Source: Lactovum miscens (lineage in GTDB: Bacteria > Bacillota > Bacilli > Lactobacillales > Streptococcaceae). From it: a stretch of DNA of 64,000 bases. Shown piece by piece: positions 1-64,000 of this stretch; within the stretch, counting starts at the first letter, position 1; each line of letters starts with the position of its first letter. The DNA lies in NCBI RefSeq assembly GCF_014202895.1, contig NZ_JACHHV010000003.1, positions 1-64,000 on the forward strand, given 5' to 3'. The translations under genes were made by a program, and so were the position numbers. Below the pieces are notes generated by a model. It saw nothing but the letters and a program-made list of their open reading frames with translations, was not told the origin of the DNA and did not search any database.

Positions 1-95
1 TGAGACTTGGATGAATTGTTATCCAAGAAAAATGTTCAAGTATCAGACACCATTTCAGATGTATCGGGGTGGCTAAATTAAATTTGCAATTTGCC
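1..95 (+). pseudogene. IS30-family transposase, 3' end fragment with right inverted repeat
   Basis: The last 24 codons of an IS30-family transposase, ending MYRGG and TAA at 74-76, enter from the left window edge. They match the end of the transposase at 2587 except at two adjacent codons and one further residue. The shared right end of the element (aatttgcaatttgcc) stops at 95, where this copy and the copy ending at 2606 diverge. Whether the rest of the gene lies intact left of the window cannot be seen. Confidence 0.8.
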
Positions 96-152
96 GTTCA
101 GAATAAGCTTTATCTTAATCCTTAGTTGGATTTGTTTAACAACGAGATTGGT

Positions 153-1694
153 AAGTGTCAAATAATTGGCTGTAAATCTTCAAAACTGAATTTTTGTTTA
201 TATTTTAAAGCCCATCCTGAGCTTGTGAGGGCCAAGATGCGCTTGGTAAAGTGAAGTGTAATCCCATTTCATCACCTTCTTGAGCTCTGAGGTTGGCTTC
301 TGGTAAGCCCTAAAAAGGTGGTGCCAGTCATAAGCAGGCACTTCAATTTCAGGAAGGAAGTCATAATCAGTATAGGTGTTAAAGTTTTGATTCCGACGTG
401 CGCTGAGCAACTTAACCATCGCCTGAGCGCCCGCTTTACGCCAACGTCGCCCTTGTTTCTTCGTCCGATAAGTATAGAGACGGTGGTGACTTTCACAAGT
501 CCCAAGGATCGCCTCACAATCTTTGAGAAGGGAACGTTGTTTGAAAGGCTTGAGTGAGTGCCAATTACGCTGAATATAGGCTTGAAGTAAGTGCAGGTTC
601 TCAAGCTCTTCTGGTGTTTCACACAAGCTCTCAATCGTCTCATAAAAAGGAACCAAGCTTTCAGAAGCGTAAGCGTACAGTGCCTGTTGAAAGTCCTTCA
701 CCAATTCGGGCACAAACTTCAGGCGTTCCTTGATCTTCTTGTTCACGTGATAACGGTCCACAAAGTGCTCATGGCACAATGCTTCGCCACACAAGCTGTC
801 AAAGTCGCTCTTCTGATAGCCGGAACCTTCGTCTGAGTTGCTCACAATTAGGGTCTCATGCAAGTCATAGGTCTGACCCAAATAATTTTCGAGCGCTTCA
901 AAAGCCTTCTCTCGGTCCAAATCAATGAACTCTTGGTAGTGGCGAAGCTCCGTCCGCTGTTTCCCACTTTTTGACGCCCTTCACAGACTTGAAGACGGTG
1001 AAGATAAAAGTTCCCTCCGCCTTGTTTTCCCACGGAGAATGCATCGCCTTCCAGATACAAAACTTTGACTTGTCGTGTCCCTGAGGTTGGGGCATTCGCT
1101 AAGGCATTGCTTTGATTGCGGTCAATCTCTTGCCCTATTTGCTTAGCCAATTGTTGGAGCTGTGGATGGCTAATCGTGAGGGGAGAAACCAAATTAATGA
1201 GCTCTGACACTTTCCTAAATACACCCCGTGTACTCGCTTGCGCAAAGACATTCTGAACGTACTTAGATTGACGTTGTTTCGGCGCTAAGCCGAGCAGGTG
1301 ATCCACGGGATAAAACACTTCTCCAGCTTTAACATACGAGCGACGACGAAAGGTGACTGTCCCGAAGAGGAAACTCACCGTTCGACTGCGACGTTTAGCG
1401 ATTTGATAGCCCTTCTCTCTCATGGGACCGACCAACTGAGTATCCAACATTTCCAGGGCTTGACCTATCAAATCACTCACCAAGTGTTCTAAAAAATGAT
1501 TCAAGATACTTTCACGTTCTAAAATACCCGCTTTATTTGTCAAAATCTCCGTTATCTGTGATAAAATCGAGTCCATAAGAACCTTTCTAAGTTGTTTTCG
1601 CAAACTCAATTTTAAAGGTTCTTTTTCTTTTTGTCCTTTTTCTGAAATCAAAAAGCGATGGCTCTTTTGAGCTACCGCCAATTATTTTACACTT
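153..1694 (-). mobile_element. ISLre2-family insertion sequence, about 1.54 kb, inactivated
   Basis: The element holds one frameshifted transposase gene on the minus strand. Its ends are proposed from an imperfect inverted repeat: 153-173 reads aagtgtcaaataattggctg(t), and the reverse complement of 1674-1694 reads aagtgtaaaataattggcgg(t), two mismatches in 21. The size fits ISLre2 elements. No 9-bp target duplication is visible: the left flank is unrelated sequence 57 bp from an IS30 end, and the right flank is the interior of an IS30 transposase. This suggests loss or rearrangement of one flank after insertion. The boundaries are inferred; the family call rests on the protein. Confidence 0.7.
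198..1576 (-). pseudogene. ISLre2-family (UPF0236) transposase, frameshifted
   Basis: This would be a transposase of about 459 residues of the UPF0236/ISLre2 family. The N-terminal part starts at ATG 1574-1576 (MDSILSQITEIL), preceded by AGAAAGG. It runs through KVLYLEGDAFSVGKQGGGNF to VCEGRQKVGN, then leaves the frame. The rest resumes as ELRHYQEFIDLDREKAFEAL and continues to MGFKI at 198. The break is at the TTT run 960-962 (plus strand): adding one T there restores a single reading frame. That looks like a one-base homopolymer deletion, so the gene is called dead. It lies between two IS30 copies and has no role for the host. Confidence 0.8.
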
Positions 1695-2587
1695 ATGAAC
1701 GTCAGTTGATTGAGCGTTGGCACAACAAGGAGAAGCTAAGTAATCGTCGAATCGCTCAGCGCTTAAATAAAGCGCCTCAAACAATAAACAATGAACTTCA
1801 TAAAGGGGAAGTGCACTTAAAAATAAAGACAAAGTACTCTGCAACTCACGCACAAGAATGCCACAGAGCCAATAAGAGTCACTGTGGCCGACATTCTAAG
1901 CTCACGTCGGCCCTCAATAAAACCATTCGTGCGGGTGTCAGAGATAAAAAATCATTAGAAGTCATTCTTCAAGAGCTGACAGGTGTTTGTCTTCGTACCC
2001 TCTATCACTGGGTAGACAAAGGCTGGCTGGATGTAAAATATCATAATTTACTTTATCCGCATTATAAGAAAGTAAAGAAGCTCCATAAAACACCCCCTAA
2101 GCGTCCCTATGGCTTGTCCATTGACCAACGTCCAGAGGGAATTAACCAACGTGAAGCATTCGGCCATTGGGAAATCGATACGGTGCTTTTGACCAAAGAA
2201 AAAAATGACTGCCTTTTGACGCTCACAGAGCGCCAAACACGTTTTGAAATCATCCGTCTGATTCCAGATAAGTCTGCCCAATCTGTCAATACGGCACTCT
2301 TAGCACTTCAAAAGGAAACTCAGTTCGAATCCCTCACGTCGGATAATGGCCGTGAATTCGCCCGTTTACATGAAGCGGTGCCTTGTCCGGTTTACTATTG
2401 TCATGCCTATGCCAGCTTTGAACGTGGAAGCAATGAGAATCATAACCGCATGATCAGACGTTTCTTACCCAAAGGAACAAAACAAACAACAGCTCAGGCT
2501 GTTGCCAAGATTGAGACTTGGATGGCTCGTTATCCAAGAAAAATGTTCAAGTATCAGACACCACTTCAGATGTATAGGGGTGGCTAA
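1658..2587 (+). CDS. IS30-family transposase with replaced N-terminus
   Basis: DDE transposase of the IS30 family, 309 residues. An N-terminal helix-turn-helix region (ERQLIERWHNKEKLSNRRIA, about residues 14-33) is followed by the catalytic core: the first Asp in GHWEIDTVL, the second in TSDNGREFA, and the Glu in ERGSNENHNR. It ends MYRGG. From the inverted-repeat comparison, roughly the first 12 codons (1658-1694) appear to be the end of the neighbouring ISLre2 element, so the protein is a chimera whose normal start is lost. No good ribosome site precedes the ATG. Whether it is expressed or active is doubtful although the core is intact. Confidence 0.8.
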   Translation: MALLSYRQLFYTYERQLIERWHNKEKLSNRRIAQRLNKAPQTINNELHKGEVHLKIKTKYSATHAQECHRANKSHCGRHSKLTSALNKTIRAGVRDKKSLEVILQELTGVCLRTLYHWVDKGWLDVKYHNLLYPHYKKVKKLHKTPPKRPYGLSIDQRPEGINQREAFGHWEIDTVLLTKEKNDCLLTLTERQTRFEIIRLIPDKSAQSVNTALLALQKETQFESLTSDNGREFARLHEAVPCPVYYCHAYASFERGSNENHNRMIRRFLPKGTKQTTAQAVAKIETWMARYPRKMFKYQTPLQMYRGG

Positions 2588-2606
2588 ATTAAATTTGCAA
2601 TTTGCC
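1695..2606 (+). mobile_element. IS30-family element, 5' truncated
   Basis: The element runs from its junction with the ISLre2 end at about 1695 to its right terminal sequence (aatttgcaatttgcc) ending at 2606. No matching left inverted repeat (expected form ggcaaattgcaaattt) is found upstream, so the 5' end is missing. Two more, badly decayed, copies lie at 32466-32617 and 33515-34300 on the minus strand. Confidence 0.75.
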
Positions 2607-2663
2607 AAATCGATCTAGTTATTAATTTGAGTAACTTGTTTCTAAAAGTAATTTTCAAGCGTT

Positions 2664-2677
2664 GGAAAGCGCTTTTT
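2664..2677 (+). promoter_or_regulatory. Candidate cre site (CcpA operator)
   Basis: ggaaagcgcttttt matches the cre consensus TGWAARCGYTWNCW at 12 of 14 positions and lies 82 bp before the GH1 glucosidase start. Carbon catabolite repression by CcpA is the usual control for such genes in this family of bacteria. Function here is inferred. Confidence 0.5.
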
Positions 2678-2746
2678 CTGATAAAATTATATGGCATACT
2701 AAGTATTGAGTAAACGCAAAATAAATATGAACATGTGTGAACATAA

Positions 2747-4195
<1,449 letters not shown>

Positions 4196-4211
4196 TCACT
4201 TTTAAAATATA

Positions 4212-4290
4212 AAAAGAAAGGGAAGTTAAATGAAGTGACACCCAAAAGTCCAACTTTTAGGGGTCACTTCATTTAACTTCCCTTTTCTTT
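4212..4290. terminator. Long near-perfect hairpin, probable bidirectional terminator
   Basis: The arms 4212-4249 and 4253-4290 pair almost completely around a 3-nt loop (cca). The core gggaagttaaatgaagtgac pairs without a mismatch. It sits between two convergent genes, with A-rich sequence on the left and T-rich on the right, which suits termination in both directions. It is much longer than the other terminators in the window. Confidence 0.65.
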
Positions 4291-4302
4291 CGAGAGATTT
4301 AC

Positions 4303-5103
4303 TTATTTATTAAATTTTCGGATGTTGGTCATAAAGAGAGGGATGAAGAGAATCAACCAAACAATGATCATAATACTCACCCCTGTTATCCCACCAAAAA
4401 CTGAGCGACCAAAATAATCAGCAAAGCTAGCACCAATAGGTCTTGTCAGGATATAGGCGATCCAAAAGCTGATAACTTCAATCAGTGTATCGTCCTTAAC
4501 CCTCCCAAAATGTCGGAAAGCTAAGACGGCAAGAAAAATTATTAATAAAATCATTCCGCTGGTCAAATTTCCGAGTCCGAGCCCCCCAAGAGACGGACTG
4601 TCACCCAAATAATCACCTAAAGTTGTTCCCATGATAAAGGAGAGTGAGACGGAAATCCAGTACATTAACTCCGCTTTTCCGCTGTAAATCTGGTGAATTG
4701 AAATTGACCCAGCCACTTTTTTCATTAACACAAGTGATAGAAGCATTAGCACAAACCAGAAAATCGTCATTACAAGGAGGGGGATACCCAGGACAATGCG
4801 AACAGCATCTGAAATGAAGGTACCAAAGACAGCCAGCAGTGCTACTGTCAACCAATAAGGAGCCGGTTTATATTTTTTTGTAGCTAGCTGAAGCCACAAG
4901 AAGCAAAAAAATAAAATAGCTGACCAAATCATTGTAAAGAGAGCGCCAATAATTTGATTTGAAGAGATAGCCTTAACTGAAAAGTCAGAGATGGACTCCC
5001 CAAGGCCTGTAGAAATGAGTTTTGTCATCCAAAAAAGTATTGCAATTTGAGGCACCTTTGATGAACGGTAGTTTGCCTGCCAAAGTTGTTTGATTTTGTT
5101 CAT
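4303..5103 (-). CDS. COG4705-type multispanning membrane protein
   Basis: Integral membrane protein, 266 residues, resembling the COG4705 uncharacterised membrane-anchored proteins. About eight hydrophobic segments are visible. A short motif recurs four times: TGLGESISDF, FGTFISDAV, MGTTLGDYLGD and RPIGASFADYFG, each a small-residue turn followed by an acidic residue near a membrane face. That suggests an internally repeated fold and perhaps ion handling, but no function is established from sequence. The start ATG (5101-5103) has no Shine-Dalgarno. A TATACT box on the minus strand (5118-5113) lies only 9 nt before it, so the transcript may be nearly leaderless. It is convergent with the glucosidase and divergent from miaA. 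Confidence 0.75.
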   Translation of the reverse strand: MNKIKQLWQANYRSSKVPQIAILFWMTKLISTGLGESISDFSVKAISSNQIIGALFTMIWSAILFFCFLWLQLATKKYKPAPYWLTVALLAVFGTFISDAVRIVLGIPLLVMTIFWFVLMLLSLVLMKKVAGSISIHQIYSGKAELMYWISVSLSFIMGTTLGDYLGDSPSLGGLGLGNLTSGMILLIIFLAVLAFRHFGRVKDDTLIEVISFWIAYILTRPIGASFADYFGRSVFGGITGVSIMIIVWLILFIPLFMTNIRKFNK

Positions 5104-5195
5104 AACTTTGAAAGTATATGCTGCGAAGCTTAAAATTATCAGAAAAATTTGTTTTCATTATTTATTTCAACACAAAAGAAATTCTGTTGCTAGTG

Positions 5196-5201
5196 TATAA
5201 T
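5196..5201 (+). promoter_or_regulatory. -10 box of miaA, 6 nt before the ATG
   Basis: A perfect TATAAT is followed by gaaatc and then the miaA ATG. Transcription starting about 7 nt after the box would place the first base at or beside the start codon, giving a leaderless mRNA. No clear -35 hexamer is seen at 16-18 nt spacing. Confidence 0.6.
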
Positions 5202-5207
5202 GAAATC

Positions 5208-6098
5208 ATGAAGAAAAAAGTACTGGTTGTGGTAGGCCCAACTGCTGTGGGGAAGTCGGCTTTAGCGGTGAGACTGGCGCATGAGTTTAAGGGCGAAATT
5301 ATTTCAGGAGATTCTCAGCAAATTTATCGTGGTTTAAATATTGGTACTGCAAAGGTAACTAGCGATGAGATGGGTGGGATTTCTCATCATTTGATTAATA
5401 TCCGAGACTTAAATGAAAACTTTTCGGCTCATGACTTCGTTTTGTCTGCGATGACTGCCATTGAGGATATTATATCACGCGAGAAATTACCTATTATTGT
5501 TGGAGGAACTGGCCTATATATTCAAGCGCTTACTGAGGGATATCATCTTGGGGGGGAGAAAAATCATGAATCAATGATGAAACTACGTCAAAGATTGAAG
5601 TTTTATTCAGACAACGAACTAAAATTGGCTTTGAATCCTGAAAATCAAATTCAGCAGTTCAATCGTCGACGAGCTATCCGAGCAATTGAATTACAAGAGT
5701 TTGGGAAAGGAGAAAATTATGAAGTCCCGTACGATTTTGGATATATTGGACTTGAGTCCGAACGTGCGATTCTTTATGACCGAATTAATAAACGCGTAGA
5801 TCGGATGCTTGAGGTTGGGATTCTTGACGAGGCAAAAAAACTTTTTGAAGGTTACCAACAAGTTCAGGCATCAAAAGCAATAGGTTATAAAGAGTTTTTC
5901 CCATATTTTAAGGGAGAGATTTCTCTTGAAGAGGCTGTGGAAAAATTGAAACAGGACTCTCGGCGATACGCTAAACGTCAGTTGACTTGGTTTAAAAATC
6001 GGATGGATGTGAAATTCTTTGATGTTTTTGAGCTGGACTTCCTTGAAAATGTTATAATGTGTATAAGCGAATTCCTTAGAAATAGAGAGGACGACTGA
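5208..6098 (+). CDS. miaA: tRNA dimethylallyltransferase MiaA
   Basis: Transfers a dimethylallyl group to N6 of A37 in tRNAs that read codons starting with U. The protein has 296 residues, the usual length. The P-loop GPTAVGKSAL lies near residue 9, followed by GEIISGDSQQIYRGLNIGTAK, IIVGGTGLYIQALTEGY, and the C-terminal KRQLTWFKNR motif. The reading frame is open further upstream, but the protein proper starts at ATG 5208. No Shine-Dalgarno precedes it, and the -10 box ends 7 nt before it. The gene may be cotranscribed with the unknown gene starting at 6123, 24 nt after the stop. Confidence 0.95.
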   Translation: MKKKVLVVVGPTAVGKSALAVRLAHEFKGEIISGDSQQIYRGLNIGTAKVTSDEMGGISHHLINIRDLNENFSAHDFVLSAMTAIEDIISREKLPIIVGGTGLYIQALTEGYHLGGEKNHESMMKLRQRLKFYSDNELKLALNPENQIQQFNRRRAIRAIELQEFGKGENYEVPYDFGYIGLESERAILYDRINKRVDRMLEVGILDEAKKLFEGYQQVQASKAIGYKEFFPYFKGEISLEEAVEKLKQDSRRYAKRQLTWFKNRMDVKFFDVFELDFLENVIMCISEFLRNREDD

Positions 6099-6122
6099 AA
6101 TTTAGAAAGACTTATTTATACT

Positions 6123-6986
6123 ATGGTTGAAAATAATATTGATTATATTGCGTTGGCAACAAAATATGGCGGTTATATGGAAACAGACAGGGTTTATCTG
6201 GAAAATCGTTTGTCAACAATGAGCGAAGCACAGAAAATGCGGTTACTATTACCACCCCCTTCTGTGATTAACGCATACTTTACTGAACTCTACCAAAAAC
6301 GTAATCCTCAGGAAGCCACCTCATATTTCTTTGGTATGTCTCAAGCTTTTGGTATGTTTTTTCAAAAGCCTGCTTTTGGCATAGAAGGTCTCTCTCATTA
6401 TGAGCTTTTCCGTTTTATTCGCTTAAATATTGATGGAAAAGCCTATGGCTTCAGCTACATCAATGAACAAGAGGAAGCTATCATTTTTAGTGAACTTCCT
6501 GAAAAAGCGAATCAAAAGTTTATGTTAAACCTTTCTCAAATCTTCCCACAGTATGTCATTTTTGAGTTAAATGATGAAATTCATATGAAACCAAAGAAGT
6601 TTGAACGTTTCGTCAACCAACGTGATTTGACAACAATTACGTCTGCTGCTGAAAATGAAACCTATATTAAGTTCTACGGATACAATATTGATGAATTAAT
6701 TGAGCAAGGTGGGAACAGTTTTAGCATAGAAACACTTATGCAGTATGATCCAGCTCTAAAACAGTTTATCATTTATCAAAACAAAGGAGTAGCTAAGCCA
6801 AAAGTAAGACCGAAAATTAGTACTAGGTCAAAAAGTATCACCTCTCCAGTTTCTAGGAAAGGAACAAACGCTATCAAACAAGAAATTAATCCAGTTGATA
6901 GTCCAACTTCAACGGCAATTCCAAATGATTCATCACTAGTAAAATCTCCGGAATTCAAATTGCCTGAAGAAACTACTCTCTTTTAA
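6123..6986 (+). CDS. Conserved hypothetical protein with charged, proline-containing tail
   Basis: 287 residues, no family recognised. Residues 1 to about 225 look like a folded alpha/beta domain (GYMETDRVYLENRLSTMSEA, then aromatic-rich strands around IRLNIDGKAYGFSYINEQEE). The last 60 residues are low-complexity, rich in Lys, Pro, Ser and Thr (AKPKVRPKISTRSKSITSPV) and probably disordered. There is no signal peptide or membrane segment, so it is likely cytoplasmic. It lies between miaA and the SPFH gene on the same strand, and cotranscription is plausible. Start: ATG 6123 after a weak agaaag; no better start is evident. Confidence 0.6.
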   Translation: MVENNIDYIALATKYGGYMETDRVYLENRLSTMSEAQKMRLLLPPPSVINAYFTELYQKRNPQEATSYFFGMSQAFGMFFQKPAFGIEGLSHYELFRFIRLNIDGKAYGFSYINEQEEAIIFSELPEKANQKFMLNLSQIFPQYVIFELNDEIHMKPKKFERFVNQRDLTTITSAAENETYIKFYGYNIDELIEQGGNSFSIETLMQYDPALKQFIIYQNKGVAKPKVRPKISTRSKSITSPVSRKGTNAIKQEINPVDSPTSTAIPNDSSLVKSPEFKLPEETTLF

Positions 6987-7028
6987 GCTTTATCGCTTTT
7001 CTGAAGAAAAGCAAGAAAGGTTGTTATT

Positions 7029-7937
7029 ATGGTTTACGCTCTCATTGTTCCTTTGGTGATTTTATTGGTCATTGTAATCGTTGTTATTGCTTCAATTTCT
7101 TCCCTTTTGTTTGCGGTCAAGCAACAAACCGTTGCAGTTGTAGAACGCTTTGGTAAGTTTAAAACTTTAGCTCAAGCAGGTATACATGCAAAACTTCCTT
7201 GGGGTATTGATCGTATTGCTGCCCGAATTCAACTCCGACTAATTCAATCAGATATCCTCGTTGAAATGAAAACCAGTGATAATGTTTTCGTTAACATGAA
7301 TGTTTCAACACAATATCGCGTAAATGAGCAAAATATTAAGGATGCCTACTACAAACTGACAAACCCTGTTGAACAGATCAAATCATATATCGAAGATGCT
7401 CTCCGTTCTGCAGTTCCAAAACTTACCTTGGATGCACTCTTTGCCAAAAATGACGAGGTAGCTTTAGAAGTTCAAAAGCAAGTAGCTGAAGAAATGGGTA
7501 GTTATGGTTATATTATCGTAAAAACTCTAATTACTAAAATAGAACCAAATTCGGAAGTTAAGCAGTCTATGAACGAAATAAACGCGGCTCAACGTAAGCA
7601 AGATGCAGCGCAAATGTTAGCAAATGCTAACAAGATTCAAGTTGTTACTGCGGCAGAGGCAGAAGCTGAAAAAGATCGCCTTCATGGTGTCGGATTAGCT
7701 CAACAACGTAAAGCTATTGTTGATGGACTTGCTCAACAGATTAACGAGATGAAACAGACAGGTGTAGAACTTTCTGAGGAGTCTATCATGTCGATCCTCT
7801 TAATTAACCAGTATCTTGATACTCTGAACCAATTCGCTAGTAAAGGTAACTCAACTATCTTCCTTCCCGCTGGTGCTGAGGGAATTCAAGATTTGAGAAC
7901 TCAAATGTTGGCTGCTCTTGAAGCAAGTAAAAAGTAA
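7029..7937 (+). CDS. SPFH/band 7 (stomatin-like) membrane protein
   Basis: 302 residues. One N-terminal membrane anchor (about residues 5-29, hydrophobic VILLVIVIVVIAS) is followed by a band 7 domain: VAVVERFGKFKTLAQAGIH, then MKTSDNVFVNMNVSTQYRV and a coiled Ala/Glu/Gln-rich segment (EINAAQRKQDAAQMLANANK). Such proteins oligomerise at the membrane and organise microdomains or assist membrane proteases. The partner here is unknown. Start: AGAAAGG 10 nt upstream of ATG 7029. It ends at a bidirectional terminator shared with recF. Confidence 0.85.
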   Translation: MVYALIVPLVILLVIVIVVIASISSLLFAVKQQTVAVVERFGKFKTLAQAGIHAKLPWGIDRIAARIQLRLIQSDILVEMKTSDNVFVNMNVSTQYRVNEQNIKDAYYKLTNPVEQIKSYIEDALRSAVPKLTLDALFAKNDEVALEVQKQVAEEMGSYGYIIVKTLITKIEPNSEVKQSMNEINAAQRKQDAAQMLANANKIQVVTAAEAEAEKDRLHGVGLAQQRKAIVDGLAQQINEMKQTGVELSEESIMSILLINQYLDTLNQFASKGNSTIFLPAGAEGIQDLRTQMLAALEASKK

Positions 7938-7965
7938 CCTTCATGGACATAGAATGACTTAATTC

Positions 7966-8001
7966 AAAAAATCTGAGGATCATTGATCTTCAGATTTTTT
8001 T
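7966..8001. terminator. Bidirectional terminator between SPFH gene and recF
   Basis: aaaaaatctgaggatc and gatcttcagatttttt form a stem with a short loop, flanked by A and T runs on both sides. It overlaps the last codons of recF. Confidence 0.8.
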
Positions 8002-9062
8002 ATATTTCCAGCTGTGACATTAAAGATTTGGAGTTCAGTTGGAAGATTTTTTAAGTGATCAAGAGTTGTTGTGGTCAAGAAAGTTTGAGCTTTTCCGATA
8101 GAGGTTTCAAGGAGGTCTATTTGGCGTATATTATCAAGTTCGCTCATGACATCGTCAAGCAAAAGAATGGGATATTCACCTGTCTCCTGAAAAATGAGCT
8201 CAATTTCTGCAAGTTTGATAGATAAAATTATGGTTCGTTGTTGACCTTGAGAACCAAAACTTGATGCATCAATGCCATTAACAAAGAATTGGAGATTGTC
8301 TCGGTGTGGACCGATGCTGGTCTGACGCCGTATTGCATCATGGGAACGTGCCTTTTTTAGCTCAGAAGCAAAGTCAGATACAACTTTTTTCTCATAAATA
8401 AGTTTTAAATCTTCAACCCCATGGCTTAAAGAGTGGTGGATCTCATTTGCTATCTTTTCTAGATTTTCAATAAAATTATTCCTAGTAATCATAATTTTGT
8501 TTCCGTAGTCAACAAGTTGTTCATCTAGGACATCAAGGAAAATTGGGTCAATATTACCAAAATTTTCCTTAAGATAAATATTTCTTTGTTTGAGAATTCG
8601 ATTATAACGTACTGAATCATAAAGGTAAGCCACCTTGATTTGTCCAAGCTCCATGTCAAGAAAACGTCGTCGGATTGCAGGTGCACCCTTAATCAATTCT
8701 AGATCTTCGGGGGCAAACATGACCACATTGAGATGACCGATGTAGTCAGCAATTTTTCTTTCACGGAGATGATTGACTTTTGCAAGCCTTCCAGCCTTAC
8801 TCAACTGAAGTTCAAGAGGTACCCGAGTTCCATTTTTTTCAATCTCACCCTTGATTGACATTGTCTCTGCTCCCCAACGAATCAATTCTGAATCATGGTT
8901 GGTTCGATGGCTACGTGTGAGTGCCAAAAAATAAATGCTCTCTAAGATGTTCGTCTTACCTTGAGCATTTTGTCCTAAGAATATATTCAGATTGGGATGA
9001 AAACCAAGAAATAGATTATCATAGTTTCTGAAATTTTTTAGCTGAATTTTGTTGAGCTTCAT
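7980..9062 (-). CDS. recF: DNA replication and repair protein RecF
   Basis: SMC-like ATPase that loads RecA at gaps with RecO and RecR. 360 residues, normal length. The N-terminus MKLNKIQLKNFRNY is typical. Walker A is GQNAQGKTN (about residues 30-38), the signature region is SFGSQGQQRTI, and Walker B is ILLLDDVMSELD. It follows yaaA on the minus strand with a 20-nt gap, the same order as in the dnaN-yaaA-recF region of other Firmicutes, but dnaN is absent here. Transcription probably starts at the yaaA promoter. Confidence 0.95.
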   Translation of the reverse strand: MKLNKIQLKNFRNYDNLFLGFHPNLNIFLGQNAQGKTNILESIYFLALTRSHRTNHDSELIRWGAETMSIKGEIEKNGTRVPLELQLSKAGRLAKVNHLRERKIADYIGHLNVVMFAPEDLELIKGAPAIRRRFLDMELGQIKVAYLYDSVRYNRILKQRNIYLKENFGNIDPIFLDVLDEQLVDYGNKIMITRNNFIENLEKIANEIHHSLSHGVEDLKLIYEKKVVSDFASELKKARSHDAIRRQTSIGPHRDNLQFFVNGIDASSFGSQGQQRTIILSIKLAEIELIFQETGEYPILLLDDVMSELDNIRQIDLLETSIGKAQTFLTTTTLDHLKNLPTELQIFNVTAGNIKKSEDQ

Positions 9063-9082
9063 AATATTTAATTTTAATTGTC

Positions 9083-9457
9083 TTACTTATGAAAAGGAGA
9101 CCTAGGCTTATTTTTTTTAGCTGAAGGAGAGCTTTTCAGTTTTATTCTATTAGAAGCAGTCTCAAGTTGTGCTTTGATTTTAAAATTATTTTCAAGCTGT
9201 TTAATTTCGTTACGTTGCGCAATTTCTTCATCATCTGCTTTAAAAAAATTAATTTGTATATCAAAGTCAGGAAGCTCTAACTGGTCACCTGGGTAGATTT
9301 TTTTCCCACGACGGTTTTCAACCTCACCATTGTAAAAAATTCGTCCATCATTTTCAGCCAAGAAATATTTTGCTTGGCCGCCAGTTTGAATGAGACCCAG
9401 CTCCTTTAAAGCCTGTCCTAGAGTAATAAAATCTTCATAAATCGTAAGAGTTTCCAT
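9083..9457 (-). CDS. yaaA: S4-domain protein YaaA
   Basis: Small RNA-binding protein, 124 residues from the ATG chosen here. It has an S4 fold (ITLGQALKELGLIQTGGQAK, then GRIFYNGEVENRRGKKIYPG) and a basic C-terminal tail (SSPSAKKNKPRSPFHK). YaaA proteins sit beside recF in many Firmicutes. An upstream ATG exists at 9466, but it overlaps the minus-strand TATAAT box (9470-9465). The ATG at 9457 (METLTIYEDF) lies exactly 7 nt after that box and has no Shine-Dalgarno, so a leaderless start at 9457 is preferred. Confidence 0.85.
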   Translation of the reverse strand: METLTIYEDFITLGQALKELGLIQTGGQAKYFLAENDGRIFYNGEVENRRGKKIYPGDQLELPDFDIQINFFKADDEEIAQRNEIKQLENNFKIKAQLETASNRIKLKSSPSAKKNKPRSPFHK

Positions 9458-9463
9458 GTGATT

Positions 9464-9489
9464 CATTATAGCATGAAAATGCTATAATG
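9464..9489. promoter_or_regulatory. Palindromic divergent promoter, two leaderless genes
   Basis: cattatagcat and atgctataatg form a perfect 11-bp inverted repeat around gaaa. Each arm contains a TATAAT, pointing outward: plus strand 9483-9488 and minus strand 9470-9465. The ATG of ymfF (9496) and the ATG of yaaA (9457) each lie exactly 7 nt beyond their own box. Neither gene has a Shine-Dalgarno. The -35 positions would overlap the opposite promoter. Confidence 0.7.
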
Positions 9490-9495
9490 AACCCT

Positions 9496-10761
9496 ATGCC
9501 AACTATTTTAACAAGTGCGAATGGACTGAAGATTCAGCTCATTCATGAAACAAAATTTAAAACAGTCAGAATCGTCGTCCGTTTTCGAGAATTAATTAAT
9601 CAAGAGCATTTAGCTGAACGTGCGCTCTTGTCAAATCTTTTTGAAGTTTCATCTTCTAAGTATGCCACGAGCAGCGACTTTGAGACGGCCCTTGCAATGA
9701 ATTATGGAACTCGCATGTCATCCAGCGTTTCAAACAAAGGAGTTCAACATTTTTTGACTTTGGCTATGAATGTGGTAGAACCACGTTTTGTTGGGGAAGA
9801 TACACTAAAGACTGCAGTGGATTTCCTTCAAACAGTGATTTTTGAACCAAAAGTTTCGGGTAATCAATTTGATACTTCAATATTTGAAATTGAAAAAAAT
9901 AATCTTTTGCATTATTTTGAATCGTTATTGGATGACAATTCTTATCTTGCTGCCAAAGGTTTGAGTGAACTCTATTTTGATAAGAAAGAATTCAGTTTAT
10001 CCAACATGGGATCAGCTGAGCAACTTAAACAGATTGATGCAAAACATCTGTTTGAATATTATAAAGAAATGATGACCTCAAATGTTATGGATATCTTTGT
10101 TCTAGGGAACATTACCGAAGCAGAAGTTGCTGAGCTTTTTTCTAGTTGGCAGTTTAAAGGCAAAAGTGAATTAACTGAAATTTTTTACCAACAACCCGTT
10201 AAATTATTTGAAAGCCACAGTATCGAAAAAGAGGCCTTCCAGTCACAACTTTCTCTTGCTTGGAATTTACCAATTCAGTTTGGTGACAAAGATTATATGG
10301 CACTACAACTTTTTAATGCTCTTTATGGAAGTCAACCTAATTCTAAATTATTTAGTATCGTTAGGGAAAGGGAAAGTTTAGCTTATGAGATCAGCTCTTA
10401 TTTTGACAGCTTTATTGGCCAATTCCGTGTTTCTGCTGGAATTGATCCAGCAGATTACGTTAGGGTTAAAGAACTAACTCTACAACTTTTTGAAGCTATG
10501 AAGAATGGTGATTTCTCTGACGAGGATATGGCACAATGTAAAGCTCTTCTCAGAAACGCTTTTTTAGCAAGCCAAGATAGTGTAGCTAATTTGGTTGAAG
10601 AAGCATTTATTGATCAAATTTTACCTGAACGTAAATTAACCTCTAAAGAATGGCTGTCACAATTAGAAGAGGTTACTAAGGGAGAAGTTCAAGATGTTGC
10701 TGAGCGCTTGACTTTACAAGCAGAGTTTCAAGTGAAAGGGGTCGTTCCGAATGATTACTGA
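9496..10761 (+). CDS. ymfF: M16 peptidase-like protein YmfF (non-catalytic partner)
   Basis: 421 residues, peptidase M16 fold, related to B. subtilis YmfF. The equivalent of the zinc motif reads HLAERALLSN and lacks HxxEH, so this chain is probably inactive and works with the next gene product. A second M16 half-domain follows (QSQLSLAWNLPIQFGDKD, RERESLAYEISSYFDS). In B. subtilis YmfF/YmfH relatives are tied to elongation factor P modification; the role here is by analogy. An in-frame ATG at 9487 overlaps the -10 box, so ATG 9496 is preferred. It overlaps ymfH by 11 nt. Confidence 0.85.
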   Translation: MPTILTSANGLKIQLIHETKFKTVRIVVRFRELINQEHLAERALLSNLFEVSSSKYATSSDFETALAMNYGTRMSSSVSNKGVQHFLTLAMNVVEPRFVGEDTLKTAVDFLQTVIFEPKVSGNQFDTSIFEIEKNNLLHYFESLLDDNSYLAAKGLSELYFDKKEFSLSNMGSAEQLKQIDAKHLFEYYKEMMTSNVMDIFVLGNITEAEVAELFSSWQFKGKSELTEIFYQQPVKLFESHSIEKEAFQSQLSLAWNLPIQFGDKDYMALQLFNALYGSQPNSKLFSIVRERESLAYEISSYFDSFIGQFRVSAGIDPADYVRVKELTLQLFEAMKNGDFSDEDMAQCKALLRNAFLASQDSVANLVEEAFIDQILPERKLTSKEWLSQLEEVTKGEVQDVAERLTLQAEFQVKGVVPNDY

Positions 10762-12016
10762 AAAATATTATAAAAATATTGATGAAACTCTTTATACGGA
10801 AGTATTTAAAAATGGATTAACGGTTTATTATTTACCAAATTCTCAAATTAGTAAGGCATACGGGATTTTCTCAACAAATTTTGGCTCACTTGATATCACA
10901 TTTGCAGATAAAACTTATCCAGCTGGAATCGCTCATTTTTTGGAACACAAGCTTTTTGAAAAAGAAGAGGGAGATGTCATGTTGAAGTTTGGTTCTCAAG
11001 GAGCTCAGACGAATGCTTTTACGAGTTTTGACAGAACCTCCTATCTTTTTTCTGGTACTGAAAATATTAAAGAGAACATTGAACTTTTGATTGACTTTGT
11101 CCAGACTCCTTATTTTACAGAGGCTTCTGTGGCTAAAGAACAAGGTATCATTACTCAAGAAATTCAAATGTATCAGGATGATCCCGATTGGCGCCTCTAT
11201 GCTGGGCTTTTGGCTGCACTATATCCAAAGTCCCCTCTTGCCGAAGATATCGCAGGAACTCCAGAATCAATTGGTCAGATAACGGTAGAGATGCTTTATA
11301 AGAATTATGAAACCTTCTATCAGCCCTCAAACATGTGTCTCTTTTTGACAGGGGCATTTGATGTGTTAGAAATTTCAGAATTGCTTCACGAAAATCAAGA
11401 TCTTAAAAACTTACCAGTTCAAAAAATCGATCGAGAAGAAATGATATTTGCGCCCTCTCAATCATTTTCAGAAATTTCAATGGATGTTTCCGATAATAAG
11501 TTAGGGGTTGGTCTTCGTGGAAATAACGGTGTATCATCTGCAGATTACCTAGAATATCGACTTTCAATGCAAATCTTCTTTGCAATGATTTTTGGAAAAA
11601 CCAGTAAATTTTATGAAAATGCCTACAAAACTGGTCTAATTGATGATTCATTTAACTATGAATTTGAGAGTTCATCGCGCTTTCGTTGTTTTGTGGCAAC
11701 CCTTGACACAAAAGAGCCGGAAAAGCTCGCAAAAATCTTGCAAGACGAGCTTAAAAAGTATAAAATTAATGCTGATACGAGTGAGGAGAAATTCGATTTG
11801 ATTCGCCGCCAAATGCTTGGAGATCATATTGCTTCCTTAAACTCACAAGAACACATTGCTAATGAGTTTACAGCGATGACCGAAAGTTCAAGAAAAACTT
11901 TTTTTGATAGTTCAGAAGTTTTATCACAGCTTACACTTGAAAAAGTTTTGAAACTTGCAGAAAGTTTTTTGGATAACTCTGAATGTTCTGTATTTTTAAT
12001 TCGGCCGAAGAAATAG
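10751..12016 (+). CDS. ymfH: M16 zinc peptidase YmfH
   Basis: 421 residues, peptidase M16 family. The inverted zinc motif HFLEH is present (GIAHFLEHKLFEKEEGD, about residues 58-74) with the downstream Glu expected in VAKEQGIITQEIQMY, so this is the catalytic partner of YmfF. The start overlaps the end of ymfF (ATG 10751), indicating translational coupling. It is cytoplasmic, with no signal peptide. The following gene rodZ begins 68 nt after the stop behind a strong ribosome site. Confidence 0.88.
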   Translation: MITEKYYKNIDETLYTEVFKNGLTVYYLPNSQISKAYGIFSTNFGSLDITFADKTYPAGIAHFLEHKLFEKEEGDVMLKFGSQGAQTNAFTSFDRTSYLFSGTENIKENIELLIDFVQTPYFTEASVAKEQGIITQEIQMYQDDPDWRLYAGLLAALYPKSPLAEDIAGTPESIGQITVEMLYKNYETFYQPSNMCLFLTGAFDVLEISELLHENQDLKNLPVQKIDREEMIFAPSQSFSEISMDVSDNKLGVGLRGNNGVSSADYLEYRLSMQIFFAMIFGKTSKFYENAYKTGLIDDSFNYEFESSSRFRCFVATLDTKEPEKLAKILQDELKKYKINADTSEEKFDLIRRQMLGDHIASLNSQEHIANEFTAMTESSRKTFFDSSEVLSQLTLEKVLKLAESFLDNSECSVFLIRPKK

Positions 12017-12084
12017 AACCTAACTTCTCTGAATTTTATTGAGATACAAGGATTCTATCTTATTTTTATTAGAAAGGAGGGAAA

Positions 12085-12972
12085 ATGGTGCAGAAAGCTA
12101 TTGGTGCCCTATTGAAAGAGCGTCGCACCAAGCTTGACTGGAGCCTTGATAAGGCAGAAAAAACTACGTCAATTAAGAAAATTTACATTTCAGCACTTGA
12201 AACAGAGAATTTTGCCATTTTTCCAGGTACTTTCTATGTCCGTGCGTACTTGAAACAGTATGCTCAAAAATTAGACTTAGATGTTGAAGCGATTCTTGAG
12301 GCATTTGAAAACGATTCTCCTGTTGAAGTAGAAGGCCCATTTGAAGATACTGGCAATTACCGTTTCATTCGACCTGATGAGAGAATCCCGTTGCCAAGTG
12401 AGGAAGAGGATGAAGAAAATAAAACTTGGGTTCAGCGATATTTGCCAATGATTGTTCTGGCAACAATTGCAATTATTATTCTTCTTAGTGTTAGCTTAAT
12501 GGTTTTTCTTAATTTACCAAAGTCAAGCACTGTTACACCTAATGATTATAGTTTACCTTCAAGCAGTTCTACGGTGGCCTCTAAAACAAGCCTGAATCTA
12601 TCGGCTGATGGTAAAATTTTACAAATATTCACAAATAAGGATACGGTAGATTTACTCTTTGACCTAAATAGTAATGTAGCCATAGCCACAGCCAGTGCCT
12701 CTGGAAATGTTACTCAATCAATCACTTTAACTTCTACAGGGCAGAAGTCGGCTGAGTTTTCACTAGAAAAGAAGACAACCACATCAACCTTGACGCTTAG
12801 TGAAATCAAATCTATGACCATTACAATTAATGGACAAAAACTTGATATTTCAAAAGTTTCTGTTCCTTCAAACGTGATTAACTTGCAAATCATATATAAT
12901 GTTAGTGGAACTCAAAGTCAATCAAGTAGTTCAACTTCTCTAAACCAAAGTTCGTCATCATTTAGTAATTGA
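12085..12972 (+). CDS. RodZ-like cell-shape protein
   Basis: 295 residues. The N-terminal Cro/CI-type helix-turn-helix (residues 3 to about 75: GALLKERRTKLDWSLDKAEK, then IYISALETENFAIFPGTFYV) marks the RodZ family. One membrane segment lies at about 116-139 (MIVLATIAIIILLSVSLMV), followed by an extracellular Ser/Thr-rich part ending in polyserine. RodZ links MreB or the elongation machinery to the membrane; in ovoid cocci it belongs to peripheral wall growth. Start: strong GAAAGGAGGG just before ATG 12085. Its stop overlaps an in-frame upstream extension of pgsA. The order M16 pair-rodZ-pgsA is conserved in Firmicutes. Confidence 0.85.
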   Translation: MVQKAIGALLKERRTKLDWSLDKAEKTTSIKKIYISALETENFAIFPGTFYVRAYLKQYAQKLDLDVEAILEAFENDSPVEVEGPFEDTGNYRFIRPDERIPLPSEEEDEENKTWVQRYLPMIVLATIAIIILLSVSLMVFLNLPKSSTVTPNDYSLPSSSSTVASKTSLNLSADGKILQIFTNKDTVDLLFDLNSNVAIATASASGNVTQSITLTSTGQKSAEFSLEKKTTTSTLTLSEIKSMTITINGQKLDISKVSVPSNVINLQIIYNVSGTQSQSSSSTSLNQSSSSFSN

Positions 12973-12983
12973 TAAAGGAAGAT

Positions 12984-13559
12984 ATGAAAAAAGAAAAATT
13001 ACCAAACCAGCTTACGATGCTTCGAATCTTTATGATTCCAATTTTTGTGATTCTCTTTTACATTCCACAAGGTCCTATTTTCCATGGAATTGTTTCAAGT
13101 GGTCATAGCTCACTCATTTGGATAATTGCAGCAATTGTTTTTACAATTGCATCATTTACGGACTGGTTAGATGGATATTTAGCTCGTAAATGGAAGGTTG
13201 TTAGTAACTTTGGTAAATTTGCGGATCCATTGGCAGATAAGATGCTTAATATGGTAGCTTTCGTTGTTTTAGTGGCATTTAATATAGTACCTATTTGGGC
13301 AGTTGCAATTATTGTCTGTAGGGAACTGGCAGTAACGGGTCTTCGCTTGCTTTTAGTTGAACAAGGTGGGACTGTGATGGCTGCTGCCATGCCAGGAAAA
13401 ATCAAGACAGCAACTCAAATGGCTTCAGTTATTTTTTTATTTCTAGGAGATCCATTATACATTGGAACGATCTTCTTCTACATCTGTGTCATATTTACAA
13501 TTTATTCAGGTTATGATTATTTTTCTCAAAATATGCAAGTTTTCAAGGATGCAGATTAA
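12984..13559 (+). CDS. pgsA: CDP-diacylglycerol-glycerol-3-phosphate 3-phosphatidyltransferase
   Basis: Makes phosphatidylglycerol phosphate from CDP-diacylglycerol, the committed step to phosphatidylglycerol and cardiolipin. 191 residues, multispanning. The CDP-alcohol phosphotransferase motif DG-x2-AR-x8-G-x3-D-x3-D is complete: DGYLARKWKVVSNFGKFADP continuing LADKM. The chosen ATG 12984 follows AAGGAAG; the frame also opens at 12969, overlapping the end of rodZ. A terminator follows at 13634. Confidence 0.93.
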   Translation: MKKEKLPNQLTMLRIFMIPIFVILFYIPQGPIFHGIVSSGHSSLIWIIAAIVFTIASFTDWLDGYLARKWKVVSNFGKFADPLADKMLNMVAFVVLVAFNIVPIWAVAIIVCRELAVTGLRLLLVEQGGTVMAAAMPGKIKTATQMASVIFLFLGDPLYIGTIFFYICVIFTIYSGYDYFSQNMQVFKDAD

Positions 13560-13633
13560 TTATGTTTTTCTTTCTTTAGAGGTTTTGAATATGATTTATA
13601 GAGAGAAAAAAGTTGTTGGTGTATTAAAATTTT

Positions 13634-13654
13634 AAATCGCCTTTAGGCGATTTT
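13634..13654 (+). terminator. Rho-independent terminator after pgsA
   Basis: aaatcgcc and ggcgatttt pair around a ttta loop, about 75 nt after the pgsA stop. Confidence 0.75.
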
Positions 13655-13687
13655 CGTGTATTTTATATATTTAAGATGGGACAATTT

Positions 13688-14983
13688 ATGAAACTTCAAA
13701 AACCAAAAGGGACTCTTGATATTTTCGGAAAAGCTGCTGAGACTTTTGCACAAATTAATGCATTAGCTGCTGCCACTTTCGGAAATTATAACTTTAAGCA
13801 AATCGAAACACCTATTTTTGAAAGTTATGAACTTTTTAGTCGTTCAGCTGGTGAGACCTCTGATATCGTGACTAAAGAGATGTATGACTTTATGGATAAA
13901 GGTGATCGTCATATAGCCTTACGTCCTGAAGGAACTGCGTCTGTCGTTCGCGCTTACCTTGAGAACAAACTTTACGCACCAGAAGTTCAAAAGCCAGTTA
14001 AATTCTGGTATAGTGGTCCAATGTTCCGTTATGAACGTCCACAATCAGGGCGTACACGTGAATTTCATCAAATTGGTGTTGAAATATTTGGTGCAAAGAA
14101 TCCTGCAGTTGATGCTGAGACAATTATTATGGCGACTGATTTCTTCTCTACCTTAGGACTAAGCTCATTGAAGATTCATCTAAATTCAATTGGAGATGCT
14201 GAGTCACGTGAGACTTATCGTCAGGCACTTGTAGATTTTCTGACTCCTTACAAAAATCAGCTTTCTGAGGATTCACAACGCCGTTTATTAGAAAATCCTC
14301 TGCGCATTCTTGATTCTAAAGAAGAACAAGATAAGCAAATCCTGTTATCAGCTCCATCAATCCTTGACTATTTAAATGAGGCTTCGAAAAAGCACTTTGA
14401 ATCGGTTTGCGAAATTCTAAATGCATCAGGTATTCAATATAAAATTGACACTTCAATGGTACGTGGTCTCGATTACTATACGAATACAGTCTTTGAGGTA
14501 GTTGCAATTATTGATGGTAAAGAAATGACTGTTTGTGGTGGTGGGCGTTATGATAAATTAGTTGAGTATTTTGATGGGCCTGAAACACCTGCTTTTGGAT
14601 TTGCTATAGGACTTGAACGTTTACTAATGATTCTTGAGATGGAAGATATTGATCTTACGGATGACATGGAGCTTCATGCTTATATTGCGGTACTTGGAGC
14701 TAAAGCTAACCTTGAAGCAGCAAAGCTCGTTTCGTCATTGCGTATGCAAGGCTATAGTGTGGATCGTGATTACTTGGATCGCAAATTACCAGCTCAATAT
14801 AAATCAGCAGATGCCTACAAAGCTGAGCTAATAATTACATTAGGTGAAAATGAAGTGCTTAATCAAACGGCTAAAATCAAAAATGCCCAAACCCGTAAAG
14901 AGCGTGAAGTGGATCTGGATGATCTTTACAACGATTTTTCTGAAATTTATGAAGAGTTAGTTATGGGTGAAATAGAAAGCTAA
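13688..14983 (+). CDS. hisS: Histidyl-tRNA synthetase
   Basis: Class II synthetase charging tRNA-His, 431 residues. Motif 2 region: FWYSGPMFRYERPQSGRTRE. The histidine-binding motif 1 LVRGLDYYTNT appears here as MVRGLDYYTNT, and histidine-binding motif 2 as CGGGRYDKLVEYF. Motif 3 is GFAIGLERLL, and the anticodon-binding domain lies at the C-terminus. ATG 13688 (MKLQKPKGTLDIFG) fits family starts and has GGGA 7 nt upstream; the in-frame ATG at 13676 is less likely. It is followed by aspS, a common pair in lactococci. Confidence 0.95.
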   Translation: MKLQKPKGTLDIFGKAAETFAQINALAAATFGNYNFKQIETPIFESYELFSRSAGETSDIVTKEMYDFMDKGDRHIALRPEGTASVVRAYLENKLYAPEVQKPVKFWYSGPMFRYERPQSGRTREFHQIGVEIFGAKNPAVDAETIIMATDFFSTLGLSSLKIHLNSIGDAESRETYRQALVDFLTPYKNQLSEDSQRRLLENPLRILDSKEEQDKQILLSAPSILDYLNEASKKHFESVCEILNASGIQYKIDTSMVRGLDYYTNTVFEVVAIIDGKEMTVCGGGRYDKLVEYFDGPETPAFGFAIGLERLLMILEMEDIDLTDDMELHAYIAVLGAKANLEAAKLVSSLRMQGYSVDRDYLDRKLPAQYKSADAYKAELIITLGENEVLNQTAKIKNAQTRKEREVDLDDLYNDFSEIYEELVMGEIES

Positions 14984-15043
14984 GTCATTTAGAAATGAAT
15001 AAAATCAAGCTTAATATATAATAAAATTATAGGAAGATAAGCA

Positions 15044-15073
15044 ATGGCATCATGCGTACGAGTCAAGCAATAA
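15044..15073 (+). CDS. Possible 9-codon leader peptide before aspS
   Basis: A short ORF (MASCVRVKQ, TAA at 15071) is preceded by AGGAAG 7 nt upstream, a better ribosome site than several real genes here have. A -10-like TATAAT lies at 15017-15022. Around it tacga and tcgta, with atca and tgat outside, can pair just before the aspS ribosome site. It carries no Asp codon, so classic attenuation by Asp starvation is not supported. Speculative. Confidence 0.25.
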   Translation: MASCVRVKQ

Positions 15074-15105
15074 GATTTTCGTATGATTAATATTTTGGGG
15101 GAAGT

Positions 15106-16869
15106 ATGAAACGTACAGATTACGCTGGGAACATAACTGAAGAGTACTTAGGTCAAATTGTCACAGTCAAAGGTTGGGTTGCAAAACGTCGTGACAAAGG
15201 AGGACTTGTTTTCATTGATGTGCGCGATCGTGAAGGTATCGTACAAATTGTTGTAGATCAGGAGACAGCTTCAGAGAAAGTTACTGAAACATCCAAAGCT
15301 ATACGCACTGAGTTTGTTGTAGAAATTACAGGTAAAGTCATTGAGCGTTCAAATAAAAATGATAATATCAAGACAGGCGGTGTTGAAATTGAGGCTGAGT
15401 CAATCGAAGTTCTTTCAACTTCAAAGACCACGCCATTTGAAATTAAGGATGGCATTGAAACCTCAGACGAGAACCGAATGCGGTATCGTTATTTGGACCT
15501 CCGTCGGCCTGAAATGTTAGCCAATCTTCGTCTTCGGCATGCTATTACGCATTCTATTCGTGAATATATGGATGACGAAGGTTTTATTGATGTTGAGACA
15601 CCATTTCTGAACAGGTCAACTCCAGAAGGTGCACGTGACTATTTAGTACCATCACGTGTGAATAAGGGAGAATTCTACGCGCTACCACAATCACCACAAT
15701 TGATGAAACAACTTTTAATGACTGCGGGGCTTGATCGCTATTATCAAATTGTTAAATGCTTCCGAGATGAGGACTTACGTGGTGATCGCCAACCAGAGTT
15801 TACGCAGGTCGATTTGGAAACTTCTTTCTTATCTGAAGAAGAAATTCAAACATTGGTTGAACGCATGATTGCAAAAGTCATGAAGGATGTCAAAGGAATT
15901 GATGTAACTTTTCCCTTCTCACGTATGAGCTATGATGACGCTATGAACTTCTATGGTTCAGATAAACCGGATACGCGTTATGAGATGAAGCTTCAAGATT
16001 TAACTGAGTTGGCCCATACGATTGATTTCAAAGTTTTTCAAGACGCAGTAGCAGTAAAGGCTGTCGTTGCTAAAAATTTGGCTAACCAATATTCTCGTAA
16101 AGCCATAGATAAGTTGGCTGAGCAAGCCAAACAAAATGGAGCTCAAGGACTTGCATGGGTAAAAGTTGAACAAGGAGTACTCTCTGGTTCAATTGCTAAA
16201 TTCTTATCTGATAAGGCTGATGCTTTTGTTTCAGAGCTTGATCTAGATGAAAATGACCTCGTTCTGATTGTTGCTGATAAATTAAACACAGCTAATAGTG
16301 CTCTAGGTTCCCTTCGTCAAACTATCGCCAAAGAACATAATCTTATTGACAGTAGCAAGTTCAACTTCCTTTGGGTGGTTGATTGGCCGCTCTTTGAATG
16401 GTCTGAAGAAGAAGGACGCTATATGTCAGCTCATCATCCATTTACCTTGTCAACTGCAGAAACTCGAGAATTCCTGACTGCAGATGGTTCATCAGAAGAT
16501 TCCGATCTTCAAAAAGTTCGTGCGCATGCTTATGATATTGTACTAAATGGCTACGAGTTAGGTGGCGGATCACTCCGCATTAATACGCGTGAGCTCCAAG
16601 AAACCATGCTTAAAGCTCTTGGATTTAAACTTGAAGATGCTGAAGAACAATTTGGTTTCTTGCTTGAAGCTCTTGAATATGGCTTCCCACCACATGGGGG
16701 ACTTGCAATTGGTCTTGATCGCTTCGTAATGCTTTTAGCAGGTAAATATAATATTCGTGAAGTTATTGCGTTCCCTAAAAATAATCGGGCAGCTGACCCT
16801 ATGACTCAAGCGCCAAGTCCGGTTTCTCAAAAACAACTCGATGAACTCCACATCAATACTTTAGAGTGA
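15106..16869 (+). CDS. aspS: Aspartyl-tRNA synthetase
   Basis: Class II synthetase charging tRNA-Asp, 587 residues, bacterial type. The N-terminal OB anticodon-binding fold ([20 protein letters not shown]) is followed by the catalytic core, with motif 2 at [20 protein letters not shown] and motif 3 at [16 protein letters not shown]. The bacterial GAD insertion domain lies between (about residues 290-420). Start: GGGGGAAG before ATG 15106. A YitT-type gene follows 45 nt later without an obvious terminator. Confidence 0.95.
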
Positions 16870-16914
16870 TAGAGTGGCTTATAACTTCAATTTGAGGATA
16901 TAAAGGACCAGATT

Positions 16915-17808
16915 ATGACAATCAAGCAAAAATTTCTTAAATATTTTGACCTTGGAAGATTTATTGAAAAAAGTTCAGCCGCAGTGGTTTATGGTATCTT
17001 GTCTGCTTTGGCTCTGAATTTTTTTCTACAGCCGGGTGAAGTTTACTCAAGCGGTGTGACAGGTATCTCACAAATTATCTTTACTTTGTTCTCACGAACT
17101 TTTGGGGGGACACTACTTCCAATTTCAGTAATTATTTGGGTCCTCAATTTACCTCTCTTGATTATGGCTTGGTTTACAATTGGTCGAAAGTTTACGATTT
17201 ATACTTTTATGTCAATTACATTAAGCTCAATTTTTATTCAGTTGATGCCTTCATGGGCTCTTACCAAAGATCCAATAATGAATTCTATTTTTGGTGGCGT
17301 TTTAATGGGAATTGGAATAGGTTACGTCATGCGACTGGGTATTTCGAGTGGGGGGACAGATATTGTTGCTCTGACAATTCGAAAAAAAACTGGCATGTCA
17401 GTCGGTTATTTGAGTACAGTTGTTAATGGCGTTGTCATTTTGACAGCAGGTATCCTATTTGGCCCTCAGCATCTTTTTTATTCTCTTATATATGTTTTCA
17501 TCAATGGTCGTATGGTTGATACTGTTTTTAACCGACAGAAGAAAATGCAAGTGACAATTGTCACTAAATTTCCCGATGATGTTCGTGATGCTATTTTTTA
17601 TAAGCTAGGAAGAGGCGTTACCTTTGTTCGTGGTGCCGAGGGTGGATATACTCACCAACGCGAGACTGTTATGTTTACAGTGATTACTAATTCGGAATAT
17701 CATGAGTTTCGTCAAGCGATTTATGAATCCGATAAAAATGCTTTTGTAACCTTAGCTCAAAATATCCGAGTGCTCGGGAATTTCAATGAAGAGAAAAATA
17801 GTAAATAA
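16915..17808 (+). CDS. YitT-family membrane protein (first of tandem pair)
   Basis: 297 residues. Five to six N-terminal membrane segments with the family glycine-rich motifs (GEVYSSGVTGISQI, MRLGISSGGTDIVAL) are followed by a cytoplasmic DUF2179-like C-terminal domain (GRGVTFVRGAEGGYTHQRET). The function of YitT proteins is not established. Start: AAAGGA upstream of ATG 16915. The stop overlaps the start of the paralogous next gene by one base, so the two are surely cotranscribed, possibly from the aspS promoter. Confidence 0.85.
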   Translation: MTIKQKFLKYFDLGRFIEKSSAAVVYGILSALALNFFLQPGEVYSSGVTGISQIIFTLFSRTFGGTLLPISVIIWVLNLPLLIMAWFTIGRKFTIYTFMSITLSSIFIQLMPSWALTKDPIMNSIFGGVLMGIGIGYVMRLGISSGGTDIVALTIRKKTGMSVGYLSTVVNGVVILTAGILFGPQHLFYSLIYVFINGRMVDTVFNRQKKMQVTIVTKFPDDVRDAIFYKLGRGVTFVRGAEGGYTHQRETVMFTVITNSEYHEFRQAIYESDKNAFVTLAQNIRVLGNFNEEKNSK

Positions 17809-18695
17809 TGATAAATCTGATTAAAAAAAATTTTGTGAGTCTTGCTGCCGTTGTACTTGGTACAGCGATATATAGTTTTGGGTTTGTCAACTTTAATATG
17901 AGGACTCACCTCGCCGAGGGTGGGGTTGCTGGTATTTCTCTTATAGGTCATGCTCTTTTGCATATTGACCCATCTATTACTACCTTTGTTTTGAACATTC
18001 CTTTGCTTTTTATTGGATATCGTTTTTTAGGACGTCGAACTTTCATTTTTACCGTGTGTGGTATTGTTAGTCTGACATTTTGGATTTGGCTTTTCCAACG
18101 AATTCCTTTCTCCATCTCAGTCGGTAATGATATGTTAATTGGTTCCCTCTTGGCGGGTGTTTCTGCAGGCTGTGGAGTGGGAATTGTTTTTAGAGTAGGG
18201 GGAACAACAGGTGGTACAGATATTGTAGCCCGTCTCTTGCAGGTAAAAAACGGAATTCCTTTGTCTACAATTTTTATAATGGTTGACTCAATTGTACTTG
18301 TGGCTTCATTATCATATATTGATTTAAAGCAAATGATGTATACACTGATTTGTAGTTTTGTGGCTAGTCAAGTATTAGAGTTCGTCCAGTCGGGTGGTTA
18401 CACGGTTCGTGGAATGCTCATCATCACTTCAAAACCAGAAGAGTTGGCAGAGAAGATCATGCGAAAACTTGGGCGCGGTGTGACCTTCTTAAATGGTGAA
18501 GGTGCTTACTCAGGTGAGGAAAAGAAAATTCTTTATGTAATTCTAAATCCACGAGAAATCCAAGAAATTAAACATGCGATTTTAAAAATTGATGAGCATG
18601 CCTTCACTTCGGTTATTAATGTACATGAGGTCATTGGTGACTTCAATTACTCCAAATCTGACTATGCAGAGAAAAAAATTCGGCGTTTAAAATAA
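17808..18695 (+). CDS. YitT-family membrane protein (second of tandem pair)
   Basis: 295 residues, a paralogue of the preceding protein. It has the same layout: membrane segments with EGGVAGISLIG and RVGGTTGGTDIVAR, and a C-terminal DUF2179-like domain (LGRGVTFLNGEGAYSGEE). The start ATG overlaps the upstream stop (TAATG). Adjacent paralogues that are translationally coupled suggest a heteromeric membrane complex, which is inference. A weak terminator follows at 18719. Confidence 0.85.
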   Translation: MINLIKKNFVSLAAVVLGTAIYSFGFVNFNMRTHLAEGGVAGISLIGHALLHIDPSITTFVLNIPLLFIGYRFLGRRTFIFTVCGIVSLTFWIWLFQRIPFSISVGNDMLIGSLLAGVSAGCGVGIVFRVGGTTGGTDIVARLLQVKNGIPLSTIFIMVDSIVLVASLSYIDLKQMMYTLICSFVASQVLEFVQSGGYTVRGMLIITSKPEELAEKIMRKLGRGVTFLNGEGAYSGEEKKILYVILNPREIQEIKHAILKIDEHAFTSVINVHEVIGDFNYSKSDYAEKKIRRLK

Positions 18696-18718
18696 GAAAT
18701 TTGAAAATAGTAATGTTG

Positions 18719-18757
18719 AAAAAAGACACTCCAAAAAAATTGATAGTGTTTTTTTTG
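18719..18757 (+). terminator. Probable terminator after the YitT pair
   Basis: aaaaaagacact and agtgtttttttt form an A/T-rich stem followed by a T run. Confidence 0.55.
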
Positions 18758-19147
18758 AAATATTTAAGCTGAAGGAAAGGAAAATAAAAAATATAAAGTT
18801 TTATCAAATTTCCTAAAATGTCTAGTCAAATTAGAAACAATTGGTTTATCACTTATGAATGTGAGATTAATCAGTATGTGTTATTTTGCTTCTAAAAATG
18901 TGTTTGATAGGATAATTGCCAATTCTAAAGTTTTTAATTTAATGAAATCTATTTATAGTGATAATTGTTCTGGACGTATATTATCTAGGAGTTATTGCTA
19001 AGTTTTCATTTTGTAGCTGTACTTATAACAAGGCACTTGATAAAATTGAAAGGTTATTTAAAGAAACTTAATGCAACTTCAAGCTCATTATTTGTGAATT
19101 ATAATTTGAATCTAATGTGCTATACTGTATCATAAAAAGAGGTAGTT
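18758..19147. other. AT-rich gap upstream of fbp
   Basis: No gene could be supported in these 390 bases. A -10-like TATACT lies at 19121-19126 and an agaggt ribosome site just before the fbp TTG start. A 26-codon ORF from 18819 and an overlapping open frame after it have no ribosome site and no recognisable similarity. They could be a decayed gene, but nothing supports that positively. Confidence 0.5.
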
Positions 19148-21070
19148 TTGGAAGAAAAATATTACAAATTGCTTAAACAGAATTTTGTTTCAAAAGAAGC
19201 TGTTTTGACAGAAATCATTAATCTAAGTGCAATTTGCGAATTACCTAAGGCGACAGAGCATTTTATGAGTGATGTTCATGGAGAATATGATGCATTTAAT
19301 CATGTCCTTCGAAATGGTTCAGGTAGCATTAAAGAAAAAATACGTGATTGTTTTCCAAATTTTACGGTAGAAGACATTTCAGAATTAGCTACCTTGATTT
19401 ATTACCCACAAGAAAAGTTAGAAGCTCAAAAAATTCTATTTTTGGATAATGCATTTAACCAATATTGTCAGAAAAAGCTTATCGAATTGCTAAAAGTTGC
19501 CAAATTCGCAAGTCAGAAGTACACACGTTCGAAGGTACGGAAAGCTTTATCAGAAAATTTTCGATACATCCTTGAAGAGTTACTGAATGAAGTGGATGCA
19601 ACGGCTGAAAAAAAGAGTTACTTTAGTTCAATTATTCAAAAACTACAGCAATTGGGAGAACTTTCAAATCTAATTGTTTCCTTGGCTGACACAATTCGGC
19701 GTTTAACAGTTGATCATCTACACATTGTTGGGGATATTTACGATCGTGGACCACATCCAGATAAAATTATTGATCGGTTAATAGACATGCCGTCAGTTGA
19801 TATTCAATGGGGAAATCATGATGTTGTTTGGATGGCAATTATTGCGGGTTCACCACTTGCGATGATGAATGTGGTAAGAATTTGTTCAAGATATGCTAAT
19901 CTAGACATTCTAGAAGAGCGTTATGGAATTAATATGCGTGCATTTATTGATTATGCAGAGCGCTATTATAAACCAAGTTCAGCCTTTGTCCCCCAGTTGA
20001 CTGAGGGTATCCGGATCAGTAATGAAGAAAGTGAACTTCTGAATAAATTGCAACAAGCTGCAGCAATCTTACAATTTAAACTGGAAAGTCAGCTTATTGC
20101 ACGCAGACCAGAGTTTTTGCTTGGACATCGCGATGTATTGAACTTTATAGACTTTGGCAATCAAAAGATAACTTTAAATCATCGTGTTTATGATTTGATC
20201 AGCTTTCAAGCTCCAACGATTGATCCAAAAGATCCAGCACGTCTGACCGAAGAAGAAGAAAGAATGCTTAAACATTTATTAGAAAATTTCAAGTCTTCAC
20301 ATAAACTTTTGAAACATGTTCACTTTCTATTAGAAAACGGTTCTATGTATTTGAGGTATAATGGAAATTTGTTGATTCATGGTTGCATTCCCTTACATGA
20401 AAATGGAGATTTTAAGTCTTTTAGAATTGGTGACAAAGCTTATGCAGGACGTGAATTATTGGATTTTTTTGATTTTAATGTGAGAAAAAGCTTGTCTAAT
20501 CCAAAGCAAACAAATGATTTTTCAACTGATTTGCTTTGGTACCTTTGGGTTGGCGAATGTTCATCACTTTTTGGAAAAGAAGCAATGACAACATTTGAAC
20601 GCTACTATATAGGTGACAAGAGCACGCATATTGAAAAGAAAAATCCATATTATGAGCTTCGAGAAAATCAAGAAATCATTAAAATGATATTACGAAATTT
20701 TAACATGGATGAAAATGGTCATCTGATTAACGGACATACGCCAATTAAGGAAAAAAATGGCGAGAACCCGATCAAAGCAAATGGTAAATTAATTGTCATA
20801 GATGGAGGATTTTCGAAGCCTTATCAAAAAGAAACAGGAATAGCAGGCTATACTTTGCTTTATAATAGTTATGGAATGCAGCTTGTCGCTCACCAACCTT
20901 TTACAACTGTTGAAGCAGCTGTAAACAAAGGAACTGACATCATTAGTGCCAATCGACTAGTTGAACAGGTTGAAGAGCCAGTACGTGTAAAAGATACAAA
21001 TATAGGTCAAAGTCTGATGAAAAATATTGCAGATCTTGAATACCTCTTTGAGAAATATGATCTCATTTGA
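19148..21070 (+). CDS. fbp: Fructose-1,6-bisphosphatase, class III
   Basis: Gluconeogenic enzyme converting fructose-1,6-bisphosphate to fructose-6-phosphate. 640 residues, the size of the Firmicutes class III enzyme, which belongs to the calcineurin-like metallophosphatases. Metal-site motifs: MSDVHGEYDAF (about residues 39-49), HIVGDIYDRGPHPD, IQWGNHDVVWMA, and NGHTPIKEKNGENP with KLIVIDGGFSK later. Start TTG 19148 follows AGAGGT. The gene is monocistronic and ends at a strong terminator. Confidence 0.93.
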   Translation: MEEKYYKLLKQNFVSKEAVLTEIINLSAICELPKATEHFMSDVHGEYDAFNHVLRNGSGSIKEKIRDCFPNFTVEDISELATLIYYPQEKLEAQKILFLDNAFNQYCQKKLIELLKVAKFASQKYTRSKVRKALSENFRYILEELLNEVDATAEKKSYFSSIIQKLQQLGELSNLIVSLADTIRRLTVDHLHIVGDIYDRGPHPDKIIDRLIDMPSVDIQWGNHDVVWMAIIAGSPLAMMNVVRICSRYANLDILEERYGINMRAFIDYAERYYKPSSAFVPQLTEGIRISNEESELLNKLQQAAAILQFKLESQLIARRPEFLLGHRDVLNFIDFGNQKITLNHRVYDLISFQAPTIDPKDPARLTEEEERMLKHLLENFKSSHKLLKHVHFLLENGSMYLRYNGNLLIHGCIPLHENGDFKSFRIGDKAYAGRELLDFFDFNVRKSLSNPKQTNDFSTDLLWYLWVGECSSLFGKEAMTTFERYYIGDKSTHIEKKNPYYELRENQEIIKMILRNFNMDENGHLINGHTPIKEKNGENPIKANGKLIVIDGGFSKPYQKETGIAGYTLLYNSYGMQLVAHQPFTTVEAAVNKGTDIISANRLVEQVEEPVRVKDTNIGQSLMKNIADLEYLFEKYDLI

Positions 21071-21088
21071 CTTCGCTATCAATTTTTT

Positions 21089-21140
21089 AAAAAAACTATC
21101 AGAATTTTTGAGGACTAGACCCTTTTTCTGATAGTTTTTT
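21089..21140. terminator. Terminator between fbp and dus
   Basis: aaaaaaactatcagaa pairs with ttctgatagtttttt around a 21-nt loop. It lies between convergent genes and can serve both. Confidence 0.8.
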
Positions 21141-21202
21141 ATTGAATGCGAATATTAGGTTGTAACAAGTTTTGTCAAACTTAGAACTAAGTTCTAAAAT
21201 TA

Positions 21203-22237
21203 TTAAAAGCTATCGAAGACAGTTAAACTTGGATTTAAAAAATCTTCAAAAATACTAAAGACTTCCTGAGGACTTTCAGCTTGGTTGACCGCAACTTTAA
21301 CTTTCGCAGCACCTTTAGCCCCTTTGAGATAGTAGCTAGCCTGTGATCGAAATTCCAGAGTAGCAAGATGTTCACCGTGGAGTTCAACTAGACGTTCTAA
21401 ATGTATCTTGGCTATCTGTATTTTTTCATTGATTGTAGGCTCAGGAAGGAGTTCGCCACTCTCAAAAAAATGGCGTGTGCGATTAAGTACCCAAGGATTG
21501 CCAAGAGCTGCACGTCCCATCATTACAGCAGTGACGCCTGTTTGATCTATCATTTGCTTAGCATCCTCAGGCCCTTTGATGTCTCCGTTACCAATAACAG
21601 GGATTTTGACAGCGTCTGTAAGTTTCCCAAGCCAGTCCCAATTATCCTTTGCGTGACCTGTATAAGCAGCTGCTTTTGTGCGCGTATGCATTGCAACCAG
21701 AGCTCCGCCACCAGCTTCAATAGCTTTCGCATTTTCAACTGCAAAGAGATGATCGTTATCCCAGCCAAGACGGATCTTCACGCTAAGTGGGATTGAGATA
21801 GCTTTGCTAACCTTGCTTACTACATCGTAAACTTTATCTGGATCTAGCAAAAGGCGGGAGCCAGCATCATTTTTTGTAACTTTTGGAACTGGACAACCCA
21901 TATTGATGTCAATAATGTCTGCTGTTGTGTTTTTTTCAACAAACTTAGCCGCTTCGACTAGTGTTTCTGAATTACCCCCAAAAATTTGAATACTCAAAGG
22001 ATGTGGAACACCAACGAAGTCAAGCATGTCAAGTGTTTTTTTATTACGGAATTCAATTCCTTTATCTGAAATCATTTCTGAAATGACGAGACCAGCGCCA
22101 AATTCCTTGGCAGTCGTCAAAAAAGCTTTATTTGTAATACCAGCCATTGGAGCTAGAACAATACGATTTTCGACTACTACTGATTTTTCGCCAGTCCCAA
22201 TTGTGTAGCTCCCAGTATATTTAGTATTGCGTGTCAT
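21203..22237 (-). CDS. dus: tRNA-dihydrouridine synthase
   Basis: FMN enzyme reducing uridines in tRNA, 344 residues, DusB-like. Motifs: NRIVLAPMAGITNKAFL, IIDINMGCPVPKVTKNDAGS with the catalytic Cys, MHTRTKAAAYTGHA, PVIGNGDIKGPEDAK and VMMGRAALGNPW. The ATG at 22235-22237 has no Shine-Dalgarno. On the minus strand a TGTTATAAT extended -10 (TATAAT 22250-22245) ends 7 nt before it, so the mRNA is probably leaderless. In many bacteria dus neighbours hslO, as it does here. Confidence 0.93.
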   Translation of the reverse strand: MTRNTKYTGSYTIGTGEKSVVVENRIVLAPMAGITNKAFLTTAKEFGAGLVISEMISDKGIEFRNKKTLDMLDFVGVPHPLSIQIFGGNSETLVEAAKFVEKNTTADIIDINMGCPVPKVTKNDAGSRLLLDPDKVYDVVSKVSKAISIPLSVKIRLGWDNDHLFAVENAKAIEAGGGALVAMHTRTKAAAYTGHAKDNWDWLGKLTDAVKIPVIGNGDIKGPEDAKQMIDQTGVTAVMMGRAALGNPWVLNRTRHFFESGELLPEPTINEKIQIAKIHLERLVELHGEHLATLEFRSQASYYLKGAKGAAKVKVAVNQAESPQEVFSIFEDFLNPSLTVFDSF

Positions 22238-22392
22238 GCTTGATATTATAACAAAAAAGTTGTAGATAATTTGTTGATGTGTTTGTCAGAGGTTGATAAC
22301 TTAGTAACTGAGTCATACTTGGACACTATAATTATTAATAAAATAAATATTTTTTAATGCTGGATAAAAAGATCACTGAAAAGGAAAATGGA

Positions 22393-22914
22393 TTACTTAA
22401 CTTTATAATGTAGTTCAACAAACTGACCATAAGTAGTTGTTTCTATAAGTTCAAGCTTTTCAAAATAATTTCCCTTTGGAAACAAAGGTATTCCGTCACC
22501 TAACAGAACTGGAGCAACTGTAACTTGAAGCTCATCAATTAGATGATTTTCAAGAAATAGTTTAATGGTCTCTCCGCCCCCTACATTCCAGATGTTTCCA
22601 TTTAGCTCTTTGACAATTTTTTGTAAATTCTCAGGAAGGACGAATTTGACATATTTATTGTCGGGTAATGTTTGTCGACTTAAAACATAGACAGATTTTC
22701 CGTAATAAGGCCAATCTTCATGAGTTATATTTTGAATTTCGTTAATCATCCATTCGTAGGTGTGTCTTCCCATAATTAGATTGTCAATTTGACTGATGAA
22801 CTTTCCGTAGCCATTGTCACCTTTACCACTAACTTCAAAAAGCCAATCAAGACTTTCATTTCTGTCTGCAATATAGCCATCGAGTGTTGCTGCAATGTAG
22901 AGTTTAACAGTCAT
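22393..22914 (-). CDS. Dihydrofolate reductase-like (RibD C-terminal domain) protein
   Basis: 173 residues, fold of the RibD C-terminal/DHFR family. It starts MTVKLYIAATLDGYIADRNE and has MGRHTYEWM, a Gly-rich IWNVGGGETIKLFLE and PVLLGDGIPLFPKG. Likely a cytoplasmic NADPH-dependent reductase of unknown substrate; the same group as B. subtilis YyaP/YwjB. Its ATG overlaps the hslO stop by 4 bases (22911-22914), so it is translated with hslO. No terminator is obvious downstream. Confidence 0.85.
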   Translation of the reverse strand: MTVKLYIAATLDGYIADRNESLDWLFEVSGKGDNGYGKFISQIDNLIMGRHTYEWMINEIQNITHEDWPYYGKSVYVLSRQTLPDNKYVKFVLPENLQKIVKELNGNIWNVGGGETIKLFLENHLIDELQVTVAPVLLGDGIPLFPKGNYFEKLELIETTTYGQFVELHYKVK

Positions 22915-23777
22915 TTTTCTGTAGAGTCCAAAATCAATTCATTTAATTCTGCTTCAGAAAAATGGTAATCACGTCCGCAAAACTGGCAAATGACTTCTGC
23001 ATAATGATCTTCTTCTATCATAGAAGTAATTTCAGCAGAACCTAGTGAGCGAATGCCTTCACGAAAACGAGTTTTACTGCAATCGCACTTGAAAGCAAGT
23101 GAACTTTCTTCAAGTATCTTGTAATCCATACCACCATAAATATTTGGCAAAATTTCATTAATACTTAAGGCTGAAAGTGCTGGCATTGCTTTAATTTGTT
23201 TTTCCATTAGACTAATCTCTTCATCTGTTGCTTCAGGTAAAGCTTGAAGTAAAAAACCACTCGCAGATTTGACCTTATCAGAATTTTCCTCCAGAACGAC
23301 ATTGACTCCTACAGAACTTGGAGTTTGTTCAGACTGGAGGAAGTACCAAGCTAGGTCTTCGCCAATTTCCGCACTGATTAAGTCAACTTGTCCGGTATAA
23401 GACGTTCGCAAGCCCATATCTTTAATGATAATTAGGAAACCATTACCAATTAACTCTCCAACTAAAACTTCGCCTGTTGAAGTTCGACGATAATCAAGAT
23501 CAGGGTTTTGGACATAGCCTTTGACATTCCCACTGGCATCTGAAACGGCTAGTATTGCTCCCATTGGTCCATCACCAATTACCTTCACCGTAATCTTAGC
23601 ATCGCCCTTTTCTAAAGCTCCTAAAATTTGAGCCGCAATTAAAGTACGACCAAGGGCGGTGGTAGAACTGGATAGGCTGTGATGACGTTCTTGAGCTTCA
23701 GTCACGGTTCTTTTCGAATCAAGGGCAAAAGCACGGAAATGTCCGTTCAACGATATAGATTTAATAATTTTGTCCAT
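22911..23777 (-). CDS. hslO: Redox-regulated chaperone Hsp33
   Basis: Holdase chaperone switched on by oxidation and unfolding, 288 residues from ATG 23775-23777 (MDKIIKSISLNGHF). The zinc-binding redox switch is intact: FKCDCSK (CxC) and CQFCGRDYHF (CxxC) near the C-terminus. AAAGGA precedes, at a slightly long 11-nt spacing; the frame is open up to 23804. The minus-strand promoter has TGTTATAAT (TATAAT 23832-23827), and a 13-bp palindrome covers the -35 position. Confidence 0.95.
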   Translation of the reverse strand: MDKIIKSISLNGHFRAFALDSKRTVTEAQERHHSLSSSTTALGRTLIAAQILGALEKGDAKITVKVIGDGPMGAILAVSDASGNVKGYVQNPDLDYRRTSTGEVLVGELIGNGFLIIIKDMGLRTSYTGQVDLISAEIGEDLAWYFLQSEQTPSSVGVNVVLEENSDKVKSASGFLLQALPEATDEEISLMEKQIKAMPALSALSINEILPNIYGGMDYKILEESSLAFKCDCSKTRFREGIRSLGSAEITSMIEEDHYAEVICQFCGRDYHFSEAELNELILDSTEK

Positions 23778-23844
23778 GAATTTATACATCCTTTTTAATT
23801 TCAATACATATGTTTATTTTATCTAGATTATAACAAATTAAGCG

Positions 23845-23857
23845 TCCCTAATAGGGA
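23845..23857. promoter_or_regulatory. Palindrome TCCCTA-A-TAGGGA over the hslO -35 region
   Basis: A perfect odd-length palindrome placed 13 nt upstream of the hslO -10 box and covering the -35 position. It could be an operator. The cognate regulator is not recognised. Confidence 0.4.
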
Positions 23858-23991
23858 GTGAGAGGGTTTAGTGAAAATTAACAAACATAAGATCTTTAAA
23901 AATTCTTTCTTTTCAAAGTGTTATAATTAAGCTAATAGCAAGGGTCTGCACCATTATATTCTTAAGTAGACTCCAATTACGGAGACTAAAA

Positions 23992-25521
23992 TTGACAGTT
24001 TATCATATAAACAAAGGAATTGGTCCATCATCGAGTGGAATTGAGTACGCCCAGAAATACCGTTTTGATTTAGTCAAACAATTCCCTGAAAAGCAACTTT
24101 TCATATATTGTGATTATAGTTATAACAATTATAGTCGTTTTACTGAAAAAATAGGCATTGATATCGATGTGACGCTCAATGCTTATAAGTTTATGGCAGG
24201 GCAGAAAAATCACGCTTCAACTTTTATGGTTGATGATTTTCAATTGACCTTACCTTCCTATTTTTTACGTAAGGATGATGGAGAAAAAGCGGTCAATTTT
24301 TCATATGGTGAAAGCCTTTATAAAGTCTGGCTCATTCCAGGAACTTTTCGCATAGATCGTGTTGATACAATTGTTTCTCAACATCTGCAAGAAGTGGCAC
24401 ATTATAGTGACCGTTTGACCAACATTGATTACTACAACGGGAAGGAAATTTTTTGTCGCTACTTCTTTAATGAAGATGGTGAGCAATCAATGAAGCAGTT
24501 TTTACATGAAGGTAAAATTCTTGTCACGTTCCTTGGTGATTCAGTGCTCTATGGAAAAGGCGAGTTTTATAATGAATTTTTCCATCGTCTTAACTTTGGA
24601 AAGGGTGATTTGGTAATCATTGATCGAAACGCGGGAATTGCTGCGGAATTACTTCAGAATAAGAATGATGCTAAGTATGCGGTCGTCATTCATGCAGAGC
24701 ATTTTAGTGAACGGATGATAGACGATAACTGGGTGCTTTGGAATAATCATTACGAGTTTGTCTTTAGCAATCGAAAATATATTGATTATTTTATTGTTTC
24801 GACGGATAAACAAAAGAAGAAATTGAAAGATCAGTTTAATAAAATGGGTAGTGTTGATACAAAAATAATCACAATTCCTGTTGGGTTTATTAATGAATTG
24901 AACGATGGCCAAGCTGTAGAAGAAAACAAGTACAAATTTATGACGGCAAGTCGTTTAGCAGCAGAGAAACATATCGATGTATTAGTGAGGGCAGTTGTTG
25001 CATTAAAGGAAGAGCTTCCAGAAATTGAGTTTCATATTTATGGGGCTGGTAAACTGGTTAAGGAATTGCGTGACTTGATTGCTAAACTTAATGCTAAAGA
25101 TTTTGTCAAGTTACATGGGCACCTAGATCTTGACAATTCTATTTACGGTTCTTATGGAGGATATTTGACAGCTTCCTCTTCAGAAGGCTTTGGCTTAACA
25201 CTTCTAGAAGCTGTATCAGCTTGTCTTCCCATTATTGGTTTAGATGTGGATTATGGTAATAGTGAATTTATAAAAAATGGTATAAATGGCTTCTGCATTT
25301 CTCCAAAGAGTTTCAAAAACGAGGAAGAACAAGTTGAAATTTTTTCAAATATGATTAGGAAAATGGTTCAAGAAATGGATTATAAGTGTGCTATAGAATT
25401 TTCTAAAACCAAAGCTGAGTCATATTTGGCAGAAAATGTAAAATCCCTCTGGCGTGATTTCTATGATATCAGTCTTGGAAAGAAGCCTGTCAATTCTTTT
25501 GAAATTGGGGGAACTTTATAA
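23992..25521 (+). CDS. gtfA: GtfA-type protein O-glycosyltransferase
   Basis: 509 residues, similar to GtfA, the catalytic N-acetylglucosaminyltransferase that starts glycosylation of serine-rich surface adhesins. The N-terminus (VYHINKGIGPSSSGIEYAQ) is followed by the add-on domain of this family. A GT-B catalytic half follows with MTASRLAAEKHIDVLVRAV and the nucleotide-sugar site SSSEGFGLTLLEAVSACLPI (about residues 392-411). Start TTG 23992 after ACGGAG; a TGTTATAAT promoter box lies at 23922-23927 (TATAAT). The stop overlaps the gtfB start. No secA2, secY2 or serine-rich substrate gene is nearby. Confidence 0.85.
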   Translation: MTVYHINKGIGPSSSGIEYAQKYRFDLVKQFPEKQLFIYCDYSYNNYSRFTEKIGIDIDVTLNAYKFMAGQKNHASTFMVDDFQLTLPSYFLRKDDGEKAVNFSYGESLYKVWLIPGTFRIDRVDTIVSQHLQEVAHYSDRLTNIDYYNGKEIFCRYFFNEDGEQSMKQFLHEGKILVTFLGDSVLYGKGEFYNEFFHRLNFGKGDLVIIDRNAGIAAELLQNKNDAKYAVVIHAEHFSERMIDDNWVLWNNHYEFVFSNRKYIDYFIVSTDKQKKKLKDQFNKMGSVDTKIITIPVGFINELNDGQAVEENKYKFMTASRLAAEKHIDVLVRAVVALKEELPEIEFHIYGAGKLVKELRDLIAKLNAKDFVKLHGHLDLDNSIYGSYGGYLTASSSEGFGLTLLEAVSACLPIIGLDVDYGNSEFIKNGINGFCISPKSFKNEEEQVEIFSNMIRKMVQEMDYKCAIEFSKTKAESYLAENVKSLWRDFYDISLGKKPVNSFEIGGTL

Positions 25522-26828
25522 TGAAATTAGTGCTCACAGAACTCTACAATCAAGCGACCCGGCGTTTTCTCTATAGTTTAAATAAAGCCTCTATTCCTTA
25601 TTTACACATCAATGTGGTTTATGGTGGCTTTGAACCACTTACAGTACTAAATCCAATAGCTCATGCGATAGGAGCGGACCAATTACCTGATAAAGCTTTA
25701 CATTTTAATGAAATTAAAGTCCCAAAATTTTTTGAAATTCGTAATATAGATGGCTTAAAGGCTGAAATTTTACAAGGGGACCTTTTAAGAGGTTATATCT
25801 TTTATATTGCTAATAGCAAACGGATAGTAAAAAAAGTCGTTTGGCTTAATCTGGAAGGGAAATTTACAGTTGCCTTCCGCTATAACCGTCAAGGGTTTAA
25901 ATATGCAGATGTGCTTTATAATCAAGAAGGCAAGCCTATCAAGGAAATCTATTATGATGCAAATGGGAATAAGGTTTTGACTTTTGATCTCTTAAGCCGT
26001 TCAATTATTAGACATACTCAAAGAAATGATAAAATTTATCCAGATATCAGCTTTTTTGTTAAAGAATTCATTGAAGAATATAGTTCTAGTTTTGATGAAA
26101 TCATTATTAATTCTATGTCAACTCCCTTTCTGGTGTCTAAAGAAATTCCGAAAATTCCCTCTACACTGTATTTCCAAGAACGAATTTCTGATGAATTACC
26201 TGCTAACATGAAATTGATTTTATCTGTTCGTACTTCAACGTATCGAATTCTTTTTGAAAATATAAATGAGCTGGCAAAGATAGAAAAAATAATGAAACCA
26301 TACGAGGAGGGAAGGATTGGATTGGCCTATTTGGGTCAAATTGAAAATATTCGGAGATCCATCAAGCAACATCGCAGTTTTTTGACAGTGACACTTAGTG
26401 ATCAGATATTATATGATGAGGGACTTGCTGATTATCTTAGTAAATCCGGAGCAACATGGACCATAGCAGCACCTTCAAATGTATCTGAAAAGCTTAGAAA
26501 TTTAGCTAAAAAGCATTCAAATGTCAGGTTACTTGAAGCTATCTCTTTGAAAAATCTTTTGGCCTTACTTTTGGAAAATGATGTCTACCTTGATCTTAAC
26601 CAAGGAGCTGAATGGGAGAATGTCGTTCAGAGAGCTTACTTGGAAGGCTTACTTGTAATTGGAGATAGAACAGTTGCCAAAAGCCAGGCCAATGAATTGA
26701 TTACTGAAACACAAACACAAATTTCAGAATTAATTTCAAAGTCAGACTACAGCGAATACTTGCACACTCTACATGAAAAAAAAGGAAAACCTTCATCAGT
26801 TCATGATTATCAAAAGATTTTTAAGTAG
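25521..26828 (+). CDS. gtfB: GtfB-type glycosylation co-factor
   Basis: 435 residues, similar to GtfB, the substrate-binding partner that forms a stable complex with GtfA. The N-terminus MKLVLTELYNQATRRFLYSL is followed by the repeated beta-rich add-on region (VLYNQEGKPIKEIYYDANGN). The degenerate GT-B half at the C-terminus lacks a clear donor site. The ATG overlaps the last base of the gtfA stop, so translation is coupled. The T-box unit that follows has its own promoter. Confidence 0.85.
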   Translation: MKLVLTELYNQATRRFLYSLNKASIPYLHINVVYGGFEPLTVLNPIAHAIGADQLPDKALHFNEIKVPKFFEIRNIDGLKAEILQGDLLRGYIFYIANSKRIVKKVVWLNLEGKFTVAFRYNRQGFKYADVLYNQEGKPIKEIYYDANGNKVLTFDLLSRSIIRHTQRNDKIYPDISFFVKEFIEEYSSSFDEIIINSMSTPFLVSKEIPKIPSTLYFQERISDELPANMKLILSVRTSTYRILFENINELAKIEKIMKPYEEGRIGLAYLGQIENIRRSIKQHRSFLTVTLSDQILYDEGLADYLSKSGATWTIAAPSNVSEKLRNLAKKHSNVRLLEAISLKNLLALLLENDVYLDLNQGAEWENVVQRAYLEGLLVIGDRTVAKSQANELITETQTQISELISKSDYSEYLHTLHEKKGKPSSVHDYQKIFK

Positions 26829-26892
26829 TTGGAAAAGATATGGCCCGGTATCTTTGGATAAAGTATATAATTGCAGATGCAGTGTGATAGTC

Positions 26893-26921
26893 TTGTCAAA
26901 ATTTAGTGAAAATGATAGAAT
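26893..26921 (+). promoter_or_regulatory. Promoter of the T-box operon
   Basis: TTGTCA (26893-26898), 17-nt spacer, TAGAAT (26916-26921). It fires the leader of the gpx-pheST unit. Confidence 0.7.
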
Positions 26922-26939
26922 AAATCAAATTGAATAAGC

Positions 26940-27120
26940 TCATGCGAGAAGAGTAATTATTGGAGTGTTTAAGGAAGCCCAGGTCATTGACTGAAAACTA
27001 GGGTAACGCAGAAGATAGTGAATTTCACCTCACACAAATGAGAAAGTAAATTAAGCTATAAATTAGGATGGTACCGCGGGCTCTCGCTCCTTTCAGAGGG
27101 AGTGAACTGTGGTATTTTTG
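26940..27120 (+). promoter_or_regulatory. T-box riboswitch, phenylalanine specifier
   Basis: The conserved T-box AGGATGGTACCGCG lies at 27065-27078. It is followed by a terminator stem (GCTCC at 27086-27090 with GGGAG at 27098-27102) and a T run at 27114-27118. Upstream, the stem I region ends in agtgaatttcacc, where TTC (27024-27026) sits in the specifier position after GAA, calling for tRNA-Phe. Uncharged tRNA-Phe would favour the antiterminator and read-through. The downstream genes are gpx, pheS and pheT; the Phe specifier fits pheST. Confidence 0.85.
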
Positions 27121-27176
27121 ATTTTTAGATATGCTCGTAGCCAAAACAAAGAAAATAAACAGAAAGAGGAGTTAAC

Positions 27177-27656
27177 ATGAGGTCGTTTTACGATTTTAGC
27201 GCATTAAAAATGAATGGGCAAAAAGTTTCTATGAAGGAATATAAAGGTAAGGTAGTTCTTATAGTGAATACTGCCTCAAAGTGCGGTTTTACTCCACAGT
27301 TTGAAGGACTAGAAAAATTATACGAGGATTATCATGAAAAAGGCCTTGAAATCTTAGGTTTCCCATGCAATCAATTTGCAAATCAAGATGATGGAACAAA
27401 CTCTGAGATTGAAGAATTTTGCAAGGTAAATTATGGTGTGACTTTTACTATGTTTCAAAAGATTGATGTTAATGGAGAGAAAGCCCATCCCCTTTACCAG
27501 TGGCTTCGAGAAGAAAAGCACGGCTTACTCAGTGATAAAATAAAATGGAACTTCACTAAATTTCTGCTTGATCGTGATGGTGAAGTGGTTGCTCGTTTTG
27601 CTCCAGCGACCGAACCAGAAAAGCTAATTGAATCAATCGAAAATTTACTTGGCTAA
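27177..27656 (+). CDS. gpx: Glutathione peroxidase family protein
   Basis: 159 residues, thioredoxin-fold peroxidase (BsaA-like). Peroxidatic Cys in [12 protein letters not shown] (about residue 37), the second motif [10 protein letters not shown], and the third WNFTKFLLD. It has Cys, not selenocysteine, and probably uses thioredoxin or a similar thiol donor. Start: AAGAGGAG before ATG 27177. It lies directly behind the Phe T-box and 97 nt before pheS with no clear terminator between, so it seems to be under Phe-tRNA control. That is unusual for a peroxidase. Confidence 0.92.
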
Positions 27657-27753
27657 TTTGCACTAAATGAAAGGAATAGCTGAACAGATTTTAATTAATC
27701 TGACTTTAAATTAAAACGATAAATTTTTAAATTTAGCTATGATTAAAGACCAT

Positions 27754-28794
27754 ATGAATTTACAAGAAAGAATTGAAGAACTTCGCACACATGCTTTAAA
27801 AAGTCTTGAGCTTATCAAAGATGTGAAAGATTTGAGTGATTTTCGGGTGTCAGTATTGGGGAAAAAAGGAACCTTGACGGATATTTTGAAGGGCATGAAA
27901 GGTTTGTCTAACGAAGAGCGTCCAATTATTGGCGCAATGGCCAACGAGTTTCGTGATAAGGTTACTGAACTCCTTGAAGAAAAGCGAGTTGAACTAGAAG
28001 AAGAAGCTTTAAATGCAACCTTAGCTAAAGAAACACTTGACGTAACTTTACCTGGTAAAAAGGAACATTCAGGAAGTCGGCATATTCTGACTCAAACACA
28101 AGAAGAAATTGAAGAAATTTTCCTCGGCATGGGTTACGAAATTGTTGACGGTTACGAAGTTGAGACAGATCATTATAATTTTGAAAGAATGAACTTACCC
28201 AAAGATCACCCGGCACGAGACATGCAAGATACTTTCTATATTACAGAAGATACTCTTTTACGTACTCACACCTCGCCTATGCAAGCGCGTACCATGGATG
28301 CTCATGATTTCAACAATGGTGGACTTCGTATGATTGCTCCCGGGCGGGTTTATCGTCGGGATACGGATGATGCGACCCATAGTCATCAGTTTCACCAAAT
28401 TGAAGGCCTAGTGGTTGATAAAGGCATTACAATGGCGGACCTTAAAGGTACCTTAGATCTTGTAATGAAGAAAATGTTTGGTCAATCTCGGAATCTTCGT
28501 TGGCGTCCAAGTTATTTTCCATTCACAGAACCATCTGTTGAAGTCGATATTTCTTGTTTTAAATGTGGCGGAACAGGTTGTAATGTCTGTAAACACACAG
28601 GTTGGATTGAAATTCTTGGAGCAGGGATGGTTCACCCAAATGTTCTAGAAATGAGTGGGCTTGATTCAACTACCTATTCTGGGTTTGCGTTCGGACTTGG
28701 TCAAGAACGTATAGCAATGTTGAGATATGGTATTAATGATATTCGTGGATTCTATCAAGGTGATGTAAGATTTCTTGAACAATTTGGTAAATAA
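27754..28794 (+). CDS. pheS: Phenylalanyl-tRNA synthetase alpha subunit
   Basis: 346 residues, catalytic subunit of the alpha2-beta2 enzyme. The N-terminal coiled-coil arm ([20 protein letters not shown]) leads into the class II core: [32 protein letters not shown] (motif 2) and [18 protein letters not shown] (motif 3). The Phe-pocket sequence [17 protein letters not shown] is present. The start is taken at 27754 by comparison with relatives; an in-frame ATG at 27739 is also possible and neither has a strong ribosome site. It is cotranscribed with pheT. Confidence 0.95.
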
Positions 28795-28829
28795 GAATGC
28801 CAAAAGTTTATAAATAAGAAAGTAAAAAA

Positions 28830-31226
28830 ATGAACATATCGTATAAATGGTTGAAGAAACTAGTGCCTGATCTGACAGCACGGGCTGAAGATCTTGAAGA
28901 AAAAATGTCAACAACAGGTATTGAGGTTGAAGGTGTGACAACACCTGCTTTTGGTCTTTCAAAATTAGTAGTTGGTGAAATCGTATCATTTGAAGATATT
29001 TCTGAAACACACTTGCACGTATGTAAGGTCAATGTTGGTGAAGTAGAACCATTGCAAATTGTATGTGGAGCTGGAAATATCCGCGTGGGAATGAAGACTA
29101 TCACTGCTCTAGTTGGTGCTCGTATTGCTGAAAATACTAAGATCAAAAAAGGTAAGATGAGAGGCTATGAAAGCTTTGGCATGCTTTGTGCATTGGACGA
29201 GTTAGGTGTGAGCGATAGGATTAATCCAATGAAGCATGAAGAAGGGATTTATGAGATGCCAATCGATGCTATTGTTGGTGACAGCATTTTTCCTTATCTT
29301 GATATGGATGATGAGATTATAGAACTTTCAATCACTCCTAATCGTGCAGATGCCTTGTCCATGCTCGGGGTTGCTCATGAAGTGGCGGCTATATATGGTC
29401 TAGAGGTAAAAAAAGAAATTTATAATTTGGTTGAATCTGACCAGGCAACAGTTGATCAGATCTCTATAAAAGTTGAGACAGACAATGTCCCAACCTATAA
29501 AATTCGTATTATTAAAGACGTAAAAATTGCCAAGTCACCAGTTTGGTTGCAAAATCGTCTGATGAATGCAGGTATTAAGCCAATTAACAATGTAGTTGAT
29601 GTGACAAATTATGTTTTGATGTACTATGGTCAACCGCTACATAGCTTTGATTTTGGTAAATTTGGCTCGGATGAAATTTTGGTTCGTCAAGCTAAAAATG
29701 GTGAAAAATTAACTACTTTAGATCATATTGACCGAGAATTGACTTCTGAAGACATTGTTATTACTTCGGCTGGCCTTCCAGTAGGCCTTGCAGGTGTGAT
29801 GGGGGGAGAAAATACTGAAATAACAGATAAGACTGTGACTGTTGCACTTGAGGCTGCTTTATTTGATCCAATTAGTATCCGTAAAACTTCACAAAAGTAC
29901 AATCTTCGTTCAGAGGCTTCATCTCGTTTTGAAAGAGGAATCAATCAGGCAACTGTCCGTGAAGCTTTGGACTTTGCTGCAGCAATGATTACTAAACTTG
30001 CCGGCGGTGAGGTTCTCAAGGGAGTTGTGGAATCAAACAATTTTCAACCAGAATTGGTAAAAGTTTCAATAAGTCTGGGCCGTATAAATGCATCTTTAGG
30101 AACTGAATTATCACAGGCTCAAGTTAAAACAATTTTTGAAGCACTTGGCTTTTCACTTGCAATCGAGGGAGATAAGTTTGTTTGTGAAATTCCTTCCCGT
30201 CGTTGGGACATTCATATTGAGGCAGATTTAATTGAAGAAGTAGCTCGGATGTATGGCTATGATAAATTACCAGCCACACTTCCAAGTACACAAAATGCTG
30301 GGGAACGCACGCCCATGCAAAAACTTCGACTAAAATTACGGAAGCAGCTCGAAGCAGCAGGTCTTAATGAAGTGATTGGCTATAGTTTAACTACGCCAGA
30401 AAAAAGTTTTGAATTTAGTGGTGACATTGACACAACATATTTGATGATGCCAATGTCGGAAGAACGACAGGTTCTTCGTACAAGCATGATTCCTGGCCTT
30501 CTTGATATAATCAATTACAACCAAAATCGAAAGAATGAGGATGTTTCAATCTATGAAATTGGTAATGTCTTTTTGCCAAGTGATGCCGAGGATGGGCGTC
30601 CAGCGGAGGTGCCAGATCTTGCAATTGCTATTTCGGGTAATATTACTGAGAAGTCATGGAACGAAAAAACCACTCCAATTGATTTCTTCTATGCGAAAGG
30701 AATCGTTGAAAACATACTGGCAGGCTATGATAGAGTTGAATTTGAACCTTATTCAGAGAATAAAGGGATGCATCCAGGTCGTACAGCTAGGATAAAGCTA
30801 AATGATCGAGTGCTAGGATTCGTTGGACAAGTTCACCCAGCTTTGGTGAAAAAATATGATATTGCAGAAACCTATGTTGCTGTGCTTGATGTAAATATCT
30901 TAATTGAAGAAGTTCCCCACCAAACTGTTTTTGAAGAAATTCCAAAAGTTCAAGCGGTGACCCGTGATATTGCTTTGATAGTAAAGGAAGAGATCAGTCA
31001 TGCTGAAATTTTTTCAGCTATTAAATCAAGAAATGTAAAAAATTTAAAGAAGATTGAACTCTTTGACGTATTTTCTGGTGGAAAGTTGGGCGCAGGTTTA
31101 AAATCAATGGCCTATACTTTGACTTTTCAAAATCTTGATGACACTATGACTGATGAACAAATCAATAATGCTATGAACAAAATCATGAAAAGCTTATCCG
31201 AAAAAGTACAAGCTGAGATTCGCTAA
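28830..31226 (+). CDS. pheT: Phenylalanyl-tRNA synthetase beta subunit
   Basis: 798 residues, full length. The N-terminal EMAP-type tRNA-binding domain covers about residues 40-150 (LVVGEIVSFEDISETHLHVC). The B3/B4 editing domain follows, then B5, the catalytic-like core, and a C-terminal ferredoxin-fold anticodon-binding domain (about 705-798, FEEIPKVQAVTRDIALIVKE). It proofreads Tyr-tRNA-Phe. It lies 35 nt after pheS and shares its T-box control. Confidence 0.96.
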   Translation: MNISYKWLKKLVPDLTARAEDLEEKMSTTGIEVEGVTTPAFGLSKLVVGEIVSFEDISETHLHVCKVNVGEVEPLQIVCGAGNIRVGMKTITALVGARIAENTKIKKGKMRGYESFGMLCALDELGVSDRINPMKHEEGIYEMPIDAIVGDSIFPYLDMDDEIIELSITPNRADALSMLGVAHEVAAIYGLEVKKEIYNLVESDQATVDQISIKVETDNVPTYKIRIIKDVKIAKSPVWLQNRLMNAGIKPINNVVDVTNYVLMYYGQPLHSFDFGKFGSDEILVRQAKNGEKLTTLDHIDRELTSEDIVITSAGLPVGLAGVMGGENTEITDKTVTVALEAALFDPISIRKTSQKYNLRSEASSRFERGINQATVREALDFAAAMITKLAGGEVLKGVVESNNFQPELVKVSISLGRINASLGTELSQAQVKTIFEALGFSLAIEGDKFVCEIPSRRWDIHIEADLIEEVARMYGYDKLPATLPSTQNAGERTPMQKLRLKLRKQLEAAGLNEVIGYSLTTPEKSFEFSGDIDTTYLMMPMSEERQVLRTSMIPGLLDIINYNQNRKNEDVSIYEIGNVFLPSDAEDGRPAEVPDLAIAISGNITEKSWNEKTTPIDFFYAKGIVENILAGYDRVEFEPYSENKGMHPGRTARIKLNDRVLGFVGQVHPALVKKYDIAETYVAVLDVNILIEEVPHQTVFEEIPKVQAVTRDIALIVKEEISHAEIFSAIKSRNVKNLKKIELFDVFSGGKLGAGLKSMAYTLTFQNLDDTMTDEQINNAMNKIMKSLSEKVQAEIR

Positions 31227-31243
31227 TAAATTTAAAACTGATA

Positions 31244-31292
31244 GGACTAGCCACGATTGACACGTAGTGCTAAGGTGGAGGGCTATCTTTTT
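31244..31292 (+). terminator. Possible terminator after pheT
   Basis: tagcc (31248-31252) and ggcta (31281-31285) can pair, with a T run following. The stem is short and the interior loosely structured, so this is tentative. Confidence 0.35.
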
Positions 31293-31461
31293 GATACGTT
31301 TATCAATTTTAAACTTGAAAAGCAAAAGCTGAGTTAAATTCCAATAATATATAATTGATGAATCAAAATGTATACAAGCCTTGATTTAATAGCATATTTG
31401 AGAAAAATGTTAAATTATGTTAAAATCGTCAGAACTGCTAAAGCAGTACAAAAAGAATAAC

Positions 31462-32436
31462 ATGAAAAAAAAATTAAATAAAATTCTTGCATATTCTTTA
31501 TGCTTGGTTGGAATAATTTTCCTTTTAGGATTTTTCTCAAATTCGGATATAAAGGCTGATTCATCTTCAACCAAACAGGAAATGCTTGATTATCAAAAAA
31601 AATTGAATGGTTTATCTAAAAAACTAGCTCAAAATACCATTGATTCAATTAATCTTGAAAATGATATTGCTAATCGTAAATCTTTGATTGAAAATCAGAT
31701 GCGGAACATGCAGCTTAATCCGAATTATAATAGCGGTAATCTTGTTTATTTAATGCTGTTCCAGCACCTTTCTCTAGAGCAAGCTTTAGCTATGAGTAAG
31801 ATTATTGATTCGTCCGTTTCTAATATTGATCAACTACAAAAAGATGAAATAAAATTGGCTGAGCAGAAGAAAGAAATTGAAAGTGGGAGCAACCAAGCCC
31901 AATCTACAATTAGTATTTTATACACAAAATATGGTAGTGAGATTGCTGCAGAAGAAACATCAAAACAGAATGAATTAGCTGCTCAGGCAGAAGTGGTAAA
32001 GAAAAGTCTTCCTCCTGCGACTGCTCAAACGACTATTAATATTTCAGTACCTATCAACAATACACCTGTCACTCCCCCAGTAACTATACCAAGTTCTCCA
32101 GTAACTTCCTCTCCGGCTCCTCCTGTAATTACGAAGCCAAATATTCCAGCAGCAGCTGATTGGTCAGGTTGGTCTCCTGCACAAGCTGCTCAGTATGTAG
32201 CAAATGGCACTGGTGTCTCAGCTGATAAATGGTTACAGATCATTTACTATGAATCGGGTGGGAATCCAACAGCTATAAATCCTGTTACCCAAACATATGG
32301 TTACTTCCAGATGAATGGGATTTCTCATGGTGTTGACTATGCTTCTATGGCACCTCAAAAATATTTAAATGCTGTCATTGCACTTTATCAGTCTCAGGGG
32401 CCATCTGCCTGGGTTACATGGATTTTGTTAGATTAA
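31462..32436 (+). CDS. Secreted coiled-coil protein with transglycosylase-like C-terminal domain
   Basis: 324 residues from ATG 31462. The signal peptide covers about residues 1-32 (KILAYSLCLVGIIFLLGFF). An extracellular coiled-coil region (about 35-185, EMLDYQKKLNGLSKKLAQNT) and a Pro/Thr/Val-rich linker (about 200-235) follow. The C-terminal lysozyme-like domain resembles those of resuscitation-promoting or Apf-type wall hydrolases. The likely catalytic Glu is in IIYYESGGNPTAINP, followed by YGYFQMNG. It is probably a peptidoglycan hydrolase; activity is inferred. A TAAAAT box lies just upstream of the frame, and the gene stands alone. Confidence 0.8.
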   Translation: MKKKLNKILAYSLCLVGIIFLLGFFSNSDIKADSSSTKQEMLDYQKKLNGLSKKLAQNTIDSINLENDIANRKSLIENQMRNMQLNPNYNSGNLVYLMLFQHLSLEQALAMSKIIDSSVSNIDQLQKDEIKLAEQKKEIESGSNQAQSTISILYTKYGSEIAAEETSKQNELAAQAEVVKKSLPPATAQTTINISVPINNTPVTPPVTIPSSPVTSSPAPPVITKPNIPAAADWSGWSPAQAAQYVANGTGVSADKWLQIIYYESGGNPTAINPVTQTYGYFQMNGISHGVDYASMAPQKYLNAVIALYQSQGPSAWVTWILLD

Positions 32437-32465
32437 GTGATATTCAAATTAAAATCTTAAAAAAT

Positions 32466-32617
32466 AGCAAATTACAATTATAAGTTGGCCACCATAAAAC
32501 GTGAAAAATGGGGCTTGATACTTAAATATTTTTTTGACAATGATTCATCCAAGCCTCAATTTTAGCAACAGATTAAGCTGTTGTTTTTTTGTAGCGTTTA
32601 GCAAGAACCGCCGGACC
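32466..32617 (-). pseudogene. Decayed IS30 transposase 3' fragment
   Basis: Reading on the minus strand, this matches the last ~45 codons and right end of the IS30 element at 1695-2606. The remnants include the inverted repeat (agcaaattacaattataagt at the left edge), the ...KYQTP...MYRGG region, and the Thr/Gln-rich KGTKQTTAQAVAK region (caacagattaagctgttgtt). Many substitutions and indels show it is old. The remaining 245 bases up to the cupin gene hold only small hairpins. Confidence 0.7.
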
Positions 32618-32861
32618 TTGTACACTGACTTCTAATATCGTTCAGAGTGATATTATATTATCTATACATGAGATAGAAAAAATTCGTCTGCTCACCCCCC
32701 TGAAGGGAGACCGCAAACGAAGTAGTTTTTCATCTCGTCATTAAAATATCAAGTTTTTCGGTTCTGTTCCATAAACTTATAAGTTAGTGATTGCTAAGAG
32801 CTAATGCTCTAAAAAATTTTTAGGGTCATATCAAATGTTGTTGTATAGGCTTTTCTGAACT

Positions 32862-33284
32862 TCAATGTTCATTTGGATCATTCTTTGCATCTTCATGAGA
32901 TTTATGAATTGTACCTGGAACATGATCAGGGCCAGCATATATAGTGTAGATTTTAAGTAATTTGCCACCAGTATTTTTGACATTATGCCAAGTATTAGCA
33001 GGTACAAAAATAGCATCACCATCTGAAACTTCTTTTTTAAAAGTTAGATTGTCTTCAGCATCACCCATTTGACATAGACCATTTCCTTCCTCAACTCTAA
33101 GAAATTGATCAATACCCTTGTGAACTTCTAATCCTATGTCATCACCAGGCTGTATTGTCATGAGTGTAACTTGAAGTTTTTCCCCAGTCCAAATTGTGGT
33201 ACGATAATTTTCATTTTCTTTAGTGTAGTCCTCAATGTTGACAACAAACTGTGTTTTTCCGTGATCTTTAAAATCAAAAGTCAT
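32862..33284 (-). CDS. Cupin-domain protein
   Basis: 140 residues, single-domain cupin beta-barrel. The metal-site motifs are modified: GDDIGLEVHKGIDQFLRVEE (first, with H and E) and PANTWHNVKNTGG (second His). Related to the mannose-6-phosphate isomerase-like cupins of unknown substrate. It ends in an acidic tail (HEDAKNDPNEH). Start: strong GAGGAGG before the ATG at 33282-33284. The upstream region carries tandem ATGATTA repeats. It is flanked on both sides by IS30 wreckage, so it may sit in an accessory spot. Confidence 0.85.
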   Translation of the reverse strand: MTFDFKDHGKTQFVVNIEDYTKENENYRTTIWTGEKLQVTLMTIQPGDDIGLEVHKGIDQFLRVEEGNGLCQMGDAEDNLTFKKEVSDGDAIFVPANTWHNVKNTGGKLLKIYTIYAGPDHVPGTIHKSHEDAKNDPNEH

Positions 33285-33298
33285 TTGAAAATCCTCCT

Positions 33299-33318
33299 CA
33301 TAATGATTAGAATGATTA
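33299..33318 (-). promoter_or_regulatory. Tandem ATGATTA repeats upstream of cupin gene
   Basis: On the plus strand two copies of ATGATTA are spaced by 2 nt (9-nt period), just upstream of the cupin ribosome site. Possible operator half-sites; no regulator is assigned. Confidence 0.3.
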
Positions 33319-33514
33319 CAAACAAATCATCTATATTTAAGAATTATCATAAAAACGCTTTCAAGTCAAGCAATAAGCATTGTTTTTTCTTTTATTTTGC
33401 TTTGCAGAAACTCATAAAATTAAGTCAATCATTTGACCGAACCTGGATTAAGCGATGTTAAGAAGGACTGTACAAATGTCAAATAATTAGACACTATTTT
33501 GTGTGGGTTTGCTG

Positions 33515-34300
33515 GGCGAATTGAAAATTCAATTTTACCGTCCATAAATATATGATGTGGCCTATGATACTTGAGGATTTTTCTTTGATAACGATTTATT
33601 CATCTCTCAATTTTGGCAATGGTTCTAGCCGTTGTCTTTTTGGCTCCTTTGGGGAAAAAGCGTCGGATCATACGATTATGTTTCTCATTCCTTCCACATT
33701 CAAACCTCGCAGAGGAATGGTAATAGAAACCGGATGATAAGTCATGACCATTATCTGGAGTGATAGATTTAAACTGAGCCTCTTTTGAACTGCCAAAGGA
33801 GCGATGTTGACTAACGCTGAGGTCTTGTTAGGAATAAGATGAATCATTTCAAAGCTTTTTTTGGAGCCTGTGAGTGCAAAAGCACCATGTTGATGTCCCA
33901 ATTGCTAAATTCTTCATGAAAGTTCTCTGAACGTTGGTCAAACGACCGGTCAACCTGATACCTAGGTTGTATTTTACTAAGCTATTTTAAACTATTTAAA
34001 CTAATGAGGTATTCAAGGCCCAGCCAGCCTTTGTCCACCCAGTGGTAGTGTTTTAGCAAGAAAATACATAAGAGCTCTTAAAGAATGGCTTATAATGTTT
34101 TTTTATTTATGACGCACGCATTAAAAATTTCATTGAGGTTTGACATGAGTTTAGAATTATGGTCCATTGCATACATTCAATCAGCTGACTATCCGTGTAA
34201 GCGACCTCTTTACCTTTTGTGTTACATTAAGCTCTACCTCAAAATTTTTTATCCGCTTGTTGTTCTTCCAAACTCAAGTTCTTTTTTATTTCCTCAGTTG
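33515..34300 (-). pseudogene. Decayed IS30-family element, near full length
   Basis: On the minus strand this follows the IS30 transposase from its right inverted repeat (ggcgaattgaaaattcaatt at 33515) backwards. It passes through the catalytic Glu region (gattatgtttctcattcctt) and a segment matching YHWVDKGWL (cagcctttgtccacccagtg near 34022-34041) to the N-terminal helix-turn-helix region. Stops, frameshifts and deletions are spread throughout. A sequence like the ISLre2 end (tgtcaaataatt, 33477-33488) lies just outside. No other gene is visible between the cupin gene and rsgA. Confidence 0.75.
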
Positions 34301-34430
34301 ACTAACTTAATATTACAATTTTTTAGTTACTAATTATAAGTGAATTTTATTATTAATATTATTTGTCAAAATAGGTCAAAATTTATCTAGGCAATACAGT
34401 GAAAAGCTACAGTTCTAATTTATATTTTGT

Positions 34431-34436
34431 TATAAT
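34431..34436 (+). promoter_or_regulatory. -10 box of rsgA, 8 nt before the ATG
   Basis: A perfect TATAAT followed by gattctat and the ATG, with no ribosome site between. Upstream (about 34363-34383) two GTCAAAAT copies repeat with a 10-nt period. Confidence 0.6.
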
Positions 34437-34444
34437 GATTCTAT

Positions 34445-35290
34445 ATGCAGACAGGACGAATAATTCGATTATTGGGAGGCTTTTACACGGTTAACTCTGA
34501 AGGTAAAATTTTTGAAACTCGAGCACGTGGAAATTTTCGTAAAAAAAATGTGAAGCCTCTTGTAGGTGATTTTGTTGATTTTGAAAATGACTATATCCTA
34601 GCAGTTCATGACAGAAGGAACTTTCTTGTTCGCCCTGCAATTGCTAATATAGATCAGGTAGTTGTAGTTATGTCATCAGTTGAACCCAAATTTAACCGAA
34701 ATTTGATGGATCGCTTTTTGGTTTTACTTGAACATCGCCACATTCATGGGATGATTTATTTGACTAAAACAGACCTGAGCAAGCTTGATTTGTCAGATTA
34801 TGAGAGTATTGGCTACGAAGTTTTTGAGCGACCAGCGGACTTACTTTATGAGTTGAAGGATAAAGTTACTGTTTTTATGGGGCAGACGGGTGTTGGAAAA
34901 TCTACCTTGTTAAATAAAATTGCACCAGAGTTAAAACTTGCAACGGGTGAAATTTCTATTGCCCTTGGCCGTGGTAAGCACACAACACGTCATGTTGAAT
35001 TATATGAGGTGGCAAGTGGGAGAATTGCAGATACGCCAGGATTTTCTAGTCTTGATTATGAGGTGGATAATATTCCAGAACTAAATCGCTGCTTCATTGA
35101 TATTTATGAAATAAGTGCTGCTTGCAAGTTTCGTGAATGTACTCATACACATGAACCAAGTTGCGCAGTTAAGCTTGCTGTAGGAAATGGAGAAATTATA
35201 AAATCTCGTTTTGAAAGTTTTTTGCAATTGTCGTCAGAAATAAATAAGACTCGGGAGGTTTACCAAAAAAATGCAAAAAAACCGCAGTAA
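34445..35290 (+). CDS. rsgA: Ribosome biogenesis GTPase RsgA
   Basis: Circularly permuted GTPase that checks late 30S subunit assembly, 281 residues. N-terminal OB fold, then the permuted G motifs: TKTDLSKLD (G4) before [12 protein letters not shown] (G1), and [10 protein letters not shown] (G3). The C-terminal zinc site has [14 protein letters not shown]. The ATG lies 8 nt after a perfect -10 box without a Shine-Dalgarno, suggesting a leaderless mRNA. Its 3' end overlaps the next small gene by 20 nt. Confidence 0.95.
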
Positions 35291-35552
35291 ATTAGTTGTG
35301 ATTCACTCAGTATCAATTTTTATCTTACTTTTACTTTGGTTCCTATTGATTTTTCTTAAAGGAACTATTGGGAAGTGGGAAAATCCACTCTTCATTTTGC
35401 TTATTGTTTTGACTTTTGTAGTAGTGGTTTTCTTATCTCTCTTGATGATGAGGGAGATTGCAGGGCCAACAAAATCTGATGAAGCAAAGAAAATGAAGAA
35501 AGTTATTGAAAAAGAGGAAGTTGTAGAAAGCATGGTGGATGAAAATGACTGA
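35271..35552 (+). CDS. Small two-segment membrane protein
   Basis: 93 residues, function unknown. Two hydrophobic segments (about 9-29 and 39-60: [36 protein letters not shown]) form a hairpin, followed by a highly charged tail ([20 protein letters not shown]). The start overlaps rsgA by 20 nt and the end overlaps rpe by 14 nt, so translation is likely coupled to both. The GGGAGG within the rsgA 3' end serves as ribosome site. It is probably real because of this packing. Confidence 0.7.
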
Positions 35553-36198
35553 TTATTATATTGCTCCCTCGATTCTCTCAGGTAATTTCGGAAAATTTAC
35601 TGAAGAAGCTATACGCCTTGAAGCGGCTGGCGCTGACTGGCTACATATAGATATTATGGACGGGCATTTTGTCGACAATTTGACCTTTGGAGCTGGGGTT
35701 GTTGGGGCCATGCGCCCATATAGTAAGCTTTTCTTTGACTGCCACTTGATGGTTGAAAATCCAGAAAATTATGTTACTGCATTTGCTGAGGCAGGTGCGG
35801 ACTCTATGTCAATCCATGTTGAAGCAACCTCACATATTCATGGTGCATTACAAAAAATTAGGGCAGCGGGGATGAAAGCTAGCGTGGTGATAAATCCAGG
35901 CACACCTGTTTCTGCAATTGAGCCAGTTTTGACTTTAGTTGATATGGTTCTTGTTATGACAGTAAATCCTGGCTTTGGTGGGCAATCATTTCTTACTGAA
36001 TGCTTGGAAAAAGTTTCTGATCTAGCTATGTTTCGTAAGCTTAGAAATTTAAATTTTGATATAGAAGTAGACGGGGGAATTACCGATGAGACAATTGCTT
36101 TGGCTAAACAAGCCGGAGCTAACGCTTTTGTAGCAGGTTCCTTTACTTTCAGTGGAGAACCAGCCGAGCAAATTAGGAAATTGAAGGCACAGTTATAA
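35539..36198 (+). CDS. rpe: Ribulose-phosphate 3-epimerase
   Basis: Interconverts ribulose-5-phosphate and xylulose-5-phosphate in the pentose phosphate pathway. 219 residues, TIM barrel: IAPSILSGNFGKFTEEAIRL, LHIDIMDGHFVDNLTFG (metal/catalytic Asp), DCHLMVENPE, MTVNPGFGGQSF and EVDGGITDET. The start could be ATG 35539 or ATG 35545 (MTDYYIAPS), both inside the preceding gene. In streptococci a thiamine pyrophosphokinase gene usually separates rpe from rmuC; here rmuC starts on the last base of the rpe stop. Confidence 0.95.
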   Translation: MKMTDYYIAPSILSGNFGKFTEEAIRLEAAGADWLHIDIMDGHFVDNLTFGAGVVGAMRPYSKLFFDCHLMVENPENYVTAFAEAGADSMSIHVEATSHIHGALQKIRAAGMKASVVINPGTPVSAIEPVLTLVDMVLVMTVNPGFGGQSFLTECLEKVSDLAMFRKLRNLNFDIEVDGGITDETIALAKQAGANAFVAGSFTFSGEPAEQIRKLKAQL

Positions 36199-37427
36199 TG
36201 TCAACAACCTTAGAAATATTATTGGTATTTGGAGTCCTGATTGCTATAATTTTGGAAATTACAAATTTTTTCAAAAAAATACCACAGGACGAGAGAATGG
36301 TGGGTAAAATTGAAAATCTTTCTGGTAATTTATCTGAAATTCGACAAGATCTTCGTCAAGAATTAGGACAAAGCCGGCAAGAAATCAATAGCGCTCTAAA
36401 CCAAGTTATAGATATCACCAGTCAAAACATGCTTGAATTTGCTGAAAATAATAATAAAAAATTGGCTGAGCTAACGGAGCAAATCAATAGTAAGTTTGAT
36501 AGACAATTCAAAGACTTGCAGGAGTCAAATGAAAGAAAGCTTGAACAAATTCAAAAATCTGTTGATGAGAAATTACAAGAAACGCTTCAAAAATCAATTT
36601 CTCAGAGCTTTGAGCAAGTTCAAGTTCAACTCAAGTCAGTAGAACAAGGCTTAGGCCAAATGCGTAATTTGGCGAGTGATGTGGGTTCTCTTTCAAAGGT
36701 TATGTCAGGTATCAAAACGCGAGGTATCATTGGTGAACTTCAGTTAAACCAAATTTTGGAAGATATTATGCCACGCTCTCAATACCGTGAGCAGGAAAAT
36801 ATTCAAGGAGCAAATAAAGTTGACTTCGTTGTTGTTCTTCCAGGAAAGATGGATAATGCTGAAGTTCTCTTGCCAATCGACTCGAAATTCCCATTGGAGG
36901 ATTATCAGCGATTAATTGATGCTCAGGAAACCAATGATCAGATCCAGGTTGATCAATTTCGTAAAGAACTTTTGAAACGGATACGAGAATTTGCGAAAGA
37001 CATTTCCGGTAAATATATTCTTCCACCTAAGACGACTGACTTTGCAATTATGTTTCTTCCAACCGAAGGTCTTTTCATGGAAATTGTTAATGCTGAACAT
37101 GGTAGTTTTATTGACCAGATTCGTCGTGATTTTAAAGTAAATATAACTGGTCCAACTACAATGACAGCCGTACTTAACTCACTTCAAATGGGCTTTAAAA
37201 CTTTACAGATTGAGAAAAAGTCAACCGAAGTCTTTAATCTCTTGACTAATGTAAAAACGGAATTTAGTAAATATGGAGGAGCTTTAGAAGCAATTCAGAA
37301 GGATCTTCAAAAATCAAATAAAGACATTGACCATTTGATTAACACTAGAACGAATATGATGAATCGTCAACTAAATAAACTGGATGCTTTAGATAGCAGT
37401 GAAGAGTTGAATATAGAGGAAGGATAA
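36198..37427 (+). CDS. rmuC: RmuC-family DNA recombination protein
   Basis: 409 residues. The N-terminal membrane anchor (about 5-24, LEILLVFGVLIAIILEI) is followed by a long coiled coil (about 35-155, rich in Q/E/K/S). The conserved RmuC nuclease-like domain comes next (TRGIIGELQLNQILEDIMPR, VLLPIDSKFPLEDYQRLIDA). RmuC limits inversion and recombination at repeats in E. coli; the mechanism here is inferred. The ATG overlaps the rpe stop (TAATG). Confidence 0.9.
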   Translation: MSTTLEILLVFGVLIAIILEITNFFKKIPQDERMVGKIENLSGNLSEIRQDLRQELGQSRQEINSALNQVIDITSQNMLEFAENNNKKLAELTEQINSKFDRQFKDLQESNERKLEQIQKSVDEKLQETLQKSISQSFEQVQVQLKSVEQGLGQMRNLASDVGSLSKVMSGIKTRGIIGELQLNQILEDIMPRSQYREQENIQGANKVDFVVVLPGKMDNAEVLLPIDSKFPLEDYQRLIDAQETNDQIQVDQFRKELLKRIREFAKDISGKYILPPKTTDFAIMFLPTEGLFMEIVNAEHGSFIDQIRRDFKVNITGPTTMTAVLNSLQMGFKTLQIEKKSTEVFNLLTNVKTEFSKYGGALEAIQKDLQKSNKDIDHLINTRTNMMNRQLNKLDALDSSEELNIEEG

Positions 37428-37430
37428 AAT

Positions 37431-38378
37431 ATGACACTTATCAAAGATATGCAAGTAAATCAAAATTTTGAAGGTTTCTACCTAATAAAATCAGTTGAGT
37501 TAAAACAAACACGTGCTGGTAAAGACTATTTACAAATGGTTTTTCAAGATCATACGGGTACCATTGGGGGGAATCTTTGGGATGCGCAAGACCATAACGT
37601 TCAAATTTTTACAGCTGGGAAGGTTGTGCATGTGACGGGAAAACGTGAAATGTACAATAACATGCCACAAGTTAATCAGATTCAACTTCGTTTGCCAGAA
37701 AAGGGAGAGCCTTCTCTTCCTTTGGATTTTCGTGAGAAGTCACCTGTTAAAGAGTCAGATCTTCGTGAGTATGTGACGTCAATGGTCTTTCGCATCGAAA
37801 ATGCAACTTGGAACCGGATTGTACGATCTCTTTTGAAGAAGTTTGATAAAGAATTTTTTGAGTTCCCAGCAGCTAAGTCAAATCATCACGCTTTTGAAGG
37901 TGGCCTTGCCTTTCATGAAACTACCATGTTACGTCTGGCGGAGAAAATTTGTGATGTTTACCCACAACTTAATAGTTCACTTATGTTTGCCGGGATTCTT
38001 TTGCATGACTTGGCAAAGTGTGTCGAATTCACAGGTTTTGAAAATACGGCTTACACTTTAAAAGGCAATTTGATAGGTCACATAGTTTTAATTGATGAGG
38101 AAATTTCTAAAGCTGTCCAAGAATTAAATATTGATGAAGACTCCGAAGATGTTTTGGTGCTTCGCCACGTGGTACTAAGCCATCATGGACAACTTGATTA
38201 TGGCTCACCTGTTCGCCCACAGATTCTGGAAGCAGAAATGATACATCAAATTGACAATATGGATGCGACAATGATGATGATGAGCACAGCTTTGACAACC
38301 ATCACTCCAGGACAACAGACTGCCAGAATCTGGCCGTTGGACAATCGCAATTTCTACAAACCAAGTTTCACGAAATAA
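37431..38378 (+). CDS. yhaM: 3'-5' exoribonuclease YhaM
   Basis: 315 residues. The N-terminal OB fold (FEGFYLIKSVELKQTRAGKD) binds nucleic acid. The C-terminal HD phosphohydrolase domain carries HHAFEGGLAFH, FAGILLHDLAKCVEF (metal HD) and HVVLSHHGQLDYGSP. YhaM/Cbf1 trims RNA 3' ends after termination and acts with PNPase and RNase R. It starts 4 nt after rmuC behind AGAGGAAGG and is the last gene of the rsgA-to-yhaM cluster. Confidence 0.92.
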   Translation: MTLIKDMQVNQNFEGFYLIKSVELKQTRAGKDYLQMVFQDHTGTIGGNLWDAQDHNVQIFTAGKVVHVTGKREMYNNMPQVNQIQLRLPEKGEPSLPLDFREKSPVKESDLREYVTSMVFRIENATWNRIVRSLLKKFDKEFFEFPAAKSNHHAFEGGLAFHETTMLRLAEKICDVYPQLNSSLMFAGILLHDLAKCVEFTGFENTAYTLKGNLIGHIVLIDEEISKAVQELNIDEDSEDVLVLRHVVLSHHGQLDYGSPVRPQILEAEMIHQIDNMDATMMMMSTALTTITPGQQTARIWPLDNRNFYKPSFTK

Positions 38379-38381
38379 ATC

Positions 38382-38408
38382 AAAAAAAACTGCTTGAATG
38401 TTTTTTTT
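38382..38408 (+). terminator. A/T-stem terminator after yhaM
   Basis: aaaaaaaac and gtttttttt pair around tgcttgaat, right after the yhaM stop and just before the proB -10 box. Confidence 0.5.
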
Positions 38409-38410
38409 CG

Positions 38411-38416
38411 TATAAT
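38411..38416 (+). promoter_or_regulatory. -10 box of proB, 6 nt before the ATG
   Basis: A perfect TATAAT, then ataggc and the proB ATG. It implies a leaderless or near-leaderless proBA mRNA. No good -35 at normal spacing. Confidence 0.6.
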
Positions 38417-38422
38417 ATAGGC

Positions 38423-39202
38423 ATGCGTAATTTAAAAGAGGTTGAGACTATAGTGGTCAAAGTTGGAACATCAACACTGACTTATGAAAATGGTCGTTTA
38501 AATTTAAGAAGAATTGAAATACTCGTAAGGGTATTATCTGATTTACAAAATGCAGGCAAACATGTTATTTTGGTTAGCTCAGGTGCAATTGGTGTGGGGT
38601 GGCAAGTCATGGGTTTAGATCATCGTCCAAATACTGTACCTGAAAAGCAGGCAGCAGCTGCAATAGGGCAACCACAATTAATGAGTATTTATGAGAATTT
38701 TTTTCGAAAATATAACCAAAAGAATGCTCAGATTCTATTAACTCACATGGTGATAGACGATCCACAAATGCATGAGAATGCAATTAACACACTCAGTGCA
38801 CTATTAGATTATAAAGTTATTCCAATCGTGAATGAAAATGATACGGTTGTGACCGACGAAATTCGTGTGGGGGATAATGATACCTTATCAGCATATATTG
38901 CTCAGATGGTTAAAGCTGATCTTTTGATTCTCTTAACTGATATTGACGGCTTCTATAATTCGAACCCAAGTTGTAATCCGGATGCCAAATTTATTTCTGA
39001 AGTTATGAAAATTACCAAAGAAATTGAAAGTATGGCTGGAGACTCTGCTTCAGATCTTGGAACCGGCGGTATGCGGACAAAGTTAATTGCTGCAAAAATT
39101 GCTCATAGTGTTGGAACTAAAACAATTATTATGAATGGTGAAAGCCCTGAAAATATATATCGTGTTTTAGAGGGGGATATAATTGGAACTTACTTTGACT
39201 AA
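38423..39202 (+). CDS. proB: Glutamate 5-kinase, short form
   Basis: First step of proline synthesis: phosphorylates glutamate. 259 residues, amino-acid kinase fold: VVKVGTSTLTYENG, VILVSSGAIGVGW, NENDTVVTDEIRVGDNDTLS, and GTGGMRTKLIAAKIA. The C-terminal PUA domain found in longer ProBs (about 365 residues) is absent, as in other lactococci and streptococci. The ATG lies 6 nt after the -10 box with no ribosome site. It overlaps proA by 20 nt. Confidence 0.95.
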   Translation: MRNLKEVETIVVKVGTSTLTYENGRLNLRRIEILVRVLSDLQNAGKHVILVSSGAIGVGWQVMGLDHRPNTVPEKQAAAAIGQPQLMSIYENFFRKYNQKNAQILLTHMVIDDPQMHENAINTLSALLDYKVIPIVNENDTVVTDEIRVGDNDTLSAYIAQMVKADLLILLTDIDGFYNSNPSCNPDAKFISEVMKITKEIESMAGDSASDLGTGGMRTKLIAAKIAHSVGTKTIIMNGESPENIYRVLEGDIIGTYFD

Positions 39203-40415
39203 CTTAGAAGAGCAAGCGGCACGTGTGAAGAAGGCACAAGTTTTTCTTTCACAAGCTGGAATTTTCCAAAGAAATAAAGCCTTATTAGCAATCGCAGATA
39301 AATTGGAAGCTAATATTGATTTTATTTTGGCAGCTAATGCGGAAGACTTAGCTAGCTCAACTAAATCAAATATGCAAGATCGTTTACGTTTGACAGAAGA
39401 AGGGATAAAAGGAATCGCGGAAGCTACTCGACAAGTTGCGGAACTTCCAGATCCCATTGGGGAAATTGTAAAAGGTTGGCAACGTCCGAATGGACTGATC
39501 ATAACTCAGAAAAGAGTTCCTATTGGAACTATTGGAATCATTTATGAAGCTCGCCCTAATGTAACAATTGACGCAGCCATTCTTTGTTTGAAATCCGGAA
39601 ATTCCGTTCTCCTGAGAGGTGGTTCAGATGCAATTCATTCAAATCTTGCTCTCTGTGCTATCATGCAAGTGGCCATTGAATCTGTTGGTCTTCCAAAATA
39701 TTCAGTAGATGTAGTGATTGATACATCTCGTGAGACAGAAATAGAGATGATGCAGCTGAACGATTATATTGATCTGCTTATCCCGCGTGGAGGGGCTAGT
39801 CTAATCAAATCGGTAGTTCAAAATGCTACGATTCCTGTGATTGAGACAGGATCAGGTGTTTGTCATGTTTACGTAGATGCTTCTGCTGATTTGGACATGG
39901 CTTTTAACATATTGCTCAATGCCAAATGTCAACGCCCTTCCGTTTGCAATTCTTGCGAGACATTAGTTGTGCATAAATCAGTAGCAGAGGAATTTCTCCC
40001 AAGATTGCTTGACCAGGGGATTGAGCTTCGTGGTGATGAGGGAACTCAGGCCATTATTCATTGTATTCCAGCCACGGAGGAGGATTTTTTGACAGAATAT
40101 AATGATTTGATTCTAAACATCAAACTTGTTGATGACTTGGATGAAGCCATTGTCCATATTAACCATTTTGGCACACATCACTCAGAAGCTATTATTACCG
40201 CTGATTACGCCAATTCGCAGAAATTCTTGGCCCAGGTTGACTCGGCAGCTGTTTATGTAAATGCCTCAACTCGTTTTACCGATGGATTTGAATTTGGCTT
40301 TGGCGCAGAGATTGGTATTTCTACTCAGAAACTTCATGCACGTGGACCAATGGGGCTTGAAGCTTTGACGACCACTAAATACCAGATCTTAGGATCTGGT
40401 CAGATTCGCCATTAA
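39183..40415 (+). CDS. proA: Gamma-glutamyl phosphate reductase
   Basis: Second proline step: reduces glutamyl phosphate to the semialdehyde with NADPH. 410 residues, aldehyde dehydrogenase fold: RVPIGTIGIIYEARPNVTID, LLRGGSDAIHSN and the catalytic Cys in CQRPSVCNSCETLV. It starts at TTG 39183 inside proB, 5-6 nt after AGAGGGGGA, a strong site. Coupled translation gives balanced ProB and ProA. Confidence 0.95.
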   Translation: MELTLTNLEEQAARVKKAQVFLSQAGIFQRNKALLAIADKLEANIDFILAANAEDLASSTKSNMQDRLRLTEEGIKGIAEATRQVAELPDPIGEIVKGWQRPNGLIITQKRVPIGTIGIIYEARPNVTIDAAILCLKSGNSVLLRGGSDAIHSNLALCAIMQVAIESVGLPKYSVDVVIDTSRETEIEMMQLNDYIDLLIPRGGASLIKSVVQNATIPVIETGSGVCHVYVDASADLDMAFNILLNAKCQRPSVCNSCETLVVHKSVAEEFLPRLLDQGIELRGDEGTQAIIHCIPATEEDFLTEYNDLILNIKLVDDLDEAIVHINHFGTHHSEAIITADYANSQKFLAQVDSAAVYVNASTRFTDGFEFGFGAEIGISTQKLHARGPMGLEALTTTKYQILGSGQIRH

Positions 40416-40507
40416 GTGCTTACAGCTATTAAAAAAGGATATCAATGGCTGAAACTGTTTAATTGTATTGTAATGTAATTTATAAAAAAATTTAAGGAGT
40501 TATTTTA

Positions 40508-41383
40508 TTGAAAAATCAACTTAAAAATGACCAAGTCGAAGTTATCTTTGATACATTCGGAGCAGAAATGCAGTCAATCAAAAAGGATGGAATCGAATAT
40601 CTTTGGCAAGGCGATAAGGCTTTTTGGGCACGTCATTCACCCGTTCTTTTTCCTATCGTGGGTAAATTGAAAAATGGGGAATACCATATTGGAGAAGACG
40701 AGACCAATTATAAAATGGGTGGGCATGGGTTTGCACGTGACAATGATTTTGAATTAATTCACGAGGATCAGAATGATCTTGTGTTTGAATTAACTTCAAA
40801 TGAAGATACAAAAAATATATATCCATACGACTTTAACTTCAAAATCTCTTATCACCTTGTGGACAATAAGATACGTGTTCGCTACGTAGTTGAAAATAAT
40901 GATGAAAAAACAATGTATTTTGGCATTGGCGCACACCCAGCATTTAATGTTCCTTTTGAAAAAGGTGATTTTGAAGACTATACACTCACTATTTTTCCGC
41001 TTGAAAAACGTACTTTCATTCCGCTTAACCCACCCACAGGGATGATTGATTTAGATGCCCGTGAAGAAGTTCATGTCCATAAACTTCCACTTACACGTGA
41101 CTTATTCAACAGAGATGCTTTAGTTTATACTTCAAGTCCTAAAATGGAAGTAACTTTGACTAACAATTTGGATGATCACTCAGTTAAAGTGAATTGGGAA
41201 GAAATGCCTTTCTTTGGGCTTTGGAGTCCATACCCAGCCGAGGCACCATTTGTCTGTATTGAGCCATGGTGTGGTATCACGGACGACGATAACACAGATG
41301 GAGATATTACAAATAAATTTGGAATTAACTCACTCGAACCAGCTGAGACATTTCGTTGTGAATACATTATTGAAATCAATTAA
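40508..41383 (+). CDS. Aldose 1-epimerase family protein (LacX-like)
   Basis: 291 residues, galactose mutarotase-like beta-sandwich. Conserved residues: SPVLFPIVGKLKNGEY, GGHGFARDNDFEL (catalytic His), GIGAHPAFNVPF and FVCIEPWCGITDD (catalytic Glu region). It probably interconverts anomers of a hexose or hexose-6-phosphate; the substrate is unknown. Start TTG 40508 after AAGGAG. A GNAT gene follows 7 nt after its stop. Confidence 0.85.
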   Translation: MKNQLKNDQVEVIFDTFGAEMQSIKKDGIEYLWQGDKAFWARHSPVLFPIVGKLKNGEYHIGEDETNYKMGGHGFARDNDFELIHEDQNDLVFELTSNEDTKNIYPYDFNFKISYHLVDNKIRVRYVVENNDEKTMYFGIGAHPAFNVPFEKGDFEDYTLTIFPLEKRTFIPLNPPTGMIDLDAREEVHVHKLPLTRDLFNRDALVYTSSPKMEVTLTNNLDDHSVKVNWEEMPFFGLWSPYPAEAPFVCIEPWCGITDDDNTDGDITNKFGINSLEPAETFRCEYIIEIN

Positions 41384-41390
41384 AAAGTCA

Positions 41391-41867
41391 ATGCAAGAAA
41401 CTTTAAAAATCCAACCTATTGAAGAAAAATTTAACTCAGGTGTAAAAGAGCTTGTCCAAAGTACATTAATGGAGTTTAAACTTAATGTGCCTGGAACGGC
41501 TTATTTTGATCCAGAGTTGACTGATTTGACCAGGCACTACCAGGTGGAAAAGGCTGAATATTGGATTCTTACCAATGGTGAAGAAGTTTTTGGAGGGATT
41601 GGAATTTATCCTATCAATTCTTCAACATGCGAAATTCAGAAACTCTATATAAAATCTGAGTTACGTGGTCAAGGTTGGGGGGGTCAACTCTTGAGGCATG
41701 CCTTGAGTTATGCTTCAAAATATTATCAATTTGCTTATCTTGATACAAAGACTGAATTATCTGATGCAATTGGTATGTATAAAAAATTTGGATTTAAAGA
41801 GTTAAAAGTTGCGCCAGATCATTCCACCCACAATTTAATGGATCATTGGTTTCTTAAAGAATTATGA
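41391..41867 (+). CDS. GNAT-family N-acetyltransferase
   Basis: 158 residues. GNAT acetyl-CoA motif A is visible as IQKLYIKSELRGQGWGGQLL, then YLDTKTELSDAIGMYKKFGF (motif B). The substrate is unknown. The chosen ATG 41391 gives a normal N-terminus, while the frame runs back into the epimerase gene. No ribosome site is evident, so translation probably depends on coupling to the upstream gene. Confidence 0.85.
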   Translation: MQETLKIQPIEEKFNSGVKELVQSTLMEFKLNVPGTAYFDPELTDLTRHYQVEKAEYWILTNGEEVFGGIGIYPINSSTCEIQKLYIKSELRGQGWGGQLLRHALSYASKYYQFAYLDTKTELSDAIGMYKKFGFKELKVAPDHSTHNLMDHWFLKEL

Positions 41868-41914
41868 TTTAAAAAATGTTAAAATAGTAAAAACTTAGAA
41901 AAGGTAGAAATCTA

Positions 41915-42544
41915 ATGTCAAATTTTACTGTCGTTGAACACCCCCTTATTCAGCACAAACTTTCAATCCTTCGTCGCAAAGAAGTTTCATCAAAAGAATT
42001 TCGTGAACTTGTAGACGAAATTGGAATGTTGATGGCTTATGAAGTCTGCCGTGATATGCCACTTGAGGATGTCGAGATTGATACTCCCGTGGCGCATATG
42101 ACTGCTAAACGGTTAGCTGGTAAGAAACCAGTTATTGTTCCTATTCTTCGTGCTGGAATTGGTATGGTTGACGGAATGAATAAACTAATGCCTGCAGCTC
42201 GTGTTGGCTTTATTGGAATGTATCGTGATGAAAAAACCTTGCAACCTGTTGAATACTTAGTAAAGTTACCAACTGATGTTGATGAGCGTCAAGTTCTTCT
42301 GGTTGATCCAATGCTTGCAACTGGTGGGTCAGCCATCCTCGGGGTAGAAACGCTCAAAAAGCGTGGTGTCACAAATATCAAGTTTGTCTGCCTAGTAGCT
42401 GCACCAGAAGGTGTTAAAGCTTTTCAGGTAGCTTGCCCGGACGTCCCAATCTTTGCGGCGGCTCTTGATGATCATCTTAATGATAAAGGTTACATCGTAC
42501 CAGGTCTTGGTGATGCTGGAGACCGTCTCTTTGGAACAAAATAA
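41915..42544 (+). CDS. upp: Uracil phosphoribosyltransferase
   Basis: Salvages uracil to UMP with PRPP. 209 residues. PRPP site [20 protein letters not shown], uracil site at the C-terminus ([17 protein letters not shown]), and [20 protein letters not shown] precedes ATG 41915, with an extended -10 TGTTAAAAT about 30 nt upstream. No PyrR-type leader is evident. Confidence 0.96.
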
Positions 42545-42653
42545 CTAGTGACATTAACGACTGGTTGAGTTACCAAATGGAAAAAGACAATGTTTTTTTT
42601 AGAATATTTTTCAATTCTTTTGAAAATCATTTTTCTTTTTTGGGCTCTAACCC

Positions 42654-42678
42654 AAAATAGCCATAGTGCTATTTTTTT
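42654..42678 (+). terminator. Terminator upstream of kup
   Basis: aaaatagc and gctattttttt pair around catagt. It may end the upp transcript. A smaller tgggctctaaccca hairpin lies just upstream. Confidence 0.65.
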
Positions 42679-42763
42679 GTTAGAATAGGGTCTGCAATAA
42701 TCATATGCTTTACTGAAAACTTGCAAAAATAAAAGCTTTATTTCTAAAGCTTCGGAGTAAAAA

Positions 42764-44803
42764 GTGAAAATTAAAAAAAAGGTAGCAGAAGTAGGAAAGT
42801 GGCCTAAAGCCTCACTTGGTGGGTTTTTGATAGCGCTTGGTGTGGTTTACGGTGATATCGGGACCAGCCCACTTTATGCTATGAAATCAATTGTGACAGG
42901 ACAAGGTGGTGGTAAGTACATCACTGAAAATTTTGTCATAGGTTCTGTTTCCATGATTTTCTGGACCTTAACCCTCTTGACTACAATCAAATATGTGCTT
43001 ATCGCCCTAAATGCGGATAACCATAAAGAAGGTGGCATCTTTTCTCTTTATACTTTAGTTCGTCGCTTTAAGAAATGGCTTATTATCCCAGCTATGATTG
43101 GAGGAGCAGCTCTCTTGTCAGATGGGACTTTAACTCCAGCTGTGACGGTAACATCCGCTATTGAAGGGCTGAGAGGTGTTCCGGGTTTTGTTAATACTTT
43201 TGGATCAAGCCAAAATGTCATTGTTGTGATTACTCTGTCGATTCTAGCACTTCTTTTCCTCATCCAACGTTTTGGTACTGATATAATAGGGAGACTTTTT
43301 GGGCCAATTATGATGATATGGTTCCTCTTTATCGGAGGATCTGGGTTCTTGAACATGCTGTCTCATGTTGCCATTTGGAAGGCTTTAAATCCTTGGTATG
43401 CGATTGAATTGCTTTTTAATCCTGTAAATCATGCAGGTATCTTTATTCTTGGTTCTGTTTTTCTGGCAACGACAGGTGCAGAAGCTCTGTATTCAGATTT
43501 AGGACATGTTGGAAAGCCGAATATACATACCTCATGGCCAGTCGTTAAAATTTGTTTATTCTTGAATTATGCAGGACAAGGGGCTTTCTTGCTTCGTGCG
43601 GGTAGTAACTATGGTTCTAGCAATAACTTCAATCCATTCTTCGATATGTTACCAAGTTCAATTCGTGTTTATGCAGTAATTCTTGCAACTCTAGCCGCTA
43701 TTATAGCGTCACAGGCCCTAATTACAGGTTCATTCACATTAGTTTCTGAAGCGATACGTTTAAAAATGCTTCCTCTATTAAAGATTCTTTACCCTGGTAA
43801 AACTTTTGGTCAGATGTATATTCCAGCAGTCAACCTTGCCCTGTGGTTTGTTACTTCTCTGACTGTTCTTTATTTTCAAAGTTCTGACCATATGGAAGCA
43901 GCCTATGGACTTGCTATCACCATTACCATGCTAATGACTACTCTCTTATTGTCGTATTATTTGGTGACAACGGGTATGAATCCCGTCTTAGCTCGCCTGA
44001 CAATGAGTTTCTTTGCACTTGTCGAAATAATTTTCTTTGTTTCTTCCGCTGTGAAGTTTATGCATGGTGGTTATGTAGTTGTAATTATTGCCGTTTTAAT
44101 CATGTTTGTGATGTTTGTATGGATTAAAGGAAACGCTATTGTCAATCAATATGTAAAAAAATTGGATCTAAAGAACTATGTGAATCAATTGAATGCATTG
44201 CGTCATGATAAAGAGGTTGACTTCTATCAAACTAATGTGGTTTATTTGACAAGTCGTATGAAGGGTTCAAAAATTGATATGTCGATTCTTTATTCCATTT
44301 TGGATAAAAAGCCAAAACGCGCTGAGACATATTGGTTTGTTAATGTAAAAGTTACAGATACCCCATACAACAATGAGTATGAAGTAGACATGATGGGAAC
44401 TGATTTTATTGTCCGGGTGACTTTGTATTTAGGTTTTCGTATGCCTCAGGAAGTCCCAAGATATCTTCGAGCAATTGTGCAAGATCTGATGGCTTCAGGT
44501 CGTCTACCAAAGCAGCACCAAGCCTATTCAATCAAGCCTGGTCGAGATGTTGGTGATTTTGGTTTTATCGTTATTGAAGAGCATTTAAATAATGCAAGGA
44601 CAATGTCAGCGTTTGATCGCTTTATCTTACAGACAAAGATTTCAATCAAAAAATTTACAACTTCACCAGCTCGTTGGTTTGGCCTTCAGTTCTCTGAATA
44701 TAATATTGAGCGAGTTCCGTTGATTCTGAGTGATGTAAAAGGCATCAAAGCCAATGAACGAAATCATTTACTTGAAAGTGCTCCTACTGAAAAAATTTCA
44801 TAA
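42764..44803 (+). CDS. kup: Kup-family potassium uptake protein
   Basis: 679 residues, KUP/HAK/KT K+ (H+) symporter. About twelve membrane segments begin at residue 18 ([20 protein letters not shown], which holds the conserved [10 protein letters not shown] signature). SNPYYAIxLL is represented by [11 protein letters not shown], and a cytoplasmic C-terminal domain follows from about residue 465. It starts at GTG 42764 after CGGAG. In lactococci Kup activity is controlled by c-di-AMP binding to the protein; no riboswitch is apparent in the 220-nt leader. Confidence 0.93.
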
Positions 44804-44831
44804 AAAACTCCGATATTTTCGGAGTTTTTTT
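44802..44831. terminator. Strong terminator after kup
   Basis: aaaaaactccga and cggagtttttt form a stem beginning inside the kup stop. It can also end the convergent small ORF. Confidence 0.85.
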
Positions 44832-44874
44832 ATTTTTTGAATAAAACATTATTTAAGAAAATACTATCTAAAAA

Positions 44875-45048
44875 TTAATTATTTTCACTATCAGCTGATA
44901 ACCATTTTGCATAAGGATCTTCAGATTCTGAAGAAGTCAAGGAACTGTTTGACATTTCTGGAACTGAAATACCATCTGGCATCTCAAGTACACCGAGTTC
45001 GGCAAACAGACTATCGAGTTCATCTTTTTTTTGCATTTTTATTGGCAT
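44875..45048 (-). CDS. Small 57-residue acidic protein
   Basis: A 57-codon ORF below the usual size cut-off: it begins MPIKMQKKDELDSLFAEL and ends WLSADSENN. GAGGA lies 6 nt before the ATG at 45046-45048. The KKxDELDxLF start resembles the small SPJ_0845-type proteins of streptococci; that is from memory and should be checked. It is acidic, Ser-rich and has no membrane segment. It is convergent with kup and divergent from tuf. Confidence rests on the good ribosome site and clean frame. Confidence 0.55.
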   Translation of the reverse strand: MPIKMQKKDELDSLFAELGVLEMPDGISVPEMSNSSLTSSESEDPYAKWLSADSENN

Positions 45049-45164
45049 GTTCATTCCTCATATTGTCAAAAAATATTTAAATATTAAATATAAATATTTA
45101 TAAGTAGCTTTCTAAAACTTCTCTTTATTTTACACCAAATTTTAATAAAAAGAACCCCTAACAC

Positions 45165-45192
45165 TTGCAATTTCAATATATTCTGATAAAAT
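45165..45192 (+). promoter_or_regulatory. tuf promoter
   Basis: TTGCAA (45165-45170), 16-nt spacer, TAAAAT (45187-45192), about 55 nt before the tuf ATG. Confidence 0.7.
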
Positions 45193-45202
45193 GAATCAGT
45201 AC

Positions 45203-45227
45203 GGTATCGCCATGCTGCGATCACCAG
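45203..45227 (+). promoter_or_regulatory. Hairpin in the tuf 5' leader
   Basis: ATCGC and GCGAT pair around catgct, extended by GGT and ACC, near the 5' end of the tuf transcript. It may stabilise the mRNA; the role is unknown. Confidence 0.4.
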
Positions 45228-45254
45228 AATATTTATAAGGAGACATTTTTAAAA

Positions 45255-46451
45255 ATGGCTAGAGAAAAATACGATCGTAGCAAACCACACGTTAACGTTG
45301 GCACAATCGGTCACGTCGATCATGGTAAAACAACACTTACAGCAGCAATTACTAAGGTACTTGCTGAGAAATACCCTTCTGCAACTAACGTTGCAAAAGA
45401 CTATGCTTCAATCGATGCTGCTCCAGAAGAACGCGAACGTGGTATCACCATTAATACTGCTCACGTTGAATACGAAACGCCTAGTCGTCACTACGCTCAT
45501 ATTGATGCGCCAGGACACGCGGACTACGTTAAAAATATGATCACTGGTGCTGCTCAAATGGATGGTGCGATCCTCGTAGTTGCTGCAACTGATGGACCTA
45601 TGCCACAAACTCGTGAGCACATTTTGCTTTCACGTCAAGTTGGTGTTAAATACCTTATTGTCTTCTTAAATAAGGAAGATCTTGTTGATGATGAAGAATT
45701 GATGGAACTCGTTGAAATGGAAGTACGTGACCTCTTGTCTGAGTACGGCTTCGATGGCGATAATATCCCTGTTATTACTGGTTCAGCACTTGGTGCTTTA
45801 AACGGTGAACAAAAATATGTTGATTCAATTCTTAAATTGATGGAAACTGTTGATACTTATATCCCAACTCCAGAACGTGACACTGATAAGCCATTGCTTC
45901 TTCCTGTCGAAGATGTGTTCTCAATTACTGGTCGTGGCACAGTTGCTTCTGGTCGTATTGATCGTGGTACTGTCAAGATAAATGATGAAGTTGAAATCGT
46001 TGGTATCAAGCCTGTAACTAAGAAGGCTATCGTTACTGGTGTTGAAATGTTCCGTAAGACACTTGACCAAGGTATTGCTGGGGATAACGTTGGGGTACTC
46101 CTCCGTGGTGTACAACGTGACGAAATCGAACGTGGACAAGTTTTGGCTAAACCAGGCTCAATCACACCACATACTAAGTTCAAAGGCGAAGTTTACGTTT
46201 TGACTAAGGAAGAAGGCGGACGTCATACTCCATTCTTCGATAACTACCGTCCACAATTCTACTTCCATACGACTGACGTTACAGGCTCACTTCGTTTGCC
46301 TGCTGGCACAGAAATGGTTATGCCTGGTGACAATGTAACTGTTGAAGTTGAATTAATCCACCCAGTTGCCGTAGAACAAGGTACTACTTTCTCTATTCGT
46401 GAAGGTGGACGTACTGTTGGTTCAGGTATTGTTTCTGAAATCGAAGGTTAA
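45255..46451 (+). CDS. tuf: Elongation factor Tu
   Basis: Delivers aminoacyl-tRNA to the ribosome; 398 residues. G motifs: [10 protein letters not shown] (residues 17-26), [12 protein letters not shown] and [12 protein letters not shown]; effector region [15 protein letters not shown]. Domain 3 ends [14 protein letters not shown] precedes ATG 45255, and codon use is strongly biased, as expected for an abundant protein. It stands alone, with its own promoter and terminator, not in a str operon. Confidence 0.98.
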
Positions 46452-46481
46452 TTTTTTCTTTCGTACTCAATCTGATTTATT

Positions 46482-46520
46482 AAAAACTCAAAGATTACTT
46501 TAGTGATCTTTGAGTTTTTT
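46482..46520. terminator. Terminator after tuf
   Basis: aaaaactcaaagat and atctttgagtttttt form a long stem with a small loop. Confidence 0.85.
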
Positions 46521-46608
46521 GATAAATATAAAGCTACTTAAAGACTTGATAAGTCTTTTTAATATAAAATAAAGGATTTAGGCAAAATAAAAGAGGAGTA
46601 CTCCTCTT

Positions 46609-46953
46609 TTAAGCATCAGCTTGGTTAAATATTTCACGATTAACAAAGAGTTGCATCTGGAAGTAGAATTTTTCAACAATTATAGGGTCTGAATTTTTAA
46701 AAATATTAACTTCACGAAGACCCGACTTATCTGTGATTGAAAGTTTGAAGCCAGACAAATCATTATTAACAATAATCTTTAGCAGGAAGCCCTCGCCAGA
46801 ATTAGGGGAGACCTCAAGTAATCTTTGAAATTCGAAATTTCCTAATTTATTAGGAACGAAAGTCAAATCTCGTAGTGTATATTTCTTGATATTTGAAGAA
46901 AGTGTGTAAGTATACTTACTGTCTTTCAGCTTTTTTTCAGTGATAAAGGCCAT
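46609..46953 (-). CDS. DUF1831-like protein paired with cysteine desulfurase
   Basis: 114 residues, resembling the DUF1831 family found next to cysteine desulfurases in Lactobacillales. No catalytic motif; predicted beta-rich (YTLSSNIKKYTLRDLTFVPN). The start overlaps the last base of the cysteine desulfurase stop, so translation is coupled. It may assist sulfur transfer, inferred from context only. Confidence 0.7.
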   Translation of the reverse strand: MAFITEKKLKDSKYTYTLSSNIKKYTLRDLTFVPNKLGNFEFQRLLEVSPNSGEGFLLKIIVNNDLSGFKLSITDKSGLREVNIFKNSDPIIVEKFYFQMQLFVNREIFNQADA

Positions 46954-48071
46954 TAAAGGAATCCTTTCAAGATGTCTGTAAATTGGTCAATCTCTTGTAA
47001 AGTATTGATTTCTGAAAGAGATACTCGAATATTTTCTTGAAGTTTTTCAGAATTTCCACCATAAACTGATTCAAGGACGTGACTTGGTTCAACGGCTCCG
47101 GCTGTGCAAGCTGAGCCTGTTGATACAGCAATTCCAGCAAGGTCAAGTTTGGTTAAAAGAAGATCATTTCGTAGACCGGAAAATCCAAGATTCAAGACGT
47201 GAGGCATGCTGACAGTACCAAATTGATTTTGATAAAAATTTAAGCCATTTAGATTTGAAAGCAAGCGTTCATGGAGTTGCTGAACTTTTTTGTAATTTAC
47301 TTTCCAATTTGCTTGAGCAATCTCTAATGCTTTAGCCATTCCAACAATACTTGTTGTATTTTCAGTACCTGCTCGACGCTTATTTTCTTGGTCCCCACCA
47401 TGCATGAAGTTATCAAATTTGTATTTATCTGAATGATAAAGAAGTCCAACTCCTTTTGGACCATGGAATTTGTGGGCTGAAGCAGTTAAAAAGTCAGCTC
47501 CAATTTCAAGTGGTAAAACTGGGATTTTCCCCATGGCTTGGACTGCATCAACATGAAAAGCAATGTTCTTGTCTTTGAGGGCTTGACCAATTTCTTTTAC
47601 AGGTAATATTTGTCCAGTCTCATTATTGGCCATCATTACTGAAACTAAAATAGTGTCGGACCGAATAGAGGAGAGTATCTTTTTGGCTGATAATTCCCCG
47701 TCTGGATCGGGGGTGACAGTTGTTACCTCAAAACCAAATCTCTCTTCAAGGTAGCGCATTGCTTCGAGAACACTTGGATGTTCGATCGAAGTAGTAATAA
47801 TGTGCTTCCCACGTTCGATATTGGCGATAGCATAGGAAATAATTGCTGTATTATTAGCTTCAGTAGCGTCAGCTGTGAAGGTGATAGAAATTGCCGGAAC
47901 CCCAAGGATTCCAGCAATTGTCTGCCTCGATTCACGTAGGCTTTTGGCAGCGATGCGCCCAATACCGTGGATACTTGAGGGGTTACCATAGTTCTCCGCC
48001 ATGTGTAGCGTCATGGCCTCAATAACCTGAGGCAGGATAGATGTGGTGGCAGCATTATCTAAGTAAATCAT
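46953..48071 (-). CDS. Cysteine desulfurase (NifS/IscS-like)
   Basis: PLP enzyme moving sulfur from cysteine to an acceptor, 372 residues. Start MIYLDNAATTSILPQVIEAM, PLP Lys in LTASAHKFHGPKGVGLLYHS, His in MMANNETGQILPV, and the active-site Cys loop VSTGSACTAGAVEPS. With the DUF1831 neighbour and no SufU or SufB nearby, a role in tRNA thiolation or another dedicated sulfur route is likelier than bulk Fe-S assembly. It lies 15 nt after prs on the same strand. Confidence 0.9.
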   Translation of the reverse strand: MIYLDNAATTSILPQVIEAMTLHMAENYGNPSSIHGIGRIAAKSLRESRQTIAGILGVPAISITFTADATEANNTAIISYAIANIERGKHIITTSIEHPSVLEAMRYLEERFGFEVTTVTPDPDGELSAKKILSSIRSDTILVSVMMANNETGQILPVKEIGQALKDKNIAFHVDAVQAMGKIPVLPLEIGADFLTASAHKFHGPKGVGLLYHSDKYKFDNFMHGGDQENKRRAGTENTTSIVGMAKALEIAQANWKVNYKKVQQLHERLLSNLNGLNFYQNQFGTVSMPHVLNLGFSGLRNDLLLTKLDLAGIAVSTGSACTAGAVEPSHVLESVYGGNSEKLQENIRVSLSEINTLQEIDQFTDILKGFL

Positions 48072-48086
48072 ATTTATTATCTTATC

Positions 48087-49046
48087 TTATTTATCGTAGT
48101 TAAAGAGTGGTGAAACAGGACGACCTTCATGAATGCGTATAATAGCATCGGAAAGAAGTGCTGCCGCAGAAAGGTATTTAATATTGTCTGGCTTTGGATT
48201 TTTAGATTTCACAGAATCTGTTACAAGGATTTCCTTAATTGGTGCCTTGTTTAGACGTTCGGCAGAACCGGGTAAGAATAGTCCATGGCTGGCGCAAACA
48301 TAAACTTCTGAGGCGCCTGCTTCTTCAAGAACATTTGCAGCATTGCTAAAAGTAACACCTGTAGTAAGGATATCATCAATTAAAATAGTCTTTTTACCAC
48401 TGACGTTACCTATAAGATAACCATTTTCACGGTTACGCTCATCATCACCATCATAATCAACAATGGCAAGAGGAGACCCGAGGTGTTCAGCGAGTGAACG
48501 AGCACGTTTGATACCAGAATTCTTTGGAGCGACAACAACGACTTCATCACCAAGTAGACCTTTATTCTTGAAGTGTTCTGCAAATAAAGGAACTGTGAAC
48601 AAATTATCAGCAGGAATGTCAAAAAATCCTTGAACTTGAACGGCATGGATGTCTAGAGTTAAGATCCGATTGATACCAGCTTTTACTAACATGTTGGCAA
48701 CGAGCTTAGCAGTAATAGGCTCGCGTGGACTGGCTGTGCGATCTTGACGAGCGTATCCAAAATAGGGGATTACAACATTAACAGTGTTGGCAGAAGCACG
48801 TTTACAAGCATCAATCATAATTAACAATTCCCAAAGATGATCGTTGACGGGGTAGCTCGTAGATTGTAAGATGTAAACATCATGGTCTCGAACAGATTCT
48901 CCAAGATCAACATAAATTTCACCATCAGCAAATTGTTTTGTTGTCACCTTCCCAAGATGAACACCAGTTGAGGCAGAGATCTTTTCGGCTAATTCTTGAT
49001 TTGAACTCAAAGAGAAGAGTAGCAATTTCGGATCTTGATAAATCAT
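48087..49046 (-). CDS. prs: Ribose-phosphate pyrophosphokinase
   Basis: Makes PRPP from ribose-5-phosphate and ATP; 319 residues from ATG 49044-49046. [40 protein letters not shown] followed by [21 protein letters not shown] and the PRPP loop [16 protein letters not shown] are present. GGAG lies before the ATG; the frame runs upstream to 49064 but without need. It heads a minus-strand unit prs-desulfurase-DUF1831. PRPP also feeds Upp, encoded elsewhere in the window. Confidence 0.95.
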
Positions 49047-49221
49047 TTTTTCTCCATAAAACATGGCGTTTTTGACGCGATGATTTTCTATATAATATAC
49101 ATTTATTCTATCATCTAAAATTCTACATTACAAGTGAACAAAGCAAGAACACATAAATTTAGTAGATGCAAAGAATCAGTCATTAAATGTCTAAATAATG
49201 ATAAAAATATGAATCCGCTAT

Positions 49222-49275
49222 TTTTTGTGAATTACCCGCACAAGTTTGTTATCTTTGTGAATCGCCGCAACAAAG
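49222..49275. promoter_or_regulatory. Two tandem dyads upstream of the lipoprotein promoter
   Basis: TTGTG-N9-CACAA (about 49224-49242) and ATCTTTGT-N11-ACAAAGAT (about 49251-49277) share the interior gaat..cccgca/gccgca. They lie directly upstream of the -35 hexamer. Tandem related dyads at this spot look like activator or repressor sites; no regulator is assigned. Confidence 0.5.
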
Positions 49276-49276
49276 A

Positions 49277-49305
49277 TTGACTTCCACTTCACAATGTAAT
49301 ATAAT
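49277..49305 (+). promoter_or_regulatory. Strong promoter of the lipoprotein gene
   Basis: TTGACT (49277-49282), 17-nt spacer, TATAAT (49300-49305). Close to consensus. Confidence 0.8.
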
Positions 49306-49369
49306 TAGCAATGTAAATTCCTTGTAAATCAAGGGAAAAAAACAAAAAAAATAGGAGCTTTTAACCAAA

Positions 49370-50551
49370 ATGAAAAAGTCTAAAGTTATTGCATTACTTG
49401 CAGTTTCTACTTTGTCTGTAGGTATCCTCGCTGCTTGTTCATCAAGCAATTCATCTTCATCTTCATCTAAATCAACGGCTGCATCGAGTTCTAAAGCCGC
49501 TGACACATTCACTGGTGCTACAACACCAAACAAAACTTTCTCTGCCTTGCAAAATACATTTAAATCCACAGGTAACTGGCTTGGAGCTACAGGTGCCGAT
49601 ATGGATGCAACAGGTCAAGAATTAACAGTTGATGGTACTTTTGTAGCTGATGGTGCAACAGGTGAAGCTTATGTTGCTCGTAAGCTTGCGATTTACGATC
49701 AAAATTCTCAACATCAAGTCACTGCTCAGTACACATTGACCGTTAAGGATATCGTTGTAAAATCACCAGGCTTCTATATCTCAAACGGTACTGTCAAGGG
49801 TGATGTTCTTGTATCAGCATTAGGTTTCCACGCACAAAATGGTAAAAAGACTGATGGTTCAGTTTCACAAGCTACTATTGATGGAAACTTGAAATTTGCT
49901 AGCCAAGCTTTGCTTGATGCATACAATAAACTTGATGCTACCCAAAAAGTAGTAGTTACAGGAACAACATCTGTGGATACAAGTCTTGCAGCTACAACAG
50001 AAGTACCAATGGGTGCAATCACAGTTGGTACGCATGGTTTGGTAACATGGACGTTCAAAGGCAACGGTGCTGACACTCAATCAGGTGCAACTACCGGAAC
50101 TGTTGATGCTTCAGTATTGACAAAGGCACTAGGCGCTAAGGGTGCTTGGCTTGTAGCAACTAATGGTGATGTTGATGCTTCAGGTAAGACAATTTCAGTT
50201 GATGGTATCTTCCTCAATGAAGCAGGTACGGTTCAACGTACTTTAGCCATGATTGCTCAAGATTCAAATCGTAATATTACAAAAGTTTATACTTTGACAG
50301 TTGACAAACTTATTGTTAACTCACCTGAGTTTGACTTTGAAGGCGGAAATGTTAAGGGAGATGTTTACGTTGGGGCTAAAGGCTCAATCCTTTCACGTCC
50401 AATGACTGATGTAACTGGTGCTGCAGTCCAATCTAAGATTGATGGTAATCTTTACTTTGCAACTCAAGATCAACTTGATACATATAAAGCTCTTCCAGCT
50501 GCACAACAATTCCTAGTAACAGGATCAGTGGCTGTTAAAGCCGCTAAATAA
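49370..50551 (+). CDS. Lipoprotein with duplicated domain of unknown function
   Basis: 393 residues, secreted and lipid-anchored: signal peptide with lipobox LAAC, Cys at residue 23, then a polyserine linker to about residue 41. The rest holds two copies of one domain, about 68-202 and 258-388. They are aligned by GNWLGATGADMDATGQELTV with GAWLVATNGDVDASGKTISV, by YTLTV..IVVKSPGF with YTLTVDKLIVNSPEF, by KGDVLV with KGDVYV, and by IDGNLKFASQ with IDGNLYFATQ. The family is not recognised; beta-rich and Lys/Asp-patterned, perhaps surface-exposed. AGGAG precedes ATG 49370. It has its own near-consensus promoter with tandem dyads and a terminator, and codon use looks optimised, suggesting high expression. 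Confidence 0.8.
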   Translation: MKKSKVIALLAVSTLSVGILAACSSSNSSSSSSKSTAASSSKAADTFTGATTPNKTFSALQNTFKSTGNWLGATGADMDATGQELTVDGTFVADGATGEAYVARKLAIYDQNSQHQVTAQYTLTVKDIVVKSPGFYISNGTVKGDVLVSALGFHAQNGKKTDGSVSQATIDGNLKFASQALLDAYNKLDATQKVVVTGTTSVDTSLAATTEVPMGAITVGTHGLVTWTFKGNGADTQSGATTGTVDASVLTKALGAKGAWLVATNGDVDASGKTISVDGIFLNEAGTVQRTLAMIAQDSNRNITKVYTLTVDKLIVNSPEFDFEGGNVKGDVYVGAKGSILSRPMTDVTGAAVQSKIDGNLYFATQDQLDTYKALPAAQQFLVTGSVAVKAAK

Positions 50552-50569
50552 TTTTTAGTAATTGAGATT

Positions 50570-50596
50570 GAAGCTCCTATTTTGGAGCTTCTTTTT
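50570..50596 (+). terminator. Terminator after the lipoprotein gene
   Basis: gaagctcc and ggagcttc pair around tatttt, followed by a T run. Confidence 0.88.
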
Positions 50597-50667
50597 GGTT
50601 CTTTACAATAGAATTTAAGCGGTTTCAAGCTTTTGTTGTAGATTGAAATAGTGTATAATAAAGTTTA

Positions 50668-50735
50668 TACGTGTATTTTCTACGCAAAGTCGAATTTGTG
50701 AACTTCATGATTTGGACTTTGTATAGAAACACGTA
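50668..50735 (+). promoter_or_regulatory. Long hairpin in the pnp 5' leader
   Basis: Arms 50668-50691 and 50715-50735 pair as TACGTGT/ACACGTA, TTTCTA/TAGAAA and CAAAGTC/GACTTTG with small bulges, loop about 23 nt. The pnp -10 TATAAT is at 50654-50659, so the hairpin sits at the mRNA 5' end. In E. coli a leader stem cut by RNase III lets PNPase repress its own mRNA; a like role is inferred here. Confidence 0.65.
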
Positions 50736-50781
50736 AAAATAAAAAGTAAATAGCAAATGAAGGCTATTTTATGAGGTGTAA

Positions 50782-53031
50782 ATGTCTAAAGAAACATTTT
50801 CGATGCAATTTGCCGGACGAACATTAACTGTTGAGACAGGTCAGGTCGCAAAGCAAGCAAACGGAGCTGTTGTTGTTCGTTATGGTGATACTACTGTTTT
50901 AACGGCAGCTACCATGGGAAAAATGTCACTGGGTGATTTTTTCCCATTAACAGTAAATTATGATGAGAAATATTATGCTGCAGGTCGTTTCCCAGGTGGT
51001 TTTATGAAGCGTGAGTCACGTCCTTCAACTGATGCCACTTTGACCGCCCGAATGATTGACCGCCCTATCCGTCCAATGTTTGCTGAAGGCTTTCGCAATG
51101 AAGTACAAGTAATTAACACTGTTTTGTCCTACGACCCAGACTGTGTACCCCAAATGGCCGCAATGCTTGGAAGTTCATTGGCACTGACTATTTCAGATAT
51201 TCCATTTGATGGTCCCATTGCTGGTGTTCAAGTTGGCTACATTGATGGTAATTATATTATCAATCCAACGAAGATTCAAAAGGAAAAATCTTTACTTGAA
51301 CTGACTGTTGCTGGCACTGAAATTGCCATTAATATGGTAGAGTCAGGTGCAAAAGAATTGTCAGAAGATATTATGCTGGGTGCTTTGATGGCAGGGCATG
51401 AAGCTGTAAAAAAACTCGTAGCATTCCAAAAAGAAGTTCAGGCTGCAGTTGGAAAGGTTAAAGCAGAGGTTGATCTACTGCATGTTAACGAAGATTTGAA
51501 AGCAGAAGTGATTGTAGCTCATAATGCTGAATTGAAAGTTGCTGTTAAGAATCCTGATAAACTTCAACGTGAAGCGGATACTCGTGCAGTAAAAAATAAA
51601 ATAGTTGCTGAATATGAATCTCGCTTTGCAGAAGATGAAAATCTTGATCTAATCATACGTGATCTGTATGAAATTCTTGAACAAATGGAGCATGCTGAAG
51701 TACGTCGTCTAATTATTGAAGAGAAGATTCGTCCTGATGGTCGTGCTCTTGATGAAATTCGTGCCTTAGATGCACAAGTTGATTTTTTACCAAATAATAT
51801 TGTACATGGGGATGGTCTCTTCACTCGAGGGCAAACTCAGGCTCATTCAACCCTAACTCTTGCACCAATGAGTGATACTCAAATCATCGATGGTCTTGAT
51901 CCTGAACACAAGAAACGTTTCTTGCACCACTACAATTTCCCACAATTTTCAGTTGGAGAAACAGGTCGCTATGGTGCGCCTGGTCGTCGTGAAATTGGGC
52001 ATGGTGCATTAGGTGAACGTGCTTTGGAACAAGTATTGCCATCACTTGAAGAATTTCCTTATGCTATTCGCTTGGTGGCGGATGTTTGGGAATCAAATGG
52101 TTCTTCATCACAAGCCTCAATCTGTGCTGGGACTTTAGCATTGATGGCTGGTGGTGTGCCAATTAAAGCACCAGTAGCGGGTATTGCTATGGGTTTGATT
52201 TCGGATGGTGAGCAATATACGATCTTGACTGATATTCAAGGTCTGGAAGATCATTTTGGCGATATGGACTTTAAGGTAGCTGGTACTCGCGATGGTATTA
52301 CTGCGCTTCAAATGGACATCAAAATTCAAGGCATCAATGAGCAAATATTGCGTGAAGCTTTAGCTCAGGCGAAAATTGCCCGTATGCAAATACTTGATGT
52401 CATCGAAGAAGCAATTCCAGAACCAAGGAAACACTTGGCACCTTCTGCTCCTAAAATTGAAAGCTTCCGTATTGCAGCTGATAAGATTCGACTTGTAATT
52501 GGTAAAGGAGGGGAGACCATCCAAGGTATTACTGCTGATTATGAAGTACAGATCGATTTGACCGAAGACGAACAAGGTGGGCTGGTTGCAATTTATTCAA
52601 ATGACCAAGCTAAGATTGATGCAGCTCGTCGCGCCATCGAAGAAATCATTCGCGAAGCCAAAGTTGGTGAAGTTTATGATGCGAAGGTTGTGCGTAGCAT
52701 GGATTCAGCTGTTTTTGTAAACCTTTTTGGTAAAACAGATGCGCGTGTTCATATTTCAGAAATGGCTTGGGGACGTACATCTAAAGTTGATGATGTGGCA
52801 AAAGTCGGAGACTCTGTTAAAGTTAAGGTCACAAAGATTTCTGATAAGGGAATTGATGCTTCAATGCGCGAACTTACAGAAAAACCTGAGGGTTATGTAG
52901 AGCCAGAACGTAAGCCAAGATTTGGCAACAATGACCGTGCGGCACGTCGTGATGGAGACCACAAATTTCAACAGCGTGATCGCAAGCCTAGTTCTACTTT
53001 CTCAGAAATTTCAAGTAAGAAACCAGATTAA
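50782..53031 (+). CDS. pnp: Polynucleotide phosphorylase
   Basis: Phosphorolytic 3'-5' exoribonuclease of the degradosome; 749 residues. Two RNase PH domains (first about 10-225, second about 310-550, [38 protein letters not shown]), then KH (about 555-615, [20 protein letters not shown]) and S1 (about 620-690, [20 protein letters not shown]). It ends in a basic disordered tail. AUG 50782 follows a weak tgaggtg site. The 120-nt leader carries a long hairpin. An SseB-like gene follows 13 nt later. Confidence 0.96.
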
Positions 53032-53044
53032 AGGATAGTAAGTT

Positions 53045-53827
53045 ATGTCACAATTTGAATTAGGTCCAGATCTTGATAAGCGTCTTCGTGACTCAATTAA
53101 TAATGAGGGGGATTTTCTTGCAAATCTTGGCTTTATCTTAGCACTGTTGAATGAGTCAGTGATTGCCCCAAACCCTCTTTTTTCCGTTGAAGTAATGGAG
53201 CATGCTGCTCTTCCAATTTTTACTACAGAGTCTGACTTGGAGATTTTCTTAACAGATATTCAGATGCCTGAAGGAGTTATATGGAATACCGTTCCAATTT
53301 CTGCCTTTTGGTCAAACTTGATGGAGTCTCCAATTGATACCGTAACCTTTAATCCAAAGACTGCTGCTGATGTTCAGACAGGAAATTTATATTTTTTTGA
53401 TAAAATTAAGTTAAATGATTTCCTTCAAAGTCATTCGGAAATGATGAATCAAGTGATGTCAGCCGAGAATGAGGAGGCTCCATTTGAGCAGAAGTCTTAT
53501 TTTGTACCAACTCTTATTGGGAGCCGCATGTACGGTGATATTATACGTGTTTTCCCAATGATTATGGCGCCAGACAAAAAGACATATGTTCCAATTTTTG
53601 ACAATCTACTCTCTTTATCAATGTGGTATCGGAACGAAGAACTGGTTAAATACTTCAAAGATAATGACGGTCAGTTTCGTGCAATGAAATTGAATGAATT
53701 ACTTCATCCGTCGCTTGGTGAAAATCGCTTTGGTGAAACAGCAGGCATTGTAGTTAATCCATTAAATTTCGATCCAAAAGAAGACCAGAGTAACATGCAT
53801 ACCTGGGAAGAACTTGATAAACTCTAA
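53045..53827 (+). CDS. SseB-like protein
   Basis: 260 residues, no signal or membrane segment. The first half resembles the SseB N-terminal fold (AALPIFTTESDLEIFLTDIQ, preceded by a helical DLDKRLRDSINNEGDFLANL). The second half also has strand-helix character (YFVPTLIGSRMYGDIIRVFP). Function unknown. It lies 13 nt after pnp behind AAAGGA and ends at a terminator, so it is likely cotranscribed with pnp. In pneumococci cysE lies between pnp and cysS; here this gene occupies that place. Confidence 0.65.
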   Translation: MSQFELGPDLDKRLRDSINNEGDFLANLGFILALLNESVIAPNPLFSVEVMEHAALPIFTTESDLEIFLTDIQMPEGVIWNTVPISAFWSNLMESPIDTVTFNPKTAADVQTGNLYFFDKIKLNDFLQSHSEMMNQVMSAENEEAPFEQKSYFVPTLIGSRMYGDIIRVFPMIMAPDKKTYVPIFDNLLSLSMWYRNEELVKYFKDNDGQFRAMKLNELLHPSLGENRFGETAGIVVNPLNFDPKEDQSNMHTWEELDKL

Positions 53828-53831
53828 AATG

Positions 53832-53853
53832 AAAGCGACTTGAGTCGCTTTTT
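53832..53853 (+). terminator. Terminator after the SseB-like gene
   Basis: aaagcgac and gtcgcttt around ttga, followed by T-rich sequence. Confidence 0.8.
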
Positions 53854-53962
53854 ATATGCACAGCATGACTTTAGAGCTTATTTTTAGTAAAATAAATAAA
53901 ATAGAGTTTTGGAGAATGAAATTCTTTTCTGATCTAATTACTTGTGGAAGCGTGGTTTTGAA

Positions 53963-55354
53963 ATGATTAAAATTTACAATACTTATAGTCGCTCACTGGA
54001 AGACTTTAATCCAATTGAAGAGGGAAAAGTACGCATGTACGTTTGCGGACCGACTGTCTATAATTACATTCACGTTGGTAATGCTAGAGCAGTTGTCGCC
54101 TTTGACGTGGTTAGACGCTATTTAGAAAGATTTGGCAATATTGATGCTTCAGGAAAAAGATTTGGTTATGAGGTTGATTATGTTTCTAACTTCACAGATG
54201 TAGATGATAAGATTATAAATACAGCCCAAAAAGAAGGTATTGAGCCTATAGAGCTAGCTCAAAGATATATTGATGCCTTCTATGAGGACACAGATGTATT
54301 GAAAGTTAAACATGCGACTCATGCGCCACGAGCAACAGAGTATATTTATCAGATGATAGATTTTATTCAGGATTTGATAGATAAAGATTTTGCATATGTG
54401 TCTGAGGGGGATGTCTACTTTCGTGTCTCGAAATCACAAAATTATGCCAAATTAGCCAATAAAAAACTTGATGAGCTTTTAGAAGGTGCATCAGGAAGAA
54501 TAGATACAGATCTTGAAAGTAAGCGTAAAGAATCACCAGTTGATTTTGCACTTTGGAAAGCGACAAAAGAAGGGGAAATTTTCTGGCAAGCTCCATGGGG
54601 AAAGGGACGTCCAGGGTGGCATATTGAATGTTCAGTTATGTCGGGTTCTTTATTAGGAGAAACTTTGGACATTCATGGTGGTGGACAAGATCTTGAATTT
54701 CCTCATCACACGAATGAAATTGCACAGTCTGAAGCACATAATAATGGTACAAAATTCGTTAATATTTGGATGCATAATGGTTTTGTTAACATTGATGGTG
54801 AGAAAATGTCTAAGTCGATGAACAATTTTACAACGGTTCATGAAATGCTCCAAGCGGGACTTGACCCACAAGTTCTACGTTTTTTCCTAGCGACGACTCA
54901 TTATCGACGTCCGGTTGATTTCAACAACGAAGCCTTAGAAAGAGCCGAAAATAATCTTAAGAAGATTGAAAATGCTTATCGCAATCTAGATGTATTAGCA
55001 AATGACGATGGCAGTTTGACTAGCTTTGAGATAGCTTTTACTACTGCCATGGATAATGATTTCAATATTGCTGATGGACTGACTGTTTTCTACGACTTTA
55101 TCAGTTGGGTGAATAAGGGCAATGGTGGTTCAGATGTCAAACGATTTTTTGATGATATTTTGAAAATTATTGGTCTTGAATTCAAACAAGATGAGGAGAT
55201 TCTTGATTCTGAAATTGAATTTTTAATAGAGGAAAGAAATCTTGCTCGTGCCAAAAAGGATTATGCTCGTTCTGACGAAATTCGTGATAGCTTGAAGGCT
55301 CAAGGAATTGTCTTAGAAGATACGTCTCAAGGAATGAGGTGGCACCGTGAGTGA
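53963..55354 (+). CDS. cysS: Cysteinyl-tRNA synthetase
   Basis: Class I synthetase charging tRNA-Cys, 463 residues from ATG 53963 ([15 protein letters not shown]). HIGH-type motif in [16 protein letters not shown], zinc ligands including Cys in MYVCGPT and the WHIECSVM and [20 protein letters not shown] regions, KMSKS as [10 protein letters not shown]. The DALR anticodon domain lies near the C-terminus. The frame opens at TTG 53942. It overlaps mrnC by 8 nt. Confidence 0.96.
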
Positions 55355-55751
55355 AGCTCATAAAATTGATTCAAATAAAGGAAAACTTTTAAATGGAATT
55401 GCCCTTGCTTACATTGGGGATGCAGTTTGGGAAGTCTATGTTCGTGATCACCTTCTCTCGCTTGGCTTGACAAAACCGGGTCAACTTCAAAAAGAGGCAA
55501 CAATGTATGTTTCAGCTAAAGCTCAGGCTAAACTGGCTGAAGATTGGAATCTTACAGAAGAAGAACAAAGCTATTTTTTAAGGGGGAGGAATGCTCATTC
55601 AAAAACAACTGCCAAGAATACCGACGTTGTGACCTATAGAGTATCGACTGGGTTCGAAGCTGTTTTTGGTTTTTTACATTTAACAAATAGAATTGAACGT
55701 GAGTCTCAATTGGCAGAATTTTGCATTGAAACAATTTTTGAAAATAAATAA
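55347..55751 (+). CDS. mrnC: Mini-ribonuclease III
   Basis: 134 residues, RNase III catalytic domain alone without a dsRNA-binding domain. Signature [20 protein letters not shown] with the catalytic Asp, and a second Glu/Asp-bearing helix toward the C-terminus. It matures 23S rRNA ends in Firmicutes. It starts at GTG 55347 within cysS, so the two are translationally coupled, a common arrangement. The IS1595-type element begins 48 nt after its stop. Confidence 0.93.
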
Positions 55752-55866
55752 AATTTTTAAAGGTTAGTTCAATTTAAAGAAAAAGAAATAATTTTTTAAG
55801 GCTCTGTTAGCCGTATGTGTTGATTTTTGGATAAAACATTTTCCCCACTAAAATTGTGGGGAAAAA

Positions 55867-56400
55867 CTATTTTTTATGGGTACCATAATTTCCTTCAAAC
55901 GAAAAGAGTAAGTCAATTAGCCCTTGATAATAAGGAATGAAAACACCACCCTGTATCATCTCTTTTAGTTCGTTAGGGCTAACCCACTTAACTGCTTGCA
56001 CTTCTTCGGCTTGAAGCTTCAAACTATCTAAATCAACATCTTGATAAAGAATATAAAAATCATCGAATCCACCGTCAAAATTAATGGTGAAATAAGGACG
56101 AGTGTCTTTGAAAGATATTGATAAGCCAAGCTCTTCTGATAACTCGCGTGATATAGCTTCTTGGCTTGATTCACCAACAACGGCAGAGCCAGCAGCTGTG
56201 AAATCCCAATAATTCGGCCAGCCAGCTTTAAAGGACTGTCTTTGTTGTATTAGCAATTCACCATCTGAGTTAATTATCAATAACGTTGCAACCATATGAT
56301 AATCGCCTTTATTGATCTTTTCTCCTCGAACTATTGTTTTTCCGGTGTTGTTTCGATTAATATCGTAAACATCCCAGATTTCAAATTTTTCAACTGACAT
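55867..56400 (-). CDS. NUDIX hydrolase, passenger gene of the IS1595-type element
   Basis: 177 residues, intact. The NUDIX box G-x5-E-x7-REL-x-EE-x-G-L is complete: GSAVVGESSQEAISRELSEE then LGLS. The N-terminal half (EIWDVYDINRNNTGKTIVRG, then MVATLLIINSDGELLIQQRQ) resembles the isopentenyl isomerase-like/YfcD group. It probably cleaves a nucleoside diphosphate-linked substrate; the exact one is unknown. The ATG shares a base with the transposase stop (TAATG), and its ribosome site AAAGGTGG lies in the last transposase codons. It lies wholly inside the element's inverted repeats, so it travels with it. Confidence 0.88.
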   Translation of the reverse strand: MSVEKFEIWDVYDINRNNTGKTIVRGEKINKGDYHMVATLLIINSDGELLIQQRQSFKAGWPNYWDFTAAGSAVVGESSQEAISRELSEELGLSISFKDTRPYFTINFDGGFDDFYILYQDVDLDSLKLQAEEVQAVKWVSPNELKEMIQGGVFIPYYQGLIDLLFSFEGNYGTHKK

Positions 56401-57417
56401 TATATTATTTCCACCTTTCGTAAACGTAGAGTTTCTATCATTTCGTATTCTTTATGCGTCAATGATTGTACCGCAAGTTCTTTGATACCATTCGTTGTGC
56501 TGTCAAAACTGATTGAATCTAGGAAATTGAACAGAGCGATGTAGCCGTTTAAATATTTCGTAGCTACACCTTTGAAGTTCGCAATCCATGATTTTAAACG
56601 ACTATGGTAACTGTTCACGTTTTGAATGTGATAGATACCTTTGCTACGTTGTTTGCCAGTTTTGAAGGCGTAATGTTTCAAATCGTGTTCATTTGTGAAG
56701 GTACTATAAGCCCGTAGAGCGTCCGTATACAAGGCTGAGCCTTGTTCCACTTTTCCTGATAAGCCTTGCTCTATCTCACTAGAACTAGGTCTTCCACGAC
56801 CGATAATCTTAAAGAATGTGTTCTTATTACGGTCACGAGCGACAAGTACACAGATTTGTTATTTGATAATCCACGTTTGGTAGCTGAGCCGCCACGCTTG
56901 CGTGAATTGCGGTTAGTTGGTTTTGAACCCTTGCTTGATTCCAAGAAAGAATGTTTCATCAGCCTCAACGATTCCTTCTAAACTCTCGATTTGAATATCT
57001 TCAAGGGCAGAGAAAATCTTATGTCGCCAATAGAATAGCGTCACGTAATGCACACCGATACGTTCTGCTGATTCACGCAAGCTCATGCCAAGAAGTACAC
57101 TCAATAAAGTCTAACCAACGGTTTACTTTACGACAATGGAATAATGGTGTCGCAGTCGTATCAGAAAACGATTTATGACAATCCTTGCAATAGTAGCGTT
57201 GCATACCTGGTTTTGTATGACCATTCCGATTTACATTCATAAAACCACAATTAACACAATGAAAGCCGTCTTTTGCTTTGATTTCAGTTGCTTCACCAAA
57301 GACAGATTTCACTTATGATTGTGGTGATGTAAGCATGATTTTAAAATGATTCATTACACGTCTTTTATTAGACTCAGGCAAGTTTTGGATTTCTTGGATA
57401 ATATCAGCTACACGCAT
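56400..57417 (-). pseudogene. IS1595-family transposase, one stop and three frameshifts
   Basis: The intact protein would have about 338 residues, starting MRVADIIQEIQNLPESNKRR at 57417. It has an N-terminal zinc ribbon (FHCVNCGFMNVN ... YYCKDCHKSFSDTTATPLFH), a helix-turn-helix (MSLRESAERIGVHYVTLFYW) and an ISXO2-like DDE core (EGIVEADETFF; RKRGGSATKRGLSNNK; ALYTDALRAYSTF; YHIQNVNSYHSRLKSWIANF). It is broken by an in-frame TAA after LTSPQS (about 57315) and by single-base frameshifts near 57095, 56945 and 56868. The element cannot move by itself, although its ends are almost perfect. Confidence 0.82.
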
Positions 57418-57532
57418 TGGTATCACTCGCTTTCATCAAGGTTTCTATACCTTAATTATACTACCGAAGCGGTTTATTACGAAAATCAACACTTACGGCT
57501 AACAGAGCCTTTTTTAAATATGAATAGGTTAT

Positions 57533-57561
57533 TTGATTGTAAAAAGCCTTTTTGTTATAAT
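57533..57561 (+). promoter_or_regulatory. Promoter of the nitroreductase gene
   Basis: TTGATT (57533-57538), 17-nt spacer, TATAAT (57556-57561) with an upstream TGn. It begins 23 nt outside the IS1595-type element, so the insertion spared it. Confidence 0.75.
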
Positions 57562-57603
57562 TGCGAGTGTTTAAAAAAAGAAAAGAAAGTTGAGTTATCA
57601 GAA

Positions 57604-58212
57604 ATGTCATTTATCGATATTCTTAAAAAACGTCGTAGCATTTATGCATTAGGACGTAATATTAGCAATGAAGAAGAAGTTATAAAAACCATTAAGGAGG
57701 CAGTTAAACATAGTCCCACAGCCTTTAATGCACAAACTCATCGTGCTAAAATTTTACTTGGAGCTGCTCAAGACAAATTCTGGGGTGAACTTGTACCCAC
57801 TGCTTTGACTTCAACTATGAAAGAACAAGGGGCTGATGATGCAGCTATTGCAGCAACAATGACAAAACTTGCTGGTTTCAAAGCAGCCTATGGAACGGTT
57901 CTATTTTATGAAGATGAAAGTGTAACAAATAAGCTTAAGGCTGATTTTCCACTCTTTGCTGATAATTTTGATGGCTGGTCAGAGCAATCAACTGGTATTG
58001 CATCAGCAAATACATGGTCAGCTCTTACTGAACTTGGTCTTGGTGGAAATCTCCAACACTATAATCCAGTTATTGATGAACTCGTGGCTAAAGAATTTAA
58101 TATTCCTGACGGCTATAAGCTCCGTGGTCAATTGGTCTTCGGCTCAATTGAAGATTCTGCTAGAGACAAGGCTTTCCTTGGTGATGAAATCCTCACGGAA
58201 GTTATTAAATAA
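57604..58212 (+). CDS. Nitroreductase family protein
   Basis: 202 residues, FMN-binding nitroreductase fold. MSFIDILKKRRSIYALG carries the FMN-phosphate Arg/Ser region, followed by AVKHSPTAFNAQTHRAKILL and WSALTELGLGGNLQHYNPVI. Reduces quinones or nitro compounds with NAD(P)H; the natural substrate is unknown. Start ATG 57604; the open frame runs back through the inserted element, but that part is not coding. It has its own promoter and ends at a terminator. Confidence 0.88.
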   Translation: MSFIDILKKRRSIYALGRNISNEEEVIKTIKEAVKHSPTAFNAQTHRAKILLGAAQDKFWGELVPTALTSTMKEQGADDAAIAATMTKLAGFKAAYGTVLFYEDESVTNKLKADFPLFADNFDGWSEQSTGIASANTWSALTELGLGGNLQHYNPVIDELVAKEFNIPDGYKLRGQLVFGSIEDSARDKAFLGDEILTEVIK

Positions 58213-58268
58213 GAATCGTCTCTAACTTGAGTCATAGATTAATGGTTCAGGTAAAATTGCTTTTAATG

Positions 58269-58300
58269 AAAGGTTTGCTTTTCTCAAGTGAACCTTTTTT
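58269..58300 (+). terminator. Terminator after nitroreductase
   Basis: aaaggtt and aacctttttt form the stem, with a 15-nt loop. Confidence 0.7.
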
Positions 58301-58337
58301 ATTAAACATTGTTTGGGACAGATTTTTCAGTTTATCT

Positions 58338-58366
58338 TTGGTTTATGAAAAGATATAAGCTATAAT
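58338..58366 (+). promoter_or_regulatory. pepV promoter
   Basis: TTGGTT (58338-58343), 17-nt spacer, TATAAT (58361-58366). Confidence 0.7.
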
Positions 58367-58434
58367 AGAAAAGAATTGAGATTCGATGAGACATTTAGCA
58401 AAGAATTTCAAAATAAATGGAGGTAATTTCACTC

Positions 58435-59844
58435 ATGGTAGAAATTGATTGGGCAAAAGAAGTTGAAGCCCGGAAAGATGATTTGTTCAAGGACCTTTTT
58501 GAAGTTTTGAGCATCAACTCGGTTAAAGATATGGCACATGCTACAGAAGAATTTCCAGTAGGACCTGGTGCTGCTAAAGCTATGCTTAAGTTCTTGTCAT
58601 TAGCTGAACGTGATGGTTTCCGTACAAAAAATTTGGATAATCTAGTGGGTTATTTGGAGTACGGTGACGCAGATGCTGAAGCTTTTGGTTTACTTGGACA
58701 TATGGATGTAGTCCCTGTAGATGATAAATGGCACACAGATCCATTTATCCCGGTCATCAAAGATGGAAAACTATATGCGCGTGGTGCTTCAGATGATAAA
58801 GGACCTTCAATGGCCGCATATTATGCTGTAAAGATTATCAAAGAATTGGGCCTGCCTATTAGTAAAAAGATCCGTTTTATAGTAGGTACTGATGAAGAAT
58901 CTGGCTGGTCATGTATGAATCATTACCTTGAGCTTGAAGAAATGCCAAAAATTGGCTTCTCTCCAGATGCTGAGTTTCCGATTATAAATGGAGAAAAGGC
59001 AATTATAGGAGTACATACTCTTTTCCCAACACTTAAAGGAGTTGGCGATTTGAAGCTTGAAAGCTTCAAGTCAGGCTTGGCGTTAAACATGGTTCCACCA
59101 ACAGCCGATGCAATCTTGACAGGTGCTCCTGCTTCGATCGAAGCTGATTTCACTTTGTTCTTGTCTAAAAATGGTTTAACAGGTCAAGTTACATTTGACG
59201 GTGATAAGGCTAAGCTACACCTTGTAGGGGTAGGCGTTCACGCAATGGATCCTACATTGGGTAAGAACTCTGGAACTTTCCTTGCTAGTTTTTTGAATAA
59301 CTATAATTTTGATGCTTCAGCAGCAAATTTCTTAAAAGTTGTTTCTGAATACTATCACCTTGTTCACCATGGTGAAAAGCTTGGCGTTGCTTTTGAGCAC
59401 CCAGTAATGGGTAATGTGACAACACCAGCTAATCTTTTCAATTACTCAGCAGAAGGAGAAAAGAAAGTAACCTTAAACGTCCGATTCCCGGCAGGAACAG
59501 ATGTTGAAACAATTGAAAAACAAATGTCGAAAGTATTGAATCCATTTGATGTCAAGGTAGAAGTAGAACCTGGTGGAAACCGTGAGCCTCATTATCTTTC
59601 AGGCGAGGATCCACTTGTTAAGACTCTGCTTGACGTTTATGAAAAGCACACCGGTCTTAAAGGATTTGAAGAGTCAATTGGTGGTGGAACATACGGTCGG
59701 TTGCTTGAACATGGAGTTGCCTTTGGTGCTCTTTTCCAAGGGCGTGAAAGTACAATGCATCAACCTGATGAATACATGTTTGTTGAAGATATCATCAAGG
59801 CTGCGATAATTTATGCTGACGCAATCTATCGTTTAGTTAAATAA
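58435..59844 (+). CDS. pepV: Dipeptidase PepV
   Basis: Zinc dipeptidase of the M20 family that finishes peptide breakdown in the cytoplasm; 469 residues from ATG 58435. Metal and catalytic motifs: FGLLGHMDVVPVDDKWHTDP (His, Asp), ARGASDDKGPSMAAYYAVKI (Asp), FIVGTDEESGWSCM (catalytic Glu pair), FSPDAEFPI, and a C-terminal His region GRESTMHQPDEYM. The lid domain lies between. GGAGG is 11 nt before the ATG. Monocistronic, with promoter and terminator. Confidence 0.94.
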   Translation: MVEIDWAKEVEARKDDLFKDLFEVLSINSVKDMAHATEEFPVGPGAAKAMLKFLSLAERDGFRTKNLDNLVGYLEYGDADAEAFGLLGHMDVVPVDDKWHTDPFIPVIKDGKLYARGASDDKGPSMAAYYAVKIIKELGLPISKKIRFIVGTDEESGWSCMNHYLELEEMPKIGFSPDAEFPIINGEKAIIGVHTLFPTLKGVGDLKLESFKSGLALNMVPPTADAILTGAPASIEADFTLFLSKNGLTGQVTFDGDKAKLHLVGVGVHAMDPTLGKNSGTFLASFLNNYNFDASAANFLKVVSEYYHLVHHGEKLGVAFEHPVMGNVTTPANLFNYSAEGEKKVTLNVRFPAGTDVETIEKQMSKVLNPFDVKVEVEPGGNREPHYLSGEDPLVKTLLDVYEKHTGLKGFEESIGGGTYGRLLEHGVAFGALFQGRESTMHQPDEYMFVEDIIKAAIIYADAIYRLVK

Positions 59845-59861
59845 GATATTGTTACTGATCC

Positions 59862-59888
59862 AAAAGACAAGTTTAGCCTTGTCTTTTT
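59862..59888 (+). terminator. Terminator after pepV
   Basis: aaaagacaag and cttgtctttt pair around tttagc, followed by T. Confidence 0.75.
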
Positions 59889-59954
59889 GTGTTTCATAAA
59901 CTTATAAAAATTGCTATAATTATATGTTTTTAAATTTTGGAAGGTACTAATGTA

Positions 59955-60629
59955 ATGGATAACTTAAGATATAAATCTGTATTTGATATTATTGGCCCTG
60001 TTATGGTGGGACCTTCTAGCTCACATACTGCAGGTGCAGCTCGAATTGGAAAGATTGTCCGTTCAATCTTTGGTGAATTACCTGACCATTTAGAAATTCA
60101 TCTTTATGAAAGTTTTGCTAAAACATATCGTGGTCATGGTACAGATATAGCTTTGGTAGCAGGAGTCTTGGGGATGGACCCTGATGATGAGCGCCTTCCA
60201 CTGGCTCCTCAACTTGCTTATGATCAAGGCATGGAAGTCAGTTATGTGCCACATTTAGATGTGCAGGCAAGCCACCCCAATACTGCTCGTCTTATCTGTA
60301 GAAAGGGTGACAAGAAGATGACAATCACGGGTATTTCTCTTGGTGGTGGTTTGATAAAGGTGACTGAGCTAAATGGTTTTGAGGTTTCAATCTCTATGGG
60401 AATGCCAACTTTTGTTATCGTTCAACAAGACGTTCCTGGTGTTATTGCCAAAGTCACTGGAATTTTGATGGATCATGATATCAATGTCGCTCAAATGACC
60501 GTAACTCGTGCTGCTAAGGGAGACAAAGCAATTATGATTATTGAAGTTGATACAACCAAACAAGTGAATGAAGCGGCTGAAGCGATGAAAGAAATCCCAG
60601 AACTCATTGATGCCAATTTCTTCATATAG
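59955..60629 (+). CDS. sdaAB: L-serine dehydratase beta subunit
   Basis: 224 residues. Start MDNLRYKSVFDIIGPVMVGP followed by SSSHTAGA (serine-binding region), and a C-terminal ACT domain (about 148-224, IVQQDVPGVIAKVTGILMDH). With the alpha subunit it deaminates serine to pyruvate using a [4Fe-4S] cluster. GGAAGG precedes ATG 59955; the in-frame TTG at 59937 is less likely. Promoter: TGCTATAAT with TATAAT at 59915-59920. The alpha gene follows 30 nt later. Confidence 0.94.
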   Translation: MDNLRYKSVFDIIGPVMVGPSSSHTAGAARIGKIVRSIFGELPDHLEIHLYESFAKTYRGHGTDIALVAGVLGMDPDDERLPLAPQLAYDQGMEVSYVPHLDVQASHPNTARLICRKGDKKMTITGISLGGGLIKVTELNGFEVSISMGMPTFVIVQQDVPGVIAKVTGILMDHDINVAQMTVTRAAKGDKAIMIIEVDTTKQVNEAAEAMKEIPELIDANFFI

Positions 60630-60659
60630 ACAAAGATTGATTATTGAATAGGTAAAGAA

Positions 60660-61532
60660 ATGTTTATAAATATTAAAGAGTTAGTAGAGCAAGCTGAAAC
60701 CTTTGGTTCAGTATGTGAAGTAGCCATTCTTAATGAAGTTGAAACCACAGGTCGTACTCGAGCTGAAATCGTTTCTATGATGGATATTAATCTCATGACC
60801 ATGTCAAATTCAATTATCAAGGGAAGAGAAGGGCGTAAGTCACTCTCAGGTTTGACAGGTGGCGATGCAAAGAAGCTGGATGTATATCTAGCTTCTGGTA
60901 AATCTATTTCAGGTCATGCAACACTTTCTGCAGTTAGAAATGCCATTGCTGTTAATGAAGTGAATGCTCAAATGGGCCTGATTTGTGCTACACCAACGGC
61001 TGGATCAGCTGGAACTTTACCAGGAGTACTCTTTGAGGCAACTGAAAAATTAAACTTAAGTCATGAACAACAACTTGAATTCTTATTTACCGCTGCAGCC
61101 TTTGGAATGGCCATTGCAAATAATTCGACGATTTCTGGTGCAGAAGGTGGGTGTCAGGCTGAAGTAGGCTCTGCTTCAGCTATGGCTGCGGCAGCACTTA
61201 CAGTAGTGGCTGGAGGTTCTGCCCAGCAAGCAGCTCATGCAATTTCATTAACACTTCAAAATTTTCTTGGCTTAATTTGTGACCCAGTTGCAGGATTAGT
61301 TGAAGTTCCATGCGTGAATCGAAATGCTCTAGGTGCTTCTCAGGCCATGGTATCAGCTGATATGGCTTTAGCTGGAATAGAATCTATTTTTAGTGCTGAC
61401 GAAGTAGTGGCGGTAATGTATCAAGTTGGGAAAAGCCTACCAGCAGCTCATCGTGAGACGGCAGAAGGAGGACTGGCTCAAACGCCAACGGGACGAGCAA
61501 TAATGGAAAGATTATTTGGACAAAATAAGTAA
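60660..61532 (+). CDS. sdaAA: L-serine dehydratase alpha subunit
   Basis: 290 residues, carrying the Fe-S cluster. Cys residues lie in LICATPTAGSAGTLPG, SGAEGGCQAEVGSA and LICDPVAGLVEVPCVNRN, as expected for the oxygen-sensitive [4Fe-4S] enzyme. The Ala/Gly-rich helical core follows (ASAMAAAALTVVAGGSAQQA). It is cotranscribed with sdaAB. A weak atgct/agcat hairpin lies downstream at about 61573-61587, and no strong terminator is clear. Confidence 0.94.
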   Translation: MFINIKELVEQAETFGSVCEVAILNEVETTGRTRAEIVSMMDINLMTMSNSIIKGREGRKSLSGLTGGDAKKLDVYLASGKSISGHATLSAVRNAIAVNEVNAQMGLICATPTAGSAGTLPGVLFEATEKLNLSHEQQLEFLFTAAAFGMAIANNSTISGAEGGCQAEVGSASAMAAAALTVVAGGSAQQAAHAISLTLQNFLGLICDPVAGLVEVPCVNRNALGASQAMVSADMALAGIESIFSADEVVAVMYQVGKSLPAAHRETAEGGLAQTPTGRAIMERLFGQNK

Positions 61533-61633
61533 GATAATTTCCTTTATACCTTACTATAAAAATGGCTTTTTTATGCTTTTTTAGCATGTTTATCTCTAAA
61601 CTGAAAGGTTTTTTTGAAACAAAATAGAGTTAG

Positions 61634-61660
61634 ATTATCTGACATAAATATTCAGATAAT
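61634..61660. promoter_or_regulatory. Perfect dyad next to the glnP -35 box
   Basis: ATTATCTGA (61634-61642) and TCAGATAAT (61652-61660) are exact inverse complements separated by 9 nt. The right arm ends one base before the -35 hexamer. It looks like an operator; it does not match the GlnR (TGTNA-N7-TNACA) or CodY consensus. Confidence 0.55.
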
Positions 61661-61661
61661 T

Positions 61662-61690
61662 TTGAATATGATAATATTTTGTGTTATACT
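61662..61690 (+). promoter_or_regulatory. glnPQ promoter
   Basis: TTGAAT (61662-61667), 17-nt spacer, TATACT (61685-61690) with a TGn extension, 21 nt before the glnP ATG. Confidence 0.8.
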
Positions 61691-61711
61691 AAAAAACTAA
61701 AGGGAGGCGCG

Positions 61712-63862
61712 ATGAAAAAGTTTATTCTTTCGCTATTAACATTTTTTTCAATATTTTTGTTTGGGGGAATTTTTTCTCAAACAGCCAATGCTCAGGTGAC
61801 TGTCAAAGTTGCTTCGGACATTGCCTATGCACCATTTGAATATCAGGATAGCAATCAAAAATGGGCAGGGGTTGATGTAGATATTATGCATCGCGTTGCA
61901 GCTATAAACGGGTGGAAGCTTGAGATGAGTTATCCAGGTTTTGATGCTGCTGTTAATAACCTTCAGTCTGGTAAAGTTGATGCAGTTATTGCTGGAATGT
62001 CTATAACGGATGCTCGTCGTAAGGTCTTCGACTTTGGCACGCCATATTACCCATCATCAATTGTCATTGCAACAACTAAGTTAAATAAAATTTCAGATCC
62101 AAGCCAGTTGGCAGGTAAGACAGTTGGGGCAAAAAACGGTACGATTTCTCAACAATGGCTACAAGATAATCAAGTAAAATATGGTTATAACATCAAAACA
62201 TATGCGGATGGTGTTGCAATGTTAGCGGCTTTAAAAACTGGCAACATTGCGGCTGCGATGGATGAATACCCAGTCTTGTCTTATGCAGCGAACCAAGGGG
62301 AAGATATTGCTGTTAATATGAACCCGGTTGTTATTGGCTATTATGGCTTTGCCGTTATGAAGGGGGAAAATGCAGACTTGATTAAGGGTTTCAACTCTGC
62401 TCTTGCCAAGCTTCAAGCTGATGGCGAATATGATAAGATTCTTGCAAAATATGGTGCTACACCAAGCAAGGCTAAGCCCAAAAAGTCAGTATATACCATC
62501 GCTTCTGATAATGCTTTTGCACCTTTTGAATTTCAAGCTACTAATAAACAATACACTGGCGTAGATGTTGATTTGCTTAATGCTATTGCCAAACACGAAG
62601 GTTTCAAAATCAAATGGAACTTCGTAGGCTTTAGTGCGGCTTTGAATGCCACACAATCTGGTCAAGCCGATGGGATGATGGCTGGTATGACTATAACAGA
62701 TGCTCGTAAACAAGTCTTTGATTTTTCAACGCCTTATTACAATTCAAACTTGACCGTGGCTGTTGCAGCGACGGATAAGGATAAGATCAAGGCTTGGTCC
62801 GATCTTAAAGGAGCAACTGTAGGCGCTAAGACAGGGACGGCTTCATTTGACTATCTTAATGCTAACGCAGCTAAATATGGATTTACGGTTAAAGCATTTA
62901 CGGACGCAACAACTCTTTACGCTTCATTACGTGATGGAGCTGTCCAGGCTATTATGGACGATGAACCAGTCTTGAAATATGCCATTGCCCAAGGTCAAAA
63001 ATTTGTGACACCCTTACCGGCTGTAGCGGATGGGCAATATGGCTTTGCTGTTAAGAAAGGATCAAATCCAGAGCTTACTCAGATGTTTAATGATGGGTAT
63101 GCTTATCTGAAGAGCTCGGGTGAGTATGATAAAATTATTAATAAATATATGGAAAGTAAGCAAGGAACTACAAATAAGGTAAATGCAGTTGATGAGTCGA
63201 CTTTCTTTGGAATTATTAAAAATAACTACAAACAACTCCTCCAAGGTATTGGTGTGACAATTGCCTTAGCTTTGATTTCCTTTATTCTTGCGATGATTTT
63301 GGGAACAATATTTGGTCTCTTTATTGTGAGCCCAATCAGGGCTCTCCGAATTGTTGCACGAATCTATATTGATTTCATTCGCGGAATTCCGTTGCTTGTG
63401 TTTACTGTCTTCCTCTTTTACGGTGTACCAAATCTTATTCAAATGATTACTGGTCATCAGAGCCCAATGAATGAATTTGTAGCTGGAATTATTGCTTTAA
63501 CATTAAACGCTGGAGCTTATATTGCAGAAATTATACGTGGCGGTGTGCAAGCTGTTCCAGCTGGCCAGATGGAAGCAAGTCGCTCTTTGGGTGTGTCTTA
63601 TGTTCGTACAATGAGAAAAGTAATTCTTCCACAGGCCTTGAAAATCACAAGCCCAAGTTTGATCAATCAGTTTATCATCTCATTGAAAGACACAACTTTG
63701 GTTTCTGTCATTGGCTTGACTGAACTTCTACTTACAGGTCAAATTATTATGGCCCGTAATTTTCAACAATTCTACGTCTATGCAATCGTTGGGTTGATGT
63801 ATTTAATTCTCATCGAAGCCTTGACAATAATTGCACGTCAAATTGAGAGGAGAATTAAATAA
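61712..63862 (+). CDS. glnP: Glutamine ABC transporter GlnP: two substrate-binding domains fused to permease
   Basis: 716 residues. Signal peptide (about 1-27), then two tandem periplasmic-type binding domains: first about 28-250 ([20 protein letters not shown]), second about 262-490 ([20 protein letters not shown]). The membrane domain lies at about 510-716 with the EAA loop ([20 protein letters not shown]). Each homodimer thus presents four binding domains for Gln/Glu. Start: AGGGAGG before ATG 61712. glnQ overlaps by one base. A dyad beside the promoter suggests regulation. Confidence 0.95.
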
Positions 63863-64000
63863 TGAGTACACAAATAGAAGTTCGTGATTTACACAAATAT
63901 TATGGAAAAAATGAAGTTCTAAAAGGAATCTCTCTGAAGTTTGAAAAAGGTGATGTTGTCTGTGTGATTGGCCCATCAGGGTCAGGTAAATCAACTCTCT
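63862..64000 (+). CDS. glnQ: Glutamine ABC transporter ATPase GlnQ, 5' part only
   Basis: The first 46 codons are visible before the window ends: [20 protein letters not shown], then the Walker A motif [11 protein letters not shown]. The ATG overlaps the glnP stop (TAATG), with GGAGA upstream inside glnP. It energises GlnP. The remainder lies beyond the window. Confidence 0.93.

Follow-up and report, generated by a model that had tools for sequence, protein, structure and literature searches.

Neither leaderless genes nor divergent promoters are new in themselves. The conjugation genes of pLS20, for instance, are reportedly driven by overlapping divergent promoters whose control works as a genetic switch and involves DNA looping (PMC4207663); the promoter pair described here, found in a 64-kb stretch of DNA (the window, meaning the whole of the sequence analysed), likewise consists of overlapping divergent promoters in a Gram-positive bacterium, but no regulator is seen at it. 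The bidirectional promoters of Warman, Grainger and colleagues, as described in the excerpts available (PMC12825309, PMC10268837), resemble it in driving divergent transcription from short, AT-rich, symmetric DNA on which the polymerases are sterically exclusive. In theirs, according to the same excerpts, one -10 element is shared or overlapped; the starts are mostly 18 bp apart, though 10 and 23 bp also occur, and the class is marked by that shared -10 and by starts 7-25 bp apart; the window pair differs in having two separate extended -10 boxes, with hexamers 12 bp apart and presumed starts 39 bp apart, and in following a family-wide whole-turn spacing.

On the side of translation, the excerpts of the relevant reports give 8-9% of operons or mRNAs in three streptococci as leaderless, mostly from the A of the AUG (PMC6431027, PMC6212727, PMC4448216), describe a strong TG ahead of the -10 box of Lactococcus leaderless genes in a sequence survey (PMC3160421), and cite a 70S route for leaderless initiation (in PMC6431027). 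The leaderless sigma-A transcripts of Streptococcus and Lactococcus, as far as those excerpts describe them, are like the genes studied here in having a -10 about 6-7 nt from the AUG, no Shine-Dalgarno sequence and a TG before the box (PMC6431027, PMC6212727, PMC4448216, PMC3160421); the difference is that the window has two such promoters packed back to back, and divergent pairs are not a subject of those excerpts. What is new is that two leaderless promoters fit in ~44 bp, both start codons included, in an arrangement that recurs in the family, and that the spacing of such pairs tracks the DNA helix.

Results

The minus strand carries yaaA, encoding an S4-domain protein and adjoining recF (TIGR02988; 9083..9457), and recF itself (TIGR00611; 7980..9062), whilst the plus strand carries yfmF (NF047422, EF-P modification-associated; 9496..10761), yfmH (NF047421; 10751..12016), a rodZ-like gene (NF041534, score under the curated cut-off; 12085..12972) and pgsA (TIGR00560; 12984..13559). 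All were assigned by NCBIfam profiles, which give YfmF and YfmH where the initial annotation had written ymfF and ymfH. That annotation took yaaA-recF and yfmF-yfmH-rodZ-pgsA as the two transcription units. We retain the first, and yfmF-yfmH, whose reading frames overlap; the extension to rodZ-pgsA becomes a perhaps, since the rodZ-like gene has its own Shine-Dalgarno sequence (AAGGAGG) and starts 68 nt past yfmH, so that it need not rely on the dyad promoter described below. Downstream of pgsA lies hisS, with a terminator-like hairpin (13634-13653) between the two.

Between yaaA and yfmF, where the sequence from 9461 onward reads ATTCATTATAGCATGAAAATGCTATAATGAACCCTATG, there is a perfect dyad at 9462-9491, with a left arm TTCATTATAGCAT (9462-9474), a GAAA loop (9475-9478) and a right arm ATGCTATAATGAA (9479-9491). 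The palindrome reported initially is real, but it had been given as 26 bp long; at 13+4+13 = 30 bp, the perfect dyad is 4 bp longer. Each arm does contain the outward-facing TATAAT that was claimed for it, at 9483-9488 (+) and 9470-9465 (-), and each ATG (9496-9498, +; 9457-9455, -) does lie exactly 7 nt past its own box. A feature on which the first description was silent is the TGC that precedes both hexamers and makes them extended -10 boxes: TGCTATAAT at 9465..9473 (-) for yaaA-recF and again at 9480..9488 (+) for yfmF-yfmH, both without a -35 element. The outer length of this box pair, whose hexamers are separated by 12 bp, is 24 bp.

A promoter scan reported no -35-containing promoter at the dyad site, and Shine-Dalgarno sequences are absent upstream of both the yaaA and the yfmF ATG. 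Both promoters fit the leaderless extended -10 class (TATAAT 6-8 nt from the AUG, TGn before the hexamer, neither -35 nor Shine-Dalgarno). From sequence and conservation, the presumed +1 is the A of each start codon, 7 nt past its box: A at 9457 for yaaA (start codon 9455..9457, -) and A at 9496 for yfmF (9496..9498, +), presumed starts 39 bp apart. Both mRNAs would then begin at or next to the AUG, and be leaderless. The initial claim that two leaderless genes are fired back to back is supported by the lack of Shine-Dalgarno sequences, by leaderless spacing on both sides and by the retention of the arrangement in relatives.

An in-frame ATG also lies within each -10 box (TATAATG), at 9466 and 9487, with the result that automatic annotation probably begins both genes three codons too early. 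These ATGs make a longer start of yaaA or yfmF, on a leadered transcript from elsewhere, conceivable, which may count against the leaderless reading. In the closest relative (G019, whose YfmF is 71% identical), the ATG inside the box is absent and the ATG 7 nt beyond the box is kept, on both sides.

Over 464 kb of the genome (the window plus 20 other stretches; ORFs of at least 50 aa), the distance from TGNTATAAT to ATG is 6 nt in 15 cases and 7 nt in 8, together 23 of 48 cases, with at most 2 at any other distance from 0 to 40 nt; so sharp a peak argues that the 7-nt spacing at yaaA and yfmF is not chance. In the whole genome (1.755 Mb in 61 contigs), TATAATN6-8ATG occurs 218 times vs 82 for a reversed control, and TATAAT with 18-20 nt before the ATG 113 times vs 74. 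The genus is represented in our set by five genomes, and in the four others the N6-8 counts against the reversed control are 169 vs 58, 206 vs 24, 212 vs 68 and 163 vs 14. Further genes of the window with TATAAT 6-8 nt upstream of the ATG, and likely leaderless too, are those at 5208, 22237 (-), 34445 and 38423.

All but two of the 245 family genomes have a yfmF match, and upstream DNA was fetched for 110 of these 243, of which L033, at a contig end, was dropped from the spacing count. Divergent yaaA was found at 94 of the 110 loci: 63/64 in g4, 13/16 in g8, 10/12 in g9, 4/5 in g1, 4/4 in g2 and 0/9 in other genera, g4 being apparently Streptococcus and g8 a Lactococcus-type genus. The lactococci invoked by the initial annotation are an apt frame at the level of the family only. 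Leaderless spacing of yfmF occurs in 5/5 genomes of the window's genus and in 0/104 others, and that of yaaA in 3/4 of its own genus, 13/13 of g8, 4/4 of g2 and, if 5 nt is accepted, 10/10 of g9; in g4 it occurs in 1/63, solely for an alternative upstream ATG. Given this distribution across genera, and as far as sequences can tell, the leaderless state of yaaA looks old, and that of yfmF looks like an innovation of the window's genus.

Within the genus, G019 has TGCTATAAT-7-ATG on each side with 22 bp extra between the boxes, for an outer length of 46 bp. G026 (TGCTATAAT-6-ATG and TGTTAAAAT-7-ATG) keeps the outer length of 24 bp with a yfmF box that has drifted; yaaA of G011 is Shine-Dalgarno-led, with its box ~60 nt upstream; and in G001 the divergent neighbour is not yaaA but another gene with a leaderless-like start. 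Outer lengths in the four genus genomes with yaaA at the locus are 24, 24, 46 and 103 bp. Comparing the dyad among relatives, as had been proposed, shows that the palindrome as such is not kept, but that both promoters and their 7-nt spacings are, in G019. In the window genome and G019, the two arms are alike over 12-13 nt, and from one genome to the other they change in step (GAA/GAA vs AAA/AAA after the box). This co-varying identity in the two closest genomes exceeds what the consensus by itself demands and, like the loci of G011 and G001, counts against the reading as two independent leaderless promoters.

The 13+4+13 dyad stands out above chance expectation. Besides it, the window has just three other perfect inverted repeats (arm at least 11, loop 0-12), two of them hairpins with A/T runs at their flanks and the third a loop-less palindrome; 12 dinucleotide shuffles of the window gave 0-1 such repeats each, and an arm of at least 13 in none. 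The loop-less perfect palindrome, the 24-bp TAAAAGAGGAGTACTCCTCTTTTA, lies at 46588-46611, with a terminator-like repeat (46482-46519) ~70 bp away. The dyad at yaaA/yfmF is palindromic because both its arms are near-perfect copies of one consensus, TGCTATAATRAA, and the best reading of it is as a consequence of two near-consensus boxes, not as a conserved operator.

Predicted compact leaderless promoters set back to back are a recurring design in the Streptococcaceae. Two-sided leaderless pairs with perfect boxes number four in the window's own genome, three in G019 (one of them the orthologue), three in G011 and one in G026; besides the window pair and its G019 orthologue, there are nine further pairs in these four genus genomes, three of them elsewhere in the window's own genome, and such pairs also exist in two g8 genomes. 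All pairs inspected, which is every one except the G019 orthologue, have ORFs of at least 67 aa on both sides. The msrA and parE/plsY pairs are each found in two genomes (profile matches in G000, protein starts by eye in G019), as is def opposite a gyrB-like gene (profile matches in G011, by eye in G026). Where argR stands opposite an argS-like gene, the geometry is that of 24-25 bp and argR alone is leaderless. Neighbouring functions as unrelated as these argue against a single regulon. The back-to-back argR/argS-like genes were seen in three species of the genus (L157, L158 and L301, with argR of L301 recognised by eye), at outer lengths of 24-25 bp, and in two of the three the 10-nt inner arms are identical to those of the window dyad.

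The pattern ATTATANCAN{0,30}TGNTATAAT, searched in 57 of the 245 family genomes over 31 outer-length bins, returned 134 outward-facing extended -10 pairs vs 5 for the reversed control. Outer lengths peak at 23-25 bp (39 pairs), 33-36 bp (33) and 43-46 bp (35), which places 107 of the 134 in 11 of the 31 bins; between the peaks are 10 pairs at 26-32 bp, including six g9 pairs of 30 bp, and 5 at 37-42 bp. The window pair, at 24 bp, is of the tightest class. After similar sequences were clustered within each genus (52 to 87 clusters by threshold, five thresholds), the best period is 10.8-11.1 bp with R 0.52-0.60 and bootstrap limits of 10.2 to 12.2 over the thresholds, and of 3000 trials with uniform lengths, no more than about 1 in 1000 reached the observed R. 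When any one genus is dropped, R (10.5 bp) stays at 0.52-0.60, and the phase is alike in all four genera (2.8-3.4 bp).

At the yaaA/yfmF locus, where pairs were scored with one mismatch per box, outer lengths of up to 60 bp are 24, 24 and 46 (g1), 23 or 24 (14 g4 genomes), 46 (five), 55 and 57 (g8), and 24 and 25 (g9). None of these departs by more than 0.15 turn from a whole number of turns counted from 24, in locus states that are in part shared by descent and in part overlap the strict 134-pair set; locus pairs of more than 75 bp are unphased.

For viral contigs of all hosts, R over the 81 places among the matches listed was 0.13 at a period of 10.5 bp and rose to 0.23 (Z 4.5) at 11.5 bp; the peak bins took in 34 of these 81 vs ~29 expected. 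A control of pairs without TG on either side, which drew on 86 of the g8 matches listed, some duplicates being omitted, comprised 41 pairs and showed a weak tendency of the same sense (R 0.27). With phasing absent or weak in these two controls, it does not look like an artefact of AT-rich sequence. Nor are -35 elements a likely source: TTGACA-like hexamers are not enriched in the 41-48 bp class, matching at least 4/6 in 16% of 62 pairs and in 16% of shuffles. Other families of the order yielded 8 pairs in 51 genomes vs 5 in the control, too few for a phasing test. In pairs of the 43-48 bp class, AT-rich patches precede the TG by 2-6 and by 12-16 nt; in 26 single leaderless promoters the first patch is present, and a period is not clear. 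The phasing suggests either a fixed rotational relation of the boxes, or AT-rich patches upstream of the boxes that are in register.

Discussion

We hold it to be highly probable that the locus consists of two independent sigma-A extended -10 promoters set back to back, each giving a leaderless mRNA, and that it is one case of the helically spaced pairs seen across the family. Each extended -10 box would recruit sigma-A polymerase alone, 70S ribosomes would initiate on the 5' AUG, and, with polymerases clearing in turn, both operons would be expected to be expressed.

The footprint of a polymerase spans more than 39 bp. As the hexamers are 12 bp apart and the presumed starts lie inside one footprint, a polymerase bound at one promoter should keep a second off its neighbour, and we infer that occupancy of the two promoters is probably exclusive. 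To this extent the overlap described by the initial annotation is likely to matter as proposed; the further step, to operons that exclude each other's expression, is unsupported. Indeed, at the E. coli bidirectional promoters, where the overlap is tighter, basal firing is too rare for competition, according to the excerpt available (PMC12825309).

Could the pair nonetheless act as a true polymerase switch, in which competition for occupancy turns the two operons on alternately in single cells? The presumed starts do lie within one polymerase footprint, both boxes are consensus, such that firing could be frequent, and at the bidirectional promoters of E. coli one side is repressed when its partner is strongly activated (excerpt of PMC12825309). 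However, the same excerpt has competition absent at basal activity, the tight overlap is not retained in G019 with its outer length of 46 bp, and both operons are housekeeping, with no obvious need for alternation; we regard a switch as unlikely.

The likeness of the arms might also come from template switching or hairpin-guided correction between them, with promoter constraint minor beyond the boxes. The co-variation of the arms between the window and G019 speaks for this, but a single co-change was seen, and the arms have diverged in G026 and G001, which makes such an origin quite improbable. That the dyad is the operator of a symmetric DNA-binding protein (ArgR-like or another dimer, as the initial annotation had allowed) which represses both operons together is very doubtful: for all that the 13-bp arms are perfect, and that the same 24-bp palindrome (ATTATAGCAT-n4-ATGCTATAAT) stands ahead of argR in two relatives, where autoregulation would be natural, this reading was set aside because spacing varies at the orthologous locus (from 24 bp in the window to 46 bp in its closest relative, with both promoters retained, and up to 103 bp in the genus, in place of the conserved arms and spacing of the regulator-operator class) and because the genes behind similar pairs are unrelated (argR, msrA, parE/plsY and def by profile; argS, tyrS and metS by eye), to which is added the different core, ATTATACCATAATTTATGATATAAT, of the argR-like gene in the window's own genome.

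For the two independent promoters that we prefer, we are inclined, on balance, towards a helical-phase rule in the Streptococcaceae, by which the outer length would be ~24 + n x 10.5-11 bp (n = 0, 1, 2, perhaps 3) and the promoters rotationally fixed. If true, this rule would imply an undescribed coupling of divergent polymerases: a shared landing face, phased AT patches, or perhaps selection for clean mutual exclusion. The open-access literature searched gave no earlier account of divergent extended -10 promoters being phased with the helix. Should the phasing hold in start-site maps, it would give direct access to the competition of two polymerases for one stretch of DNA at promoters that lack a -35, and would supply a design rule for compact cassettes for divergent expression in lactic acid bacteria.

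A different arrangement was seen at L160 (G000 C2:91922-91947), which reads CAT-n6-ATTATAAT-n6-ATG: here two leaderless-like ATGs, both putative gene starts, flank one shared palindromic -10, in a configuration that resembles the overlapping type of bidirectional promoter.

Follow-up and report, generated by a model that had tools for sequence, protein, structure and literature searches.

The window analysed here, a stretch of 64,000 nucleotides of a Lactovum miscens contig, carries an IS1595-family element of 1710 bp (about 1.7 kb; 55800-57509) in the interval that separates mrnC from a nitroreductase gene. The element is bounded by terminal inverted repeats of 29 bp, of which 27 bases match; the repeat at the NUDIX end lies at 55800-55828 on the plus strand (GGCTCTGTTAGCCGTATGTGTTGATTTTT) and that at the transposase end at 57481-57509 on the minus strand (GGCTCTGTTAGCCGTAAGTGTTGATTTTC). 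Sequence comparison identified an exact 8-bp target duplication outside both ends, TTTTTTAA (left copy 55792-55799, right copy 57510-57517). The 28-nt end of the element is found at two sites in the window and at none in 100 shuffles. On the minus strand, the transposase (57417-56400) is followed by the NUDIX gene (56400-55867) and then by a terminator-like hairpin. A possible promoter for both genes is a TATAAT box (57455-57460, minus strand) ahead of the transposase start. The hairpin (55839-55865; 10 pairs, 5 of them G-C) stands directly after the NUDIX stop and scores on both strands, in a search that yielded two such hairpins where 1.3 are expected by chance.

The transposase is a remnant, interrupted by one in-frame stop near 57314 and by three frame changes near 57100, 56940 and 56850, these being the positions where the matching reading frame switches. 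Profile NF033547 (IS1595 transposase, ISXO2-like DDE domain) scores 164 bits on the remnant (cut-off 75), Pfam DDE_Tnp_IS1595 matches its C-terminal piece, and 63 of the 68 residues conserved in the family are retained outside the lesions. The element has the terminal repeats and 8-bp duplication of the IS1595 family and lacks its functional transposase; it is evidently a decayed member of this family. A profile search found no other IS1595 transposase in the L. miscens genome, where the element itself is present as a single copy. With its transposase broken and no second enzyme of the family found, this single-copy element is probably immobile now.

The NUDIX gene (55867-56400, minus strand) is an intact ORF with an ATG start and encodes a hydrolase of 177 aa (PF00293, 2.6e-16) with a complete Nudix box, GX5EX7REUXEEXGU (GSAVVGESSQEAISRELSEELGL). 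Its start codon shares one base with the transposase stop TAA (56402-56400, minus strand; TAATG), and its ribosome-binding site AAAGGTGG (56418-56411, minus strand) lies within the transposase 3' end. The gene is probably still expressed, given that its Nudix box is complete and that it has a ribosome site of its own. The protein retains 40 of 42 conserved residues (conservation from 95 relatives), and its AlphaFold model (pLDDT 91.7) retrieves Nudix folds at E 1e-12 in structure comparison, the nearest solved structures being DR0079 (2o5f) and YfcD (2fkb), then IPP isomerase (IDI). An identity as IPP isomerase was considered and rejected: alignment to 3hyq places an alanine at the catalytic cysteine of IDI (SVCGHP segment), which makes a hydrolase more likely, and the NCBIfam score for type I isopentenyl-diphosphate isomerase is 54, against a cut-off of 127. 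DR0079 and YfcD are about 21-23% identical to the protein, a distance over which a substrate is not transferable; as such enzymes are thought to do, the NUDIX protein would most likely hydrolyse a metabolite of the nucleoside-diphosphate type.

The best relatives of this protein are only 50-58% identical and are scattered across Firmicutes. They have no recurring neighbour gene (the commonest occurs in at most 8 of 103 loci), and no IS1595 transposase was found beside them among about 110 loci. A viral origin was also rejected, since no relatives of the NUDIX protein or of the transposase were found in viral contigs and phage matches to NUDIX are at most 46% identical.

The counts given in a preliminary description of this DNA (ends matching at 27 of 29 bases, a perfect 8-bp duplication, a unit of 1710 bp) proved correct on re-examination. 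Its tally of one stop and three frameshifts was confirmed in the reading frames, and so were the overlap of the NUDIX start with the transposase stop and the position of the ribosome site in the transposase 3' end. The genome search for the ends that it had recommended was run with the 28-nt end, which at up to 3 mismatches is found in two of 337 genomes of the family, L. miscens and one other. The NUDIX-bearing unit is known from one copy among these 337 genomes and the viral contigs, phages and plasmids searched.

Three congeners (G002, G003 and G004) possess mrnC, with neither a NUDIX gene nor element ends beside it. Different genes follow mrnC in G002 and G003, while in G004 a nitroreductase gene is located one gene further on; the exact empty site is not shown by these genomes, which are too distant. 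The target duplication and the three congeners without the NUDIX gene are most simply explained by an insertion of the entire unit, and the ends, the duplication and these NUDIX-free loci support what had been proposed initially, an IS1595-type element with a NUDIX passenger within its repeats. Alternatively, the NUDIX gene could have been resident at the locus, with an insertion sequence placed alongside it and the second end arising by chance or as a later copy; its subfamily is indeed common as single genes in Firmicutes chromosomes. However, the gene lies within the ends, the exact 8-bp duplication lies outside both, and the mrnC locus of all three congeners is without it, so that a resident gene was rejected as extremely improbable.

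Passenger-bearing IS1595 elements have been termed tIS (PMC5704250). A gene without a role in transposition, that of the NUDIX protein (55867-56400), is enclosed by the ends of the element (55800-57509), and the structural definition of a tIS fits it in all but the dead transposase. The element is very probably a decayed tIS, an insertion sequence of the IS1595 family whose passenger is the NUDIX gene. One transposition would have brought both genes together into the gap between mrnC and the nitroreductase gene, creating the 8-bp duplication; that they moved jointly is suggested by the one copy and its duplication. The transposase then acquired four inactivating lesions, leaving a copy that can presumably no longer move by its own enzyme.

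Related elements were sought by way of transposase relatives, for which the order and the class were sampled. Ends were set where 19 or more of 28 end bases matched and the duplication agreed at 7 or 8 of 8 bases; flanks of about 1.5 kb were examined, and longer elements could be missed. Both ends were set at 21 related loci, corresponding to 19 distinct elements when three lnu(C) copies are counted once. In fifteen of the 19 the ends enclose a cargo ORF of 90 aa or more, one cargo gene each, and four hold no cargo or none that is clear. The cargo comprises DUF1706, GNAT (three times), VOC, peptidase S51, Lnu(C), YrvL, alpha/beta hydrolase, a CopZ-type zinc domain, WapI-like immunity, APH and HXXEE proteins and two of unknown type. 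By this count, elements of this clade normally carry one passenger, and NUDIX is a single type among many; the carriers regularly acquire one cargo gene behind the transposase, the NUDIX gene being one such load. At another locus (L180:1483-2662), a NUDIX gene of a different subfamily follows an IS1595 transposase fragment, in an element whose ends were not found, and NUDIX cargo may have been acquired more than once.

It has been described that tISSag10 (MTnSag1, lnu(C)) and tISCpe8 (lnuP) have 25-bp ends, 8-bp duplications and a transposase with one resistance gene; a circular intermediate for MTnSag1, and mobilisation by Tn916, have been described as well (PMC5704250). Three of the loci found here (L132-L134) match MTnSag1/tISSag10 in Lnu(C) (380 bits), ends and duplication. 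The L. miscens element resembles MTnSag1/tISSag10 in having an IS1595 transposase followed immediately by one cargo gene inside the ends, an 8-bp duplication and a length of about 1.7 kb. It differs in carrying NUDIX and no lnu gene, whereas the cargo of MTnSag1/tISSag10 is a lincosamide nucleotidyltransferase and its transposase is intact; the two transposases are about 41% identical and the ends diverge after GGCTCTGT. tISCpe8 has by description the same layout (PMC5704250), with different cargo. The closest intact transposases, at about 42-47% identity (BLASTP), belong to elements of Bacilli (L127, L128, L130, L157 and L159) whose ends begin GGCT(A/C)TGTTA and which have 8-bp duplications and one cargo gene each (DUF1706, GNAT, VOC, YrvL and GNAT, respectively). 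In these, about 70-150 bp separate the transposase stop from the cargo start, whereas the NUDIX gene overlaps the stop. No paper joining IS1595 with NUDIX was found in the literature searched, within which NUDIX is a cargo type for IS1595 tIS not reported before. With the L. miscens element a NUDIX enzyme joins the known cargo of the IS1595 family, and the relatives of this element show the clade moving single small enzymes as routine cargo, including the resistance genes lnu(C) and dfrD.

The second genome with the 28-nt end, G013, belongs to another genus of the family and holds a unit of 733 bp (L121:2895-3627, equivalent to G013:C19:61394-62126). Its ends are those of the L. miscens element with 0 and 1 mismatch, and its 8-bp target duplication is AAAAATTA. 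The unit contains no transposase, no IS1595 transposase was found in G013, and the cargo is a truncated ORF with a weak resemblance to inorganic pyrophosphatase. In its ends, its duplication and the absence of a transposase it corresponds to mobile insertion cassettes and other transposase-less units, from which the L. miscens element differs in retaining a transposase remnant. Matching ends bound different cargo in the two genera, which shows that this end type has spread from genus to genus with different contents.

Two further readings concern the present state of the element. It had been suggested at the outset that the passenger may be under selection, and host selection for nucleotide cleansing or detoxification could keep it intact while the transposase decays, as would suit 534 bp without a lesion, 40/42 conserved residues and a full Nudix box. 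Yet, given four lesions in approximately 1041 bp of transposase, zero lesions in the NUDIX gene have a chance of about 0.19, which leaves the suggestion unsupported. Conserved residues are also retained about equally in the two genes, the 63/68 of the transposase outside its lesions making its decay look recent, and the single-copy NUDIX unit offers no second copy for dN/dS. Selection on the passenger is a real possibility that falls somewhat short of being probable. The other reading is that the element is still mobile and is moved in trans by a related transposase of the host. Mobilisation in trans, also raised in the preliminary description, is plausible for the family, as the transposase-less G013 unit with matching ends illustrates, and both ends of the L. 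miscens element are well preserved (27/29). No helper was found in this genome, however, nor any IS1595 transposase in G013, and the element is single-copy; continued mobility of this copy is unlikely. Translational coupling of the two genes had likewise been thought noteworthy, but in this clade the cargo gene usually follows the transposase closely. The transposase frame is interrupted, so that no ribosome entering at its start would still be in frame at the junction; having its own ribosome site, the NUDIX gene is now probably translated independently.

The routine cargo of this clade raises the question of how the slot behind the transposase is reloaded. Four relatives from Firmicutes (L129, L130, L155 and L156) have transposase DNA that is 97.8-99.6% identical and unrelated cargo (MBL-fold, VOC, dfrD and NTF2-like, respectively). 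Their identity ends at a fixed nucleotide, directly after TTCAACTAACGGGGCAG, some 30 nt past the transposase stop codon. It returns at the far end, near GGTGCTTTAGTTGA, in L130, L155 and L156, with L156 differing there by a base or two (slot regions L129:2541-2600; L130:2541-2600 and 3060-3169; L155:984-1060 and 1620-1720; L156:4453-4530 and 6040-6156). The motif of L155 is without one G, which gives a low ungapped count on the left side, while the BLAST alignment runs through. Besides these four, L128 and L159, which are more distant, have kept the motif. A DNA hairpin fold was obtained for the L128 copy (z -9.8) and for that of L159 (z -3.0), and none is clear for the copy of L040, a locus of Bacillus sp. 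MM2020_1. The fixed switch nucleotide looks like a site-specific cassette slot; alternatively, the hairpin repeats may be of a REP-like or terminator type. No description of such a hairpin slot system was found in the literature, of which coverage was partial. In L155:1-1575 (Enterococcus faecalis LR961983.1), dfrD lies directly behind the IS1595 transposase, between slot motifs; no paper joining IS1595 with dfrD was found in the literature searched.

The NUDIX gene itself might have been brought into such a slot as a cassette, through site-specific recombination acting on a hairpin site that has since disappeared. The change of cargo at one fixed hairpin nucleotide in L129, L130, L155 and L156 would agree with this, as would the hairpin motif bracketing the NUDIX relative of Bacillus sp. 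MM2020_1. Against it, the L. miscens element holds no trace of the motif, including between transposase and cargo, and the NUDIX start overlaps the transposase stop directly; entry as a cassette is very unlikely. A broader model, in which the IS1595 clade is a general one-gene carrier whose fixed slot behind the transposase is reloaded in Bacilli by an integron-like site-specific system (hairpin sites, single-gene arrays and a Xer-like recombinase of 280 aa) and the NUDIX gene is a load with a lost site, is speculative and seems only slightly less improbable. The reading preferred here for the L. miscens element remains that of a decayed tIS.

Other loci with the hairpin repeat were also found. 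In Bacillus sp. MM2020_1 (L040:4700-6400) the repeat lies on either side of a gene whose product is related to the NUDIX protein at 52% identity. Tyrosine recombinases of about 280 aa adjoin hairpin sites or lie within a few kb of them in three genomes (L214:3672-4517, plus strand; L215:3979-4821, minus strand; L216:3606-4448, plus strand; L040:7577-8416, minus strand). Those of L214, L215 and L216 are 66-73% identical to the L040 member, and the nearest NCBIfam families are XerA/integron-integrase; this Xer-like recombinase, which is contained in chromosomal arrays where the hairpin stands between single genes, is a candidate enzyme for the cassettes. In G754:C18:5000-44999 (L199, L200), 50 of 51 predicted ORFs over about 40 kb lie on one strand. 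The hairpin motif stands between many of these small genes, frequently in duplicate with a terminator-like stretch in the middle, and this region of a Bacilli chromosome is reminiscent of the cassette array of an integron.
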